Of a stretch of 64,000 nt of DNA, positions 1-64,000 are shown one piece after another. Both the position numbers and the translations under genes were made by a program. The notes beneath the pieces were generated by a model. It ran no database searches, was not told the origin of the DNA, and saw nothing but the letters and a program-made list of their open reading frames with translations. The number at the start of each line of letters is the position of its first letter. Positions within the stretch are counted from its first letter, which is position 1. The stretch is from Spirosoma endbachense (GTDB lineage: Bacteria > Bacteroidota > Bacteroidia > Cytophagales > Spirosomataceae): assembly GCF_010233585.1 (NCBI RefSeq), contig NZ_CP045997.1:4117768-4181767 (forward strand), read 5' to 3'.

Positions 1-1594
1 AACGCATGGCCTCCCCAATGGTTCGATCGAAATCCAGCATTTCCTGAACGACATAGCTCATTTCATTGGCATGACCACCGTAGTCGATCTGAGCGCCTTC
101 AGCCATAATAAAGAAGCCATTCTTATTTTCTTTTAACTCCGTAAGCGTTTTTTGAAGGCTTTTGACCAGAAAATCCTGGCGACCTTGTTTTATCGGAACG
201 ACCGCCTGATCATCGAGCAGCACGAAGGGGCGTTTGAGTCCTTCCAATTGGTTAAAGCTCGTACCAATCTGGTATCCTCGCTGACGAAGTGTATCCAATA
301 CTTTTTCTTCCTGAAAATACCGATAACCACCACCAATCAGAATTTGCACGGGCTCTCTCAAAAAATCGCCCGCAATTTCCCGTTCAAAGGCACGGTCTGG
401 CTGGTGTGCATAAAAAACTGCCGGAGTTGCATCGGTAATCGGTCCCGCAGAAACAAGGCCACTGACCATGTCCCATTTTTTTATGAGAGTCGGAATGGCA
501 GGCCACTGCCTGCCCGTCGAATCGACACCAATGGCCCGGTTGTTGGTTTTCTGACCGGTAGCCATGGCCGTTCCTCCGGCGGCCGAATCGGTAATATACG
601 TGTCGGCGGCACTCGTTTTAGAGAACCCGATATTGAGCAGTTTTGCCAGATTAAGATCTCCCCGGTTAGCCGTGAGTCCGGCATAGATCTGGGCAAGACC
701 CATCCCATCACCAATCAGCAGAATAACATTTTTGACACGACTACGGCTATCATTGTTGCGGTAAATGGGCTGATAAACCGGGTAGGGTGCAGGATTCTGA
801 TATTCGGCGGTTGGGCGTAAACTCAGGAAATGACCAAGCGGAGCGATCTGATCGGTATTGATAAAGTCAACTTCCAGATTCATCAGCGTTTTCCAGGTGT
901 TGATGTTATCGGGCGTAGCCCAGAATCGAATCTTCTTCCCCTGACGATGAACCTGCTGAATTACTTGCTGAATCCTGACCCGTTCTTTTTTGACAATAAG
1001 TCCCTTTCCATTCCAACGGCTGTACTGGGTAAAGCTCTGGCTAATTAACCCAATGTGGCCTGCCTGTTCAGGCGTATAATCGACCTCAGGTCGACCATCG
1101 AAAAGAATCCAGTCAGGGTATTGCTTAAATTGATCAGGTGCAGGCACATTGCCACTCACGACAACCCGCACCGGACCACCCGTACCAAAAACGTCTGGAT
1201 AAGCACTCAGCGCCTGTACCAATAGTGGTAAAGACAGCCGAGCCGGTGTTTTCAGGTCGATCAGCCATTGAAGGCCATAGGTAGCTCCCGGATAAATTTG
1301 TCCTTTACCCGACCGGACTTTTTCCACAATTGGCTTGATGTACAAAGCCTCCAGCGTCCGACTGGCGGTTATATCGGCCGAATCATGGGCCACGTAGAGT
1401 TGCCCGTCCCGCCGGTAAACATCCGCTTCAATTGACCCAAATTTCTGGTCATAAGCCTGCCAGAACGGAATCGTCTGTTCATAGTCGTTATGCGAGTGGG
1501 CCTGGGCAGGTGTATAGCGACTAGCTGACTGGGCTCTGCCGTTGGAAACGACGAGAGCCCAGAACAGCATCGACAAAAGCAGCGGACTTTTCAT
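1..1594 (-). CDS. Secreted PLC-like/alkaline phosphatase fusion protein (C-terminus beyond window)
   Basis: One uninterrupted minus-strand frame runs from an ATG at 1594 off the left edge (531 codons visible). It starts with a Sec signal peptide (MKSPLLLSMLFWALVVSNGRAQ region). Residues ~25-255 resemble the PI-PLC/GDPD TIM-barrel superfamily: an AHSHNDY motif near residue 30 and an EADVY...VAHD motif follow. From ~280 onward it is an alkaline phosphatase of the PhoA superfamily: metal-binding IGDGMG near residue 296, the nucleophile motif TDSAAGGTAMATG with Ser ~337, and a late AEGAQIDYGGHAN block close to the edge. The expected role is release of phosphate from organic phosphate esters outside the cytoplasm, with the PLC-like part possibly acting on phosphodiesters. 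I checked that the start, the DGMG motif, the nucleophile and the late block share one frame, so it is a true fusion. Whether both halves are catalytic is unknown. Confidence 0.88.
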   Translation of the reverse strand, partial: MKSPLLLSMLFWALVVSNGRAQSASRYTPAQAHSHNDYEQTIPFWQAYDQKFGSIEADVYRRDGQLYVAHDSADITASRTLEALYIKPIVEKVRSGKGQIYPGATYGLQWLIDLKTPARLSLPLLVQALSAYPDVFGTGGPVRVVVSGNVPAPDQFKQYPDWILFDGRPEVDYTPEQAGHIGLISQSFTQYSRWNGKGLIVKKERVRIQQVIQQVHRQGKKIRFWATPDNINTWKTLMNLEVDFINTDQIAPLGHFLSLRPTAEYQNPAPYPVYQPIYRNNDSRSRVKNVILLIGDGMGLAQIYAGLTANRGDLNLAKLLNIGFSKTSAADTYITDSAAGGTAMATGQKTNNRAIGVDSTGRQWPAIPTLIKKWDMVSGLVSAGPITDATPAVFYAHQPDRAFEREIAGDFLREPVQILIGGGYRYFQEEKVLDTLRQRGYQIGTSFNQLEGLKRPFVLLDDQAVVPIKQGRQDFLVKSLQKTLTELKENKNGFFIMAEGAQIDYGGHANEMSYVVQEMLDFDRTIGEAMR

Positions 1595-1722
1595 TGAGTG
1601 ATTAGCAAGCCGTCCTACTGATAAAGCAGTAACGGTCAGAGCGCTTTCGGTTTACTGAAGCACGGATAAATTTTTCCGGCCTGATTTGCGGCAAACAGGC
1701 CGGTATGTGTTTTTATAGTAAA

Positions 1723-1983
1723 CTAAGCCATTACACTTGCATCGGCCTCGCTCAGTTTCGCCTGTACTGCCCGAGCAAACGATACTTTGTCCGATTTTCG
1801 GTATTGTTCCGGAGACAAAGCTCCTGAATCGGGCGTAAAATCATCGGCAATGTGTAGGCAGGCTGCCCAAACTTCCGGATTTGTAACAATTTTGTACTGG
1901 CGAATGGGTGTATCGGCCCCAAACCAAAGCCCGATAATATTACTGATAGTTACTTTCATTCGATGAGCCATCGGTACTTGCAT
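1723..1983 (-). CDS. Small hypothetical protein
   Basis: This is an 86-codon open frame with no recognised domain. ATG codons at residues 1, 5 and 9 are all possible starts; MKVTISNIIGLWFG is the most natural beginning of a soluble fold. The sequence is mixed in composition with several Trp and Cys residues and no membrane segment, so it reads like a small cytoplasmic protein. It lies in the same direction as a second small frame 63 bp upstream (2047-2322), and the two may be co-transcribed. Function is not predictable from sequence alone. Confidence 0.5.
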   Translation of the reverse strand: MQVPMAHRMKVTISNIIGLWFGADTPIRQYKIVTNPEVWAACLHIADDFTPDSGALSPEQYRKSDKVSFARAVQAKLSEADASVMA

Positions 1984-2046
1984 TTATTGAAAAAGATGAA
2001 GACGTGATTTGCATTTATTCTCACTTTACCGGCCTTACTTGTACGC

Positions 2047-2322
2047 CTAGCCGTCGCTGGGCTGCATAAGTCCCGCGAATGGAGAAATTGCGGTCAAATA
2101 TTCACGGGCAATCTTACGGATCGAATCCAACGCTATTCCATCAATGAATTGGCCAGCATGGTCATAGAGCGTAGCCTTGTCGGTCAGACCGTCATAGATG
2201 CCCTGTGGCATCAGTTCATGGTCTTCATAACCCCAGAATAAAAAATCCAGTGCGTCAACTAAGCTCTCAAACCCAAGGCTACGGACGGTTTGCAGTTGAT
2301 TAAAAACAGCGATAAAGCGCAT
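2047..2322 (-). CDS. Small hypothetical protein
   Basis: A 91-codon frame starts with ATG at 2322 (MRFIAVFNQLQTVRSLGF). It has balanced composition, alternating hydrophobic positions typical of a small alpha/beta protein, and no signal or membrane segment. No family is recognised. It is followed on the same strand by the 86-codon frame at 1723-1983, suggesting a two-gene unit. The normal amino-acid composition favours a real gene. Confidence 0.5.
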   Translation of the reverse strand: MRFIAVFNQLQTVRSLGFESLVDALDFLFWGYEDHELMPQGIYDGLTDKATLYDHAGQFIDGIALDSIRKIAREYLTAISPFAGLMQPSDG

Positions 2323-2568
2323 AGTAAATCATCATGTCGTTTACGCAGCAAAGGTAGCTGGCTCCCAATAAGGCTACGTTAAGCCTATATTATAAAATGG
2401 AAAATTCGCCTGAACCACCCGATTTAGATACCGACAGATCAACTTGTAGCCTCACTTCATTCGGAAGTAAATATGTAGAAAAGCGTCATTTTCATAACAA
2501 TTTCATAACCAGTTTTGGGGTGACAGCCAGGAATTTGACTAGTCAAATCAGGGTAATTACTGCTGGCT

Positions 2569-2715
2569 ATGATTTCCCATTGGATTAACGAGCTGATGAA
2601 CCTGTTGGCGGGCAACAGCCGCTACGTTCATTACACCCGACTCAGGAAGCTTGTCTTTATCGGCATTCTATTCCTCTTTTTGGTCATCTCCATCCTGTTG
2701 TTCTTTTTCGTGTAG
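2569..2715 (+). CDS. 48-aa tail-anchored micro-protein, paralogue of the ORF at 39435
   Basis: ATG at 2569 opens a 48-codon frame ending with TAG at 2715. The N-terminal half contains HWINELMNLLAGNSRYVHY; the C-terminal half is one hydrophobic membrane helix (LVFIGILFLFLVISILLFFF). A second short frame at 39435-39563 begins with HWLNELINLLGGNSRYVHY, identical or conservative at nearly all of 19 positions although the DNA differs at many third bases. That pattern suggests selection on protein. The cytoplasmic N-terminal motif with a C-terminal anchor suggests a tail-anchored membrane peptide. No function is known to me. Confidence 0.55.
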   Translation: MISHWINELMNLLAGNSRYVHYTRLRKLVFIGILFLFLVISILLFFFV

Positions 2716-2862
2716 TCTCCCTCAGCAGATAGAGAATATATAGTTGAAACACTGTTTGCAGTAAGCTGTAGGCATTGCTCTCATTTGGCGATAGCTAGTC
2801 TCTGGCTAACCTTTTCTGTCGTGTAGTTATTTACCGTTTACTCAATTAGCACTATCCGGCAT

Positions 2863-3105
2863 TTGCTTTTGGAGCCAGTACCAATTGGGCAAGATCTTAA
2901 TAATCCAGTGTCAGTCTGGACGCAAAATTGTTATGTACGATGGGATACACACAGCTATACATACCAAAATGTTGGTAACTTCGTATTACCCACATGGATA
3001 AGCTTAACCGTTGCGGAAAAAGGAATCCATTATTTCCGGGCTTATATCATCCTAAAAGATGGTACTACCCTCTACAGCCGAGTGGGTACGTTTTTGCCCC
3101 AGTGA
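2863..3105 (+). CDS. Small hypothetical protein, uncertain start
   Basis: This is an 80-codon frame whose only early start is TTG. The translation contains GIHYFRAYIILKDGTTLYSRVGTF, which looks like a beta-sandwich edge, and the composition is protein-like. There is no ATG upstream in frame and no recognised family. It may be the 3' part of a decayed secreted protein. Kept at low confidence. Confidence 0.3.
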   Translation: MLLEPVPIGQDLNNPVSVWTQNCYVRWDTHSYTYQNVGNFVLPTWISLTVAEKGIHYFRAYIILKDGTTLYSRVGTFLPQ

Positions 3106-3170
3106 ATTTCAACAAGTAGATCAACCGAGAATTACATTATATTTACTACCTGTTATTTCTGCTTTCTGCT

Positions 3171-3356
3171 ATGACAATCATTATTATCTGTGTCGGAATC
3201 GTAGATGCTTTAGTCGGCGCTTTTCTCTTCAAAAGCATGCTCAGTTCCGATAAATTAGATCATCCAGCCCGGTTTGGCAATTTATTAACCTCCTGTTTAA
3301 TGCTGAGCAGTGGCATACTTCTGCTTTCACTGATGTTTTGGGGCACTAGTTTTTAG
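3171..3356 (+). CDS. 61-aa two-helix membrane protein
   Basis: ATG at 3171 starts a 61-codon frame with two hydrophobic segments, residues ~2-22 (TIIIICVGIVDALVGAFLF) and ~38-57, separated by a short charged loop (KSMLSSDKLDHPARFG). This is a plausible small integral membrane protein of the inner membrane. It is not part of an obvious operon. Family unknown. Confidence 0.45.
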   Translation: MTIIIICVGIVDALVGAFLFKSMLSSDKLDHPARFGNLLTSCLMLSSGILLLSLMFWGTSF

Positions 3357-3618
3357 GGAGTCACCCGCATTTCTTTGGGTTGATCAGACCAACCGCTTTG
3401 ACTTACGAATCATCGTTCCAATTCATCGCGGATTGTACCTATCCTACTATAAGCAGTACAAGTATTGCCAGTTAAAATCAGGAATACGGGTATTGGCTAC
3501 TTTTCTGTTATCTACGTGCGGTAGCTATTGCAAATGTAAAGTCTACCTTTCACTTTCGACTGATATTGACCGGATCGAATTAGTCCATATAACAACCACG
3601 CTAAGTAGAGGACAGGTT

Positions 3619-4956
3619 TTAGTCCTTCCACCCTTCTGGCTTGAACGGTGTTTGTCGGTCACTTTGCAGGCAGGGTGCCAGGGGAGGCCGGTCGGCGTTT
3701 GGCCATAAGCGAACCTTGGCTTTTTGTCGCTCGCCCAGATACGGTGGAGAAGGTTCTAAAGTAGGCTGACGGGCGTTGAGTGCATAGAACAAACCATCAC
3801 TGACTGATCCGTAGGAGCCATTGGCCCGCGTCGTATCCACTGGCCCAGTCGCACCATAGGATACACCTTTCGTATCTTTACGATCCAGCCAATAGTGAAC
3901 CAGCGAAATGGCTGACGCCGAAAAGTAGCCCACTGCCCGACTTTGTGGTTGATCTGCCTGATACACGTTACCCCCTAAAGCCGAAGGTGGCGTATCGGCC
4001 AAGCCACCTGTATGCTGGGTCTGCTCCTGAAAGAGCTTATAATACCGGTAAGCATCAGCGGTCAGGGATAACTGGCGTACATCGACCAGACCAGGGCCGT
4101 TATCATAATAGGGAATCTGAGCCACGCGTTGCTGGATGATAGGTCTGCCATTGGTGAACTGATCGTCAAATACCAAAATATCATACCCATAAATCAGTTG
4201 CCAACACGGCGTCTGGCATCCATAATCATAAATCCAGTTCTCCTTTGGAACTTCAGGCGCTTCTTCCCCTGCCTTACCCGCCGGGGGACTAAAACAATCT
4301 TCATACAGTTCTGTGCCTGTTACAAAGTAATCACGAGCTCTGTAAACATTAGGCAGCACCTTGTATTTTGAGTAAACACCCTGCCGACAGCTATGGCACC
4401 AGTACTGACGCTCCCAGAGTTTCCATTCCCAACGGTAATAATTGCGCTCGCTGCCAGGGTCCTGGCTGTCAATAAATATGTCATGAGCAGCCGTATAGCC
4501 GTTTAGTTGTTGCAGGGATAAGCTGGCAGGATTAAAGCGGGCGGTTATTCTGTCAATCGGTGCGACGAATGGCATTACCTGCTGGCTGGATACATAGCGG
4601 GTTCCGTCGGGGAGGGTAAAGCGAAGTTGATAGGCATGGCCCACCTGCCCTCTGAAATCGCCAGGCAGTTGATAGCTGCCATCCAGAGTCTCATGACAGG
4701 TAATGAGCTGCGAAGAATCGACCATGATGTCCACAGATGCTTTCGTAACGGGCACTGTCGTGAATTGCCCGGTTAGTCGATCCGCCTGTGCCTGACTAAG
4801 CTTAATAATCTGGGGCTCCGCCAGGTTGGTCAGCGTACCCTCAACCAGGAGAATTGTCTTTGTCGAAGACAAGGTCGTTTCCTCTGGATCAATACAAGCG
4901 ATGGGTAAGATGAATACCAGTAAACTCATGAACACATAGGATGCAACTGTGCGCAT
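3619..4956 (-). CDS. DUF4249 family outer-membrane lipoprotein
   Basis: This 445-residue protein starts with a lipoprotein signal peptide and lipobox LPIAC (Cys21). The mature part matches DUF4249 as I know it: an early ILLVEGTLTN strand, a SQQVMPFVAPIDRI segment, and a central cysteine-rich region with paired Cys residues around a conserved NYYRWEW stretch. DUF4249 proteins of Bacteroidota are usually encoded next to TonB-dependent receptors and are thought to sit on the outer membrane with them. Here no receptor is adjacent, so the partner is elsewhere or lost. Its biochemical role is unknown. Confidence 0.8.
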   Translation of the reverse strand: MRTVASYVFMSLLVFILPIACIDPEETTLSSTKTILLVEGTLTNLAEPQIIKLSQAQADRLTGQFTTVPVTKASVDIMVDSSQLITCHETLDGSYQLPGDFRGQVGHAYQLRFTLPDGTRYVSSQQVMPFVAPIDRITARFNPASLSLQQLNGYTAAHDIFIDSQDPGSERNYYRWEWKLWERQYWCHSCRQGVYSKYKVLPNVYRARDYFVTGTELYEDCFSPPAGKAGEEAPEVPKENWIYDYGCQTPCWQLIYGYDILVFDDQFTNGRPIIQQRVAQIPYYDNGPGLVDVRQLSLTADAYRYYKLFQEQTQHTGGLADTPPSALGGNVYQADQPQSRAVGYFSASAISLVHYWLDRKDTKGVSYGATGPVDTTRANGSYGSVSDGLFYALNARQPTLEPSPPYLGERQKAKVRLWPNADRPPLAPCLQSDRQTPFKPEGWKD

Positions 4957-5295
4957 AACTGGGATTTGGGTAAATGATGAACTGTTGATAAAATCAGTTG
5001 AAGGCTCTATTCTACTATTTTAGTTCTCTTTTCAACGAATGGATACCGCTTCCCGTCACAAAACGATCCTATCAAGTCGCCGTTTCGGGTTCGACATTTG
5101 ACTTGCTGGCCCAGACCGAATCGTATCCGGTCAATGGGATGACCTATTGTCCTCACGATACGGGTTCTGGTGAGTTTATGACCAATAGGGTTACTAGAAC
5201 CAACCTGTAAGCTGAATAAGAGTAAGTTCACTCAATACTAGGCTTTCACTAGAAGACCTGTATTGACCTGGCGAGTTCACCTAACCCTATCTGGC
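4957..5295. other. Intergenic, no supported gene
   Basis: This gap separates the divergent DUF4249 gene and the DUF5958-like gene and must contain both promoters. The overlapping opposite-strand frames of 70-74 codons here have low-complexity translations and no family match; I take them as chance frames. Confidence 0.5.
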
Positions 5296-6057
5296 ATGAG
5301 CTTAGCGGAAGAAATAACCCTCTACCAATTCGGGCAAGGGCATCGTGCGGATGGTGATCTGCTGGATCAATTTAACCAACTCGATGAGCTCAAAAAAATC
5401 CAACGAGTCGTGGAGCTATTTGACCTAGTACAGCAATCAAAGCCTGACGATACCGACCTGGAGCAGGCCCTGGCAACTAGCCGCTTACCAGCTCCCGCTC
5501 TTTCCTATTTAGTCTTCAAGGGCCATCGGCTACAGCGAAGTTTACCAATAAGTCTGGCACACGCTGAGCTTGACCGGTCATATCGGTTACTATTACAACT
5601 CTTTAAGAAAGTCTATCAACGGCAATTGGAAGCTGAAAAGCAAAATCCAGCCAACTGGATGTTTTGGGACTTGTCAAACCCTGAAGTTGTGGCGAGTATA
5701 GGCACTTTACACCAACAGTTAGTCGAAGAGGTCTATGCCTGTGCTGGCTATCGAAGCGAATTTGCCAGCCTCTCCAAGCTGAATTATACCCGAAAAAGTA
5801 CCTGGCTGACCAATCAGGAAGAACTCACTCCCGAGCCTCAGACCCACTTTTCGTTTCTGACCTATGAAGAGGTAGTAAACCGATCGATTCCTATGATTGG
5901 TGAACCGCAACTTCGTGCCATCTCGCTTCTTTGTAATTCGTTAAACAAAGCGTTGGCAAAGCAGTATGGGTTAACGACAGAACAGGTGACACGCTTAATC
6001 TGGGATGTGGTGGAAAGGCACATGCGCGAGCAGTACAATACAGGGCTTTTTGACTAA
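5296..6057 (+). CDS. DUF5958-like protein
   Basis: I chose the ATG at 5296 (MSLAEEITLYQFGQG) over a TTG 11 codons upstream, because the motif after this Met resembles the beginning of DUF5958-type proteins of Bacteroidota. The first ~140 residues follow that family's pattern: an EEI..YQFGQG opening, a helical middle, then LYLVFKGH-like and LLLQLFKKVYQRQLEAEK segments ending near NPANWMFWDLSN. The remaining ~110 residues are a less familiar helical extension. It is likely cytoplasmic, with no catalytic motif visible. The family assignment is moderate and the function unknown. Confidence 0.65.
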   Translation: MSLAEEITLYQFGQGHRADGDLLDQFNQLDELKKIQRVVELFDLVQQSKPDDTDLEQALATSRLPAPALSYLVFKGHRLQRSLPISLAHAELDRSYRLLLQLFKKVYQRQLEAEKQNPANWMFWDLSNPEVVASIGTLHQQLVEEVYACAGYRSEFASLSKLNYTRKSTWLTNQEELTPEPQTHFSFLTYEEVVNRSIPMIGEPQLRAISLLCNSLNKALAKQYGLTTEQVTRLIWDVVERHMREQYNTGLFD

Positions 6058-6193
6058 GCCCCTACGTTTTGCCCGAACCGACAGAACAGAATCAATGTAC
6101 AGCCAGCCAGAGCGGTGATTTCATCAACAAAACGGTCAATGCAACCTATAGTTCCTAACTGGCATCTGTAAGAAAATTACATAAAAAGCCTGA

Positions 6194-6904
6194 ATGAGAT
6201 TCCTCATCGCCTGTGTTGTTCTTTTTCTCGTGCCCAACTGGTCATGGGCCACCTGGTCGATTATTATCATTGATCCGAAAACAGGAGCAATTGGGATGGC
6301 GGGTGCTTCCTGCACCTACAATTGCAGCGGCATTGGTCAACTAATACCGGGCCAGGGAGCAATCATTGTTCAGGCAATGAGCAATGCTGACGCCCGACGA
6401 AAAGGCGTCGAAATGATACAGGCGGGACACACGCCCCAAGCTATCATCCAGGCGCTAAGGAGTCCAGTTTTTACCCCTGAAGAGCAACAATACGCGGTTG
6501 TTACGCTAAACCACCTAGCGCAACCCAGCACCTATACAGGATCAGCAACGAATTCGTATACGGGAGCGCTTACCATGAAGGGAGTTTCCATCCAGGGAAA
6601 CACGCTGGCTAGCCAGGACGTATTAGCCGCTGTGATGCAGGCAGTGGTGAAAGGTCAGAACGAAAACCTGCCGATCGAGGAAATTCTGATGCTCGCATTA
6701 GAGGCCGGTTCTACGGCAGGTGGTGATCGGCGGTGTGGCGAGCAACGAGCTAGCTGTGCGTTCATTCGTATGGCTAAACCCACGGATAAGCGGGGCCGGC
6801 CGACTTTATTTCTGGAGTTTTTTGGCCAGCAGCGAAGTGGCCGGAACGCCGTCCACCTATTAAGGGGAAAGTACGAAAAGTGGAAGGCCAGACACCGGGT
6901 TTAA
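6194..6904 (+). CDS. DUF1028 domain protein, secreted
   Basis: This is a 236-residue protein with a short signal peptide (MRFLIACVVLFLVPNWSWA). The mature N-terminus begins TWSIIIIDPKTGAIGMAGASC and continues with PGQGAIIVQAMSNADARRKG, the hallmark of DUF1028, a family with an Ntn-hydrolase-like fold. The GSTAGGDRRCGEQRASCAF segment near residue 175 is also characteristic. The enzymatic substrate of DUF1028 is not established; family members often have a secreted or periplasmic location, in agreement with the signal peptide. It stands alone between unrelated genes. Confidence 0.85.
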   Translation: MRFLIACVVLFLVPNWSWATWSIIIIDPKTGAIGMAGASCTYNCSGIGQLIPGQGAIIVQAMSNADARRKGVEMIQAGHTPQAIIQALRSPVFTPEEQQYAVVTLNHLAQPSTYTGSATNSYTGALTMKGVSIQGNTLASQDVLAAVMQAVVKGQNENLPIEEILMLALEAGSTAGGDRRCGEQRASCAFIRMAKPTDKRGRPTLFLEFFGQQRSGRNAVHLLRGKYEKWKARHRV

Positions 6905-7008
6905 CCGAACCCGTTCAAATCCAAATCAGCGGCTACAATCCCCCTTCATGGCTTGAAAACTCCACTGTCCACAGCAATCATACAGCAGAAAATTCATGCT
7001 AACAAATC

Positions 7009-7443
7009 CTATTTTGATGCTTCGTAACTCGCAGATCGGGCATTACCCGTAACCGTCCCTGTAGCAACACGAATCGTTATGGTGCCATTGGTAATGTTGC
7101 CACTGGTGCTTCCAGCAGTGAATGTTTCCTGAAAATTAATTGCCTTTTCTGTTCCGGTAAGCTTTACGCTGCTCATCGCAATGACATTCTTCCCTTCGTT
7201 TACACCTATATAGACAAGATTTGTATCCATCGGAATGATTTCTATCGTGTTCGTACTGCTGGGTGTTACCGTGGTTGTATTACCAGACACTGTAACCGAA
7301 CTTATCTGATATACCCCTTTTGCCGCAGTTGCTAATTCAGTCGATGTAGGCCCTATGGTCGAGGCATCATCATTTTTTGAACAACCCCAAATAATCATTA
7401 ACAGGAAGAATGGTAAAAGTTTATACACAATTTTAGTGTTCAC
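7009..7443 (-). CDS. Small lipoprotein, function unknown
   Basis: I prefer the GTG at 7443 because it gives a compact lipoprotein signal peptide, VNTKIVYKLLPFFLLMIIWGC, with the lipobox Cys at residue 21; the longer ATG at 7503 would add 20 unrelated residues. After the Cys comes a Ser/Asn/Asp linker and a Thr/Ser-rich region with repeated short beta strands (VTVSGNTTTVTPSSTNTIEI). The size and architecture match small cell-surface lipoproteins of Bacteroidota. No known domain is recognised. Confidence 0.6.
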   Translation of the reverse strand: MNTKIVYKLLPFFLLMIIWGCSKNDDASTIGPTSTELATAAKGVYQISSVTVSGNTTTVTPSSTNTIEIIPMDTNLVYIGVNEGKNVIAMSSVKLTGTEKAINFQETFTAGSTSGNITNGTITIRVATGTVTGNARSASYEASK

Positions 7444-7735
7444 GATTTTAGTCGATTGATTTTGGAATAAAGAATTGCAGATGGGAACTCCAGTGAGTTG
7501 CATCTCGATAGGTTAATTCCATTGTCCGGCCAGAGGTAACAAAAAATCGCCATTTATTTGGTAGCCTTTGTGTGCAAACCTAATCACCCGAACTCGCTGC
7601 CAGCTGGCTGACCTCCACTACATACAGCGTGTTTTTACCCCACTCAAACCAGTCTCCGGTTCAACTATATACGGTTATTAAGGGGTACCACGCCCTCTAC
7701 CTCTTTCGCTTTTGCTGTCCACAATAGTACGCTCC

Positions 7736-7753
7736 CTGTCCGTTTCTGGACAG
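7736..7753. promoter_or_regulatory. 18-bp palindrome upstream of PadR/permease module 1 (candidate operator)
   Basis: CTGTCCGTTTCTGGACAG is an inverted repeat with 6-bp arms. It lies 118 bp before the PadR ATG at 7872. The same element, differing at one loop base, occurs at 28757-28774 at almost the same distance from the paralogous PadR start. A second shared motif, TGTCCACAA..GTACGC, sits just upstream of both. Conservation in otherwise diverged DNA suggests a binding site, most likely for the PadR protein. Confidence 0.55.
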
Positions 7754-7871
7754 ACATAGTCCGTTTAATTCCAATAAATATGGTCTCACTTAGCCCAATC
7801 GACCTATCATCTGGATTGGCACTGGATTTGTTTTGCTTTATTATAACTAAGTGTTCTCGTTAACTTAACCA

Positions 7872-8210
7872 ATGAAAAGAACTTTTCTGGGGGAGTTTGA
7901 AGAAGTAGTCCTGCTGGTTTTAGCCGCCTGTGCTGACGATGCCTATGGAGTCGTTATCTGGGAGCAACTTCAGCAGCAGACCGGCCGCAGCATTACCATT
8001 AGTGCCGTACACGCCACGCTGTACCGACTCGAAGAAAAGGGCTATTTATCCTCGCAGCTGGGTGGTGCCACCGCCGAACGGGGTGGCAGGCGAAAGCGGT
8101 ACTTTGCCCTGACTGCTTTGGGCAGTAAAGCCCTACTGGAGATTCAGGCCATGCGTCAACAACTCTGGCAGGCTATTCCGGATGGCAAACTTCAATTGAT
8201 TGGTCAATAA
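7872..8210 (+). CDS. PadR family transcriptional regulator
   Basis: This is a 112-residue winged-helix regulator. The N-terminus (FEEVVLLVLAACADDAYGV) and the recognition region (ISAVHATLYRLEEKGYL) with the wing (ERGGRRKRYFALTALG) are the PadR signature. It is encoded 20 bp upstream of a large permease gene and almost certainly controls that module. The neighbouring palindrome at 7736-7753 is a candidate operator. It is a close paralogue of the protein encoded at 28892-29230. Confidence 0.9.
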   Translation: MKRTFLGEFEEVVLLVLAACADDAYGVVIWEQLQQQTGRSITISAVHATLYRLEEKGYLSSQLGGATAERGGRRKRYFALTALGSKALLEIQAMRQQLWQAIPDGKLQLIGQ

Positions 8211-8230
8211 CCCAACTCCTGACGCAACCG

Positions 8231-10987
8231 ATGGCTACTAACCAAGAACAGACTGGACCACCAGATCGCAGAACGTCGGCCCGGCAGCCACCCCGCTGGG
8301 CTGATCGACTCCTGGAACGGTTCGTTTCGCCTTATCTGCTGGAAGATGTGCAGGGTGACTTGCAGGAGATTTTTCATAAGCGTGTCGCTCAGGTGGGTAT
8401 TGCGCAAGCTCGGCGTGAGTATGGCTGGGCCGTCCTGCATTACCTGAACCCCTTCTTTGCAAAACCGCACTACCGCACCAACAATCTACCCAAGTATCCT
8501 CAATTCTCATCACTCCATCCGATCATGATTCGTAATTATCTAAAAATCGCCTGGCGGAATCTCGCCAAGAACCGCGTATTTAGCCTGATTAATATTTTCG
8601 GACTTGCCATTGGAATGACTACCTGCCTTCTCATTCTTGAGGTGGTGAGTTTCCAGCTTAGTTTCGATACGTTTCATACGAACGCTAACCATATTTATCG
8701 GGTCGTAAACGACCGCTATCAACAGGGCAAGCTTATTCAGCATGGCACCATTACTTATTCGGGCGTTGGAAAAGCAATGAAAGATGATTTTCCGGATGAG
8801 GTGTTAACCCACTCCAGGGTGGTCAAGTGGGGAGATATGGTACTTGATGTCAATAATACGAAACACAAAGCCAGCAAAATCGCCGTTGATAACTCGTTCC
8901 TCTCCATGTTTTCGTTTCCATTATTGGCAGGCGATAAAAAAAGTGTATTGGTAGCCCCCAATACAATCGTACTTACAGAACGGCTGGCAAAAAGGATGTT
9001 TGGTATAAAAAACAATGATTACCAATCCATTTTAGGAAAAACTGTCAAAATTGATAATTCGCCCAATCCCTATAAGCTTACCGGTGTCTGTTCGGATATT
9101 CCTGAAAATTCGCACTTAGATTTCGATTTTCTGATGTCCTATTCGAGCCTTTACAGCGGTGGGAATTTCAATTACAAAGAAGCTGACTATAATTTCACCG
9201 ATTCCGATTTCTGGCATTATATACAACTCAAACCCAACATTGACTATCGAGCCGTTCAAGCCAAACTCGACGCGTTTAGTAAACGGCATTTCCAAGGCAA
9301 CGCCGTATCCGGCAGCGATGAAAAGTTTTATCTGCAACCCCTCAGCGAAGTGCATCTATATTCAGACTTTGAGTATGAAATCGGTAAGGTTGCTAACGGA
9401 CAAATGGTTTGGGGCTTGTTTGCCATCGCCGTTTTCATGATAGTAATTGCCTGGATTAATTACGTCAATTTGTCTACTGCCAAAGCCGTAGAACGAGCCA
9501 AAGAAGTAGGTATACGCAAAGTGGCAGGTTCACAACGTGGCCAACTTATCAGGCAGTTTCTGATTGAATCGTTTGGCCTCAATTTGATTGCTCTGATCCT
9601 CACCCTGCTGTTTTTGGCTGTCAGTCAAACGGGTTTTAACAGGCTGACTAACCTGCCCTTATCGCTGGCTAACCTGTTCAATCAAAGTCTGACAATTCCC
9701 TATTTTCCGTTCTATTTACTACTTGCGTTCGGATTGGGCGTAGTGCTGTCGGGTTATTACCCAGCTTTTATTTTGTCCTCCTTTCAGCCGCTGGCGGTGC
9801 TGAAAGGAAAATTTATGACTACTACCAAAGGGATTACTGTGCGAAAGTCTTTGGTCGTCTTTCAGTTTACGGCCACTATTTTCTTGCTGTTTGCCTCGAT
9901 CGTGATGTTTCGCCAACTGAAATTCATGAGTGAAAAAGACCTGGGCATTCATTTCAGCCAAATTCTTTCGGTTACGGCTCCTTCCCTGGCGTCCAACGAT
10001 TCGTCGCGGGTAATCCGGGCCGAAACCTTCAAGCAAAGCCTCAAACAAATCGGTGGGGTGATGGAGGTTGCTTATACCGACCGGGAAATCGGGGGCGATA
10101 TGGCCCGGACATTTGATGTACAAAACGTAGGGGGCGATAAAAATACCAAACTGACAATGCGGCATTTTGGCGTGAGTCGAGAGTTTTTATCGGTCTACCA
10201 GGTAAAACTACTGGCCGGAAGAAATTTTGTTTTCACGGATTACAATTACAAGTTCGATTTGCTTCATAACGTAATTTTAAACCAGAAAGCGATCAAACAA
10301 CTGGGCTATTCCAAACCTGACGATGCGATTGGGAAACAGCTAAAGCTGTTTGGGCGAAATTGGGACATTGTGGGGGTAGTTGATAATTTTCATCAAAAAG
10401 GGCTACGAAGCGCGGTTGATCCGCTGATTCTAATACCCACCTATAGCACTTCTTTTCCGATTTCGGTGAAAGTGGAAACACAAAACCTTGAAGCCACCCT
10501 GGCTGCTATTAAGTCAGTTTACAAGTCCTTCTTTCCGCAAGATATATTTGGCTACGCGTTTGTTGATGAACGGTTTAATCAACAATACAATAACGACCAA
10601 CTTTTAGGCGAAGCCCTTTTGTTATTTTCCGGTTTGCTGATTTTCGTGGCCTGTTTAGGTCTTTTTGGCTTATCTTTTTTCGTGATCAATCAACGGACCA
10701 AAGAAATCGGTGTCCGCAAGGTTCTTGGTGCGTCCGTGATGAGTATCACCGCTCTGGTGTCGAAAGATTTTCTCAAACTTGTTGTGATTGCGATGGTTAT
10801 TGCTACCCCAATCGGGTGGTATACCATGCGCCGTTGGTTGAACGACTTCGCCTACAAAATCGATATCGAATGGTGGATGTTCGGACTGGCAGGCCTGCTG
10901 GCGATGGGCATTGCCTTACTAACCGTCAGTTTCCAGAGTATAAAGGCCGCCTTGCTGAATCCGGTCAAGAGTCTACGTACCGAATAG
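8231..10987 (+). CDS. FtsX-like ABC transporter permease with N-terminal prefix domain
   Basis: This 918-residue membrane protein belongs to the MacB/FtsX permease superfamily. Residues ~20-95 form a PadR-associated prefix (WADRLLERFVSPYLLEDVQGDLQEIF) fused ahead of a typical permease start, MIRNYLKIAWRNLAKNRVFS. TM1 is ~117-137, followed by a MacB periplasmic domain, an FtsX unit around ERAKEVGIRKVAGS, a second periplasmic domain, and a C-terminal FtsX unit with QRTKEIGVRKVLGAS. No ATPase gene is adjacent, as is usual for these large permeases. Likely substrates are lipoproteins, lipids or small toxic molecules, but this cannot be told from sequence. It is translationally close to padR (20-bp gap). 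Paralogue at 29251. Confidence 0.92.
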   Translation: MATNQEQTGPPDRRTSARQPPRWADRLLERFVSPYLLEDVQGDLQEIFHKRVAQVGIAQARREYGWAVLHYLNPFFAKPHYRTNNLPKYPQFSSLHPIMIRNYLKIAWRNLAKNRVFSLINIFGLAIGMTTCLLILEVVSFQLSFDTFHTNANHIYRVVNDRYQQGKLIQHGTITYSGVGKAMKDDFPDEVLTHSRVVKWGDMVLDVNNTKHKASKIAVDNSFLSMFSFPLLAGDKKSVLVAPNTIVLTERLAKRMFGIKNNDYQSILGKTVKIDNSPNPYKLTGVCSDIPENSHLDFDFLMSYSSLYSGGNFNYKEADYNFTDSDFWHYIQLKPNIDYRAVQAKLDAFSKRHFQGNAVSGSDEKFYLQPLSEVHLYSDFEYEIGKVANGQMVWGLFAIAVFMIVIAWINYVNLSTAKAVERAKEVGIRKVAGSQRGQLIRQFLIESFGLNLIALILTLLFLAVSQTGFNRLTNLPLSLANLFNQSLTIPYFPFYLLLAFGLGVVLSGYYPAFILSSFQPLAVLKGKFMTTTKGITVRKSLVVFQFTATIFLLFASIVMFRQLKFMSEKDLGIHFSQILSVTAPSLASNDSSRVIRAETFKQSLKQIGGVMEVAYTDREIGGDMARTFDVQNVGGDKNTKLTMRHFGVSREFLSVYQVKLLAGRNFVFTDYNYKFDLLHNVILNQKAIKQLGYSKPDDAIGKQLKLFGRNWDIVGVVDNFHQKGLRSAVDPLILIPTYSTSFPISVKVETQNLEATLAAIKSVYKSFFPQDIFGYAFVDERFNQQYNNDQLLGEALLLFSGLLIFVACLGLFGLSFFVINQRTKEIGVRKVLGASVMSITALVSKDFLKLVVIAMVIATPIGWYTMRRWLNDFAYKIDIEWWMFGLAGLLAMGIALLTVSFQSIKAALLNPVKSLRTE

Positions 10988-11008
10988 CTATTTATGCATC
11001 ATCCCTGG

Positions 11009-11036
11009 AAAGCACCGTATGCCCTGCGGTGCTTTT
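11009..11036 (+). terminator. Hairpin terminator after permease 1
   Basis: A 9-bp stem AAAGCACCG/CGGTGCTTT with a 9-nt loop is followed by a short T run, 21 bp after the permease stop. The equivalent position behind the second permease carries a related hairpin. Confidence 0.7.
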
Positions 11037-11657
11037 ATTATGGTCTGCCTTGCAGGAGTTTCCTATCAAACGCAGCTTTTTAAAGAATATAGGCATAAAT
11101 TTCTCAAGGTCAGTAAAGCCAACCGGGTGAGGCTTTTGCTCGGATATGCAAAACGGTTTGAATTTACTTCTTTCACCTTTGAGTAGGATCGCAGGAATTT
11201 TATATATATGAAAACAAGCCAACGTATATCTTGTACGTTCGGTATTGACTTCCTGGCAAGTACGCTGCTTGAGCGTTTGTACGCCATAGCTGGCTCAGTA
11301 TGAATTTGTTCGATCATTGCGCATCACTGGTTGGCCGCCTGAGCGATTAACCAGGTTAGAATCATACCGGTAACTTAAGGTGGTGGTTCAAATTCAGGGG
11401 CCACTATACACATAGACTTAACCTATTTTTTACTAATGAGACCATGATTCACTGGGCGGGAATGGAATGCATTTGACCCAAATTGACCATTTCAATACGA
11501 TTATACAGGCTTTTATCAAGTTATCTTTAAATCAGCCATTTCGAACAATCTGCCTGGACCATCTTTCGTCCTTCAGTGACCGCAAAAAAAATAAAAAAAT
11601 TCTTTAGGGATTGGCTAGGTTAAGTGAACCTTACACAAAATGAAGAAAATCTTGTAG
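11037..11657. other. Intergenic region ahead of the ECF sigma gene
   Basis: No convincing gene was found. The minus-strand frames here (76-83 codons) have unlikely compositions and overlap each other. An A/T-rich stretch at ~11580-11610 directly precedes the sigma gene and probably contains its promoter. Confidence 0.5.
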
Positions 11658-12215
11658 ATGAAGTATCAAAATCTATCTGATGAGTCGCTGGTCGATTTGT
11701 TGCAGCAGGATGATCCAACAGCCTTTGAATTAATCTATCAACGGTATTGGAGACAGCTCTATGGATTTGTGTTTCAACAACTAGGCTCAAAAGAGGATTG
11801 CGAGGAAATCATACATGATCTGATGCTAAGCCTATGGCAAAATCGAGCCCTGTCCCAGATTCAGAACCTGAAACTCTATTTATTCATTGGGGCTCGAAAT
11901 CTTGTCAACAAATCTATCAAGTCCCGGATCAACCTCCGTAAATATCTTGAATACAAGTATTTAAACGATGTTTTTGAAACGGTTGGCCCTAATGAATTCT
12001 CAAATATCACCGAGTTACATCAGGCAATTGAGAACGCTGTAAAAAAAATGCCAGAGAAGACAGCGACTATCTTTAGGATGAGCAAAATGGACAATATGCC
12101 CGTTAAGTACATCGCGTTAAAAATGGAACTGACCGATAAGGCGGTTGAATATCATATTACAAAGTCCCTAAAAATCTTACGTCAACAACTTCAGAATTTT
12201 AATTCCGATAATTAA
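11658..12215 (+). CDS. ECF RNA polymerase sigma-70 factor
   Basis: This is a 185-residue FecI-like sigma factor of the type that is abundant in Bacteroidota. Region 2 lies at ~10-85 (DPTAFELIYQRYWRQLYGF and EEIIHDLMLSLWQNR), and region 4 at ~125-180, including the helix-turn-helix IALKMELTDKAVEYHITKSL. It is followed after 10 bp by a FecR-type anti-sigma gene and then by susC and susD, so it most likely drives that glycan-uptake locus when the anti-sigma factor is inactivated by a signal through the SusC receptor. Confidence 0.92.
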   Translation: MKYQNLSDESLVDLLQQDDPTAFELIYQRYWRQLYGFVFQQLGSKEDCEEIIHDLMLSLWQNRALSQIQNLKLYLFIGARNLVNKSIKSRINLRKYLEYKYLNDVFETVGPNEFSNITELHQAIENAVKKMPEKTATIFRMSKMDNMPVKYIALKMELTDKAVEYHITKSLKILRQQLQNFNSDN

Positions 12216-12225
12216 TAAAAGGTCC

Positions 12226-13227
12226 ATGACTCAACAAGAATTTGATAAAATTGCCGAAAGCTATTTAGCCGGAAACTGCTCTCCAGATGAGATTTCTCTT
12301 TTGCAGGAATGGGCAGATTTGCACTGTACTGCTGACAATCTTACGCTGGCATTTAAGAATGAGACCGACATCCAGCAAACTGAACGTAAACTTTGGGACC
12401 GGATTCAGTCGAATACCGTACCCATAAGGAAATTAAACTGGCTCACACGTTCCAGAAACCTTTGGGCAGTAGGCATCGCTGCCAGTTTAATGCTATTCTT
12501 TTTCGCTTTCCCTTATCTGTTTCAAAATCAATCAACTGATTCCAAACGTGGTATTGAAACCAAAAATGTAGCGGATTCCAGACAGACCACTGTACTACCC
12601 GATGGCAGTATTGTTGTTCTGGGCAAAAATGCCAGTATTACAACGGATGTGAGTTATGGCAAACAAACCCGTACGGTTTATTTGACTGGAGAAGCCTTCT
12701 TTGATGTCAAACATAACACTCAGCTTCCGTTTCTGGTGCATGTGGGCGAGCTGGTAACGGAGGTCCTTGGTACCAGTTTTTATATTAAACCCCAATTGGC
12801 AGGAAAGACAGTTGAAGTGATTGTAAAAACGGGGAAAGTGTCTGTTTATACAATCAATCGAAAAGATGCTAAAAAATTGAATGGTGTTATAATAACATCG
12901 AATCAAAAAGCATTGTACGACGCTCAAAGTAAAACGATTACACCCAATCTGATTGACAATCCCGAGCTAATCAATGCCGCCACCCTACTACCTGTTCTAA
13001 CATTTAATGAAAAAACGATCGAGACGATACTGCCCTTACTATCAAAGGCATATGGGGTTGAGATTGTCGTAGCTAATCCAAATTTAAAACAGTGTGTATT
13101 CACCGGAAATTTAACTGGCTTACCCATGTACGATCAACTTGAACTTATTTGTGGAGCAATTAATGCTCAGCTCGAAGTCAGAGGCACCACCATATTTATC
13201 TCCGGGGATGGGTGCTCTACCCAATAG
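12226..13227 (+). CDS. FecR domain anti-sigma factor
   Basis: This 333-residue inner-membrane protein has a short cytoplasmic N-terminus that would bind the sigma factor, one membrane helix (~residues 82-100, LWAVGIAASLMLFFFAFPYL), a periplasmic FecR domain (RQTTVLPDGSIVVLGKNASI, LTGEAFFDVKH) and a C-terminal DUF4974 domain (EKTIETILPLLSKAYGVEIV). It would receive the signal from the N-terminal domain of the SusC protein encoded next. It lies in the same transcription unit as the sigma factor. Confidence 0.92.
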   Translation: MTQQEFDKIAESYLAGNCSPDEISLLQEWADLHCTADNLTLAFKNETDIQQTERKLWDRIQSNTVPIRKLNWLTRSRNLWAVGIAASLMLFFFAFPYLFQNQSTDSKRGIETKNVADSRQTTVLPDGSIVVLGKNASITTDVSYGKQTRTVYLTGEAFFDVKHNTQLPFLVHVGELVTEVLGTSFYIKPQLAGKTVEVIVKTGKVSVYTINRKDAKKLNGVIITSNQKALYDAQSKTITPNLIDNPELINAATLLPVLTFNEKTIETILPLLSKAYGVEIVVANPNLKQCVFTGNLTGLPMYDQLELICGAINAQLEVRGTTIFISGDGCSTQ

Positions 13228-13375
13228 CGAACCCATCTAAAGCCCTACGTTTCTTACTACTATTTAAGTCGACCATGCATATCGTGGCCGGGCAGGCCCC
13301 TTGTTGCCTCAACAACAATCTGAATTTTGTCCAATCGTACTTCTTTTCCGTCTAAACCTGAAAGTCAGCCAGCTT

Positions 13376-16300
13376 ATGATCAAAAAGTTATCTTTTCCAA
13401 CTTTATTTTGGAAAATCATGAAAACATCGTTACAGCAGATAATATGCTGGTTGTTATGCAGTGGATTGGCAATGGCCCATCACGTGTCGGGTCAGGAAAT
13501 CCTGACTAAACCGATCTCACTTGAGGTTGAGAGCTCAAGCCTAAAAAGCATTCTGTCGCTAATTGAAGATCAGGCGAAAATCCATTTCGTATACAGCACC
13601 AGTAACATTGATGTCAATCAGACGGTAAGCCTGAAAGTAACGAATACGAAGCTCGAATCGGTCCTGAATGACCTCTTAAAACCATTGTCGATTAGCTATG
13701 GTGTGGTAGGGAATCGGATCATGTTGAAAAGTGACCGAAAAAATACGAAATCATCCAGCCTCTCAGAACCTGACCCTTCCTTAAAAACAACAGGAAGACT
13801 AGTGAATGGCACCGTTATGGACGAAAAAAAATCGGGTTTATCGGGAGTCAATGTGTTGCTAAAAGGAACACGGTCGGGTACGACAACGGATAAAAATGGA
13901 AAATTTAGCATCAACATCGACAACGATAACAGTGTCCTAGTTTTTTCATTTGTGGGCTATGGGACGCAGGAAGTCCCCGTTGGGAATCGCGACGATATTG
14001 AGGTTTTCCTGGCCGAGGATAATAAAAACCTGACTGAAGTGCTGGTCGTTGGGTATGGTACGCAGAAAAAGATCAATCAAACGGGAGCCATTGATGTCAT
14101 TAAGGGCGACGCGTTGATCAACAGACCGACCACTACTCTGTCGCAGACAATGCAGGGTAAAACATCGGGTGTTAATTTTTCCGCGGGCTCGTATGGATTC
14201 GAACCCGGAGCCGCTTTGGGCATTCAGATCCGTGGACAAGGCGCTCCACTTGTGCTGATCGACAATGTAGTAGGTTCACTTAATGGGCTGAATCCAAATG
14301 ATGTTGAGTCGATTTCTGTATTAAAAGATGCAGCGGCTTCCGCCATTTATGGCGCCCGTGCCCCTTACGGCGTAGTCCTAATCACAACCAAATCGGGGAG
14401 TAACAGCAATAAAATAAACATTGAATTTTCGGCCAGTACAACCAGTATTACCCCCTATCGTATGCCGCATTTGGCCGACTCCTATACGACAGCACTGGCT
14501 TTAAATGAAGCCGCTGCCAATACGAAAGTACCTGCCATCTATACTAATGCAACGATTGAACGGATTCTGGCCTATCAGAAAGACCCAATAAACACGCCGG
14601 AAACGGTCCCGAGTGCAGCCAATGCCGCACTTTGGGCAAACCTGTATGAAAGTAATGCCAATTATGATTGGTTCAATGTGTACTATGGCAAGGGAAATCG
14701 TAACCAGCAAAATATTGCACTGAGCGGTGGTTCGAAGACGTTTAACTTTTACTTATCCGCTGGTCGGCAGTATGATGGGGGGGTTCTTCAGGTGGCAACC
14801 GACAATTACAAGCGCTATAATACCATTGCCAAATTCGAGGCTAACCTGACAAACTGGCTAAAGCTCTCTTCCAATAGTCGGTATTATACTACGGCACGCC
14901 AGGTTCCGGCTTATGACAACCAGGGCAATTACGATTTGTTATTTCATCAGGTTGCCCGAACCTTTCCTTCTCAGTACATGAAATCGCCCAATGGTGTCTA
15001 TTCGATCCAGTCGAAGATTCCCTGGACGAATAACGCCGGTAATGAGACTACACGGATCAACGATTTTGTTCAACGTTTTGCTCTCGAACTGACTCCCCTC
15101 AAAAACTGGACGGTAAACGCTGATTTTACATACCAACTAACAGCCAGTGAGTTCACATCGAACAATTTTACGGTATACGAAGATGCTGTCAATGGGACCC
15201 CAATTGTGTCGGGCAGTACCGCACCTGCCTACGTTGCCAAAGCGCAGAATTTGTATCTGTATACTACCTTGAATGCCTTTACGACGTATAAATTCGATAT
15301 AGCGGATAAACATCATGTGTCTGTTTTGGGGGGCTACCAGCAGGAGAAATCAAAAACTGCCTATTTATATGCCAAACGGAATAATCTGGTATCTTCAGAA
15401 GTTCCCTCGATACGGACATCAACCGGGCCGGTTGATGCCATCGATTCACTTGCTCCCTACGGTACACAGGGATTCTTTTCCCGACTTACCTATAATTTTA
15501 AAGAACGATACCTGTTCGAGTTTAACTCGCGCTACGACGGTACCTACAAATTTGCTCAGGGCAAACGGTGGGGCTTCTTTCCGTCGCTATCGGCTGGCTG
15601 GAATATGTCGGAAGAGCGGTTCTGGTCGCCGATTGCCAATGCGATCAATAACTTTAAAGTACGCGGATCATGGGGACAACTGGGTAACCAGTTAACGGCG
15701 GCTGCTTATCAGGATATTCCACTCATTGGAACCAGTAGCAACCTTGCGTATATTATCAATGGAGTCAGGCCAAGTTATACGACTCCGCCCAATCTAATAA
15801 ACCCCGATATTACCTGGGAAACCGTTACGACCTCCAATCTAGGCATCGACATCGGGCTGCTCAGAAACCGATTACAACTGACCACCGAAGTATATCGTCG
15901 GAAAACAACCGATCAGTTAGGCCCTTCACAAGCCTTACCAGCGGTCCTTGGTGCGACAATCCCCCAATCAAATAACATGGAAACAGCCACCAACGGATGG
16001 GAATTCAACTTGACCTGGAATGACCGGATCGGCAAAGATTTTAGCTACTCCATAACGGGTATGATGTTCGATTACCTGACAAAAATTACCAAATACAACA
16101 ACCCGACTAAATTGTTAACGAATCCGTATGCGGGAAAAACACAGGGCGAAATTTGGGGACTCGTTTCAGAAGGACTTATTCGAACGCAGGAACAGGCCGA
16201 TCTGATTAACAGGAATGGTACGCAGAAGACAATTTCAGGTCAGGTCTGGAACACAGGCGATATGCAATACGGCGACTTGAATGCCGATGGCGTGATTAAC

Positions 16301-16885
16301 TACGGGAATAACACCGTCGATAATCCGGGCGATAGAAAAATAATTGGGAATAATACCCCTCGCTATCAATTTGGACTAACACTTGCCGCCAAATGGAAAG
16401 GATTTGATTTTTCGATGTTCTGGCAAGGCAGTGCCAAACGCGACCTCGATTTATCTGGCAATTTCCTTTACGGATTCTCCACCACGGTTCAAGGGTCTAT
16501 TTTCCCAGATCATCTGGATTATTACCGGGATTCGGATGCTACAAAGTATGCAGGGTTAGGAAAAAATATGGACGCTTATTTCCCTCGCCCTTACCTCAAT
16601 GCGGATATGAATAACAAAAACCAGCTTATTCAGACTCGCTACCTGCAAAACGGGGCCTATGCACGATTGAAGAACATTCAACTGGGCTATACAGTGCCAG
16701 CATCCGTTCTTGAAAAAATTAAACTCCGGCAGGTGTATGTCTATCTATCGGGCGAAAACCTGATCACCCTTACCAAATTACCCCCTCATTTTGACCCCGA
16801 AACGGCAAATGTTGGTGTAAGAGGCAACGGTAAATCGTACTTTTCGCAACAAGCTTTGACAATGGGCATCAATCTTAAATTTTAA
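13376..16885 (+). CDS. SusC/RagA family TonB-linked outer membrane protein with STN domain
   Basis: I start it at ATG 13376 (MIKKLSFPTLF), 25 codons inside the longest frame, because this gives a proper signal region ending near AMAHHVSGQ. The 1169-residue product then has a STN signalling domain (~45-110), a carboxypeptidase-regulatory-like beta domain (GLSGVNVLLKGTRSGTTTDK), the SusC linker LTEVLVVGYGTQKK, a plug domain (VESISVLKDAAASAIYGARA) and a C-terminal beta barrel. The STN domain is the expected contact for the adjacent FecR protein. The receptor imports oligosaccharides together with the SusD lipoprotein; the linked sulfatase suggests a sulfated glycan, but the enzyme is now inactive. 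Confidence 0.93.
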   Translation: MIKKLSFPTLFWKIMKTSLQQIICWLLCSGLAMAHHVSGQEILTKPISLEVESSSLKSILSLIEDQAKIHFVYSTSNIDVNQTVSLKVTNTKLESVLNDLLKPLSISYGVVGNRIMLKSDRKNTKSSSLSEPDPSLKTTGRLVNGTVMDEKKSGLSGVNVLLKGTRSGTTTDKNGKFSINIDNDNSVLVFSFVGYGTQEVPVGNRDDIEVFLAEDNKNLTEVLVVGYGTQKKINQTGAIDVIKGDALINRPTTTLSQTMQGKTSGVNFSAGSYGFEPGAALGIQIRGQGAPLVLIDNVVGSLNGLNPNDVESISVLKDAAASAIYGARAPYGVVLITTKSGSNSNKINIEFSASTTSITPYRMPHLADSYTTALALNEAAANTKVPAIYTNATIERILAYQKDPINTPETVPSAANAALWANLYESNANYDWFNVYYGKGNRNQQNIALSGGSKTFNFYLSAGRQYDGGVLQVATDNYKRYNTIAKFEANLTNWLKLSSNSRYYTTARQVPAYDNQGNYDLLFHQVARTFPSQYMKSPNGVYSIQSKIPWTNNAGNETTRINDFVQRFALELTPLKNWTVNADFTYQLTASEFTSNNFTVYEDAVNGTPIVSGSTAPAYVAKAQNLYLYTTLNAFTTYKFDIADKHHVSVLGGYQQEKSKTAYLYAKRNNLVSSEVPSIRTSTGPVDAIDSLAPYGTQGFFSRLTYNFKERYLFEFNSRYDGTYKFAQGKRWGFFPSLSAGWNMSEERFWSPIANAINNFKVRGSWGQLGNQLTAAAYQDIPLIGTSSNLAYIINGVRPSYTTPPNLINPDITWETVTTSNLGIDIGLLRNRLQLTTEVYRRKTTDQLGPSQALPAVLGATIPQSNNMETATNGWEFNLTWNDRIGKDFSYSITGMMFDYLTKITKYNNPTKLLTNPYAGKTQGEIWGLVSEGLIRTQEQADLINRNGTQKTISGQVWNTGDMQYGDLNADGVINYGNNTVDNPGDRKIIGNNTPRYQFGLTLAAKWKGFDFSMFWQGSAKRDLDLSGNFLYGFSTTVQGSIFPDHLDYYRDSDATKYAGLGKNMDAYFPRPYLNADMNNKNQLIQTRYLQNGAYARLKNIQLGYTVPASVLEKIKLRQVYVYLSGENLITLTKLPPHFDPETANVGVRGNGKSYFSQQALTMGINLKF

Positions 16886-16905
16886 CTCCCTTCGATCCAG
16901 GAATT

Positions 16906-18642
16906 ATGAGAAATAAACTTTTTATACTCATCTGTTTAAGTACGATGGTGGTTTCCTGCGAAGTATTGGATCAACCACCTCTGGATAAAATTTCTAATGA
17001 TCAGTATTGGAAAACACCGAGCGATCTTGAAAACTACATGTATCAGTTTTATCCAAGTTTTCCAACGTACAGAAGTATCTCCAATAACGTTCTGGGTACC
17101 ATCGGCAGGGACGCCGTTCAGGGTTCGGATCATCAGATTACGCAAACACCAGTCAATGCCCTAAACGGCACTCAAAGCATTGTTCTTTCGGGCGGAAACT
17201 GGACTTGGGATAACATTCGTGGGGTCAACATTTTTTTCGAAAATTATACGAAGGTTAATGCCCCAGCCGAAAATATCAGGCAATATGTAGGAGAAGCGCA
17301 TTTTTTTAAGGCATGGTACTATTTTGAAAAAGTACGGCAATATGGCGACGTACCCAGCTATAGTACGTCTTTACAACTTGACTCAAAAGAGCTGTATAAC
17401 CCCAGAACACCCAGAACGGGTGTGGTTGACTCGATCCTATGGCACCTGGATCAGGCTGTCGATAAGCTGTTCCCGTTAAGTTCGGTCAGTGGAGGAAACA
17501 ACCGCCTGAGCAAAGAAGCGGCCTTGTTGTTCAAATCCAGAGTGGCACTCTTTGAAGGCTCCTGGCAGAAATATCATGCCGGAACTGCATTTGGCAGCAT
17601 CGGGGGCGATCCTAAAAAATACTTCACCCAGGCAGCACAGGCAGCCGCCGAGTTGATGAAACCCGGCAAATATAAAGTTGGGATTACCGGAACTAGTGCC
17701 GACGATTATTCCAGGCTTTTTTCTTCGACGAACCTGTCTGGCAATAATGAGATTATACTCTGGGCCAAATTTGATAAAAATCTGAATACCCTTTCACACA
17801 ATTTCCAGCAGTCCGTGACTGCCTATACCAATCCGATAAGCGTTACGTATGAACTTATTCAGAATTACCTAGGAAAAGACGGTAAGTTCTACGATTACGC
17901 GGGATTAGCCAAGGTCAAGAAAGGGTCGGCCTTTCTGGATGAAATCGGCAGCGCTTGTGATCCCAGACTCAAACAGGTTGTATGGGTGCCTGGCCAGACC
18001 ATGTGGGACAACTCAGCCGGGAAATCGGTATTCTCAAAGCCGTTTTTAGATCTGTCGAACAGCAGTGGCTTTCAGTTGCACAAAGGAGCTGATCCTAAAG
18101 ACCCAACAGCTGGAGGAGCTCAGGGTTTTAGCACAGCGTGCGAAACAGGGGCTGTAATTTTCAGATATGCAGAAGCCTTATTAAACTATGCCGAAGCCAA
18201 AAGTGAACTGGGTGAAGTTGTCGATTACAGCGTTTCGCTCAATTTATTACGCAAGCGTGCCGGAATGCCGGACTTTACGGTTCAATCAGACCCTAATCGG
18301 GCTAAATATGCCAATTTTGGGTACAGTCTTACTGACGAACTGTATGAAATCCGCCGGGAGCGTGCTGTCGAACTGGCCTGCGAAGGCTTTCGCTATGACG
18401 ATTGGCGACGTTGGCGAGCTCATGCCCTGTTTACCGGAAAACGTCCGCTCGGCTTTCCTTTTCTACAGTCCGAATATGCAGCAAACCTAGTTGTACCGAC
18501 CAATGCTGATGGACTAGTCGATCCATTTAAAACCAATCTGCCCGCTGGCTATAATTTCAATGCAGGCCGGGATTATCTGGAATCTATTCCTACAAATGAA
18601 CTAACATTGAATCCTAACCTTAAACAAAATCCGGGCTGGTAG
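16906..18642 (+). CDS. SusD/RagB family nutrient-binding outer membrane lipoprotein
   Basis: This is a 578-residue lipoprotein with lipobox VVSC (Cys18) followed by EVLDQPPLDKISNDQYWKT, the classical SusD beginning. Conserved SusD elements include the EAHFFKAWYYFEKVRQYGDVP helix and a late ELYEIRRERAVELACEGFRYDDWRRW block. It begins 20 bp after susC and forms the cap of the glycan transporter on the cell surface. Confidence 0.93.
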   Translation: MRNKLFILICLSTMVVSCEVLDQPPLDKISNDQYWKTPSDLENYMYQFYPSFPTYRSISNNVLGTIGRDAVQGSDHQITQTPVNALNGTQSIVLSGGNWTWDNIRGVNIFFENYTKVNAPAENIRQYVGEAHFFKAWYYFEKVRQYGDVPSYSTSLQLDSKELYNPRTPRTGVVDSILWHLDQAVDKLFPLSSVSGGNNRLSKEAALLFKSRVALFEGSWQKYHAGTAFGSIGGDPKKYFTQAAQAAAELMKPGKYKVGITGTSADDYSRLFSSTNLSGNNEIILWAKFDKNLNTLSHNFQQSVTAYTNPISVTYELIQNYLGKDGKFYDYAGLAKVKKGSAFLDEIGSACDPRLKQVVWVPGQTMWDNSAGKSVFSKPFLDLSNSSGFQLHKGADPKDPTAGGAQGFSTACETGAVIFRYAEALLNYAEAKSELGEVVDYSVSLNLLRKRAGMPDFTVQSDPNRAKYANFGYSLTDELYEIRRERAVELACEGFRYDDWRRWRAHALFTGKRPLGFPFLQSEYAANLVVPTNADGLVDPFKTNLPAGYNFNAGRDYLESIPTNELTLNPNLKQNPGW

Positions 18643-18843
18643 TTGCTTCCATCCTAAACCATAGGTTACTCAGTGAGCAATACGATGTGTTTCTAACATA
18701 CCCTGAAATGGTAGCTAAGCTTGAAAAATTGTGGAGCAACCCAGTCAGGAACTGGAAAAGGACATCACAACTATAAAGGTGTAGGAATTGAACATATGCG
18801 ATTAAAAATAACCCTTATTGATTGGGCACTATCAACAATCATT

Positions 18844-20333
18844 ATGATTGCCAGACTCATTATTTTCCTGACTTTCATTCCATTTCTATGTTTTGCACAA
18901 ACAAAGAAAAGGCCTAATATCCTCTTTATCATGGCTGACGATCACACTTCCCAGGCTTAGGGGATTTATGGTGACATTTTAAAAGATTACGTTAAAAATG
19001 ACCATATTAAATGGCTGGAGGTCAACGGTGTCGTGCTCAATAATGCGTTTTGCACCAACTCGATTTGTGTTCCAAGCCGGGCGTCGATTTTGAGCGGGCA
19101 ATACAGTCATAAAAACGGGGTCTACGATCTTGAAGGCTCTTGCAATCAGGCGGTTACCAGAAAGCCCTGGTTGGTAAATGGCACCTGGGCAAAGAGCCTT
19201 CAGGATTCGACTATTATCTGGACACACCCGGACAAGGACGCTATCGGGATCCAATTTTGATGACCAAAGCGAATTGGAAGGATGACCAGAACAGCGGGGA
19301 AGTGTACAAAGGATATTCCACCGATGTAATCACCGATCAATCCATTGAGTGGTTGAAGAGTCGAGATAAGACGAAACCTTTCTATCTTTCTACACACTTT
19401 AAAGCAACCCACGAGCCATTTGATTACCCGGAGCGGTATACCAGTTATCTCGAGAACACCGAAGTCCCCTACCCTTCACACTTTGCTGATAAGGGCGCGG
19501 CAACAACTGGCCGGACACATAATGGCTGGCCACTAAATTTACTTGGAGAACGCTATGAACAAAGTGTTGGCAAGCAGTATCCCGGAAAGGAATTCACTTT
19601 AAAGGGGCTAGATTCTTTGGCGGCCCGGAAGAAGATTTACCAAAAGTTTATCAAGGATTTTTTACGATGTGGTGCCGCTATAGTTGATAACATTGGCCGG
19701 TTGATTGACTATCTCAAAAAAACGGGAGAGCTGGAAAACACGATCATTATTTATACGAACGACCAGGGCTACTTTCTGGGAGAACATGGTTTTTTTGACA
19801 AACGATTTATTTACGAACCCTCGCTTCGAATCCCTTTTGTCATCAGTTACCCTAAAGAAATAAAAAGCGGGAAGCGACTTGACGATATTATTCTCAATAT
19901 CGACTTTGCTCCTCTGTTTTTAGATTATGCCGGGATTGATAAGCCAGCCTCCATGCAGGGCAGGAGTTTTCGAAAGAATTTGCACGGAAAAACGCAGGCT
20001 GATTGGCGGAAAGACATGTATTACCGCTATTGGGCAAATGAATCGAGTAGGCCAGCTCATTTCGGGATACGAACAAATCGGTATAAGCTGGCTCTATTTT
20101 ATGGACAATCAAGAACGAAAACCGAACGGGATCAAATGAAATATGCCCCAGGCTAGGAGTTTTACGATTTACAAAAAGATCCGAAAGAAGATCATAATGC
20201 GATCAATGACCCTCAGTACAAAACACTAATCATAGCCCTTAAAGAACGTCTTCGTGCACTTAAAAATGCAAGTGGTGACGAAGAGGAGGTCAACGAAACG
20301 ATCAGGAAAATAATCAGGCAGTACTGGCAATAA
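18844..20333 (+). pseudogene. Sulfatase pseudogene (two in-frame TAG codons and a deletion)
   Basis: From ATG 18844 a signal peptide leads into KRPNILFIMADDHTSQA, then TAG at 18958-18960, then GIYG in the same frame; family members commonly have Trp here. The active-site motif SICVPSRAS (Cys for formylglycine) survives. After NGVYDLEGS the frame changes near 19140 and resumes as [17 protein letters not shown]; about a dozen residues expected in between are missing, so a small deletion caused the shift. The second frame continues with [13 protein letters not shown] and NDQGYFLGEHG and is stopped by TAG at 20154-20156, where GWEFYDL would be expected. The frame then runs to TAA at 20331-20333. 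This gene was the hydrolase of the SusC/SusD locus. Confidence 0.87.
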
Positions 20334-20589
20334 AAATAAGGGTTTCTATCGACTTCGCATGGTGGATGTGGGTGGTGGATGTATGGCCTTTTCTAAAAAT
20401 ATAGCCTACTAAGATGATCCAGGTTTGACGGATAGTTGAACTGCTTCAAGTATGGCAATTGAGTTGAAAAATTCATCCTCACGAATCGTTCGTTCATCAC
20501 ACGTTTCACTCAATTGAGCTTCATCTCTTTAGCCTATTGAGCAGGGAGCTGATAGATTTAGTCACATTTCTTAACAGCTCTGCTTGGTG

Positions 20590-21591
20590 ATGAAGACTAA
20601 ATTTCTTTTGATGAGTATTTTTTTTGTGGCCTTCGGCTGTAAAAAGCCCATATCGACGGATGCGGGACAACCGGCACAATGGGGACAGCAACCTGAACTT
20701 CCAGTAGTCAATGGCGAAGCCAGGTTCACCCTCGAGGCCCAGGATTATTTTGTCAATGTGATGGGGAATACACTTCCCAGAATGCCCATTTTTCCTGCTT
20801 TACAACCCAAGACCGGCCTTGTGCGGGGGTATGTCGCCGATCTAAGTGGCAAACCGCTTCAGGGAGCTACAATTGGCGTTCGATCAACCGCTACCGGTGG
20901 CTATTATTCAGGTGTTTCCGCACAGACAGACGCTAAGGGCTACTATGAGCTGACGGTTCCCTGGGGAGCGGCCGATTTTTATGCGGCTGGCTATACGATT
21001 GATTACGGCCAGGGCCGGGTTACGATGAGTCTGTATTCTGCCGATGGTAAACTGGAAAGCTTTCCCTCCAAAGATGGGCTGGTTAAAAACTTCGTTCTGT
21101 TATCGTATGGAGTCTTGAATAAAGACCTGGCAGGTCAGAAACCTAACGATCCAACCAATTATGCAGGTGGATCCTTTTATATTACCTACAATGTGGCGGA
21201 CCCCTCCTCAGTCTATAATCCATCGACCTATATTCCTGACAATGCCGAAATTCAGGTAACTCTTGTTCCGGATGGGGCGGGTTTGTATGGGGAGAAAAAG
21301 ACGTTTATCATTACCAAGAAAGCCAGTCAACTGAATTATAACTTTCTGGTGATGAATGTGCCGGTAGGCAGCTATACCCTTAAAGCCAACTTAAAGAACG
21401 GTCCACAACTTCGTCTGGAAGCAGTTGGTCGCTATGCAAGTGTATCCCCTTATTTTGGCTTAAAACCGATCTCGGCGGTAGGATCGGCCCAGCTTTTGTT
21501 TACACCAGACTCACAGTTGAGCAATTCTCTGACGCTACCTAATCGGGGCAATTGGGGCTCTCTTCAAATCAAGGTGGAACTCCCTCAATAA
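20590..21591 (+). CDS. Lipoprotein with carboxypeptidase-regulatory-like domain
   Basis: I use ATG 20590 because it gives a lipoprotein signal peptide MKTKFLLMSIFFVAFGC (Cys17). Residues ~75-150 form a CarboxypepD_reg/transthyretin-like domain (GLVRGYVADLSGKPLQGATIGV, TDAKGYYELTVPWG). The C-terminal half appears beta-rich without a known domain. It is probably a surface or periplasmic binding protein. It follows the PUL by 256 bp, so membership in that locus is possible but not shown. Confidence 0.7.
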   Translation: MKTKFLLMSIFFVAFGCKKPISTDAGQPAQWGQQPELPVVNGEARFTLEAQDYFVNVMGNTLPRMPIFPALQPKTGLVRGYVADLSGKPLQGATIGVRSTATGGYYSGVSAQTDAKGYYELTVPWGAADFYAAGYTIDYGQGRVTMSLYSADGKLESFPSKDGLVKNFVLLSYGVLNKDLAGQKPNDPTNYAGGSFYITYNVADPSSVYNPSTYIPDNAEIQVTLVPDGAGLYGEKKTFIITKKASQLNYNFLVMNVPVGSYTLKANLKNGPQLRLEAVGRYASVSPYFGLKPISAVGSAQLLFTPDSQLSNSLTLPNRGNWGSLQIKVELPQ

Positions 21592-21632
21592 GTGGAAAGC
21601 GGGTGGCGTATTGTCATAGAAAAAATAAGCGT

Positions 21633-21846
21633 TTATGACTGCTTTAGCACCTGTTTCAGAAGTCGCTCTAGCTCGGTTTGCTTTTGCTTAACGACCTGCA
21701 ACTCATCAGCCTGTTGTTTGTTGGCCTTTTCCAGTTGAATACTGTATAACGTTAATTCCTCAATCTTGGCATGACCTGGGATAGCCGAGTTAGGCGTGGT
21801 AACCACATAGTTCGACTGAGCCTATAAGCTGCAAGGGAAAACCAGA
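21633..21846 (-). pseudogene. Remnant of a secreted coiled-coil (tail-fibre-like) protein
   Basis: Read on the minus strand toward TAA at 21633, the frame gives a hydrophobic segment (CFIFSLFLVFPCSL), an in-frame TAG, then AQSNYVVTTPNSAIPGHAK and a heptad-rich tail with QLEKANKQQADELQVV and ending in LLKQVLKQS. The hydrophobic part looks like a signal peptide without an ATG. Short signal peptide plus terminal coiled coil is typical of the ends of Bacteroidota tail-fibre or peptidase-domain surface proteins. The rest of 21847-22250 holds nothing that I can name. Confidence 0.45.
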
Positions 21847-22250
21847 AACAGTGAAAAAATAAAGCATAAAGCATAAGCGCATATGTATGGCAGATTAGAA
21901 TTAACCGTAGCCAGGGTCAAAACTAGCATCCGTTAGCCCAGCTGTCAATTGGATAAATGTATGATACAGGAGGCTAATAGTCCCTGATCAATCCGTTAGG
22001 ATGTTTTTTCACCAGAGTGGCCATACACGCTCTTCATTAATCGATACTACCCATAGAATACAGGCAAATAATAGATAAACTAGTCTAACGGCGTTAGATA
22101 GAAAAACTATGCAACTATTTTTCTTATCCTCCAAATCCAGCGCTCGCTTCTTAATAAACACATTGGGCTACACCTGAAACTCGCGGCCTTTTTGAGGCTA
22201 GATTTTCTACGTAGCCTTCAGTGAGTATGATCACCCGATTGATTAACTAA

Positions 22251-22896
22251 TCAGGGTTTAAGTAGCTTCACCTGTTGCCGCTGGGTAGCCGTATTGACCT
22301 GCAAGAGCAATAGCCCTTTGCCCGTACCAACTGGCACACTCACCCGTTCCAATGACCCCGCTTCCTCAAGCCGTTGCTGATGCAGCACTTTGCCCTTCAG
22401 GTCCACCAGATTCAATTGTACGGCCTGACCTGTTACACCCTGAATTTCTACCTCTACGGACTTACCCTCCACGGGATTACCCAGCACCTTGACCTGCAAA
22501 CCAGTACTTGTTTCGCCCGTACCTAATCGGGCAGGGCTATTACACATCGCTAACCAGTTGTAGACATAGCTGGCCGTAGAATTGCCCTGTTGGGCAGTCA
22601 GGGTAATACCGGGATTGTCGGTGTACACACGCAAACTATACGGTCCAGCGGTGGTGGTGGGAAGCATTACATTAACGACTGAAAATGAGATTGAAGCACT
22701 CGTCTGGCCACTATAGGTAGGTAAAAACGTTAACTGGCGCTCACTCGCTGTGATACTCAGACAGCTTACCATTTCTACTTCCTTAATGAAAAACGAACCA
22801 GTAGAAGTACAGGCAGCCAAACAGTTATAGGTATAGCTAGTAGATTTGTCACCTTGTCGTGCCTGTGAAACGATGGATGGGTTATCACTGTATATA
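22251..22896 (-). pseudogene. 3' fragment of a T9SS-exported surface protein, cut by an IS630 insertion
   Basis: The frame continues out of the IS end as LYIYSDNPSIVSQARQGD, then two similar beta-domain repeats containing ISFSVVN blocks, and finishes with a type IX sorting domain: GLQVKVLGNPVEGKSVEVEI, LVDLKGKVLHQQ and a basic KLLKP end. Proteins with this tail cross the outer membrane by the type IX system. The 5' part lies on the other side of the element (24029-25039). A closely similar repeat (SFAPQYNGQSSQPISFSVVN) is present there, confirming that both pieces were one gene. Confidence 0.8.
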
Positions 22897-24028
22897 GAGT
22901 TTAAACAAACTTGGTTTAGGCCAGAACAGGACTTAACTCATAAAGGGGATTCAGCAACTGCTCAATCCAACTCTTGGCAAACGAATGACTCTGGCTGAGT
23001 TCCTCAAAAATGGCTTTGATTTGTACCTGTAAACTGGTGACCGAATCAATCAAGCCCACTTGTGACAAGCGGTAGCGAATAGATTTCCAGATACGCTCAA
23101 TGGGATTCAGATTAGGCGAATAGGGAGGCAAGGCCACCAAATAAATACCTAACTGCCAGGCAAAACGCTGGACTTGCTGATCCAGATGAGACCGGGCATT
23201 ATCCCAAATGAGCACAATCCGATGAGCGGTCGGATTGACGGTACGAACCGATTGAAGCATGGTTTTGATGGTGTCCGCTTTGCCATTGACCATGAATTCA
23301 ACAATGCTTTGGCCTTGCAGGGCATAGAAGCCAAACGTGGACTGACTCACCCGGTTGGTATTAACCGAGCGATGTTTACCCGGCCATAAACTCCACAATC
23401 GAGCGCGATTCTGGTGAAGTTGCGGGGCAAATTCATCGGCAAAGCCAAAGGCCAACTGGCTCAGCGACTCAGCCCGCAAGGTCAGCCCATCCACCGTAGC
23501 TCGTAACCGTTGTTGGAGTTGCTCTTGAGCCAGCGGACTTTGGCGGTAATCCCGAGGTTGGGGCTTGTAGTAGTATAAGTTCATGCGTTTGAGGAGTTGG
23601 CGAAGGCCTTGGTGGGAGTAGCTGAAGTGGAAGCTATCCTGGACAAGTTGGGCGATGCGGGCCAAGGTCCAGAAGTCTTGTTGGCTCAGTAAGTGGCGCA
23701 GGTGCTCTTGTTGGCTGACATCCAGTCGGCACCTAGCTCCGCCTGTCTGTCCTTGGCGATTGGTCAGTCCAGCTTCTTTTTTTTATCGCTCCGGCGACCC
23801 GGTCCAGTTGGCTAGCCATTCATACAAAGTGGGTTGGCTGACTCCTGTCAGTTGAGCAGTTTGTTCGACGGATTGCCCTTGATGGATCAGTTTAAGGGCG
23901 AGGGCTTTGAAATCGTCGCTGTATTGGCTCCGATTATTCATAAAGGTTTGCAACCGAGCGGGTTCATCGACTTGAGGCATACCATAGTATTTTTAGTAGA
24001 ATCAAATTAACCAAGTTTCCTTAACATC
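22897..24028 (-). mobile_element. IS630-family insertion sequence, 1132 bp
   Basis: The ends are imperfect inverted repeats: GAGTTTAAACAAACTTGG at 22897 and, read inward from 24028, GATGTTAAGGAAACTTGG (17 of 22 matches over the longer alignment). TA flanks both ends, fitting the TA target of IS630/Tc1-mariner elements. The single transposase gene fills the element on the minus strand. It interrupts a T9SS surface protein gene. Because the target is a TA-rich run, the exact duplication cannot be fixed. Confidence 0.8.
22916..23980 (-). pseudogene. IS630-family transposase with an in-frame TAA
   Basis: ATG 23980 begins MPQVDEPARLQTF, followed by a helix-turn-helix (QSVEQTAQLTGVSQPTLYEW). A TAA occurs at 23783-23785 just before eight A residues; the frame then continues without shift as KKEAGLTNRQG to the DDE domain: FGFADEF, VLIWDNARSHL and PPYSPNLNPIERIWKSIR, ending at 22916. 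The full length of ~354 codons is normal for the family. Either this is a nonsense-mutated copy or the DDE half is translated separately; frameshifting at the A run would not bypass a stop that precedes it. Confidence 0.75.
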
Positions 24029-25039
24029 TATAAATGCAGTACGTAAGGAGGTGGGGATAGCGTAGTAATCAACTCATTGACCACTGAAAAGGAGATAGGT
24101 TGGCTACTCTGGCCATTATATTGGGGCGCAAAGCTAACCAGATAATTACTTTTTGCCTCATCCAGTGCCTGGCAGTTAAGAGTGTTAATGATAGTAATGG
24201 CAAAGTCGCCTGACAGAATTTGCAGGGCTAATGCGACTGAGCTATCTCCAGTACAATTGCCCACGGTACAGCTAGCTGATAGCGTATAGCTGCCTGGCCT
24301 GGGTGGGAAAAGCTATATATATTGCCAGTTGCCAAACCTTCTCCTCCTTGTGGTAGCCAATTAACGGTTCCAGAGCACCCTGAAGCTGTTACAGATATAG
24401 GCTGCTAGGTCGTAATTAGTGCGTTAGGCTCTAGCATAGGAGCGCTGGTGCAAGGCGTAACAAAGTGTTGCTGATTAGAAAAAGGAGATCCCATAAACCC
24501 GCCATCGATGGCCTGAACACCCCAATAGTAAGTCTGGTTAGGGAGTAAGCCAGTCAAACCATAGCTCGTTGACTGGCTATTACCCAAACGAACTACCCGT
24601 CGAAAACCAGTACTTTTATCTGCCAGCGAACTTATTATATTTTGGTCACCCGTAGAGATGTGTACATACAGATTGTATTGTAGGCCATCCTGTAGCGTTA
24701 GATTATCAGTGGGTTTGCTCCAGGAGAATGTTACCGTCTTTCCATCTGACGAGAAAGTGTTTGTTAAATTGGTGGACGCTGTAGGGGGCGTATTGCTTGA
24801 TAGAGTTTGATTATGATAAAGTTTGCCACTGAGCAGCAAATCGAGTCGTCCATCATTGTCATAATCGCCCCAAGCTGCTGAGCTAAAATTTAAAGCAGGT
24901 GGGTCAGAAATTAAAGTAGTAGTTTCAACAAATAACTATGACTGTGCAACAGTGAAGCTACAATTGAAAGAATGGAAAAGATGACAAATAGTAGGCACCA
25001 AATGTGTTGCCCGAATAGACAACAAAAAGATTGATTCAT
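24029..25039 (-). pseudogene. 5' fragment of the T9SS-exported surface protein, with several lesions
   Basis: ATG 25039 starts a signal peptide (MNQSFCCLFGQHIWCLLFVIF). The frame is lost near 24925-24940; in the next frame an FG-GAP/VCBS-type repeat follows (SSAAWGDYDNDGRLDLLLSG), then a fibronectin type III domain (TVTFSWSKPTDNL, GLLPNQTYYWGVQAID). TAG stops it at 24405-24407, where QPISVTASGCSG continues in frame. A tandem 5-bp duplication (cctggcctgg, 24293-24302) shifts the frame again before SYTLSASCTVGNCTG. The fragment ends at the IS630 element. At least three lesions besides the insertion show that the gene has long been dead. Confidence 0.78.
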
Positions 25040-25570
25040 AGTAGTACGCTATATAAGTGGTAGAGGATCATTCATTAACACTAATCCATTAGATAGCATC
25101 AAACTTGATCAATGTGGTGGAACTTTTCTCGTACTAATACAAGTATAAGGTTATTTAATCTTAACATACTTGTTGAATCTCATTTTGGCGAAGTGTTGCT
25201 GGAGAAATTAGGCAAGCTTCCTTCCCTTAGCTATTGACCAGGTAGTGATTAAGCGAGCAAAAACAAAAAAAACACCCAATCTCATCAAAATCCGGACGTT
25301 CGTAACAATACCCCTGCTTTTTAGGCAGTTTTACCCTAAAGGCTTAGACTCCAGCAACCGGGTGCAATCGCTCGAATAAGTTCTTGCTCAGAAGTTTAGC
25401 CCCGTCAGGTATTCATTTTGTCAGCCCTGAACGTATGCCAGGTTTGTCAGCAAGAGGTCTTATGAACAAGACTACATTCAGCCACTAGACTTTGTGGCCT
25501 TTCACTAAATTCAGCTTTTCTCTACTAGTCGTTTTGGTAATTTGTCGGGCTGATCCGTCTCGCCTACCTC
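25040..25570. other. Intergenic, no gene seen
   Basis: No frame with protein-like composition was found on either strand. The region separates the dead T9SS gene and the gene at 25571 and presumably holds their promoters. Confidence 0.5.
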
Positions 25571-26188
25571 ATGAAAACAGTCTTGATTTTACTCTGTCTA
25601 CCTATTTATTTTCCTGGCTATAGCCAGTTGAACCCTGGCCCGGTAAAAATGCCGATCGATAGTACATCAGGGCATATTCAGTTTCAGCAAGTCGTCTTTC
25701 TGGAACCAGATATGAATACGGAGGCAATCATTTGGAAAGCCAAAGTCTGGGTCGACATAACTTACCCAAGCACAAAGAATCCCATCCAGCAGTATAATTC
25801 CAAATCGGGCATCCTCGTTGTAAAAACCCAATTCCCGGTAACCCGAACCAGTTATTACCTGGATCAACCAACAACAGAGACTATAACTGTTTACCACACA
25901 GTAACCATTGAAGCCAAGCCAGGGCGATACCGGGTAACACTATCCAACTACGAAATGGGGGTTGATGGACAACGGACAATCCTGGCCGCCAACCGGGGTA
26001 CAATGGATCGGGAAGAATATATAGCCATGGTGCGTAAGCAAGCCAGAGGTACGAGCACGGAGCAGGCTTTTATAAAATCGGTGGTAAAGAATCCCGATTC
26101 GGCCATAACCTCAGAAAGGCTATTTATGGCCGATGTCAAACAGCAGAGCTTAACGCTTCTGAAGATGCTCAAGCGGCATATGCTCTGA
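25571..26188 (+). CDS. Secreted DUF4468-like protein
   Basis: This is a 205-residue protein with a clean signal peptide (MKTVLILLCLPIYFPGYSQ). The mature part, HIQFQQVVFLEPDMNTEAI then AKVWVDITYPSTKNPIQQYN and SKSGILVVKT, follows the pattern of DUF4468, a beta/TBP-like fold domain of secreted Bacteroidota proteins. The family assignment is from memory of the pattern and is moderate. The role is unknown. It stands alone before a stretch of mobile-element debris. Confidence 0.65.
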   Translation: MKTVLILLCLPIYFPGYSQLNPGPVKMPIDSTSGHIQFQQVVFLEPDMNTEAIIWKAKVWVDITYPSTKNPIQQYNSKSGILVVKTQFPVTRTSYYLDQPTTETITVYHTVTIEAKPGRYRVTLSNYEMGVDGQRTILAANRGTMDREEYIAMVRKQARGTSTEQAFIKSVVKNPDSAITSERLFMADVKQQSLTLLKMLKRHML

Positions 26189-26249
26189 CCAATCGAGCGT
26201 TTTGGGTATGCTACATCCAAACTGTTGGCTCTTACGCACTTTGTGTGGT

Positions 26250-26578
26250 TCACCACCGATAAAGTACTCGTTGACGCAGTAAGTCGAGGTTGGCTCGCCC
26301 GTACATCTGCCGTTTGATCAGTTTAAGTCTGGTTACCTGCCCTTCGGTTTGTCCGCGCCACGGTGGCCTTCGGCGTTCCGATGAAGCCGAAGGCCACCGT
26401 GGCGCGGACAAACTGCTGGAGTAACATGGCCTAACAAGTTTGGCAACGGCCTAACCAATCGTTTAATAATTCTGCTTGACGAGCTCGAACCATGGCCGCA
26501 AAGTCCTTCACTAAATCAGAGACCTGATCAATAATCGAGTCCTGACAAACATAGCGATCAGCCGCTTTCAGTCAGCCT
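26250..26578 (-). pseudogene. ISL3-family transposase remnant
   Basis: On the minus strand, one piece reads LKAADRYVCQDSIIDQ and DLVKDFAAMVRARQAELLNDW, and a second reads PPWRGQTEGQVTRLKLIKRQ then MYGRANLDLLRQRVLYRW ending in TGA at 26250. GQTEGQ..RLK..KRQMYGRA is the C-terminal signature of ISL3 transposases. The segment normally linking the pieces is absent and replaced by a 67-bp perfect palindrome. Inverted terminal repeats were not found. Confidence 0.75.
26347..26413. repeat. 28-bp perfect inverted repeat inside the ISL3 remnant
   Basis: The arms 26347-26374 and 26386-26413 are exact reverse complements, separated by 11 nt. One arm is original ISL3 coding sequence (encoding the WRGQT part); the other is its inverted copy, suggesting a template-switch or palindrome-forming event. 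It is GC-rich and would form a very stable hairpin. Confidence 0.85.
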
Positions 26579-27360
26579 AGAGTGGGCACATTAAGAAAAT
26601 TCCGGCCCGATCAGGCCACTTCCCAGGAAATTGCTTCGGCTTTGGTTGGCGCGGAAGGGTTGACCGGACAGGATCCACAGGAATACTTGCGCAGAACTCT
26701 GTACATGCTTTCGCCTGTGTATTATTAATTCAATGCGGTTGATCCATTTGAAGTCGAATGGACCAAACAAGGTTGGGCTGGATCGGGGATAAGATAACAA
26801 CAGCTAGACATAAACAAGCGGGCGCTGAGCTTGAAAGAGCAACAGGCAAAAAACGCGACTGGACACGGGGCGCTTAGTTCGTGGAATGTGACCACCTCGC
26901 CACAAAATGTTGGTACTAAAAATCGCAGGGTCTATCGGGGCCAGTACCAGTTACTGTTGTTGACAGCAACATGAGCCCGGCGCAAAAACCCGGCTTCAAT
27001 TCCCATTTGGGGGTTAATAGCTCGCTTATCATTAATGAGATAATGGAGGGCTTCCGGGCGCTCGTCGGGTGAAGAACAAAGATACTGGCGAAGCTGGTTG
27101 GGAAACGAATCGGCTTGCAACGCTTATCTGACCATTCCCAATCAGGCAGGTGGATGGGATATGCGTAAAACGAATTTTTCCGGCCTGAACGTGCGAATTG
27201 TTAAAGTGGGCGATTTGTATTTTGATGATAGTCGGTCAACGGCAGGTGAGCAGGCTCCCGATCTTGATCGAGACACCGAACCGGTTCTTTTATCGAATCA
27301 GGCAGACAGATTCTTAACGATTGACGGAGATTGGGTTGTTCGATTCGGGAAAACTACGGA
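26579..27360. other. Degenerate block with short unrecognised coding fragments
   Basis: Several short frames look protein-like but are broken. Plus strand ~26589-26800 reads RKFRPDQATSQEIASALVGA through to SPVYY, TAA, then FNAVDPFEVEWTKQGW. Minus strand 26932-27120 reads DERPEALHYLINDKRAI and PQMGIEAGFLRRAHVAVNNS. Plus strand from 27150 reads GGWDMRKTNFSGLNVRIV and LYFDDSRSTAGEQAPD. None is assignable. The block lies between an ISL3 remnant and a histidine kinase gene and is probably debris of a deleted region. Confidence 0.45.
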
Positions 27361-28530
27361 TCACGCCAGAGTTGCTATCAGGCTCAGAGTCACTACAAAC
27401 TGCCCATGCTCTTCTTGTATTGTCGGGGCCGGTTGCTTGAGCATCTCATACTTTCTCAGAATATTATCAAGCCCCACCCCATTGGATAAGACCCGGACGG
27501 TTTTGCGCTGTATGTTATTACGCACTTGTAATTGGGGGCCGTCAAGGGTCAGGATATCAATCTGAAGGGGCTGGTCGGGAAGCACAATATTATGCTTGAC
27601 GGCGTTTTCGACCAATAATTGTAACGTTAGGGGAGGTAGTTGGAACCGCTGGTAGTCGCGGTTGATGGTGACCGATAAGTTCAGTCCCGAGCCATGCCGG
27701 GTTTTCAACAGGCTGAAATACGAATGAATAAAGTCCAGTTCGGAATCCAGATCGGTCAGATGGTGGTCATTGGAGCGGAGCAGGTAGCGGTAAACCGTAC
27801 TCAGTTCTTCGAGAAACTTTCGGGCCTGGGGTGGATCGTCTTCGATCAGTGAATCCAATACATTGAGGCTATTAAAGAGGAAATGTGGATTCACCTGCTG
27901 CTTAAGCGCATCCAGCTGGCTTTGTAGATTCTCGGCTCGTAACTCCTCTTTTTCTTGTTCCACTCGTTTGAGCTGGCGCTGATAAAGGGATGAATCACGA
28001 GCAAAAAACAAGGTTTCATACAGGGCCTGAAAGACGCTAAAGTTGACGGCACCCTTCAATAGGTGAAACCCATAAAAACTCAGGTTAAGGCTCATGCCAT
28101 TAAGGGTGACGCTGGCCGTATGTGTTGCGGGCTGGTATCCCAGCAGGCTCCCCTGAGCGATCCAATGCCGAAGTGCTCCTACGAGCCAGCTTAGTAGCGT
28201 AGTGGCCACACTACCGGCCAAAAAGGTGTAGCCCCACCGTTTTGCCCGCTGCCATTTTTGCGAGTATTGGGCCCGGAAATAAAAAATGATGGCCCTGATC
28301 AGCTGCCAGGTAACAGTAAAGTAAACAAAGTTAATGACAATCCAGGTCAGGCTTTCCTTGGTCAGGGGTTTCTGGTGCCAGCCATAGATAAAAAAGTTAA
28401 GGAAGACCAACAACGGAATACCAATGAGTCGTACCCATTTATCATTAATTGTTTTCAAGCATAAGTGAATTAAGGGCCCTACGTGTACAAATATAGCCAA
28501 TCCATGAATTGCATGGAGTAACCAAACCAT
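27361..28530 (-). CDS. LytS/YehU-type sensor histidine kinase
   Basis: This 389-residue protein has four or five membrane helices in residues ~1-180, a coiled linker (~183-210), then the His_kinase domain: QQVNPHFLFNSLNVLDSL with phospho-acceptor His216, and an ATP-binding part with LLVENAVKHNI and GVGLDNI. Such kinases normally phosphorylate a LytTR-type response regulator encoded next to them. No regulator gene is found on either side; the downstream flank is degenerate DNA, so a partner may have been lost. It is divergent from the second PadR/permease module. Confidence 0.88.
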   Translation of the reverse strand: MVWLLHAIHGLAIFVHVGPLIHLCLKTINDKWVRLIGIPLLVFLNFFIYGWHQKPLTKESLTWIVINFVYFTVTWQLIRAIIFYFRAQYSQKWQRAKRWGYTFLAGSVATTLLSWLVGALRHWIAQGSLLGYQPATHTASVTLNGMSLNLSFYGFHLLKGAVNFSVFQALYETLFFARDSSLYQRQLKRVEQEKEELRAENLQSQLDALKQQVNPHFLFNSLNVLDSLIEDDPPQARKFLEELSTVYRYLLRSNDHHLTDLDSELDFIHSYFSLLKTRHGSGLNLSVTINRDYQRFQLPPLTLQLLVENAVKHNIVLPDQPLQIDILTLDGPQLQVRNNIQRKTVRVLSNGVGLDNILRKYEMLKQPAPTIQEEHGQFVVTLSLIATLA

Positions 28531-28756
28531 GCAGGGCGATCCGTCCCATTCACGGGGTGATTAATCGTATCGGTCCAGGGTTGCCCATCAATCAGGCTCG
28601 CTGGTCAATGCCGGACATCGTGAACAGTACCGATTTCAAATCAGACCTGTTCCGATCAATCATACAGCGTGGTTTACCCCGCTTAAACCGGTCTCCGTTC
28701 AACCGTGGACGGCTTTTCCCTGTTCCCTATTCTTACTGTCCACAAGTGTACGCCAA

Positions 28757-28774
28757 CTGTCCGTTTATGGACAG
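28757..28774. promoter_or_regulatory. 18-bp palindrome upstream of PadR/permease module 2 (candidate operator)
   Basis: CTGTCCGTTTATGGACAG is the counterpart of the element at 7736-7753, with one loop difference, and lies 117 bp before the PadR ATG at 28892. A second partly palindromic motif (GTCCACAAGTGTAC) is immediately upstream, as in module 1. It sits in the divergent region between the histidine kinase and padR, so it might influence both. Confidence 0.55.
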
Positions 28775-28891
28775 CCATTACTCAACTATTCAGGACAATT
28801 AGGGCCTCATGAAGCCCAATCGCTGTATCACCTAAATTGGCACTGGATTTGTTTTGCTTTATTATAACTAACTGCTTTGAGCACCAATCCG

Positions 28892-29230
28892 ATGAAAAGA
28901 AGCTTTCATGGGGGGTTTGAAGAGGTGGTCCTGCTGGTATTGGCTGCTTGCAGGGAAGAAGCCTATGGCGTCCTTATCTGGAAAATGCTTCAGCAGCAGA
29001 CCAGTCGGAGAATCACCATCAGTGCCGTTCATGCTCCCTTGTACCGACTCGTAGAAAAAGGCTATCGATCCTCGCAGCAGGGTGTAGCTACTGCCGAGCG
29101 GGGTGGCAGGCGAAAGCGATTCTTTTTACTAACGGCTTTGGGTAATAAAGCCCTGCTTGAGATTCTGGCCATGCGTCAGCAGTTGTGGCAGGCAATGCCG
29201 GATGGCAAACTTCAATTGATTGGTCAATAA
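28892..29230 (+). CDS. PadR family transcriptional regulator (second copy)
   Basis: The start at ATG 28892 (MKRSFHGGFEEVV) matches the length of the first copy exactly (112 residues); the upstream TTG is ignored. It contains the same winged-helix core (ISAVHAPLYRLVEKGY and ERGGRRKRFF). Differences from copy 1 cluster in the recognition-helix surroundings (RRITISAVHAPLYRLVEKGYRS versus RSITISAVHATL...). It precedes permease 2 by 20 bp and most likely regulates it. Confidence 0.9.
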   Translation: MKRSFHGGFEEVVLLVLAACREEAYGVLIWKMLQQQTSRRITISAVHAPLYRLVEKGYRSSQQGVATAERGGRRKRFFLLTALGNKALLEILAMRQQLWQAMPDGKLQLIGQ

Positions 29231-29250
29231 CCCAGCTTCCGTCTCAACCA

Positions 29251-31902
29251 ATGGCTACCAACAAAGAACAGACTGAGCCGCCCCGCTGGGCTGATCGCCT
29301 TTTGGAATGGTTCGTTTCGCCCTATCTGGTGGAAGATGTGCAGGGTGACTTACAGGAGATTTTCTATAAACGTGTCGCTCAGGTAGGGATTTCGCAAGCC
29401 CGGCGTGAGTACGGCTGGGCGGTCCTGCATTACCTAAACCCCTTCTTTGCCAAACCACACCACCGGACTGGCAACCTAACCCCGTATCCTCAATTTTCAT
29501 CACTCCATCCCGCTATGATTCGTAACTATTTGACTATCGCCGGGCGTAACCTGGTTAAGAATCGGGCCTATTCGGTCATCAACATTTTGGGCCTTGCGGT
29601 TGGCATGGCTGTCGCCATCTTGATTGGCCTTTGGGTCAATGATGAATGGTCAGCGAATAAGCATCACCTCAATTACCAGACGCTTTATCAGCTCAAAATG
29701 AATCAAACCATCGATGGGTATCGCAGCACGGGGGACGCCTTGCCTTTTCCAATAGGTCCGGAATTAAAAGCAAAGTACCCTGATTTTAAGGCGGTCGCCA
29801 TGTGTGATTGGGGCAGCACCCATTCCCTGATCGTGGGGAATCATAGATTCTTAAAAAGTGGCCGCTACATTGGCCCCGACGCCATAACCATGTTTTCCTT
29901 AAAGGTACTTAAGGGGGATCAAGAACCGCTAAACGAACCCTACTCAATCGTTCTAACCGATCAGGCCGCTCAAACACTTTTTGGGCAACAAGAGCCCATT
30001 GGCCAGCTAGTTAAACTGGATAATCAAACCAATCTAAAAGTAACGGCAATCGTTGCCAAACAACCCCATAATGCTTCCCTACAATTTGATTACCTGCTGC
30101 CCTGGGACTTACAGTTAGCTCTCGACAAAGGGCTGAGAGCGTACGTGACAAATTGGGATAATAGCTCCTGGGCCTGCTATGTCCAGCTAAAGGAAGGCAT
30201 CCGCCCAGAAAATACCAATGCGAAACTAAAGGACCTGCTCGTAAACCATTTAGCGAATGACCCCAACACCAAAAAAATAAGAAAGCCTGAAGTATTTCTG
30301 TTTCCAATGGAAAAGTGGCGGCTTTATTCAAATTTCTCCAATGGAGAAAACACCGGCGGTTTTATCCAGTATGTGCGATTGTTTAGTCTGTTTGGATTCT
30401 TTATTGTAGTTATCGCCTGCATCAATTTTATGAACCTCAGCACGGCTCGTTCACAAAAACGGGCTAAAGAAGTGGGGGTTCGAAAAGCGGTCGGATCGGG
30501 CCGACAGCAACTGATTGGGCAGTTTTTGAGTGAATCCATTTTGATGGCTAGTCTGGCTCTGGTGCTGGCACTCGGCCTGGTCGGTGTTGGGCTCCCTTTT
30601 TTCAATACGCTAACTGAAAAGCAACTGGTATTCCCGCTCGATAATCATTTCTTTTGGGGTATATTACTCCTATTTACTGTCTTTACCGGCGTTTTAGCGG
30701 GCAGCTATCCCGCCCTGTATTTATCGTCATTCAAACCCGTGACCATTCTTAAAGGAAGCGTTTTCATTGGGAAGCAGGCCGCTTTACCGCGAAAGATTCT
30801 GGTGATTACTCAATTTACCTGTTCGATGGTGCTGATGATCGGGAGCATTGTCGTTTATCAGCAAATACAACACGGCAAGAACCGTCCGATTGGTTTTACC
30901 AAAAGCGGCCTTATTTCGGTTAGTGCTTCCCCTGATTTACTGACCAACTTTAACCCCTTACGGACTGACCTATTGGCTTCCGGAGCCGTGTCTTACATTA
31001 GTCAATCGAACACCCCCCCAACCGCTCTCTGGAGTAGTCAGAGCGGCTGGGAATGGAGTGGATCGAGGCCTGAAGACAAAGCCGTCTCCTTTAAAACCAT
31101 TGCGACCACGTATGACTACCTTAAAACGATGGGTATTCAGTTCAAGGCCGGCCGTGATTTTTCCCGAGCCTTTGCCACAGATTCCTCGGGCGTGCTCCTC
31201 AACGAAGCTGCCGCCAAGCGAATGGGCCTCAAAGAGCCTCTAGGCGAGCGGTTAAAATGGGATGGCCAGGAGCGCAGGGTGGTCGGTATAATCCCTGACA
31301 TCTTGATGGAATCGCCATTTCATCGCGTCTCTCCAATGATCATCGTTTTTTACAAAGACTGGGTGAATGTACTCTGCCTACGAATCAATCCTGCTCTGTC
31401 CCCTTCGGCAGCTCTTGCTAAAATGGGCCCCATTTTTGATAAATATAATCCGGGTTATCCCTTCGATTATAAATTTGCGGATACGGAGTACGCCAAAAAA
31501 TTCAACTATGAAGAACTCATTGGTAATTTTTCAGTCATTGTGACGGTATTGACCTTATTAATTACGTGCTTAGGTCTGTTTGGTTTGGCATCCTTCCTGG
31601 CTGAACAACGGACTAAAGAGATAGGGATTCGAAAAGTCCTGGGGGCCAGCGTAGCCAACATATGGGGTATTCTCTCCAAAGACTTCCTTCAATTAGTGCT
31701 TATATCGTGTCTGGTCGCATCTCCGATTGCCTATTACGCGTTAGGTCAATGGCTAAAAGCATATTCGTATAAGATTCAACTTGAGGTTAGTGTATTTATT
31801 TTAGTTCTCTTGCTGGCTTTACTGATTACGTTACTAACCATTAGTTACCAGAGCATCAAGGCCGCCCTGATGAATCCGGTCAAGAGCCTACGAAGCGAAT
31901 AA
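29251..31902 (+). CDS. FtsX-like ABC transporter permease with prefix domain (second copy)
   Basis: ATG 29251 gives MATNKEQTEPPRWADRLLEW, directly comparable with permease 1; length 883 residues. The prefix domain (~1-85) is nearly identical to copy 1, while the periplasmic parts have diverged strongly. TM1 contains INILGLAVGMAVAILIGLWV. Two FtsX units carry QKRAKEVGVRKAVGSG and QRTKEIGIRKVLGAS. The divergent periplasmic domains suggest different substrates for the two modules. No ATPase is encoded nearby. Confidence 0.92.
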   Translation: MATNKEQTEPPRWADRLLEWFVSPYLVEDVQGDLQEIFYKRVAQVGISQARREYGWAVLHYLNPFFAKPHHRTGNLTPYPQFSSLHPAMIRNYLTIAGRNLVKNRAYSVINILGLAVGMAVAILIGLWVNDEWSANKHHLNYQTLYQLKMNQTIDGYRSTGDALPFPIGPELKAKYPDFKAVAMCDWGSTHSLIVGNHRFLKSGRYIGPDAITMFSLKVLKGDQEPLNEPYSIVLTDQAAQTLFGQQEPIGQLVKLDNQTNLKVTAIVAKQPHNASLQFDYLLPWDLQLALDKGLRAYVTNWDNSSWACYVQLKEGIRPENTNAKLKDLLVNHLANDPNTKKIRKPEVFLFPMEKWRLYSNFSNGENTGGFIQYVRLFSLFGFFIVVIACINFMNLSTARSQKRAKEVGVRKAVGSGRQQLIGQFLSESILMASLALVLALGLVGVGLPFFNTLTEKQLVFPLDNHFFWGILLLFTVFTGVLAGSYPALYLSSFKPVTILKGSVFIGKQAALPRKILVITQFTCSMVLMIGSIVVYQQIQHGKNRPIGFTKSGLISVSASPDLLTNFNPLRTDLLASGAVSYISQSNTPPTALWSSQSGWEWSGSRPEDKAVSFKTIATTYDYLKTMGIQFKAGRDFSRAFATDSSGVLLNEAAAKRMGLKEPLGERLKWDGQERRVVGIIPDILMESPFHRVSPMIIVFYKDWVNVLCLRINPALSPSAALAKMGPIFDKYNPGYPFDYKFADTEYAKKFNYEELIGNFSVIVTVLTLLITCLGLFGLASFLAEQRTKEIGIRKVLGASVANIWGILSKDFLQLVLISCLVASPIAYYALGQWLKAYSYKIQLEVSVFILVLLLALLITLLTISYQSIKAALMNPVKSLRSE

Positions 31903-31923
31903 GATTTACTCATCTTACGTCTG

Positions 31924-31951
31924 AAAAGCACCTTATAAACTGTGGTGTTTT
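31924..31951 (+). terminator. Hairpin terminator after permease 2
   Basis: AAAGCACC and GGTGTTTT form an 8-bp stem with one G-U pair and an 11-12-nt loop, followed by T, 21 bp after the stop. It corresponds to the hairpin behind permease 1. Confidence 0.55.
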
Positions 31952-32117
31952 ATCCTACTGGCAAGAGAGACGTTTCAAACAGGACCCTTTGACAACCACT
32001 ATGGCCAATAGTTGAACGTGAGTTATCCTTTGAGAGGGCTAATATTAATTATCGGTCTATCGATCAGCCATCTGGCCAGACAACAAAATACCCCGCTCAA
32101 CGTAAAGTCAAACGGGG

Positions 32118-32366
32118 CTACCACTTATTTACATACTGGTATCTCAATACCACAATAATCCTTGCCGACACCGCCAGTAGGGATTCGACAAGCGGGGCAC
32201 CTTCGTATACCTGACCGCATAGGTAGTCGCTTAGGGAATGTAGCCAGCCCAAATTTATTCGTTGGTACGCCTGATCGACTAGTAGATTAATGCAGGAGCG
32301 AGTCGATTGCCTGGAGACAGAAAACTCAGAGTGTAGGCTACTCGCGGAGAAAAAAAACACAGTCAA
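32118..32366 (-). CDS. Possible small protein, doubtful
   Basis: This 82-codon frame starts MTVFFFSASSLHSEF and contains LVDQAYQRINLGWLHSLSDYL. The only support is its position: a C4G/CG4 hairpin at 32091-32117 follows its stop directly and would act as a terminator. No family is recognised, and the composition is only moderately protein-like. The rest of 31952-32427 contains nothing else besides the hairpin at 32370. Confidence 0.25.
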   Translation of the reverse strand: MTVFFFSASSLHSEFSVSRQSTRSCINLLVDQAYQRINLGWLHSLSDYLCGQVYEGAPLVESLLAVSARIIVVLRYQYVNKW

Positions 32367-32369
32367 TTA

Positions 32370-32411
32370 CCCTCAACTGTGGTCTATGACGACACAGCCA
32401 ACGGTTGAGGG
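32370..32411 (-). terminator. Hairpin after the DJ-1-like gene
   Basis: CCCTCAAC and GTTGAGGG form an 8-bp outer stem, extended by a TGTG/CACA pairing inside. It lies 17 bp downstream of the stop at 32428, at the end of the two-gene GlxA/DJ-1 unit. Confidence 0.55.
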
Positions 32412-32427
32412 TGTTGATTAGTAATGA

Positions 32428-33294
32428 CTATTTATTCTCGGTCGCCACTTTACCCGCTTGCTTGACGATTAATCCTTCCTCCGGCTTCCACTTATCATAC
32501 TCCATGTAGCGAGCTGTTTGGATTGCTACAGCCTGCCCTTTTAATTTCGCAACTACATGCAGGGCCCCATCAATACCCGCCGATACACCCGCCGTTGTGA
32601 TGATTTGTCCATTGTCGACAAATCGAGTATTACGCAGAATCTCGGCTTTAGGCGTTGCCCGTTGCAGCGGCTCAATGTAGGAATGAAACGTAGTGGCCTG
32701 CTTACCATCCAGCAGTCCCGCTTTGGCCAGCAGCCCGGCGCCCGTACAAACCGACAGCATGACCTCAGCTTGGGTTGCCGAGTTTTTTATCCAGTCAATG
32801 AGCGCCTTATTCTCGATGAATGGACCGGTATTACCGCCTGGTAAAACCACAATGTCAGGCTTGGGGCAGTCGGTCAGGCTATACGTTGGCGTTATCTTAA
32901 TGAATCCCTGACTGATGATTGGCTCTTTGGAGAGCGACACCGTGTAGACATTGAATCCTTCCGTAGAAGCAAAGACCTCACTGGGGCCCGCAAAATCCAG
33001 AATTTCTACGCCATTGTGTATAAAAATGGCCACATTCCGCTTGTTGACTTGCTTTAGGATTTGCGCCTGGGAGTCCAGCATGGTATCGTTGGGTTGGACA
33101 AGAGGCATGCCACCATCCAGGTCGCTGACGGGCTTTTCGTGCCATTCAAGATCACATATATTGCCGGAGGGCTCGCCGGAATACGCCATAAGGTTTTCTT
33201 TAGGAATCACTTTCTGCGCCAAAAGTGGGCTACCTGCAGCGACCAGCCAACCGGCAACGAGCAGGTGAAAACGGTAACGGAAGTTGAAGTTCAT
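32428..33294 (-). CDS. Secreted DJ-1/PfpI family protein
   Basis: ATG 33294 is chosen because it yields a signal peptide (MNFNFRYRFHLLVAGWLVAA...LLAQ) and leaves a 4-bp gap to the upstream gene; the longer frame would overlap that gene. The 288-residue product has a ~80-residue unique N-terminal part and then a DJ-1/PfpI domain (VAIFIHNGVEILDFAGP...VFAS; DIVVLPGG; SVCTGAGLLAKAGLLDG). The nucleophile-elbow Cys is near residue 183. Export of a DJ-1-type protein to the periplasm is less common than a cytoplasmic location. It lies downstream of, and probably under the control of, the GlxA-type regulator. Confidence 0.85.
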   Translation of the reverse strand: MNFNFRYRFHLLVAGWLVAAGSPLLAQKVIPKENLMAYSGEPSGNICDLEWHEKPVSDLDGGMPLVQPNDTMLDSQAQILKQVNKRNVAIFIHNGVEILDFAGPSEVFASTEGFNVYTVSLSKEPIISQGFIKITPTYSLTDCPKPDIVVLPGGNTGPFIENKALIDWIKNSATQAEVMLSVCTGAGLLAKAGLLDGKQATTFHSYIEPLQRATPKAEILRNTRFVDNGQIITTAGVSAGIDGALHVVAKLKGQAVAIQTARYMEYDKWKPEEGLIVKQAGKVATENK

Positions 33295-33298
33295 AGGC

Positions 33299-34267
33299 TT
33301 ATGAATGGGTTGAAATAAATAATTTGGGGCTGTTTTTAGGTTCGTCTTTCTGCCAGATTCGGCGTAGCTGGCGGGCATCCTGAAAACCACACTTCTCGGC
33401 AATAGCTTCCATGGTCATACCCGGATTATGCCGTAGGGTACGGGCCAGTTCAAGTCGTAGCAGCGTGGTATAATCATGAATGGAGATCCCAGTCTCTTTC
33501 CGAAACGTTCGGGTTAGGTTGCGGGTACTCATACCGGCCACCTCAGCCAGTTCGTCTAACGTGGCCTTTGTTTTCAGATTGGCAATCAGCCAGTCCTGCA
33601 ACTGGTGAACAGCCACGTTCATGTGGTTGCGGTAATCGAGGTAAACGCTTTTCTGTGAATGCTCGGGGCCGCGACGTAAATACACGACTAGCTCGCGGGC
33701 TATCTTCGAAGCGAACAGTGGCCCTTGCTGCTCTTCCAGAATCGCCAGCGCCAGGTCAATACCGGCCGTTATCCCCGCGCTGGTAAAGATGCCGCCATCG
33801 TTTACGAATAATCGATCGTGCTGGGTAACGATCCGTGGGTAAGTCGTTTGCAGTTCGTCAACGCGCTTCCAGTGGGTAGTGCATTTTCGACCATCCAGCA
33901 GGCCAGTCTGGGCCACTACAAACGCCCCCGTACAAACGGAGCATATCAGAACGCCCAGGCGGTGTTGCTTGCGGAGCCAGGCCATGAAATCTTGCTCCGC
34001 TCTAAATTCGGCTGATCGGATATAGGCCATGTCCATCCCCGGTATAAAGATCAGATCGCCGGATTGAGTCTGCACCTCCGTAAAGTGCTGCACAGGCCCC
34101 ATAGCCAAGCCTGCTGAGCTGGTAATCTGGTTTTGGAAGGAGCAATACCGTAATTGATAGGGAGCCCCATACTCAACGGCTTCGTAAAAAACCTGAACTG
34201 GTCCCGTCAGATCCAAAACGTGTACATACGGGGGTACAACAAAAATGACTTGCTGAATTGGCGACAT
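33299..34267 (-). CDS. GlxA family AraC-type transcriptional regulator
   Basis: This 322-residue protein has an N-terminal DJ-1/PfpI-like sensor domain (~5-190; VLDLTGPVQVFYEA, SVCTGAFVVAQTGLLDG with Cys112) and a C-terminal AraC DNA-binding domain (~215-315; LDELAEVAGMSTRNLTRTF, MEAIAEKCGFQDARQLRRIW). It is encoded 4 bp upstream of a secreted protein carrying the same DJ-1 core, so sensor and target protein share an ancestry. The ligand is unknown. Confidence 0.9.
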   Translation of the reverse strand: MSPIQQVIFVVPPYVHVLDLTGPVQVFYEAVEYGAPYQLRYCSFQNQITSSAGLAMGPVQHFTEVQTQSGDLIFIPGMDMAYIRSAEFRAEQDFMAWLRKQHRLGVLICSVCTGAFVVAQTGLLDGRKCTTHWKRVDELQTTYPRIVTQHDRLFVNDGGIFTSAGITAGIDLALAILEEQQGPLFASKIARELVVYLRRGPEHSQKSVYLDYRNHMNVAVHQLQDWLIANLKTKATLDELAEVAGMSTRNLTRTFRKETGISIHDYTTLLRLELARTLRHNPGMTMEAIAEKCGFQDARQLRRIWQKDEPKNSPKLFISTHS

Positions 34268-34756
34268 GGGATAGCTGAGTCAGGGCGTAAAAGTAGCGGA
34301 TACTCGGCGTTCAAACGAGCCAAACATCGGACATTTTGGGCCAAAAACTAAACGGCTCGGCTAACCCTCCTGGGTGCCCATTTAAGAGAAGCCGATCAAA
34401 TTGAGCAAGTTGTTGAATTTTAGCGAATGGGAATTGCGGTGTTGATCTTTTCTGATCGGTGGACTGTGATGACACAATAGAACGAGTGAATCTTTACAAA
34501 CCTATTCCCCAGATAGCACCGAGTCTACCTACCCGTTTTGTATTGATAAAAGCTATGAGTGCCACCGAACACTAAAACAGCAATTGTCTACCCAAAAAAA
34601 AAGTGAGATCTCCAGAAAAATGACAAATAAATGCAAAAAAGCCATGCTTGATCCGTCTGACCCAGGGCCGTTGCGATTCGTTAGGAGAGGCTATCTTAAA
34701 CTCCGTTTGTAGCAGCTCCTTCATGTTCAATACTCTCACGACCCATAATCGATCAT
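34268..34756. other. Intergenic, no gene seen
   Basis: No supported coding frame was found. The GlxA promoter is expected just right of 34267. There is an A9 tract near 34600; otherwise it is featureless to my reading. Confidence 0.5.
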
Positions 34757-35488
34757 TTACAATCGACAGCCCAGACTGACAGACAACTGTTGACCTTTTG
34801 GGGATGAACCATCCGTATAGATCGTCTGTAAGCCTTGATGATAAATAACATCGAGTGTGATCGGCCCCACATGAATGCCGCCCCCACCAAGAGCATTGTA
34901 GGTTGACCGACGAAGGGAAGTCCCTCCGGGGGAATTGGGCGGATAATCAGCCGAGATTAAAGTCGTTACCTCAGCACCAACCTGGAGGTGTAGACCCGCT
35001 TTTTTTCCAAAACGAAGACCCAGATAGGTTGGAAAGACGAGTAGGTTTTGCTTAATCTCGTCATAATCCGGCCCAGCAGGTGGGATACTTGTCGGGAGTG
35101 GATTGGGGAGTAGACTATACGGAGTCGTTAGGTTTCGGTATTCTACCCCCAGTTGCCAGAACAACGTTCCGCCTGTACGACCGTAGACACCCGCTTGCCA
35201 ACCTGAGAAACTCGTTTCACTAATGGCTGGATTGGTCTGAGCCCAATTTAAGCCCCCATACAAGCCAAAATAACCCGTATTCCACTGTCTTGGTGGTTTG
35301 GATGCCGTCAACATTTTCGCCGGGTTCTGACTAGCGTTTCGGGCAATCATCTGTAGCCATCGCGCCTTTGGCATATCTCGATTGACAGAGGTCGAATACA
35401 ATGATTTCGTCTGACAATAGGTGGGTTGATGTACCGCGAAAAGCCGGGTAGGAAGCAGGCACAAAAAAATCAGGAAAGCTGTCCGCAT
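34757..35488 (-). CDS. Outer-membrane beta-barrel-type protein
   Basis: This is a 243-residue protein with signal peptide MRTAFLIFLCLLPTRLFA. After a ~50-residue linker come alternating amphipathic strands of a small outer-membrane barrel: NTGYFGLYGGLNWAQ, FSGWQAGVYGRTGGTLFWQLGVEY, LVFPTYLGLRFGKKAGLHLQVGAE and a final SVSLGCRL. This resembles the PorT-like/OmpA-type barrel proteins of Bacteroidota. Function not predictable. Confidence 0.7.
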   Translation of the reverse strand: MRTAFLIFLCLLPTRLFAVHQPTYCQTKSLYSTSVNRDMPKARWLQMIARNASQNPAKMLTASKPPRQWNTGYFGLYGGLNWAQTNPAISETSFSGWQAGVYGRTGGTLFWQLGVEYRNLTTPYSLLPNPLPTSIPPAGPDYDEIKQNLLVFPTYLGLRFGKKAGLHLQVGAEVTTLISADYPPNSPGGTSLRRSTYNALGGGGIHVGPITLDVIYHQGLQTIYTDGSSPKGQQLSVSLGCRL

Positions 35489-35650
35489 GCGGTTAATTGG
35501 TTGATGGATTTAGCCGTATTTTACCCTGATCCCCCATTGCGGGTCTAGTAAAATCAGTTATGGAAGAGGACTACTTGACAAACCTTATAGCAGCCCGGAT
35601 GGTATATGGGCATCCCAGGCCATTTAGTGATTAACTAGACCGATTTGTCC

Positions 35651-35687
35651 CTCTTTCCCAACAAAGGTAGGCTTTGTTGGGAAAGAG
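35651..35687 (-). terminator. 16-bp perfect hairpin after the GNAT gene
   Basis: CTCTTTCCCAACAAAG (35651-35666) and its exact reverse complement (35672-35687) are separated by 5 nt. It is directly downstream of the GNAT gene stop at 35695, so it most likely terminates that transcript. Confidence 0.75.
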
Positions 35688-35694
35688 TAAAGTT

Positions 35695-36246
35695 TCAGGC
35701 GATATCAGCCCGAATCAATGAGAACAGAATAGCATCCTGCAAGTCAATCCCCACCAGCAGACGCTGTCGTAGCAGTCCCTCACGGGTGGCACCGGCTGCC
35801 AGGGCCGTTCGTTGGCTGGCCAGGTTATCCGGTACCACTAAAATTTCAAGGCGGTTCAGTTCAGCCAAATCAGCAAAGGCAGCCAGTGCCAGCTGGCGGG
35901 TGGCCTGACTGGCCAGTCCCTGCCCCTGACGCGAAGGACGCACCCAGTAACCCAGGTTATAAAAACCATGCACCCGATTAGGCTGATTCAAGCCAATGCC
36001 TCCGCAAAGTTCTGACGTCCGGGCATCCAGCAGCGCGAAGTTGAAGGCTGTCCCATCCTGCCAATCCCTCTCGCACTGAGCGATGAACTGCTCACTGTCA
36101 GCTACTGCATAATCAGGATGACACCAGCGCGCATAGCGGGTAAACAGCGGTGAACAGGATGCCCTGGCGGCTTCAAACAACAATGGGATAAACCCCGGCT
36201 CATATTTCCGTAATACAACCGGGCCCGCTAAAATTTCAGGTCTCAT
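35695..36246 (-). CDS. GNAT family N-acetyltransferase
   Basis: This is a 183-residue protein of the RimJ/RimL branch. Strand beta-4 and the acetyl-CoA loop read NLGYWVRPSRQGQGLASQATRQ, followed by LNRLEILVVPDNLASQRTALAAG, both typical of GNAT acetyltransferases. It transfers an acetyl group from acetyl-CoA to an amine, probably a protein N-terminus or small molecule. It appears monocistronic with a strong terminator hairpin. Confidence 0.88.
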   Translation of the reverse strand: MRPEILAGPVVLRKYEPGFIPLLFEAARASCSPLFTRYARWCHPDYAVADSEQFIAQCERDWQDGTAFNFALLDARTSELCGGIGLNQPNRVHGFYNLGYWVRPSRQGQGLASQATRQLALAAFADLAELNRLEILVVPDNLASQRTALAAGATREGLLRQRLLVGIDLQDAILFSLIRADIA

Positions 36247-36790
36247 AAAGGGGCCCAGTGAATAGATGGGGCAAGCAGTTCACAGTTGAACAGAACAATT
36301 TCATAACCGAAGAAGTCAAAAAAACTGCCAAACTGCCTGCTGATCTAGAACGGTTATGAAGAGTTTCATAGACAGCGATTGACTAACCTTGAATCGGGTT
36401 GTGGTCAATCCGTTATGAATTGCCAAGGTAATGATAAAACCATTTTCCGTCCATAAAAAAAGCCAGCCAACCGACAATGGGTTGGTCACAAGAGCCTATG
36501 GTAAATCCGTTTTGCAGTCCGGGAAGTTATGCTCAAGACAGACCCGGGTGTAGGCGAGTATGTGATAACAGTCTATCCTTCTGGCTTTTGCGCCATATAA
36601 TCAAAATAATATATTGATCATCTGTAGATAAATGATCGGGCTTCATTTTTACATACTTTCACCTAATTTTCTGATTACTACTTCCTTAACTCAATCTACG
36701 TATAGAACATTTCTTCTTGATAACTCAATGTTTTTTCTAAGCAGGTATTGATTTCTTTAAGTATTATTTGGTAGTCTATCCTGGGTAGGG

Positions 36791-37417
36791 GCCAGTCTGT
36801 ATAAACCCACTATGGGTACTGACCGAGCAGTGAGCTTCACCATTCTATCGGGGGTGCAGGTCTATGGGGGGTATAACGGTAATGGACCTCACCGGATACG
36901 CGCACTAGTTTCCCTTACAGTACGACTTTCTCCGTTAACATCGGCGATCAGGCTACCAATACCGACAACGCCTATCATGTAGTTGTCATGACCAACGCTA
37001 GTGCCCAAATGCGGCTGGATAGCCTGGTTATTACCCCAGGTAATGCCAATGGCACTTCTGTCAGTGGCTTTGCCGCTTGAGGAGGCATTTATAATAGAGG
37101 GTCACAAGCGGGTAACAGTTGCAACCCAACACTGGCCAACCTGAGCCTGATCGCCAACTCAGCCACCTCTGGAGGAGGTCTGAATAACTTTGGTACTTTA
37201 AACGGCAATAGCAGTCCTGTATTGATCAATGTCAGCTTTCGGGCTAGCTCTGCTTCACAGCGACCTGTTCGGTGGGTAACTGCACCAGTCCGCAAGCCGC
37301 TCCGGTCAGGTTGCAGATCCTACCTGACGCGGATTGACTGGAACGGGTGAGTGAAGGGGCAAATCCTCTTGCAGCTCCATACTGCTACCGAGCACCAGAA
37401 AGTGAGGCTCCTGAAAC
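36791..37417 (+). pseudogene. Decayed T9SS adhesin (beta-helix type)
   Basis: Broken frames together read ASLYKPTMGTDRAVSFT, SGVQVYGGYNGNG, then after a shift NIGDQATNTDNAYHVVVMT, VSGFAA, TGA, GGIYNRGSQ and SATSGGGLNNFGTLNGNSSP. Such GG(L/I)YN repeats are typical of right-handed beta-helix surface proteins. A different domain (FTATCSVGNCTSPQAAPV) follows in another frame, and the end (LLQLHTATEHQKVRLLKPK) is a T9SS sorting tail like that at 22251. So this is a mosaic of surface-protein remnants. Upstream 36247-36790 holds no gene. Confidence 0.65.
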
Positions 37418-37427
37418 CAAAGTGTGT

Positions 37428-37488
37428 ATTAATTTTCAATGAAAACGCCCGGTCACGAGCTGGCCGGGCGTTTTCATTGAAAATTAAT
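37428..37488. terminator. 25-bp perfect hairpin
   Basis: The arms 37428-37452 and 37464-37488 are exact reverse complements with an 11-nt loop; the inner part is GC-rich (CGCCCGG) and flanked by A and T runs, so it can act in both directions. It lies directly behind the decayed T9SS gene. Confidence 0.8.
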
Positions 37489-37714
37489 CACCTGTATTTC
37501 TGCACTTCATACTTTTGGGGCGTCGTTAAATAGAGTGGATATAGATCAGCCAATGTCTGGTTCCACCTCTGACTGGACGTTTTTGCGAATACGGATCTGA
37601 TTCATCAGACAACGGCATCTGGTCAAAGGTCTGTCCACTAGCCCACTAAATGCCTCTTTTGTAGTGATTATGATGAACTGCCTGTTTTGGTCATGTAGTT
37701 AACTACCAGCCACT

Positions 37715-37885
37715 ATGACAATAATGACGGGCTGGGCCAACCTTACCGCTTTCTGCTTGACCCTCTCCCTGCTCTTTTTAGGTCATGCCCTGTTAACCGT
37801 TGACCAGTCCGCCCGGCGTTTGCTGCGGGTAAAGATGGGTAGGATTCTCCTCCTTCTAGCAGTCCTGTTTCACGCCCTGGGGTAG
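37715..37885 (+). CDS. 56-aa two-helix membrane protein
   Basis: ATG 37715 to TAG 37885. The protein has two hydrophobic helices (LTAFCLTLSLLFLGHALLTV and ILLLLAVLFHALG) separated by a basic loop (DQSARRLLRVKMGR). The positive-inside rule puts the loop in the cytoplasm. The good helix periodicity and basic loop support a real gene. Family unknown. Confidence 0.45.
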   Translation: MTIMTGWANLTAFCLTLSLLFLGHALLTVDQSARRLLRVKMGRILLLLAVLFHALG

Positions 37886-38367
37886 ATGCCAGAGTTGACG
37901 GGAAGCAAATAAGTGAACAGTACTAAGCGATCGGTATGGGAACGAGCCGAGATTCCGTCCTGCCTTCCTGGAGATGACCCGGCATTAGAGAGGTACAAAT
38001 TCGCCATTCACTTAGCAATCAGGGGTGATTTTTTACCTTTTTGATACTAGTCGGCCGAATGGCTTTGTCTATCCCTCGAGCGCTCTTCAAGTCTTCCCGA
38101 GGTTAAATGTCATTGGCAAAGCCCATGACTTACTATATTGGCCTGTTATGGCCGAACTCGCTTTCAAATGGATCAGGGTATAGGTAATACGGACCATCCT
38201 TAAATTCAATCGTTGAGGGGTTACTCACAAATTAACCTGCCTACTTTGGGCGAAGGAACAACGAGTCGGGTACAGGCTACAGTAGTAGAAAACCTATACC
38301 CCCATCGTTCTATTAAAGAACTAACCGGATAGCAGCCACTTGTTACGACCCGAACCCATACTGCCTT
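37886..38367. other. Intergenic, no gene seen
   Basis: No frame with protein-like composition was found on either strand. The promoter for the gene at 38368 should lie at the right end. Confidence 0.45.
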
Positions 38368-39057
38368 ATGCCCCTAATCGACCTCAACCTAATTAGTAAG
38401 CTGGAGTCCCAGACAGACGTTGCCGAGAGTTTTGCCTTGAGTTGTTGTTATAATACCTCTGACGAATCTAATCTAAGCCCTGAACTTTTCATGGCCTGTA
38501 TCAAACGGGCTAAACAAGCCAATGCCCTTTTTACGCATCTGGAAGGAATATACAAAGCAAGCACTGACTTTGCCTCCGGCAACATTCAGCCCTACATTGA
38601 GGAGCATGAACATTATCGGGAAAGTGAAGATGATCCCGAATTTGATCCATTCGAGGAGCTATACAATCACTTTGAATCCGGTATGATTGATGATCTGCCC
38701 CCAACTATCGAGCAGTATCGGGAGCTATTAGACTTTCTTCACAACTTTGGCGAGTATCGGGAAAGATTGGATCGGGGCTTTACGGAGTCGTTTGGCTTTA
38801 CGTCGTTGTATGTAATGCCCGACGAGGAGGGTAACGAGACGCTTTTTCCGCGTGAGGATCTCTCTGAGGACGAGATTAACAGGATTGACGCAAACCGGCA
38901 GATTGAAAGTATCAGTATTGAATACTGCCTGGATGGCTATAATGAGTTCTACACCCAATGCCTGGTACTAATCAAGACTTACCGCATCAGTGGAACGATT
39001 GAGACTTGTGCTAAGGACATACTAGCTCTATATTCGCCCTATGCCTATTCTGAATAA
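38368..39057 (+). CDS. Acidic hypothetical protein
   Basis: This is a 229-residue, strongly acidic cytoplasmic protein (for example EEHEHYRESEDDPEFDPFEE in the middle, and PREDLSEDEINRID later). It is rich in helices and has no signal peptide or membrane segment. No domain is recognised. Acidity and size are compatible with an immunity or inhibitor protein, but nothing nearby supports that, so it stays unassigned. A strong hairpin follows the gene. Confidence 0.6.
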   Translation: MPLIDLNLISKLESQTDVAESFALSCCYNTSDESNLSPELFMACIKRAKQANALFTHLEGIYKASTDFASGNIQPYIEEHEHYRESEDDPEFDPFEELYNHFESGMIDDLPPTIEQYRELLDFLHNFGEYRERLDRGFTESFGFTSLYVMPDEEGNETLFPREDLSEDEINRIDANRQIESISIEYCLDGYNEFYTQCLVLIKTYRISGTIETCAKDILALYSPYAYSE

Positions 39058-39135
39058 GCCATTGATGTACTATTCAACTGCGCTGAAGTGGCTAGGCTCC
39101 GCGCCCGCTCCCTCCAGTAATAACCGTTCCGAGTC

Positions 39136-39182
39136 CAGAAATAGTCCTTTCCGGGTTTAAAAGCCGGAAAGGACTATTTCTG
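39136..39182. terminator. 19-bp perfect hairpin
   Basis: CAGAAATAGTCCTTTCCGG (39136-39154) pairs exactly with 39164-39182 across a 9-nt loop. It is 79 bp after the acidic hypothetical gene. Confidence 0.75.
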
Positions 39183-39186
39183 CGAA

Positions 39187-39217
39187 CGCCCGGTTTCGCA
39201 GTGAGCGGGCGTATTTT
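39187..39217 (+). terminator. GC-rich hairpin plus T run
   Basis: CGCCCG and CGGGCG form a 6-bp stem with a 13-nt loop, followed by TATTTTT. It comes directly after the 19-bp hairpin, making a tandem terminator. Confidence 0.6.
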
Positions 39218-39434
39218 TGTATTGAGCCATCCTGAATTGTTGAATGTAGCGCTTTTCACGAGCTAAAGGGCGTAGTGGTTAAAATTCAACGATACCTAGA
39301 TACTCATACCTTTAGTAGACCCTTCGAGCGATTTCATCCTGGCGCTAGAGCCGTTAAACTTCATAATTTAGTAACCGGCAAATCAAAAAAATCTGCCGAA
39401 TTAGAGGTTTCAAAACCAAGCCATTGCTCCTGGG

Positions 39435-39563
39435 ATGTTTTGTCATTGGCTGAATGAGCTGATTAACTTACTAGGTGGTAACAGCCGATATGTTCACTAT
39501 AAAGACCCACATAAAATCCACGGGCCATCCGTTAGAACAGGCCATTTCAGCGCTTCCAGATAA
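39435..39563 (+). CDS. 42-aa micro-protein, paralogue of the ORF at 2569
   Basis: ATG 39435 to TAA 39563. The first 22 residues (MFCHWLNELINLLGGNSRYV...) match the start of the ORF at 2569-2715 almost position by position, with silent differences in DNA. The C-terminal part (KDPHKIHGPSVRTGHF) is unrelated to the membrane helix of the other copy. It may be a truncated or alternative-tail version. It lies 25 bp before the gene at 39589, so it could also act as a leader peptide. Function unknown. Confidence 0.45.
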   Translation: MFCHWLNELINLLGGNSRYVHYKDPHKIHGPSVRTGHFSASR

Positions 39564-39588
39564 GAGTGAGTAAACAACAGCAGACAGA

Positions 39589-40125
39589 ATGAAACTTCAC
39601 GTATTTGGCGCATCAGGCTCTGGAGTCACTACCTTGGGGCATCGGCTCAGCCTACTGCTGAACACGCCTTACTTTGATACCGACTCCTACCACTGGGTAC
39701 CTACCTATCCTCCCTTTACCATCAAGCGACCAGCCCATCAGCGACACGCCTGGCTGGTGAGCGATTTAGCCAGGCAAAACAGCTGGATCTTAGGAGGCAC
39801 CGTCTATAATTGGGGCGATTATTGGCGATCCGCTTTTGATCTGGCAGTTTACCTATGGATTCCCAAGGCGATTCGTCTGGAACGACTACACCAACGGGAA
39901 CAGTCAAGAGGGGGGCTCGTGGGCATGGCGGCTGAACAGTCCAAGCTTTTCCTGGATTGGGCTGCTCAGTATGATGCTGGTGATTTGCCCGGTCGTAGCC
40001 GAGCCAGACATGATGCATGGATAGATCAGCTAAATTGTCCTGTGCTTCGGCTTGAAGGAGACATACGACTCGACGAGCGGGTAGAACTGGTCCAAAATAG
40101 AATTTCAAACCTAGATGCCCACTAA
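39589..40125 (+). CDS. Adenylate-kinase-like P-loop protein
   Basis: This 178-residue protein begins MKLHVFGASGSGVTTLGHRL. The P-loop is of the GxxGxGxTT type but has Val13 where Lys is canonical, as in a known branch of small bacterial adenylate-kinase-like proteins. Further family marks are YFDTDSYHWVPTYPPFT and RLERLHQRE with basic residues for the lid. It would be a cytoplasmic nucleoside-phosphate kinase or a regulatory relative; without the Walker Lys the activity should be treated as unproven. It is preceded by a 42-aa ORF. Confidence 0.8.
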   Translation: MKLHVFGASGSGVTTLGHRLSLLLNTPYFDTDSYHWVPTYPPFTIKRPAHQRHAWLVSDLARQNSWILGGTVYNWGDYWRSAFDLAVYLWIPKAIRLERLHQREQSRGGLVGMAAEQSKLFLDWAAQYDAGDLPGRSRARHDAWIDQLNCPVLRLEGDIRLDERVELVQNRISNLDAH

Positions 40126-40141
40126 CCTAAAGCCAGTGGCT

Positions 40142-40173
40142 GCTGCCCCGCTCCGTGGTGCGGCACCGGCAGC
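40142..40173 (+). terminator. GC-rich stem-loop
   Basis: GCTGCC and GGCAGC form an outer stem and CCGC/GCGG an inner one with a bulge. It is 17 bp after the kinase-like gene. No T run follows, so termination is uncertain. The rest of 40174-40487 shows no gene. Confidence 0.35.
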
Positions 40174-40487
40174 GCGGTTGCAAAAGTAAATAAGTTGTTC
40201 GGTGAGTCGAGAAGTAGTCACTATTTTTGACTAGTTTGAGTCAGAAAACGGATGCCAAAAGGCTCATCACTATGCTGGTTCAGACTCTTGCAACAGCCAC
40301 AGCACTTAAACACCCATTGAAAGTCCAAAGCTGAAGTATAAAAATAATAAGTCACTTAAGGGTCATAACCTGTATGCCTTTTCTCAGATCTCTTGTTTAA
40401 CACAAGTGTGATAAGTTGGGAAACCTATGGCCAGCAGGCGGGTCGTGCCCATTCCACGATGTTTATTCAGGTAAAAACGAAGAACCG

Positions 40488-41600
40488 ATGAGTCCTAAAC
40501 TGCTTTTCTGTCAGGTAATAGTAAGTAGCCTATTTATGGCCTCAACCACGTTGGGTCAAGTCCTGAAGCCAGGTTTCGATAAGCAAGAGTATATCGAAAC
40601 GTTGAAAATTAACCAGAAAACACATATAGCTCTGAATAAGTGGGCCGAAAATACGGCTGTTCCAGATCCTACCGAGTTCAACTTTGCTTATCGTTCGCCA
40701 GTAGTGGCATTTGATAACATTTGGGATTTATGGATCCATCGAGAAAAGCGTATTGCTATGATTGCCGTACAGGGCAGTATTCCAACAGAAGCTAGCTTTT
40801 TGGCCAATTTATATGCGGCAATGATCCCCGCAAAAGGCGAGTTACAACTTGACAAAGAGTTTAAGTTTACCTATACCTTGGCTAAAAGTCCGAATGCGGC
40901 TGTCCATGTAGGCTGGTTTGTCGCAATGGCCTACCTCTCCAAAACTATTGAACATAAAATAGACTCCTGTTACCGATCAGGCATAAAGGACTTCATCTTG
41001 ACTGGACATAGCCAAGGCGGGGGTATTGCCTTTCTACTAAACTCCTATTTAGAAAACTTAAAGGTCGAGGGAAAATTAGCTAATGATATCCGTTTCAAAA
41101 CATATTGTAGTGCCGGACCCAAACCCGGGAACCTGGCCTATGCTTACGAATATGAGACAATGACTAAAGGAGGCTGGGCTTATAATGCCGTCAATTCAGC
41201 CGATTGGGTTCCCGATGTTCCCTTCACAGTTCAAACGGTTGCTGATTTTACATCGGTCAATCCATTCCGAGGTGCAAAAGCCCTGATTAAGAAACAAAAA
41301 TTTCCGAAGAATCTGTTTTTAAAGCATGTGTACAATAGTATGAGTAAACCCAGCGAAAAAGCGAGTAAGAACTACCAGAAGTTTTTAGGGAAAATGATTT
41401 CGCAAGCGGTGAAGAAGAACATTCCTGGGTTTATTACCCCGACTTACTATAACAGCAATTATTATGTAAGAACAGGTAACACAATCGTATTATTTGCAGA
41501 TGAAGCCTATTTCAAGCTTTACAACAATGCTCCCGACAACCCCAATATCTGGCAGCATCATTTCCCTAAACCCTATCTGTTTCTGGCTGAAAAACTTTAA
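40488..41600 (+). CDS. Secreted lipase (class 3-like)
   Basis: I start at ATG 40488, giving signal peptide MSPKLLFCQVIVSSLFMASTTLGQ; the longer frame adds 24 unlikely residues. The 370-residue product has the alpha/beta-hydrolase nucleophile elbow LTGHSQGGGIAFLL with Ser175, preceded by IAMIAVQGSIPTE, and FKTYCSAGPKPGN plus ADWVPDVPF (probable acidic residue) after it. This is the layout of class 3 lipases. It would hydrolyse acyl esters outside the cytoplasm. The last ~100 residues are basic and not conserved to my knowledge. Confidence 0.85.
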   Translation: MSPKLLFCQVIVSSLFMASTTLGQVLKPGFDKQEYIETLKINQKTHIALNKWAENTAVPDPTEFNFAYRSPVVAFDNIWDLWIHREKRIAMIAVQGSIPTEASFLANLYAAMIPAKGELQLDKEFKFTYTLAKSPNAAVHVGWFVAMAYLSKTIEHKIDSCYRSGIKDFILTGHSQGGGIAFLLNSYLENLKVEGKLANDIRFKTYCSAGPKPGNLAYAYEYETMTKGGWAYNAVNSADWVPDVPFTVQTVADFTSVNPFRGAKALIKKQKFPKNLFLKHVYNSMSKPSEKASKNYQKFLGKMISQAVKKNIPGFITPTYYNSNYYVRTGNTIVLFADEAYFKLYNNAPDNPNIWQHHFPKPYLFLAEKL

Positions 41601-41837
41601 TCTTTTTTTATTCTTTTCACAAAAAGTTAGCGGCCGTATGCTACGCTCAAGATGCTACGACGATGCAAACCAGTGCCCCCTTGATCTTTCTCAATCCGGA
41701 AAATGATACGATTCGAATCTATTATCAAAAACAATAAACCAAGTTACTATAAACATTATGCCTGAGCGGGACTGAAGCCAGCCACTTTTACAACCGATTA
41801 CGGCAAATACACCCATAGCGCCGTACCCTTGGTCGTG

Positions 41838-42359
41838 TCAATGTGAGTACTTGGTAAAAACAAAGTCGCGGTCTTTAACGGCCTGGTGGCAAGCAAAGCA
41901 GGTGGCGTTCACGGCTACATTGATTGATTGGCCTTGATTAAATTGTGCATATGCCCAGCCTCCACTCAAGGTGTATTTTTTTGAATCCTTGATACTAAAC
42001 TGAACATTCGTGGGTTGACCAGCGACAAATGATTGGGGGTTGCCAAAGGCTTTGTTATTTTCTTCAGAGGGCGTGTATGCCCAGGCCAGCCGGGCAATGA
42101 TGGCCCCATCAGGTAAAGGAAGTTTGCCTGCTCGGTAAGCATTGACGGCAATATCGTTCCCTAAAATCGCCCGAAGATCGTTGAGTTTGCCGGCCTCGTG
42201 AGCCACTGAAATTAGCTTCCAGTCACGGTAACCAGCCGGAATTTTTATAGTATAAATGGAATCGGCTTTCCACTCATTCTGTGGAGTGCGAGGTACGACG
42301 GTGGTTACCATACCAGCCAGCCATAACATGGCCGCCAACGATACAGCGATGAGTTTCAT
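41838..42359 (-). CDS. Cytochrome P460 family protein
   Basis: This is a 173-residue protein with signal peptide MKLIAVSLAAMLWLAGMVTTVV. The P460 fold pattern is visible: IPAGYRDWKLISVAHEAG, DLRAILGNDIAVNAYRAGK, PDGAIIARLAWAY, and near the C-terminus the haem-binding CFACH (Cys154, Cys157, His158) followed by VKDRDFVFTKY. Family members are periplasmic c-type haem proteins, some of which oxidise hydroxylamine or bind NO. No nitrogen-cycle genes are nearby. Confidence 0.9.
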   Translation of the reverse strand: MKLIAVSLAAMLWLAGMVTTVVPRTPQNEWKADSIYTIKIPAGYRDWKLISVAHEAGKLNDLRAILGNDIAVNAYRAGKLPLPDGAIIARLAWAYTPSEENNKAFGNPQSFVAGQPTNVQFSIKDSKKYTLSGGWAYAQFNQGQSINVAVNATCFACHQAVKDRDFVFTKYSH

Positions 42360-42597
42360 GATGGACGTTTTTTAGTTAAGCGAATAATGAATCAAGTGGT
42401 GTTCGGACAATCCTAAATCAACCTTACAGACCGCCTTATAGAATAGGGTTTTACAAAGTTACATGTCATTCTAGCGCTTTTTAATATATGACTATATGGT
42501 AAAGTTTATTATTATATTAAAAACTACTATCAAAGATTTAACATGCAATTCTGGAAAAGAACACCTTGAAATGCGTGCTCTTTTTAATCAGCCTAAT

Positions 42598-42657
42598 CTA
42601 ATTTAAGTACAAATCCAGGTATTCTCACAATAATACCTGGATTTGTACTTAAATTAG
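42598..42657 (-). terminator. 26-bp perfect hairpin after the small lipoprotein gene
   Basis: The arms 42598-42623 and 42632-42657 are exact reverse complements with an 8-nt loop. It lies 85 bp downstream of the stop at 42743 and upstream of the P460 gene, so it insulates the two minus-strand genes. Confidence 0.75.
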
Positions 42658-42742
42658 GAATGTTGTATAATTATCAATTTGAAATGAAATTAATTAAAGA
42701 AACGACTTAATTCTGAGCCAACATTACGTCCTTTGATTCATG

Positions 42743-43222
42743 CTATTTGATTTTGATGAACTCAGCTGCTACGCGACCTAACTTATAGCCTGGGGGCAGA
42801 AATACATAGGAAGCCCAATTTGGTGAAGTAGCGGGTGGAAAGGGTGGTGCAATAACCAGTTCGCTCCCCAACTGATTATTTGGTTGGGTTGTGTCTGTTT
42901 CCAATGTCAAATAGTAGCCTTGTGGCTTTGTCAATACATAAACTTTGTTGTAGGTGGTGTCTCTGGCAGGCGAATAGATGCCGTTGGCAGGCGCTTGCAC
43001 TTTAACTCGTACGGTGTCAGCTGAAATTCGTTCGATCTGAATTATTATCGTCTTCCCATTGATGGGATAGGACTTTACGTCGGGAATACGGGATAGGTTA
43101 GCCGTGTAGGTGCCCGCTATAACTCTAGCAGCATCAGGAGCAAGTACTGGCTGAACACTTGGAGCATCGTGTTTGCATGCAGTACACAGCGTGATTCCCA
43201 AAATGATAAGTTGCTTTTTCAT
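42743..43222 (-). CDS. Small lipoprotein, function unknown
   Basis: This 159-residue protein has a short lipoprotein signal, MKKQLIILGITLCTAC (Cys16). The mature part has alternating beta strands (VIAGTYTANLSRI, KTIIIQIERISADTVRVKV, NKVYVLTKPQGYYLTLETD), which suggests a small beta-barrel-like domain similar in shape to lipocalin-like lipoproteins. No family can be named with confidence. Strong perfect hairpin downstream. Confidence 0.65.
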   Translation of the reverse strand: MKKQLIILGITLCTACKHDAPSVQPVLAPDAARVIAGTYTANLSRIPDVKSYPINGKTIIIQIERISADTVRVKVQAPANGIYSPARDTTYNKVYVLTKPQGYYLTLETDTTQPNNQLGSELVIAPPFPPATSPNWASYVFLPPGYKLGRVAAEFIKIK

Positions 43223-43516
43223 CTTGTTTAGTGTTTAGATAATTGGTAAAACCCTTTGATCAAATAAGTGTTCTGCAACGCTGTTGTATAGTGGCACTAT
43301 ATATCGCTAACATCATTTTCGGCCAGTAATAGATCGCTAAAGCCAATCGGCACAAAACTTCTTATCCGTTTATTGATCTCTCTAATTTAGGATCAAAAAT
43401 CTAGCCGTGAGCTTAATAGAGTGGTTACCTGAATCAGCCAATCCCGGTCCTGCAGGCAAGTTAGGGAAGAGTTTAAACAAGATGCTGATGTTCAACAACA
43501 CAGCTAACGGACGAAA

Positions 43517-43804
43517 ATGCCCGTTGTAAACAAACGAAAAGGGTGGGGTATTGTGAGATATCCCAATAAGTTCTATGTGCGCTATGAGGGTAAAAATTAT
43601 GTCTTACCCTGCTCGAACAGGTATTTTAGTGAGACCGCTAAAAAGGATAGCATCTGGGTTCACCACGATCCATAACGGGATAGAGCAGTATTGGCAGAAA
43701 TAAAGGTAAACCCACCCTATGGGCTATTAGTATTAATCGTTTCAGGCGGTCTTATTGCTGTTAGTAGTGCTATTATTGATTTACGTCGGCAATGGAGAAA
43801 GTAA
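43517..43804 (+). pseudogene. DUF3592-like small membrane protein, split by TAA
   Basis: ATG 43517 opens a frame (MPVVNKRKGWGIVRYPNKFY; CSNRYFSETAKKDSIWVHHDP) that stops with TAA at 43673-43675 and continues in the same frame as RDRAVLAEIKVNPPYGLLVL and a membrane helix (LLVLIVSGGLIAVSSAIIDL) to TAA at 43804. A strand-rich part, a W-HDP motif and a C-terminal membrane helix resemble the second half of DUF3592 proteins. It is probably a nonsense-mutated gene lacking its N-terminus as well. Confidence 0.45.
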
Positions 43805-43843
43805 GTACCCACTATAATTGCCACTGATAAAACAGATCCTGCT

Positions 43844-44260
43844 ATGCATACCTCTATCCTCCTTACAGTATTACTAACTTTAGTTTGGCTTCCCCTTCAA
43901 GCTCAAATAAGGGTTCAAACCGATTCTAGCTCAACGCCTGATCGTGTCATTTACACGCTTGTCCAACAGCAACCCGAATTTTCGGGTGGTATGAATAAAC
44001 TAGGTCAGTACATACAGGAAAATCTACGGTATCCAAAAGCAGCCCAGGCCGCTGGGTTAGCCGGACGGGTCTTTATTCGATTTCTCATTAATAAACAGGG
44101 TGGCATTGAAAAAGTACAGGTTTTAAAAGGGATTTCTCCGGAGCTCGATGCGGAAGCTGTAAGGCTTGTGGCCAGTATGCCTAATTGGCTCCCCGGCAAA
44201 GTGGATGGTCAAGCTGTCGATTGTCTATATAATTTACCAATCAACTTTTCTGTTCGGTGA
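43844..44260 (+). CDS. TonB family protein, periplasmic
   Basis: This 138-residue protein has a cleavable signal peptide (MHTSILLTVLLTLVWLPLQAQ) and a TonB C-terminal domain: FSGGMNKLGQYIQENLRYPKAAQ, LAGRVFIRFLINKQGGIEKVQVLKG, ELDAEAVRLVASMPNWLPGK. It lacks the membrane anchor and proline-rich spacer of energy-transducing TonB, so it is one of the many short TonB-C proteins of Bacteroidota whose job is unclear. Confidence 0.85.
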   Translation: MHTSILLTVLLTLVWLPLQAQIRVQTDSSSTPDRVIYTLVQQQPEFSGGMNKLGQYIQENLRYPKAAQAAGLAGRVFIRFLINKQGGIEKVQVLKGISPELDAEAVRLVASMPNWLPGKVDGQAVDCLYNLPINFSVR

Positions 44261-44584
44261 AGTAATACCGCCTTTTGTGAGTTTTGCTGGACGAAATAGG
44301 TATGATTTCGTATGGTTCAAAGGCATGTTTAGCGGAAATAGGGTATAAAGATGCTTTATTAACCTATAAGCCCGTAGCTATTGCAAAAGTCGGTACCAGA
44401 CTAGGTCTCTCTTTTCAATCGCTTGTTTTTGAAGCAAAACCTGGCAGAAGGAGGCTCGTTTCCTAAGCATTGAAAGAGCTTTTAGAGGTTGGTAACAGCC
44501 ACACTGATTACAGAACTACTTTTTAGGCGGTATAATTTTATTATTGCTTCGTTATGTACTGTATACCAGCATGCTAGAGCGACA

Positions 44585-45049
44585 ATGAATAAACGAGCTA
44601 TTCAAAAAGCACAAATCCCCAATCCTGCCCTAAACCTTTTCGGTGTATTAATTGGCGAATGGAAAACAGCGAGCACTCATCCCGCCGTCCCCCATAAAGT
44701 GTTGGCTGGTACATCCTCCTTCGAATGGATTGAGGGCGGTGCCTTTCTGAGGTGGTATTTGGCGGTAGACGAAAACGGGTTTCCTGTCGGCATTGGCATC
44801 TTCGGCAGTGACGATGCGACGGGCGAATATTTCATGCTCTTCTTCGACGAGCGGAAGGTGTCGAGAAAGTATGAGGTTTCAGTTGAAGACAATGTAATAA
44901 AGTGGTGGCGAAATGTGCCCGGTTTTTCGCAACGCTATAGCTGGACCATTACTGACAATGGGAATACCATCATCGGAAAAGGTGAATTGTGTGAAGATGG
45001 CAAAACGTGGAAAAAAGATTTAGACCAGACGTTTACTCGTGTCAAATAA
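44585..45049 (+). CDS. DUF1579-like protein
   Basis: ATG 44585 is chosen (MNKRAIQKAQIPNPALNLFG) since the 32 codons before it are not protein-like. The 154-residue product has the lipocalin-like beta pattern of DUF1579-type proteins: LIGEWKTASTHP, SFEWIEGGAFLRWYLAVD, GIFGSDDATGEYFMLFFDER, FSQRYSWTITDNGNTIIGKGE. Cytoplasmic, function unknown; members are often stress- or transport-gene neighbours. Confidence 0.75.
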   Translation: MNKRAIQKAQIPNPALNLFGVLIGEWKTASTHPAVPHKVLAGTSSFEWIEGGAFLRWYLAVDENGFPVGIGIFGSDDATGEYFMLFFDERKVSRKYEVSVEDNVIKWWRNVPGFSQRYSWTITDNGNTIIGKGELCEDGKTWKKDLDQTFTRVK

Positions 45050-45135
45050 ACTAACAGAAGCTTTCATTCAGCTAATTCCTAGTTATGGTATTTATTGCAA
45101 AATGGAGCCACTAAGATTAGGCGAAGGGATTACCC

Positions 45136-45552
45136 TCATTGGGCCAATCGGTCCCGTAGAAAAGGGACCAGGGCACAGAGTACAAAAGAACCTACCCAAA
45201 AAAGCCAAGCCAACACCTGGGCTCGTTTGCTCACAACAAAATAGTCTTGTTCGGTCAATCCCGTCTGTTTGTCAACGCCGTACAAGTTAAACAACAGATA
45301 ATGCAGACCCATAATCAGAAGGCCCAAACCAAGCAGGATCAGCCTTTTTAGGGGACTACTCATTTTGGCGGTAAAGCCTAAGTGGTGGGCCAGGAGGTAG
45401 CCAATTCCAAACAACCAGCAGAAAATCCCTAAGCTAATCTGAAGTAATGTATCAAACCAGGGTGGAGATTGTCCTTTTCGTAAGACTGGTTTAAAATAGT
45501 GGTGCATTAGGAAAAAGGTGTAGTAGTAACGATAGAGTAATTTCATGTGCAC
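45136..45552 (-). CDS. Integral membrane protein, unknown
   Basis: This 138-residue protein has three hydrophobic helices: LLQISLGIFCWLFGIGYLLA (~35-55), LKRLILLGLGLLIMGLHYLLF (~68-89) and VLAWLFWVGSFVLCALVPFL (~112-132). The N-terminus is Tyr/His-rich and basic. It converges on the DUF1579-like gene with an 86-bp gap. No family recognised. Confidence 0.6.
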   Translation of the reverse strand: MHMKLLYRYYYTFFLMHHYFKPVLRKGQSPPWFDTLLQISLGIFCWLFGIGYLLAHHLGFTAKMSSPLKRLILLGLGLLIMGLHYLLFNLYGVDKQTGLTEQDYFVVSKRAQVLAWLFWVGSFVLCALVPFLRDRLAQ

Positions 45553-45670
45553 GACTAACTATAGGTAGTTGACCCGCTGGTGCCAAATTCTTGTGATTTT
45601 GCTGTTGAAAAATTAATTATCTGTTAGCCAATACTGCTTTGTCTAGTCCTTCAGGCAATGCGATTAACGC

Positions 45671-45934
45671 TCATTGATCGCCCTGACTAGTTAGTCTACC
45701 TAGTTCATCAAGAATCTCCTCATATTGGGTTGTGATCGTTTCATACTGCTGGCGCTCGGCAACGAGTTGGTCGGTCGTGTCGATGATCAAACGGAATCCG
45801 GCCTGCTGATCGGCTAGCTGGCTATAACTAAACAGGAGACCTTCAAAGGCGTGAATGGCCTGCCGGCTTCGAGTGAGGTCAGCTTCGAGTACCCGGATTT
45901 TCTCCAGGAGCTGCTGTCGTTGATTTATTGTCAT
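45671..45934 (-). CDS. Small coiled-coil protein
   Basis: I prefer ATG 45934 (MTINQRQQLLEKIRVLEADL), giving 87 residues; the longer frame adds a Tyr-rich start without support. The product is almost wholly helical with heptad spacing of Leu/Ile residues (LLEKIRVLEADLTRS, VAERQQYETITTQYEEILDE). It is probably a dimeric cytoplasmic coiled coil. Role unknown. Confidence 0.5.
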   Translation of the reverse strand: MTINQRQQLLEKIRVLEADLTRSRQAIHAFEGLLFSYSQLADQQAGFRLIIDTTDQLVAERQQYETITTQYEEILDELGRLTSQGDQ

Positions 45935-46125
45935 GGTGTGGTAGAAATAATAGTTCAATCCTGCTGGTACTGGCAACCGAATTATAGTCGTAACGTTAAG
46001 CCGGTATTCCCATTGCCAGTCATTCAGACTCTTTTTAACTTACTCCCTCACTTTGAATAACCATTTCAGGTTAGGATACCCCTTCAAGTGATAGCGGTAC
46101 ATTAATCCCAAATAAGGTTGTCGTC

Positions 46126-46335
46126 TCAGCTCTTTATCGCCATTAGGATTTCCTTAATTTCAAATAAAAGAAGGCGGTGCCGTATTGCTTTACTCGCCTG
46201 TTTGCCCACCCAGGTAATGGTGACCAGATAATAAGACTCGCCATAGGCTTGTGGTCTCGTTGCTTCCGGATAGCGTTCAATCAACTGCAGCCGTTGTGGC
46301 TTTAATTGGTACTGCTTGACGAGTTCGGTAGCCAT
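46126..46335 (-). CDS. Small basic hypothetical protein
   Basis: This 69-codon frame from ATG 46335 contains LKPQRLQLIERYPEATRPQAY and ESYYLVTITWVGKQASKAIRH, a plausible small alpha/beta protein. It overlaps the end of another minus-strand frame (46302-46650) by 34 bp, which could mean translational coupling. No family. Confidence 0.4.
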   Translation of the reverse strand: MATELVKQYQLKPQRLQLIERYPEATRPQAYGESYYLVTITWVGKQASKAIRHRLLLFEIKEILMAIKS

Positions 46336-46650
46336 TCAGATGCCATAGTGATACTCCTTCTTCGCTCGGTCTCCGTTGCCATCATGATTTGCAACTCGCG
46401 GTCAATTCGAATCAGGCAAGTGCTGGTCATTTCGTCAGGTGTCTGAAAAATAAAGATGGCATCCTCATAATCTAAGCCGGTGATATACTTCTGAAATAGA
46501 ATGACAAATGCCAGCGCTTAGTTTAGGGTCAACAAAATAGCCACCTGACAACGACAAGTGGCTATTTACGCCCGCATCTGGATCAGAGATGCTTTTCCAA
46601 CTTGCAAACAGGGCAATGTCAATTGATTTAGGGTTGTTCATCTCCGCCAA
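46302..46650 (-). pseudogene. Possible frameshifted small gene
   Basis: From ATG 46650 the frame reads MAEMNNPKSIDIALFASW to GYFVDPKLSAG and then degenerates; from ~46510 another frame reads LAFVILFQKYITGLDYEDAI, DEMTSTCLIRIDRELQIMM and ends with TAA at 46302. The second frame has no start codon and the first ends abnormally, so a single ~116-codon gene with a one-base shift near 46515 is the simplest explanation. The gap 46651-46913 has no gene. Confidence 0.3.
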
Positions 46651-46913
46651 ACTTCGTCATATTTCCCGGAAGGATTGAGCTGGAATCGATTAGAAAAACC
46701 TTAGAAATGATGAATGGCGTTTTGTTGGTAGCTTCGGCGCATTGATCTGGCTTATACCGTCTGATTCAACTGGTGGCACTAATATTACTTTCCAGATAAC
46801 GATGGTTGTAGTAGTATTTAGGCAAAGGAATGCGCGGGAAGGTGAAGACAGGAAAAACATCTTTCCATTTTGGCGATTAAGCTAATAGTTATCTAACTAG
46901 ACGAACGCTTCAC

Positions 46914-48050
46914 ATGCCCTCCAGCTCTTTACTTTCCCCAAAGACTAGAATCAAGCAAAGCGTAACTTTCTACCAATACTGGGGCATATGGTCAGTACTA
47001 ATATTGATTTGCTTAGTCAATCCGACAACCGCTTATGGGCAGGGGCTTCGCTTACTGGGCATCCCGCTGGATACTCTGCTTAGGACCAAAATACCTCGGG
47101 TCAATTCTGCATACATTACGACCTATTATGGACGTCTGCATCTCTATCTGATCAGTGACCGTCAGGACTATACACTGCGCTTACGAGGATTGAACCACTC
47201 CTTACTTTATAAACCGAATCTGGCCTGGACGCTGGGCATTGGATTCGACTACAAATGGGCTGGAACCGAATTGACCATTAAGCTACCCTGGCTAGGCTAC
47301 AATACAGTTCAGAAAGGGAAAACAAAACCCTTTGGGATCAGTCTTAACCTTAACAATCGTCGGCTATGGATAGCGGGCCAGTATCAGTTTTATCGGGGTT
47401 TCTATGTAGCTAATCCAGATCTGCTAGAGCCCGATTGGTTGGCTCATCACTCAATGTATCCCTACAGAAATGACTTGAAAAGCCAAACTCTAGCGAGTCA
47501 TGTCCAGTATCTGTTCAATCCTTTGCGAATATCCATTCCGGCCAGCCTCCTTCAACGGGAGGGACAACGACAGGCAGCAGGTTCATGGGTTATTGGGAGC
47601 TTTTTAACTTATCAACGTATCCATGCCGACTCCGCTTTAGTCCCCTTAGCTATGCAGGCTGATTTTCCAACTGAATCGTCTATTCAAGGTGTTAATTCCT
47701 TGGCGTTAGGGGTAGATGGAGGTTATATGCAGACAATTGTGCTGGGCAAGTACTACTTTATCAACATGAGCCTACGCCCCGGTTTATCACTCCTAGTGAC
47801 TAAAACTACCTTTACCAATCAATCGCCCCTGACTCATCTGGGGTTAGGCTGGCAGGGGCTAGCCTCTTTAACATTGGGCTATAGTACCACCAGGTATTAC
47901 GGAGGTATATATGCCTCAGCGGCTTTGACCAATCGAGCCTTCAGGGATGGGTTTGTGCATACAGAGACCGACTATATACGGTTGGTAGCTGGCAAGCGTC
48001 TACGGTACAGACCTAAGGGGCTGATTAAGAAACTACCAGGACTGCAATAA
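46914..48050 (+). CDS. DUF4421 family outer-membrane protein
   Basis: This 378-residue protein has a signal region ending near TTAYGQG (~residue 44). The body shows the alternating strands of a barrel and matches DUF4421: YYGRLHLYLISDRQDYTLRL, LLYKPNLAWTLGIGFDYKWAG, QKGKTKPFGISLNLNNRRLW and YQFYRGFYV. It is probably an outer-membrane protein of unknown role. Monocistronic; a terminator hairpin lies ~170 bp downstream. Confidence 0.78.
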   Translation: MPSSSLLSPKTRIKQSVTFYQYWGIWSVLILICLVNPTTAYGQGLRLLGIPLDTLLRTKIPRVNSAYITTYYGRLHLYLISDRQDYTLRLRGLNHSLLYKPNLAWTLGIGFDYKWAGTELTIKLPWLGYNTVQKGKTKPFGISLNLNNRRLWIAGQYQFYRGFYVANPDLLEPDWLAHHSMYPYRNDLKSQTLASHVQYLFNPLRISIPASLLQREGQRQAAGSWVIGSFLTYQRIHADSALVPLAMQADFPTESSIQGVNSLALGVDGGYMQTIVLGKYYFINMSLRPGLSLLVTKTTFTNQSPLTHLGLGWQGLASLTLGYSTTRYYGGIYASAALTNRAFRDGFVHTETDYIRLVAGKRLRYRPKGLIKKLPGLQ

Positions 48051-48220
48051 TAAGAAGACCTTGACCAGATTGATGAGGTAAGCCTTCGGATTGCTCTCGG
48101 ATGGTCTAGGTCCCATTTATCATCACGAGTCTGAATCATATATTTTGGAACGGGTATGGGTGGTATCACTACATTATACCTTATTAACTTTCTGTCAATA
48201 GTGCCCCCACCCAAAACAAC

Positions 48221-48260
48221 AAACGCCTAACAAACTGATTTTCAGTTAATTAGGCGTTTT
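48221..48260. terminator. Hairpin between the DUF4421 gene and the defence island
   Basis: AAACGCCTAA pairs with TTAGGCGTTT, with an inner AACTGA/TCAGTT stem and a 3-nt loop. It could serve the DUF4421 gene. The rest of 48051-48534 shows no gene and becomes AT-rich toward the right. Confidence 0.6.
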
Positions 48261-48534
48261 GGTAGTACCCCTAACAGGTGAAAACTCGAACAAATTATTG
48301 GAAGGACTGAGAAGCATTTATGAGCTTAAAGCAATGATGGAGTTTTAAATATGACTTATAAAACAGATTGATATTGAAGAGAATACTTCTATTTGTTTAT
48401 TTTCAGTCGATGGCGTATATTTTACCAGCTCTTTTATATCTAAAGGGGTAATCTGTTCACTTCGTAAAAATGAATGCTACCAAAGCCTTTCGAGATTGCT
48501 GACTGTCACCAGAAGCCAAATCTCTATGTAGAGA

Positions 48535-49179
48535 CTATGCTAAAATGTAGTAATGATGTTGAAAGGGTAATTTTATCCAACTGATCGTGTAATCATGGTT
48601 AACAGTAAAACCGGGTCGCCCATTAGCCGTAGAACCAGCCCCGTTCCAATTAAGTTGTGTGCCAGCAGCAACATTCCTCCCCTGATGAATGGAGAAAGGG
48701 GCATACCCTATAGTCGTGTTTCTTGGCGGCTTCATGTAGGATGGATCATTACTTGCGAATATAACAATACCTCTTTTAACAAAATGGAAAACCTCCTCGA
48801 AGTATTCAATTCTTTTTATATCTTTCCAGAAATCATAACAACCAATATTCTGTGCGCCGTGGTGACCAAGTAGTACATTTACATTTTGTCCAAATACCAA
48901 ATGAGAAAGTTTCTCTTTGGTTGTCTTATACTTAATTTCAATTGGATAAAATTCATTATTTTTCTCTAAAACAATATCTATATAGATATTGTGGACGTCA
49001 TTCCATAAATAAGGTGGCATTAACTCACTAGGAACATGGTATTCATAAAAAACATTATCGTAGTTGCCTGACTGCAAGAAATAAGTATATAAATAGAATT
49101 GAATATCTTGTTCTCTGATAAAATGCTTTTTACAATTAGCAAGTGCCGTAGCAATCTGATCTAATATAGTTTGTCTCAT
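48535..49179 (-). CDS. PD-(D/E)xK nuclease-like protein
   Basis: This 214-residue protein shows, after an N-terminal helix with EQDIQFYLYTYF, the series YIDIVLEKNN (Asp68) then FYPIEIKYK (Glu81, Lys83), the D...ExK core of PD-(D/E)xK nucleases with normal spacing. The C-terminal ~70 residues are Asn/Gly-rich and unfamiliar. The coding sequence is clearly more AT-rich than neighbouring housekeeping-type genes. It is the third gene of a minus-strand run with the HExxH protein and the giant NTPase, pointing to a role in defence. The nuclease call is by motif only. Confidence 0.55.
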   Translation of the reverse strand: MRQTILDQIATALANCKKHFIREQDIQFYLYTYFLQSGNYDNVFYEYHVPSELMPPYLWNDVHNIYIDIVLEKNNEFYPIEIKYKTTKEKLSHLVFGQNVNVLLGHHGAQNIGCYDFWKDIKRIEYFEEVFHFVKRGIVIFASNDPSYMKPPRNTTIGYAPFSIHQGRNVAAGTQLNWNGAGSTANGRPGFTVNHDYTISWIKLPFQHHYYILA

Positions 49180-49261
49180 TTTTCTCTTATCAATGGCTCT
49201 TTTATTGATATGAAGACCGTTCTGTTGAATTCTAGGTGCAGCTATAGAATAGGAAAGGCAT

Positions 49262-49918
49262 TTAAATCTTTAGATTTATGATTGGTAGCATTATCAAATA
49301 TTGATCAATTCCTGCTACTTCTAGATTTTTATTCCGTAGCTCAATGATTTCTTCTTTAGATAATATCGTTTTATCTACCAATTTATCTGCCAAATTACAA
49401 ACAGCTTCTCTTACCAATGGTTGCTCAACAACCTCTAAAGATTTCCTCCAAAATATTAGAGCATTTTTGATAAATATTTCGTGGTTGTCTTGAAGCCTAT
49501 CAAGTTTAGAATCAATTATTTCATCTAAAAAACGGGTTACTTTACAAAAATCGTATGGGTTTGCTAAGTCTCCTTTACAATTATTAAATATGCGTTTTAC
49601 GTTTTCAATAGTATATTGAATTGATAGTTCATAAGAAGTTTCGGCTGCGTAACCGGCTAATAATCGTATTAGGTGCCAGCTTTGTCTATGATTAGCTAAG
49701 GAAGGGAAATCTACATATTCGTTACTATTAGGATTGTCAACAAACCCGGCAGAGGTATTATTACATTCTATTGAAATCTTATTAGGTAAATCATTATCTA
49801 ATCTAGCTGCATAAGATACAGTTATTTCACCATACTCGTACCCTAATAACCCTACAACTAAATGTGCGGCTTCATGTACAGCAGTTGCATATAACTCCGT
49901 TTTTTTATCTCTACACAT
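49262..49918 (-). CDS. HExxH metallopeptidase-like protein
   Basis: This is a 218-residue protein with AVHEAAHLVVGLLGYEYGEITV near the N-terminus (His15, Glu16, His19), a zinc HExxH motif in the style of FtsH-type M41 peptidases (HEAxH). A later helix WHLIRLLAGYAAETSYE resembles the M41 helix that follows and could provide a third zinc ligand region. There is no AAA domain, so it is a free-standing peptidase domain. It lies between the giant NTPase gene (299 bp upstream) and the nuclease-like gene (82 bp downstream). Its AT-rich composition suggests horizontal acquisition. A protease partner for a STAND NTPase is a known theme in defence systems. Confidence 0.6.
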   Translation of the reverse strand: MCRDKKTELYATAVHEAAHLVVGLLGYEYGEITVSYAARLDNDLPNKISIECNNTSAGFVDNPNSNEYVDFPSLANHRQSWHLIRLLAGYAAETSYELSIQYTIENVKRIFNNCKGDLANPYDFCKVTRFLDEIIDSKLDRLQDNHEIFIKNALIFWRKSLEVVEQPLVREAVCNLADKLVDKTILSKEEIIELRNKNLEVAGIDQYLIMLPIINLKI

Positions 49919-50217
49919 AAATCTTCTTTGCCGCTAATTAAATATTTAGGGCGCTTAATTTTATTGAATTATTGACTTTGGTTGCACTATAGTTTCCATC
50001 AAAAGCTATTCTCCATCTTTGCCTATTGCTTTCCACTTATATCATTAATCTTATGAGTTACTAATGTAATAGTTTGTCGTTGCAATTCGTCAATTGAAAG
50101 CGTAAATGGCAAAAGTTGGAAAAAATAACAGAAATGTTAACTCAAAAGATAGTTTTTTAGTTCTTAAATTCAGTCATAAATACTATAAACAATCACCATC
50201 GATAAGATAGTTATTCA

Positions 50218-53200
50218 CTATAACAGAACGATTCTCGATGCTTCTCCGTTTAGAGTCTTTTGAGTTGATTTAACGCGACTCCAACGATGTACATGTTGCC
50301 GCTGCACGAACTTGTACTTGCTACTTAATTGAGCGAAAGCCTTCTCAGAGGATAATGTCAGCCAACCGCTACCTGTTTCACTGCCTAAATGTGGAGGATT
50401 CATCCGAGTATTGCCATCAGTCCAGAAGATAGATTCAACCATGATAGTATTATCTATATCTAACCACCTAAAAACACCTTGATCGCTTAGATGCCAACCC
50501 ATTTCTTTAGCTATTCGCGGGTTGAAGGCCAACCAAGTAACAATGTTTTGAGGAGTATCAAATAGGTTCATTCCATGGTTAGCAATAATTAGCGAAGGGC
50601 TATTATCGAGAGTGATAACCTCAGCCATCATCAATCGGTTATAATTCTTGAATGCGCCATAGTCGAAGGAGAAAAGATTCTCTCTGCCTGAAAAGTCCAC
50701 GCAGCTTTCTCGAAGTTCGCTATCGTACTCCCATCCTAGACCTCGGAAGAAGCTTCGTTCAGCAAGTATAATCTGTTCACCCTGGACAAGTGTCAATCGA
50801 ATTAGACTTTGATCCGCTTTCGAGGGCCACTTTTCGTCCAATTGATAAGAACCATATTGAACGTTTTCTGGTGAAAAGATACCCTCAATGAACGATGGCC
50901 AACGTTGATGTTCTATATACCACAGATTAGGATCAAAAAACGGAACGATACCCGACCAGTCAAGCCATTTTTGAAAATAACCGTGTTCGACAAGCTCTCC
51001 TAAGATCACATTTAATACATAATCTGCTACTAGATTATATGGATATGAGATGGCTTCGATTCCGAATTCAACCGCTTGTGCGCGTAGACTTAGGGCTGAC
51101 TTCTTATCTGACAGTTCGGTATTCAGTATCTCAACGATCCGTTGGCCAAGAATCAACTCCGGGATACCGACTAATTGAGTAAGTAATTGTAATTCAGTAT
51201 CTAAGATATGAAGGACGTCATCTGCGTTTATCTTATTATCAACCCAGTGTTGATCTTCATCGAAGTTTACATAGAGAACTCCTACCTCAAATAAACGCCA
51301 ATAATCGCCCCAAGGCAATGGAGAAATAACCGTTGAAGTAGTTGACGGGAATTCACCCATTTGCCGCCAAAGTTGATAAGCGCTAACGCGAACGTTAAAA
51401 AGGCGATCCTTAAGTAACTGTTGCACATGTTGTCGGAACTGAATGAGTAAAGCTGGATGGTAATTGGCAAGATACAGCATCATACGCGTAAACATCAATC
51501 GGCCAAAGTCATCCGCATTGACAAAGTAGTCATTGAGAACATCCAAAAAAACTTGTCGTTCAACCACCAATTGATGCGCAAAGAAGACTTGAGCTGATTC
51601 TGAAACACCTTTTTCGTAACTTGTTGCCAGTCGTAAAGTAATCGTCGCTAAACAGGTTTCAGGACTTATCGTTTTTTGATCTTCTAAAATAGGTACATGG
51701 CTATCCCATTCTCCTTCGCCCATCAATCGAGTGATATAGTGCTCAATCTGTAACCACACTTCCAGCACATCATAACCAGGGCTAACGACAGGCAAAATCG
51801 TTGCTAGATCGCGTAGATATGAAATATTCCCTGATTCAATAAATGATCGAGCAAAATCAGCCCAGGCTTCCTTATGAGCAGAATCTCCATCAAGCTTGGT
51901 CAATATCCTATAGGCGGCTAAACGCTTACCTTCATCATAGTTTGTTAACCAACCTCCTCGTTCATCAGCTAACAAACGTCGCCCAATGCTTCGCGCGGTA
52001 TTAGACTGTCCAGCCTCTACTGCCAATTCGGCTAAAGCAGTTAACAGATTAAAGGCAACATGTTTATCGCCAGGAAGAGTATCTAACATAGTAGCAATTC
52101 CAGCCTCTATCAATTCCTGTTTAACTTTTTGTAATACAGGCATCCAATCAAACACACCACCATTATCAGTTAATTTAGCTTGGGGGGTAATCGACTTTAA
52201 TTCGTCAAGGTTATTGACTAAAGCAGCAATTTCTCTGTTTGTCATTGGCGTATGGCCACCCACGTGAATTTTTGTTGCGGTTCTCCAGTGGCTACGCTCC
52301 TCTGGTATATAACGTGGAGATTGATATACAACGTTAACTTCCTCTAGTACTTCCTGGTATGTTGGCCGACTTTCTGGCAAAGCATATCGATCAATATCTA
52401 ATAGAAGCTGACGAATCAATTGGCTACAGTTGGTGTGGAGCTTTATTCGATTGACTAGTTGTTTTAGGAGCGATCTATCGACTTTGGATGAATTATAAAG
52501 AAATACACTACCATAAAAACTTGCAACACTGGGAATAACCGACTCATCAGCCTCAGTCAGCAAGGTTCCCAAAAGGGAAGCTAGCCCATCTTGAAGTTTA
52601 GAGTACCCATGGCTAAGCGACCAGTTAAATAGTAAAATTCCCGCCTGAGTGTTCCACTGCCAAGTAGCATCTAATAATTCATCGCTCAGCCCTTCTGCAG
52701 CGGCACTCTGTGTTACTTGTCGAACGTATTTGATATAGCCAGCCAACCAGCGTATTCGCTCTGCAGCTTTAGTTGGCTCAAAATCATTTACACGTTTAAG
52801 CCAGCCTGCCCAGTCACTGAGCTGGTAGTCTTTCTCATTTTTAATTCCGAAAGCCTCATCTAACGAGCGTGTAACCCAACGTTTTGCATGTTCCGGTTCA
52901 TTTAATATTAACCATACATTAGCTTGCTTAAGGGCTTCTTTCTGGCGACTCATTACGTCGCTTTCTTCATTTAATAGTTCCGATTCTAATAGTTCTATTT
53001 CAGCCTTTACATATTCGCTTGGAAAACCATACTGGCCGAGGTCTAGCCAAATCTGCCGTCTTAGTTTGGCAGGCCAGAACGTTGATTGTTGAATGAACTC
53101 TTGCTTGAAAAGTTTGCCTGCTTGTTGAATTGCGTGGTGTCCGTATAAACCAATTGTATGAACTAATTCTTGGAAATAACCTTCGCGCCCCCTCTCTGCA

Positions 53201-56200
53201 AAATACCAGTAGCGATGATGGAATAGTCTTTCAGGCATCGCATAGTAAAAGCGAGCTAAAGGCAATAAGATTCGATTACTTAGATGTAATTCATGATTCG
53301 ATTCCCCACCCAACTGAGCTATTTCTCCTGCACTTCGCATCCAATTTACCAACACATTATACCCCTCTGTATCATCACCCTCTTTTTCTCTAAAGTATTC
53401 GTGAAGCCGAACAGGATCGCCTACGTATGCTTTTAGAGTGATAAACCAGAGATCAGGTCGATATTGTTCAAATGTGTTTTTATCAAAACTAAATGAGTTC
53501 AATTCCTCTAGCTCATCAACAGTTGAAATGTTATTTAACCATTCTTGTATTAAGATACTGTCGCGACGCACCTGGTAGATGAGTTCAGCCACCGAAACTC
53601 GTAATATATTCTTTGTAACTTGATTGGGGGATACTTGATTGAGTAATTGGGTAAGTACTTCGTTTGCAGACGCACCATCTTTGTCTGCCAGGCAGTCTTC
53701 AATAATCAGACGGTGCTGACGAATCAGGAAAGGCAGATTAACAGAATGTAGCTCGGATAAGTGTTGTAAGACAGTTTTCGCTAAACTACGAGTCTCTTTC
53801 TTTACACTTAATGAATCCACAAGGGTTTCCAGCATGACGGACTTTATCTGCGCTAGTTTTTTGCGCTCCTCTTCGGCTATGTGTTCATACTCTGTTACCC
53901 ATGGCGATTCTTGATAGGTAAGAGAAAGTATTTTGGGAACTAAAACCGCCGGATCAGCCCACAAAGCCACGGTACGAATCCATTCCGTCAACAATTCATC
54001 TACGTTATGAAAATGGTAGTTTATTGTAAGCTGCTGTGTTAAGACAAGCTCTTTCCTGCTCAATTCGACAGGTTCTTTCAAAGCGAATAAACGCCGTGCT
54101 TCCGAGCGATGCCCATTCCCGTATAGCAAACGCACCAATTGAAACGTTGGCTTGACTTGATCAGAAGAAAGAGTTAAGGCATACTCTGCTAAGCTGTCAA
54201 GAGATAATAGCTGAGGAAAAAGTGTAAAGAACTGTGATTGATCTTGATGATAGCTACGGTTCTGTATCTCAGCCGTTAAAAAGCCATATTCTAATAATTT
54301 GTTAAGGCTATGATGTTGAGCCGCGATCGTTAAACCTAGTCGGAGATCTTCGATAATTTGTTTTAGAGGACGAAAACGATGCCTTTGTTGGTCAAAATAG
54401 CTTGCTGAAGCTATCTCCATAAACGTTTCATAACGACCAGCTTGGTATAGGTAGTACAAATAATCATGTTGAAAGAGCCGATCACCTGAATGCTGAGATC
54501 GTTCGGCCAACTTACCATAAAGAAGCTTATCGTTTTGCTCATCAAATGTATCAGTTAGAATATCTATTGCTGATTTTTTGATCACATACTGTCGAAAACT
54601 ATTATGAAAGAAGTTTCGGTAACCGAAGAACTGGTCAAAGAATTGATCTAACAGCCGCTTTAAAAGTAGTTTCTGCGGATGTGAAAGTTGCCATTCTAGA
54701 AGCATCCGATTGTGTACACCATATCGAAGCCGAGCGATCAAACCCATCAATTCAATGAAAACTTCATTATCAGCGAACTCCTGCCAGATTGAATCATAGT
54801 ACAACACGATATCCCCATCAATCAGTGGGAATAGCTTAAGCCGATCCTCAATCTCAATTACATCTATTGAAGAAAGGCTACGCATAATGTAGCTTAAATA
54901 TAGTGGATGGCCTGCTGATCGTTGAAATATTTGATCCTGAATCGTATCTGACAATGATCTGCCTAGCTTTCGTTCAGCGATTGTCCCTACGGTAGCTTTA
55001 GAAAGCGCTTCCATTTCCACCCAACGTTCAACTTGGTCGAAAGCCTGTCGAACCGGCGGAAATAAATCATTTAACTCGTAGGTTTGACTACCCAGCACAA
55101 AATAGACGCCTTCGGGTATATCATTCGGTGCTGGTAAGAAATGTAGTAGATTTTGATTGGGATGATATTCCCGCGGAATATGATCAAGTCCATCAATAAT
55201 GATAATAGCTTTCTGACCAGTGTTTTGATATTCCTGTTTGAGTTCAACAAGTTGCCGGGTAAAAATGCTTTGTATTTGTCCTAAATCCCAAGCTGTGTGT
55301 AGCACCCCCTCTTTAAAAACACCTTGATTGGCTAACTGGACAGATAAATCATGGTAAAGATGTAGCGCGTCTCCACGAGTACTGGTACGCCCATTAGCAG
55401 CCCCTTGATTAAGGTAAATAAAATAACGAATGACTCGTTCCCTCCGACTCTTTGCCCATTCAGTTAATAGAGTCGACTTACCAGTTCCAGGTCCGCCTTG
55501 TACAAAAATGTAGCCGCCGGATAACTTATCAACCGCTGATGATATGGCTCTGAGTGTTAGCGTATTTGGTTCATACTGAGTTGGATCAACAAAAAAGTCG
55601 TGAGAGAATATCTCTTGCGTGCGTTCTTCCCAACCTAGCGCTTTTTTTAGTTCAGATGCTGTGAAAAGGACACGATGAGCCGGGTCATGTAATTCACTCA
55701 AAATGAAATCAAACAGCGCATCTGTATCCTTCTTATAAGTATGATAATGTCGATGGGAAGATCGATCAGGTAGAGTGTCGCCAAAAATCAGTGTACTCGA
55801 CTGTACGAAGTGAACAAACTTGTTCTGGTCTATTTTATAATTGGCCAGTTCTTTTTTAACGAATGAACGCCAAGAAGGAGCCAACGTTGATAATTTTCCT
55901 CCTACTCGCAAAGGGTTCCATACATTCATTATAAAATGACGGAAACTACCAATATTAACTCCATTGAGCTTAATTTGATCATTTTCAGAGGGAAGTCGAT
56001 TTGAAAGCAGATATATTCGAAGTCGCTTACCTTCAGATTGATTCGCAAAAACTAACTGTTGCCAACTGGTCAACAAGTCAGGTAATAACTGTACCAATTC
56101 TTTATATCGAAACGCTGGCGTCTTATTGGCAGCACTCCATTTAACTTGAAAGGCATGAATTTCGGTTCGCGTGGCAAATTGAATATCATCTAATTTACCC

Positions 56201-56343
56201 GCTTCTGGGTCTCCGATTTTTATCCATGCTAGAGTATTATCGACTAATTCGTCATACACCTTCGCAGCAAATAATCGAAACTGTGGATACTTACCGGCAA
56301 AGTCAATTCGGTCGCCTTGGGCCGAAGCAAGCGTGGAGTTCAT
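50218..56343 (-). CDS. Giant STAND-type NTPase with N-terminal nuclease-like domain (Avs-like)
   Basis: I take ATG 56343 (MNSTLASAQGDR) as start; a TTG eight codons upstream is less likely. The 2041-residue product has an N-terminal domain with GDPEAGKLDDIQFATRT (Asp52/Asp53) and EIHAFQVKW (Gln66, Lys68), the D...QxK pattern of DUF4297/Cap4-like nucleases. Next comes a P-loop NTPase: FVQGGPGTGKSTLLTEW (~283-291) and Walker B AIIIIDGLDHIP (~380-390). From ~600 to the end it is a long helical array consistent with TPR-like repeats, plus a beta-rich last ~300 residues. This order matches Avs proteins, which recognise phage proteins with the C-terminal repeats and then activate the nuclease. Identity to any known Avs type was not testable here. 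Confidence 0.75.
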   Translation of the reverse strand: MNSTLASAQGDRIDFAGKYPQFRLFAAKVYDELVDNTLAWIKIGDPEAGKLDDIQFATRTEIHAFQVKWSAANKTPAFRYKELVQLLPDLLTSWQQLVFANQSEGKRLRIYLLSNRLPSENDQIKLNGVNIGSFRHFIMNVWNPLRVGGKLSTLAPSWRSFVKKELANYKIDQNKFVHFVQSSTLIFGDTLPDRSSHRHYHTYKKDTDALFDFILSELHDPAHRVLFTASELKKALGWEERTQEIFSHDFFVDPTQYEPNTLTLRAISSAVDKLSGGYIFVQGGPGTGKSTLLTEWAKSRRERVIRYFIYLNQGAANGRTSTRGDALHLYHDLSVQLANQGVFKEGVLHTAWDLGQIQSIFTRQLVELKQEYQNTGQKAIIIIDGLDHIPREYHPNQNLLHFLPAPNDIPEGVYFVLGSQTYELNDLFPPVRQAFDQVERWVEMEALSKATVGTIAERKLGRSLSDTIQDQIFQRSAGHPLYLSYIMRSLSSIDVIEIEDRLKLFPLIDGDIVLYYDSIWQEFADNEVFIELMGLIARLRYGVHNRMLLEWQLSHPQKLLLKRLLDQFFDQFFGYRNFFHNSFRQYVIKKSAIDILTDTFDEQNDKLLYGKLAERSQHSGDRLFQHDYLYYLYQAGRYETFMEIASASYFDQQRHRFRPLKQIIEDLRLGLTIAAQHHSLNKLLEYGFLTAEIQNRSYHQDQSQFFTLFPQLLSLDSLAEYALTLSSDQVKPTFQLVRLLYGNGHRSEARRLFALKEPVELSRKELVLTQQLTINYHFHNVDELLTEWIRTVALWADPAVLVPKILSLTYQESPWVTEYEHIAEEERKKLAQIKSVMLETLVDSLSVKKETRSLAKTVLQHLSELHSVNLPFLIRQHRLIIEDCLADKDGASANEVLTQLLNQVSPNQVTKNILRVSVAELIYQVRRDSILIQEWLNNISTVDELEELNSFSFDKNTFEQYRPDLWFITLKAYVGDPVRLHEYFREKEGDDTEGYNVLVNWMRSAGEIAQLGGESNHELHLSNRILLPLARFYYAMPERLFHHRYWYFAERGREGYFQELVHTIGLYGHHAIQQAGKLFKQEFIQQSTFWPAKLRRQIWLDLGQYGFPSEYVKAEIELLESELLNEESDVMSRQKEALKQANVWLILNEPEHAKRWVTRSLDEAFGIKNEKDYQLSDWAGWLKRVNDFEPTKAAERIRWLAGYIKYVRQVTQSAAAEGLSDELLDATWQWNTQAGILLFNWSLSHGYSKLQDGLASLLGTLLTEADESVIPSVASFYGSVFLYNSSKVDRSLLKQLVNRIKLHTNCSQLIRQLLLDIDRYALPESRPTYQEVLEEVNVVYQSPRYIPEERSHWRTATKIHVGGHTPMTNREIAALVNNLDELKSITPQAKLTDNGGVFDWMPVLQKVKQELIEAGIATMLDTLPGDKHVAFNLLTALAELAVEAGQSNTARSIGRRLLADERGGWLTNYDEGKRLAAYRILTKLDGDSAHKEAWADFARSFIESGNISYLRDLATILPVVSPGYDVLEVWLQIEHYITRLMGEGEWDSHVPILEDQKTISPETCLATITLRLATSYEKGVSESAQVFFAHQLVVERQVFLDVLNDYFVNADDFGRLMFTRMMLYLANYHPALLIQFRQHVQQLLKDRLFNVRVSAYQLWRQMGEFPSTTSTVISPLPWGDYWRLFEVGVLYVNFDEDQHWVDNKINADDVLHILDTELQLLTQLVGIPELILGQRIVEILNTELSDKKSALSLRAQAVEFGIEAISYPYNLVADYVLNVILGELVEHGYFQKWLDWSGIVPFFDPNLWYIEHQRWPSFIEGIFSPENVQYGSYQLDEKWPSKADQSLIRLTLVQGEQIILAERSFFRGLGWEYDSELRESCVDFSGRENLFSFDYGAFKNYNRLMMAEVITLDNSPSLIIANHGMNLFDTPQNIVTWLAFNPRIAKEMGWHLSDQGVFRWLDIDNTIMVESIFWTDGNTRMNPPHLGSETGSGWLTLSSEKAFAQLSSKYKFVQRQHVHRWSRVKSTQKTLNGEASRIVLL

Positions 56344-56593
56344 TATGATTTGTTTGTCTATAACCAAAGTTAATTCTTTTGACTATAGCAATTCTAAGTG
56401 GCCAACTGATCAAATCACTTACTCTCAAAGAAAAGTAAAGTTGCCGGACTGTTGAATAGGATATGGCGGCTTTCTAACATTAGATTTTACGACGAAAGAA
56501 GATAATGGTGGTCAATTACTAATTTACAGCATGTGTCATGGATATTAGGTAAATTGGTAGCCTGATGAATTAATTATTTCGTATAAGATCCCA
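56344..56593. promoter_or_regulatory. Divergent promoter region of the two giant NTPase genes
   Basis: These 250 bp are the only non-coding DNA between the two large divergent genes and must contain both promoters. The sequence is AT-rich. I could not fix a Bacteroidota -7 TAnnTTTG box with confidence, and I see no long palindrome. Confidence 0.5.
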
Positions 56594-59500
56594 ATGAGTT
56601 CCTTGCCTAAAGCCAGAAAGTCTAACAAAACGCCGAATTCGCTAGACCAAGCGTCAAGTATTCATTATTCAAATGCTGGTCACGATTATCATAAACTCTG
56701 GGTTATTCGGAGAATCGTCTCCATGCTATCACCTAAAAGTCCGTTAACATGTGTAAAAGTTGAAGGTGTAAATGCTAAGGATTCGGTCAATATTCCCCGA
56801 AAGGATAGCTTCTTAGCTGCTGATATGACTGAGTACTTTGGTGGTTGTGATTTTGAGAAATCGACGCAAGTTGTTATTACACAAATAAAGTACAGCACAA
56901 CTAACGCTGAAGGGAAATGGACTCTTTCATCTTTGACAAAACGAAAATCAAAAACGTCAAGAGATTCTGTAATTCAACGTCTTGCAGATAGCTATTCGGA
57001 TCTAATTAGTAACGGATTTAACCGAAGAGAAATAGTTGCTAAAACATCTATTCGACTGGTTAGTAATCAGTCGATAGATGACAAACTGGCACAATCGATT
57101 TCTTTAATCAAAACAGCTATTGGATTCTGTACAGTATCAATAAGCTACACCCATTTCTTAACGCTTCTTCCAGCTAAAGCACATACTACCAAGCGGCATT
57201 TAAAAACTCTTCATGACCTACTAAAGCTCTCAGATGAGGATTTTTTCAATTTTCTATCTATCCTGGATTTAAGTGGTTGCGATTCAGGATCGCGCTCCTG
57301 GCAGCAATTGGCTACTTTGGATGATCTATCCGAATCTATATCCCATTTTGAGCGTCATTCGGCATTATTGGAACTTAAAGATCTAGTGAATAGCCACATG
57401 TTACCAGAAAATGCAAGCTCAGATGGAATTAAACTGGGAGATGTTTTGGCTGCTCTCCATGTAGCCGAGTATAAAGAGTTATTCCCTGAAGAACCACAAT
57501 TGTCTTTACCAAACAACTTAATACGAACAGATGATGCCTTAAGATTAGCCCAAATAGTTTCGCAAAACACAAAGGTATTAGCGCACGGAGTAGCGGGAGT
57601 TGGCAAGAGCACTACGCTTCAACAAATAAAGGCTCATTTACCCACAGGCTCAGTCATGGTATTATATGACTGCTTCGGGGCGGGAAATTACCGAAACATT
57701 AACTCTGGTCGACATACATTACTGCGCGCTGTAATGCAGCTTAGCAATGAATTGTCAACTCAAACGGGGATACCCTTTCTAACTACTCCTCCTGCTAATG
57801 ACAAATATACTCTAATCAGCATGTTTCAGAATCGCCTTAATAAGGCGGCTGATCTTGTTAATAAGAATAATGGCTTATTAGTTATTGGTATTGATGCGGC
57901 TGACAATGCTGTAATCAAGGCTACAATTGAAGGAGAGACAAATTCATTTGTTCCGCACCTTTGGGAACTTACTCTACCTGCCAACTGTCGCTTAGTCATG
58001 AGCGCCAGAACTGGTGATCGAGCCAATTCGTTGAAAGCTCCCAAGGAAACTTACTTTTTTGAGCTTAGTGGATTTGATACTAATGCTTCTGCCGCTCATT
58101 TTAGACAAGTTTTTAAAAACGCTGGAGCAGCATCCTGTCAAGATTTTCACGGCAAAACCCGTCACAACCCACGCATTCAGCAGTATTTACTGGAGAAGGC
58201 AAAGGAGTTTAAGAGTAGCTTTCAGGCTTTTCTATATGTTTTTCGGCATGCTAATTTAGTGCCTGCAAAAATCTTTGAGGATATAATTGAGCTGGCTGTT
58301 GATCTTTCCAATGATCGGGGCAAAGCACAGGAATATTTGGCGATAATGACCTGCCTGCACCGACCAATTCCTCTGTATATTTTTGCCGATTCATGTCAAC
58401 TAACTTTAGATCAGGCACGGCTTTTTTGCGAATCCCTCCGTCCTGGAATTTTATTCGAAGATGACCTCATTGAAATTCGGGATGAGGATTTTGATACACA
58501 TTTACGCGTTCGGCCCGAAACAGAGGTCATTCTCAAACAGACCCACGCTAAATTAGCCACCCATTTTAGAACCATTGCATTAACCAACGCATATGCAGCG
58601 CAAGTTGTAGCTGAACATTATTGGGAAGCAGAGCAATACGATGAGCTAATTGACTTGGTGCTAACTGGACCTTCATTAAATATTATTACTGACAGTTTAA
58701 CGCGTATCTCTACCCAAGAGCAACAAATTCAATTAGCCCTAAAGGCGGCAGCGTACTTAAAACGCGATAGACAAGGGATACAGTTGCTATTGCTAGCATG
58801 TGAGCTTAAAAATACTAACGAAGCTACGCGCAATTTGGTCCAAGCCAATATATCACTGGCTAATCAATTTGGAAAGACCAACAACTTAGTAAGCTACTTT
58901 GATCTTACAAATAAAAGGAGTTGGATGGGAGCAATGCATTTTAAATTGGCAGCGGCTTATGCAAAAAATGAGGCCCAACGTAGCCTCGCTGAAGAGCACC
59001 TAAAACAAGGTGACGCGTGGGTCAAAAGATATATGAGGTCTTTGGATCAACATGGTTATCACTGGGAAATATACGACAACGATCTCGCTAATGAGACGGA
59101 AGCCGTTTTCTGGCTATATGGAGTTGACCAAGCGAAGCAATCACTATCTAGATGGCAACCATTGCAAAGCGTTTTGGCGAGTTTGAGGATTTGTGTCGAT
59201 CAGATCATACTTTGGTTAGACGACGAAACAATTGAAGCAAATTTGGTTGAAGCAAACCTTGCTCTTCGCTCTGAATGTATTGTATTGGCAAGGCTTTGGG
59301 AAAACAAACGATCTGTTAAGGCGGAACGTGTACATCGCGTTGCCAGCGACTTGCGGGAGTCCATAGAAGCCAAAAAGATTCGGCGTAGGAGGCCAAGAGG
59401 AAATTCTGAACAAAGCAATGGTCTGAGCTGGGCCATTCCAATATCCGAACTCTTTGCCACACATGAAGTCGATCCAGCTATTATTCTGACGGTTATTGAT

Positions 59501-62500
59501 GAACTGGCTCCATCTATGCCAGACCACGCACCTTACCGACACAGCAACTTACAAGAGTATGTTTTTCCATTACGGGGAGTCACGCTGAAATCTGTTCTTC
59601 TTCAGCAGGAAATAACAATTAATGACATTCTACCATCAAAACTACAGCCTCCTTCTAAAAAGTCCAATCAACCGGACCCAAATGAGCAAGACCGAAGGGA
59701 ATTTGTGGAAAACATTGGACCAATATTGATTAGATACAACTTATTAGCACAAACCCTGGTCCATTGTATTGATACAACAACTATTTCAAGCCAAATCGAT
59801 GAAGAATTAGACAATCTCTATAGAGTTGATACTGGCAATCGGTATAGATTCATACATAGGCAGCGGGAATGGCTTTTTGGAGCAGGACAAACCCTCGCTA
59901 ACCTCAAAGGTCAAAAGGATTTGTTAAATAAGTTGTTTGTAGAAGCCATTAGGGTTACGGGCCGATATACTGCTAGAAAGTTTTGGATTGAGTTAGGGCA
60001 ATATTTGCTACCTATTAACGAATATAAGCCACTTGGTTTAAAGTGGCTTGAGGAAGCTGCAAGTGACAGCGAAGCTGATTCAATTAATATTGAAGACCGT
60101 TGGCAACTGCTTTTACATGCTGCTGAAGCAGCTTTTCGTTTTGACAGCGAACTGAGTCAGGACCTTTACCGCAGAGCTGTTAAGGCTGCAAGCGAAGGAG
60201 TAAGTGACGAAGTTGTCTACCGATTAAGGTTTATTGCCAATCAATTAAAGACCATGGCAGCCATATCGTCATCCAAAAATAACTCTCAACTTGGAATACG
60301 GCAGGCGGCGATAACAGAAGCCTACAAGCCATTTATTTCAGGAGATATTGATGTTCCATTAGAATTGACTTTGGAGGCTGTATCTAAGCTCAATTTATCC
60401 AATGGACTGATGCTTTTTAATCGTTGGGATTTAAATGACTTCTTGCCGATTGAAAAGGCAATCGGTCTGTTGCTTCAAGGAGCAACTAGTAGTAACCGTT
60501 GGCCTGCCTGGATAAGTATTCCATTGCTTCGCATTCAGGGAGAAACGGCAAATTGGTCTGATCTAGGTCTCAAATTACTAGATGTATCAGCCTCTTTTAG
60601 TTCTAATCAAATGCGGTTTAACACTAATAAAGCTGAGGTTTTTGAAAGCTTAGTCACTTGGGCCAGACGTGATGCCTTACTAAGGCATCGCGTGGAGGCA
60701 ATACAGAAATTAAGCGATTGGGGTAAACAAAACAACTTGACTCGAAATCAAGCTGTTGAGCAACTTGATGCTACTCTCGCCTTTGTCGATACCCTACACA
60801 TTGATGCTCTTCCTGCTAAGCAGGTCCCTGTTTATAAAAGCCCCGATGAAAACTTTCTAAAATGGTATGATCGAGCAAAGCAGGGTGATTTTACTTCTTT
60901 TCAAGCAGAAATAAGTATTCAGTATGGGATGAACATTCCTAACCTACGTACCTGCCTGCTTGAGTTGGGAAATAATATCACATACAACCAGCGTACTGAT
61001 TTCCTAGAACTAATTAGTAACCTCAACCTCTATCAAGAGCATAGGTACCAGGAGCAGTACGGTCACCTAATTATTCATTTACTGGCTATCTTTTTAGATC
61101 GATGGAAAAATGTGCAAGCTGTGCAACGATGGGTAAAGCAACAGAATGGCTTGATCCGTTTTCTTGCCAAAATGCATGATAATATTATTAATGAGGGGGA
61201 ATGGCCTTGTCATCTAGAAGCTTTTCTTAAGTTACCACTCGTCAGTTCGTCACGGGCGGAAACGTTATTGCCAACTCTGGCAGATTTGTTACCTCACTTG
61301 AATGTAGACAGGTTGTGTCGTGCAGCTGATGTACTTTGCAAGCCGCTATTACTACATGATCAGGAATACTTAACCGATTGGTTACTAAATCGATTGGAGA
61401 ATAAGTTACTTCAGGATGGTAAAGCACTACCGTTTAATGTTTTGAGCAATACTTCTGAAACGAACATAGCACAGGAAGTCGAAGATCTAGCTCAATTTTG
61501 TTGGTATTTATTCGGCTATCCAGATACGCGTGTTCGATGGCAAACAGTGCATGCTGTACGAGAGATTTTGTCTTGGCATGCCAATACTTCATTGAGGAAC
61601 ACGCTGATCAACCGCTTAATGGAGCTATCTCTCACTAAAACGAGTGAATTGATACCAGCCACTTATGAATTTTTCTGGATGTCAGCTCTTGTATGGTTAC
61701 TGTTACTACTAGAACGGTTAGCAGACGAATCACCTACTACTGTAATTCCCCATGCAAAGTCTATAGCAGCGCATGCGTTTAATGAAAATCTGCCGCATGT
61801 TCAGATCCGTGGATTAGCCAAAAAAACTCTGCTCCGACTACGTAAATACGATGAGCAGTTATTTTCGACGGAACAGTGGCAGAAAATAGAGCAAATAAAT
61901 ACACCAATCGCATGCCTGCTTAATAGGAAACGTTATAAAGTAGAGGGCGATTTCCTACACTTAAGCAAAAAACGGGCTGATCGTATAAAATTTAACCATT
62001 TAGACGTCAAGGACTATTGGTTTGAACCTTTAGGAGAAGTATTTGCCCAGAGTAGTGAAACTGTCGCAATACTAGCAGAACATTGGATTTGTGATCGATG
62101 GGGTTATGACCAGGAAAGCTATAATCAATATTGGGAATATCAGAATAGGTACGATTACTCTTTAAAATACCTCTATAAGACATCGGAACCTACAATAGAT
62201 TCATTAGAAACCAATTTGACTTATAATGCTATGATGTGCGTAGCTGGCGAAATGGTTGATCAACTTAGTGTATTAATGGAAGATTGGGCAGATATAAAGT
62301 CGAAGAGCTGTTGGGAAAGTTGGTTTGAAGATCAGTTGACGAACAGTGGACCAAATGGCTGGTTGGCAGATCTGCGAACACCAATTCCGTTACTGGCAGA
62401 ATGTTGGGGCAAATTACCAGAACCTTGGAAACAACGAACGGCTGATGATTTTATTAACGTATTAGGCACTAAAGAGCCTGGTAAAATGGATTGGCTTGTT

Positions 62501-63184
62501 ATTCATGGTAATCGTGATTTCGGCTATTCATCTCGTTACGAGAGCGAACAGGATCGTTACGGAGATACCAATGTTACGAGTGTTTTCGTCTCCCCTGAAA
62601 TGGCAACTTCATTAGTGAGAGCGATTCAGGCAGCAGAGCCTAAACGCTACGTTTTTCCGTCGTTTGGATTTGATGATAAGGATGCGGAATGGAAAGATGA
62701 ACTTCCAGGTAATTTCGCGCTTCAACCTTTATTAGTGAAAGAAAAATATGTGTACGAGGGCTTAGAACAAAAGGACATCACTCGACGTAGAGCTGGAGGT
62801 ATTGGTGTTCGTATTGAACCAGCTCTGGTTCGTAGCTTATCGCTTGAGGTTAAGGAAAAAGGCATGACATACTCTGATCAATACCAAAACGAAATCATAC
62901 GCTTTGAACAATGGTCTGATGATAGCAGAGACGAACAGTATCGCCAGGAAAATACATATTCATCGGGCTTTCGGGTATGGATGAAATGGTCTGCCCTACG
63001 GGCGTATATGCATTGTAACAATCAAGTATTGGTAATTGAAGTTTTATTAAAACGGAATTATTCAAAAACAAATCGAGATAATCAATATGATCGAGGAAAA
63101 CACATCGTCTACACCCTCTACCCAAATGGAATCCTCGAATCAATGGATCGATATTACTCGCTTTGGGCAGAAAATAATTCATGA
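56594..63184 (+). CDS. Giant STAND-type NTPase with N-terminal nuclease-like domain, second type
   Basis: This is a 2196-residue protein. Residues ~25-130 contain CVKVEGVNAKDS (Glu57), FLAADMTEYFGG (Asp77) and VVITQIKYS (Gln97, Lys99), an E...D...QxK arrangement like restriction-type nuclease cores. The NTPase follows: AHGVAGVGKSTTLQQIK (~331-346) and GLLVIGIDAADNA (~427-439), then a winged-helix-like stretch. Residues ~640-1900 look like helical repeats; the last ~200 are mixed. It is not a recent copy of the left NTPase, as the motifs and the sequence around them differ. Its 3' end overlaps the next gene by 98 bp, indicating translational coupling. A role in anti-phage sensing is inferred from architecture. 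Confidence 0.75.
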   Translation: MSSLPKARKSNKTPNSLDQASSIHYSNAGHDYHKLWVIRRIVSMLSPKSPLTCVKVEGVNAKDSVNIPRKDSFLAADMTEYFGGCDFEKSTQVVITQIKYSTTNAEGKWTLSSLTKRKSKTSRDSVIQRLADSYSDLISNGFNRREIVAKTSIRLVSNQSIDDKLAQSISLIKTAIGFCTVSISYTHFLTLLPAKAHTTKRHLKTLHDLLKLSDEDFFNFLSILDLSGCDSGSRSWQQLATLDDLSESISHFERHSALLELKDLVNSHMLPENASSDGIKLGDVLAALHVAEYKELFPEEPQLSLPNNLIRTDDALRLAQIVSQNTKVLAHGVAGVGKSTTLQQIKAHLPTGSVMVLYDCFGAGNYRNINSGRHTLLRAVMQLSNELSTQTGIPFLTTPPANDKYTLISMFQNRLNKAADLVNKNNGLLVIGIDAADNAVIKATIEGETNSFVPHLWELTLPANCRLVMSARTGDRANSLKAPKETYFFELSGFDTNASAAHFRQVFKNAGAASCQDFHGKTRHNPRIQQYLLEKAKEFKSSFQAFLYVFRHANLVPAKIFEDIIELAVDLSNDRGKAQEYLAIMTCLHRPIPLYIFADSCQLTLDQARLFCESLRPGILFEDDLIEIRDEDFDTHLRVRPETEVILKQTHAKLATHFRTIALTNAYAAQVVAEHYWEAEQYDELIDLVLTGPSLNIITDSLTRISTQEQQIQLALKAAAYLKRDRQGIQLLLLACELKNTNEATRNLVQANISLANQFGKTNNLVSYFDLTNKRSWMGAMHFKLAAAYAKNEAQRSLAEEHLKQGDAWVKRYMRSLDQHGYHWEIYDNDLANETEAVFWLYGVDQAKQSLSRWQPLQSVLASLRICVDQIILWLDDETIEANLVEANLALRSECIVLARLWENKRSVKAERVHRVASDLRESIEAKKIRRRRPRGNSEQSNGLSWAIPISELFATHEVDPAIILTVIDELAPSMPDHAPYRHSNLQEYVFPLRGVTLKSVLLQQEITINDILPSKLQPPSKKSNQPDPNEQDRREFVENIGPILIRYNLLAQTLVHCIDTTTISSQIDEELDNLYRVDTGNRYRFIHRQREWLFGAGQTLANLKGQKDLLNKLFVEAIRVTGRYTARKFWIELGQYLLPINEYKPLGLKWLEEAASDSEADSINIEDRWQLLLHAAEAAFRFDSELSQDLYRRAVKAASEGVSDEVVYRLRFIANQLKTMAAISSSKNNSQLGIRQAAITEAYKPFISGDIDVPLELTLEAVSKLNLSNGLMLFNRWDLNDFLPIEKAIGLLLQGATSSNRWPAWISIPLLRIQGETANWSDLGLKLLDVSASFSSNQMRFNTNKAEVFESLVTWARRDALLRHRVEAIQKLSDWGKQNNLTRNQAVEQLDATLAFVDTLHIDALPAKQVPVYKSPDENFLKWYDRAKQGDFTSFQAEISIQYGMNIPNLRTCLLELGNNITYNQRTDFLELISNLNLYQEHRYQEQYGHLIIHLLAIFLDRWKNVQAVQRWVKQQNGLIRFLAKMHDNIINEGEWPCHLEAFLKLPLVSSSRAETLLPTLADLLPHLNVDRLCRAADVLCKPLLLHDQEYLTDWLLNRLENKLLQDGKALPFNVLSNTSETNIAQEVEDLAQFCWYLFGYPDTRVRWQTVHAVREILSWHANTSLRNTLINRLMELSLTKTSELIPATYEFFWMSALVWLLLLLERLADESPTTVIPHAKSIAAHAFNENLPHVQIRGLAKKTLLRLRKYDEQLFSTEQWQKIEQINTPIACLLNRKRYKVEGDFLHLSKKRADRIKFNHLDVKDYWFEPLGEVFAQSSETVAILAEHWICDRWGYDQESYNQYWEYQNRYDYSLKYLYKTSEPTIDSLETNLTYNAMMCVAGEMVDQLSVLMEDWADIKSKSCWESWFEDQLTNSGPNGWLADLRTPIPLLAECWGKLPEPWKQRTADDFINVLGTKEPGKMDWLVIHGNRDFGYSSRYESEQDRYGDTNVTSVFVSPEMATSLVRAIQAAEPKRYVFPSFGFDDKDAEWKDELPGNFALQPLLVKEKYVYEGLEQKDITRRRAGGIGVRIEPALVRSLSLEVKEKGMTYSDQYQNEIIRFEQWSDDSRDEQYRQENTYSSGFRVWMKWSALRAYMHCNNQVLVIEVLLKRNYSKTNRDNQYDRGKHIVYTLYPNGILESMDRYYSLWAENNS

Positions 63185-63776
63185 ATTGGAGCTTAACAAA
63201 GAGTCGAGCATTTTAGGTTTATGGATGGCTCAACGAGTTGCCGAATTAATTAGACGGGTGGAAACGACAAAGGATGAAGCCGAACGCGAAGCACTTGCAA
63301 AAGAATGCACAGAGTTAATTTTGAAACTATGGGAAAAAAGGAATACTTGGCCATCTGGCGGGCCACTTGCTGATATTTACCCTACTCTCAAAAGACTATT
63401 TGGCCCTCGTAACCAATACTACTCTATTTTCAGGAATAAGAATGTGGGGGATACTGGCCTCATTAGCAAATTGGCCGCTTTACATCAACGCGAAATGAAG
63501 CTTTTTATAAATAGCCCCAACGTTGCTACCAGTCCAGAGATAGTAAAAGCAAGCAATGAAAAATTGGAGCTGTACATTGATCATCTGTCGAAAGAGGAAA
63601 GTCAAGCCTTATTATTTACGGCTGGACGATTGTTTGAAGTGGAAAATAGTGAGAAGGACCCAGGCTTGGCAGAAGAAATGAACCAACTTTTAGCAAAAAC
63701 GCAGGATACATTTACTTTAATTGAACAGGAACGATTGGCACTAATTCAAGAGGCATCAGGGAAGACTTTGTCATAG
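63087..63776 (+). CDS. Helical partner protein overlapping the giant NTPase gene
   Basis: This is a 229-residue protein; ATG 63087 lies inside the NTPase gene (98-bp overlap), and an ATG at 63126 is an alternative start. It is mainly helical: ILGLWMAQRVAELIRRVETT, EREALAKECTELILKLWEKR, followed by a conserved-looking NTWPSGGPLADIYPTLKRL stretch and a long C-terminal helix pair. No known domain or membrane segment. The overlap and shared terminator suggest that it works with the NTPase as regulator, sensor subunit or inhibitor. This is inference only. Confidence 0.7.
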   Translation: MIEENTSSTPSTQMESSNQWIDITRFGQKIIHELELNKESSILGLWMAQRVAELIRRVETTKDEAEREALAKECTELILKLWEKRNTWPSGGPLADIYPTLKRLFGPRNQYYSIFRNKNVGDTGLISKLAALHQREMKLFINSPNVATSPEIVKASNEKLELYIDHLSKEESQALLFTAGRLFEVENSEKDPGLAEEMNQLLAKTQDTFTLIEQERLALIQEASGKTLS

Positions 63777-63825
63777 CTTACAATTTCACGATTTTGCTCA
63801 CTTTTACTTAACAACGTATTAAGAT

Positions 63826-63854
63826 GGCGCAGCCGATTATTTGCTGCGCCTTTA
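63826..63854 (+). terminator. GC-rich hairpin at the end of the right defence operon
   Basis: GGCGCAGC and GCTGCGCC form an 8-bp stem with a 9-nt loop and are followed by TTTAT, 49 bp after the stop of the 229-aa gene. Confidence 0.75.
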
Positions 63855-63904
63855 TCCAATTAATCAAAATCGAGGGAGTGCTCGCTGAACTGTGTCAGCA
63901 GGTT

Positions 63905-64000
63905 TTATTCGATGCGATGCGATTTGATTCGTTCTTCAAAGATAATGCTGAACTGATTAATGATCTCTTTCCAATTATAGGTCGTCGTTTCCCATTTAAT
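63905..64000 (-). CDS. C-terminal fragment of an unknown protein running off the right edge
   Basis: The last 31 codons of a minus-strand frame enter from the right edge and end with TAA at 63905: WETTTYNWKEIINQF, then EERIKSHRIE. The composition is protein-like, and it stops before the hairpin at 63826. Too short to assign. Confidence 0.35.
   Translation of the reverse strand: MKWETTTYNWKEIINQFSIIFEERIKSHRIE

Follow-up and report, generated by a model that had tools for sequence, protein, structure and literature searches.

A predicted nuclease-STAND-sensor protein related to Avs1 and Avs3 lies head to head with a divergent Avs3 in Spirosoma endbachense

In the window, by which we mean the whole 64,000-nucleotide stretch of Spirosoma endbachense DNA analysed here, two giant genes diverge from a short gap. 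Based on sequence comparison, the product of the minus-strand gene, g1, is a putative Avs-type protein that combines an Avs3-like predicted nuclease head with an Avs1-like STAND domain and a sensor homologous to those of both. Judged in the same way, the plus-strand gene and a 229-aa ORF behind it form a divergent Avs3a/Avs3b pair and thus a system of known kind. We consider it probable that the locus holds two neighbouring, likely independent sensors, Avs3a/b and g1, each of which would cut DNA through a STAND switch once triggered by terminase. This reading is based on domain order, catalytic and P-loop motifs, domain homology, a fold match to Avs3, a wide distribution, and the rarity of the pairing. 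New here is g1, which belongs to a widespread family covered only in part by the searched protein libraries.

Layout and domain architecture of the two giant genes

The g1 gene occupies positions 50218..56343 of the minus strand (2041 aa, stop codon included in the coordinates), and the avs3a-like gene occupies positions 56594..63184 of the plus strand (2196 aa, with a Cap4-type nuclease head, a STAND domain, and a sensor). They are separated by a gap of 250 bp with 33% GC (56344..56593). ORFs and coordinates agree with the original prediction of divergent genes of 2041 and 2196 codons, and each gene carries the nuclease-like head, STAND P-loop, Walker B motif, and long sensor that had been claimed. 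The minus-strand ORF spans positions 50218-56367, encoding 2049 aa from a TTG or 2041 aa from the ATG at 56343. The gap contains a single TAnnTTTG box, the Bacteroidota -7 motif (56365-56372), which points towards g1 and gives this gene a promoter-like box of its own. Because the TTG at 56367 overlaps the box, the ATG at 56343 is the better start. Among the matches listed, full-length homologues are 25-34% identical to the g1 protein of the window, and g1 is therefore no chance ORF.

The assignment of the plus-strand protein to the Avs-type STAND proteins, with a predicted PD-(D/E)XK head, was borne out by database comparison. The PADLOC Avs3a model covered residues 23-2165 of 2196 (E 5.3e-156), and SeAvs3 (PDB 8dgc) was the sole PDB match in a sequence search (E 5.9e-86). 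The NCBIfam Avs3a model covered residues 24-2169 at 603.6 bits, below its cut-off of 2800, which is a naming threshold and not a biological feature. We therefore term the protein divergent Avs3-like. The head residues D77, E80, and Q97-x-K99 (56822..56890, plus strand) align with SeAvs3 and are invariant in a 21-row alignment, which also places Walker A at 57587..57610 on the same strand. The match of the head to Pfam Cap4_nuclease (E 0.0016) lies below the family cut-off. In a quick tree, the protein grouped with homologues, the five nearest being 46-63% identical, and away from the Avs3 of Chryseobacterium luquanense. The 229-aa avs3b-like ORF (63087..63776, plus strand) overlaps the 3' end of the avs3a-like gene, and its second Met, at 63126, is the likelier start. 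It lies within the range of the original prediction, which did not name it, and it matches PADLOC Avs3b over residues 16-115 of 229 (E 2.3e-18) and NCBIfam Avs3b at 62.5 bits against a cut-off of 200. At 8 of 13 other loci, inspection of the translations by eye shows an Avs3b-like ORF behind Avs3a; the loci without it, five in all, come from a single genus. Thus, the plus-strand gene resembles AVAST type 3 in its full-length homology, its D..E..QxK head, its STAND domain and sensor, and the Avs3b-like ORF behind it, but differs in scoring far under the NCBI naming cut-off and in branching off from the Chryseobacterium Avs3.

The head of g1 (residues 1-255; 55579..56343, minus strand) is a predicted PD-(D/E)XK nuclease of the Avs3-like kind, with the putative catalytic motif D52-D53...Q66-x-K68 at 56140..56190. 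Residues D45, D52, D53, Q66, and K68 were invariant in alignments of 34 and 54 rows, the g1 protein of the window included. The modelled head, with the order H9-34 E38-43 (H46-51) E54-58 E61-68 H80-100 E107-114, has the alpha-beta-beta-beta-alpha-beta core and the D...(D/E/Q)xK signature of PD-(D/E)XK enzymes. Together with the invariant D52/D53, Q66, and K68, the model upholds the proposal of a nuclease-like head, and a nuclease is what we predict. Pfam Cap4_nuclease (PF14130) matched the head in none of 23 g1 members at E<=0.01; in a PADLOC tally of the 23, an endonuclease effector model matched 3 and SAVED_PDDEXK 2. No protease family appeared in the Pfam tally of these 23 members.

The head is followed by an Avs1-type STAND/NACHT core (residues 256-600; 54544..55578, minus strand), assigned by PADLOC Avs1b and by hhalign comparison to the Avs1 STAND domain. 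Walker A (GGPGTGKS, residues 283-290) lies at 55474..55497 and Walker B (IDGLDH, residues 383-388) at 55180..55197, both on the minus strand. The P-loop residues G283, P285, G286, G288, K289, and S290 were invariant in both alignments, and IDGLDH was invariant in the 34 rows, with I383 nearly invariant in the 54 rows. The remainder is the sensor (residues 640-2041; 50221..54426, minus strand). The very long helical C-terminus that had been proposed holds as far as a helical solenoid is predicted for g1, but not for the last ~180 residues, which were modelled as a beta-rich domain.

Relationship of g1 to Avs1 and Avs3, and a proposed mode of action

PADLOC 2023 and NCBIfam 2026 match g1 at the STAND core (Avs1b) only. 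The PADLOC Avs1b model covered residues 268-592 of the g1 protein of the window (E 4.7e-31, 105 bits), whereas three Avs1b proteins scored 846-943 bits end to end with the same model. The PADLOC Avs3a model gave no match to this protein at E<=1 and none among the 23 g1 members at E<=0.001. Likewise, no match to the PADLOC Avs2 and Avs4 models was obtained, neither for the g1 protein of the window nor in the 23-member tally. Because the Avs1b model matches the STAND core alone, we compared the domains separately by aligning profiles (hhalign) from 34 g1, 38 Avs1b, and 21 Avs3 sequences; reversed profiles, used as a control, gave E-values of 0.11-0.64. The g1 head matched that of Avs3 at E 2e-8 and that of Avs1 at E 0.5. 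For the STAND domain, the order was the opposite, with E 3.1e-48 versus Avs1 and E 6.4e-9 versus Avs3. The g1 sensor aligned with both the Avs1 sensor (E 4.6e-15 over 1239 columns) and the Avs3 sensor (E 6e-10 over 1284 columns), while Avs1 and Avs3 sensors matched each other at E 8e-4 only. Thus, g1 bridges Avs1 and Avs3.

The structural comparison used models of two halves of g1, residues 641-859 being omitted. Foldseek ranked Avs3 first for both halves. Avs4 chains took ranks 3 and 5 for the half comprising head and STAND core, and Avs4 was absent among the best 50 matches of the sensor model with either program, which excludes nothing. For the sensor model, two chains of terminase-bound Avs3 were the sole PDB fold matches at E<=0.001. 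A plain sequence search of the PDB with g1 or its profile found no Avs chain. In these models, g1 shares the SeAvs3 fold from head to sensor, which we take as fold resemblance and not as membership in AVAST type 3.

STAND trees placed g1 and Avs1 together and apart from Avs3, regardless of whether they were calculated quickly or carefully. In the quick tree, Avs1 fell inside g1 (support 0.97). The careful tree, from which L074 was omitted as a long branch, disagreed: Avs1 formed one side of a branch with support 99/94, and the branch that has g1 on one side was weak (66/87). An origin of Avs1 inside g1 was not upheld by this tree. The safe statement on the sequence data is that g1 and Avs1 appear to be sister families, with no direction given for the head swap.

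Compared with AVAST type 1, which consists of the MBL pro-nuclease Avs1a, the trypsin-STAND-sensor protein Avs1b, and Avs1c, g1 has a homologous STAND core and sensor, but carries a predicted nuclease head instead of the trypsin-like protease head of Avs1b. Furthermore, g1 has no MBL neighbour in the window: upstream it adjoins the avs3a-like gene, and neither of the two downstream genes gave an MBL match. With AVAST type 3, g1 shares the domain order, an Avs3-like head, and the fold match of both halves; it differs in its Avs1-like STAND domain and the missing match to the Avs3a model. The likeness to AVAST types 2 and 4 (Avs4: PDB 8dgf) lies in the common STAND core. The titles and abstract openings of open-licence PMC literature yielded no description of the g1 architecture or of paired Avs genes.

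Avs1-3 reportedly sense terminase and Avs4 portal, and Avs3 and Avs4 are said to tetramerise. PMC12931631 describes Avs1-Avs4 as bringing about cell death through nuclease activity upon target recognition. EpiAvs, an Avs1, responds to terminase, and its protease head switches on a gated MBL nuclease that is a protein of its own (PMC12799240). From these homologies we predict that the sensor of g1 reads terminase and that its head cuts DNA. For both arms we propose that, in an infected cell, the C-terminal sensor binds the large subunit of the phage terminase, upon which the STAND domain would take up ATP and presumably oligomerise. The nuclease heads, brought together in this way, would cleave the DNA of phage and host, so that infection may be stopped by cell death or arrest. 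The g1 path would be shorter than that of Avs1, since a head that cuts DNA itself would need no proteolytic relay. Set beside Avs1, a large sister family with an Avs1-like switch and sensor fused directly to a nuclease would represent two effector designs built on a shared chassis, and would make the head swap testable.

The trigger of g1, as an independent Avs-type nuclease, could also be another phage protein, such as portal or an early protein. The range of known targets (terminase large subunit, portal, or Ksap1, with JADA recognised by Avs5; passages of PMC12931631) leaves room for such a trigger, as does the sensor part of the g1 relatives, which is only 19-28% identical to that of the window. 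Against it stand the homology of the g1 sensor to the sensors of Avs1 and Avs3, over 1239 and 1284 columns, and the fold match to terminase-bound Avs3, and we regard a different trigger as rather unlikely. Since the sensors are homologous and an Avs1 is activated by terminase, it is more likely that a single class of phage protein is watched by both arms. The complementary target ranges suggested for the two arms are accordingly not favoured.

Distribution of the g1 family and its association with Avs3

The g1 family is not rare. One database search returned 360 proteins at E<=0.001, and among the matches listed, 99 of 120 (the window's own included) align over >=97% of g1. Counting one genome per species, we collected 75 other g1 loci, mostly from Bacteroidota and Pseudomonadota, also from Actinomycetota and a few others; some of them match in the head and STAND part only. 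Matches were also found in 38 plasmid records. The match spans >=80% of the query in 3 of them and is confined to the STAND part in some, and 15 of 30 plasmid records, among the matches listed, match from the head onward (several genera). Where annotated, plasmid records name g1 relatives 'ATP-binding protein' or 'hypothetical protein', and catalogues therefore probably undercount Avs-type immunity, above all in Bacteroidota. Two such relatives, annotated with these two names, are carried by an IncHI2 plasmid of E. coli (L146:8950-15015) and by an environmental IncC plasmid near transfer genes (L147:8998-15144). Viral contigs and phage records contained no g1 and no Avs1; one Avs3 relative (L140) was observed there.

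Part of the family ends near 1585-1595 aa (P0099, P0104, P0108, P0110, P0112, P0113, P0118). At L021:3215-9272 and L042:9998-16143, a second ORF that overlaps slightly with the first encodes the remaining sensor, with the break near residue 1244 in L042; this is perhaps a natural two-gene form of g1. Such split-off g1 ends (6 loci) belong to the largest recurrent groups among 501 neighbour ORFs of g1 loci, and type I restriction genes (5 loci) and integrases (4 loci) recur when judged by eye. Two Bacteroidales MAGs (L036:6543-9965 and L055:1685-5110) encode a protein of 1140 aa that PADLOC Upx matches in part and whose gene runs 4 bp into the start of the g1 ORF. A Bacteroidaceae MAG (L028:5705-15829) carries g1 and Avs2 on the same strand 6 bp apart, and a Gammaproteobacteria MAG (L045:9998-20570) has the same arrangement at about 300 bp. 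One could suppose g1 to be a MalT-like STAND regulator with no role in defence. The match that points this way is confined to residues 245-640, and g1 has an invariant nuclease motif and neighbours that include Avs2, Avs3 and the restriction and integrase genes, so that we find a regulator hardly credible.

The original prediction had proposed the two genes as a candidate two-armed system, and had named near-absence of co-occurrence in other genomes as a finding that would make a joint system unlikely. Neighbours were examined in flanks of up to 10 kb per locus, some cut by contig ends, and 582 neighbour ORFs were searched with g1, Avs3, Avs1, and Avs2 profiles; as the Avs2 profile was built from two PADLOC-named neighbours, this search may overlook remote Avs2 genes as well as Avs4 and Avs5. 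Avs3 adjoined g1 in 1 of the 75 other g1 loci. Among 390 Cytophagales genomes, full-length Avs3 occurred in 5 (12 further genomes having short STAND matches only) and full-length or near full-length g1 in 8, one reaching only model position 1582 and one being in two pieces, with partial, STAND-only, or weak matches in 13 further genomes. The window's genome was the only one with both. Among 395 genomes across the phylum, 9 others contained Avs3, two of them incomplete. None of these 13 other Avs3 genomes (9 from the phylum set and 4 Cytophagales) has g1, except for one weak STAND-only match, and inspection by eye showed no further giant STAND gene next to their Avs3. By the yardstick of the original prediction itself, the two genes thus almost never co-occur. 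As relatives of each almost always occur without the other, g1 and Avs3 are likely two separate defences.

The single exception is Chryseobacterium luquanense (L018:3517-16039), where g1 and Avs3a/b have the same divergent order and are 223 bp apart; its Avs3a scores 1554 bits and is accompanied by an Avs3b-like ORF. In FastTree quick trees of g1 and Avs3, read without support values, the genes of the window and of Chryseobacterium sit in different branches in both cases, and the divergent layout therefore arose at least twice. Inheritance of the pair from a common source was rejected on the same branching. With Avs3 in 1.3-2.5% of genomes, 20 kb of flank, 5-Mb genomes, and random placement, about 0.004-0.008 Avs3 neighbours are expected in 75 loci. 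One neighbour is more than chance, yet defence genes cluster in islands anyway.

The recurrence of the head-to-head layout in a different branch, together with the Avs2 genes adjoining g1 in two other loci, speaks for a joint two-armed system or hetero-complex of the two giants. Against it stand the co-occurrence counts of 1/75 and 0/13 and the promoter-like elements, since the only TAnnTTTG box of each gap, that of Chryseobacterium luquanense included, points to g1; none towards avs3a and no shared two-way box was seen in either gap. We consider a joint system very unlikely and prefer two neighbouring, independent sensors.

Tentatively, and with some doubt, g1 may be viewed as a further single-gene Avs type, a terminase-triggered nuclease that is sister or ancestral to Avs1 and that was twice independently placed head to head with Avs3 as a two-sensor cassette. 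If so, g1 would show Avs1 without its pro-nuclease and protease relay, and two unlike proteins would watch one packaging motor, a terminase variant that escapes one being caught by the other.

Genomic surroundings of the locus

Both giant genes are best read as two cargo genes of a small low-GC island of ~48.1-64.2 kb. The GC content of this stretch is 0.35-0.42, lower than in most of the 64-kb window. The alignment to G772, the nearest relative in the genus, breaks off at 48050 and is picked up again at 64160, and the two flanks sit in different places in G772, in which no clean empty insertion site was found. Named relatives of the window genes come from Spirosoma, Runella, and Fibrella.

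On the downstream side of g1, the minus strand encodes a 218-aa HEAAH protein, a putative metalloprotease (49262-49918), and a 214-aa PD-(D/E)XK-like protein (48535-49179), neither with a convincing family match. Neither gene was found near the 75 other g1 loci. The HEAAH protein has relatives in 2 of 379 other Cytophagales genomes, and the stretches that carry them contain neither g1 nor Avs3 nor the 214-aa gene. Based on these counts, the two genes were rejected as g1 partners and as an Avs1-like nuclease-protease relay. The HEAAH relatives adjoin integrase-like genes, as judged by eye, and distant matches to the 214-aa protein lie on six plasmids, of which two are haloarchaeal.
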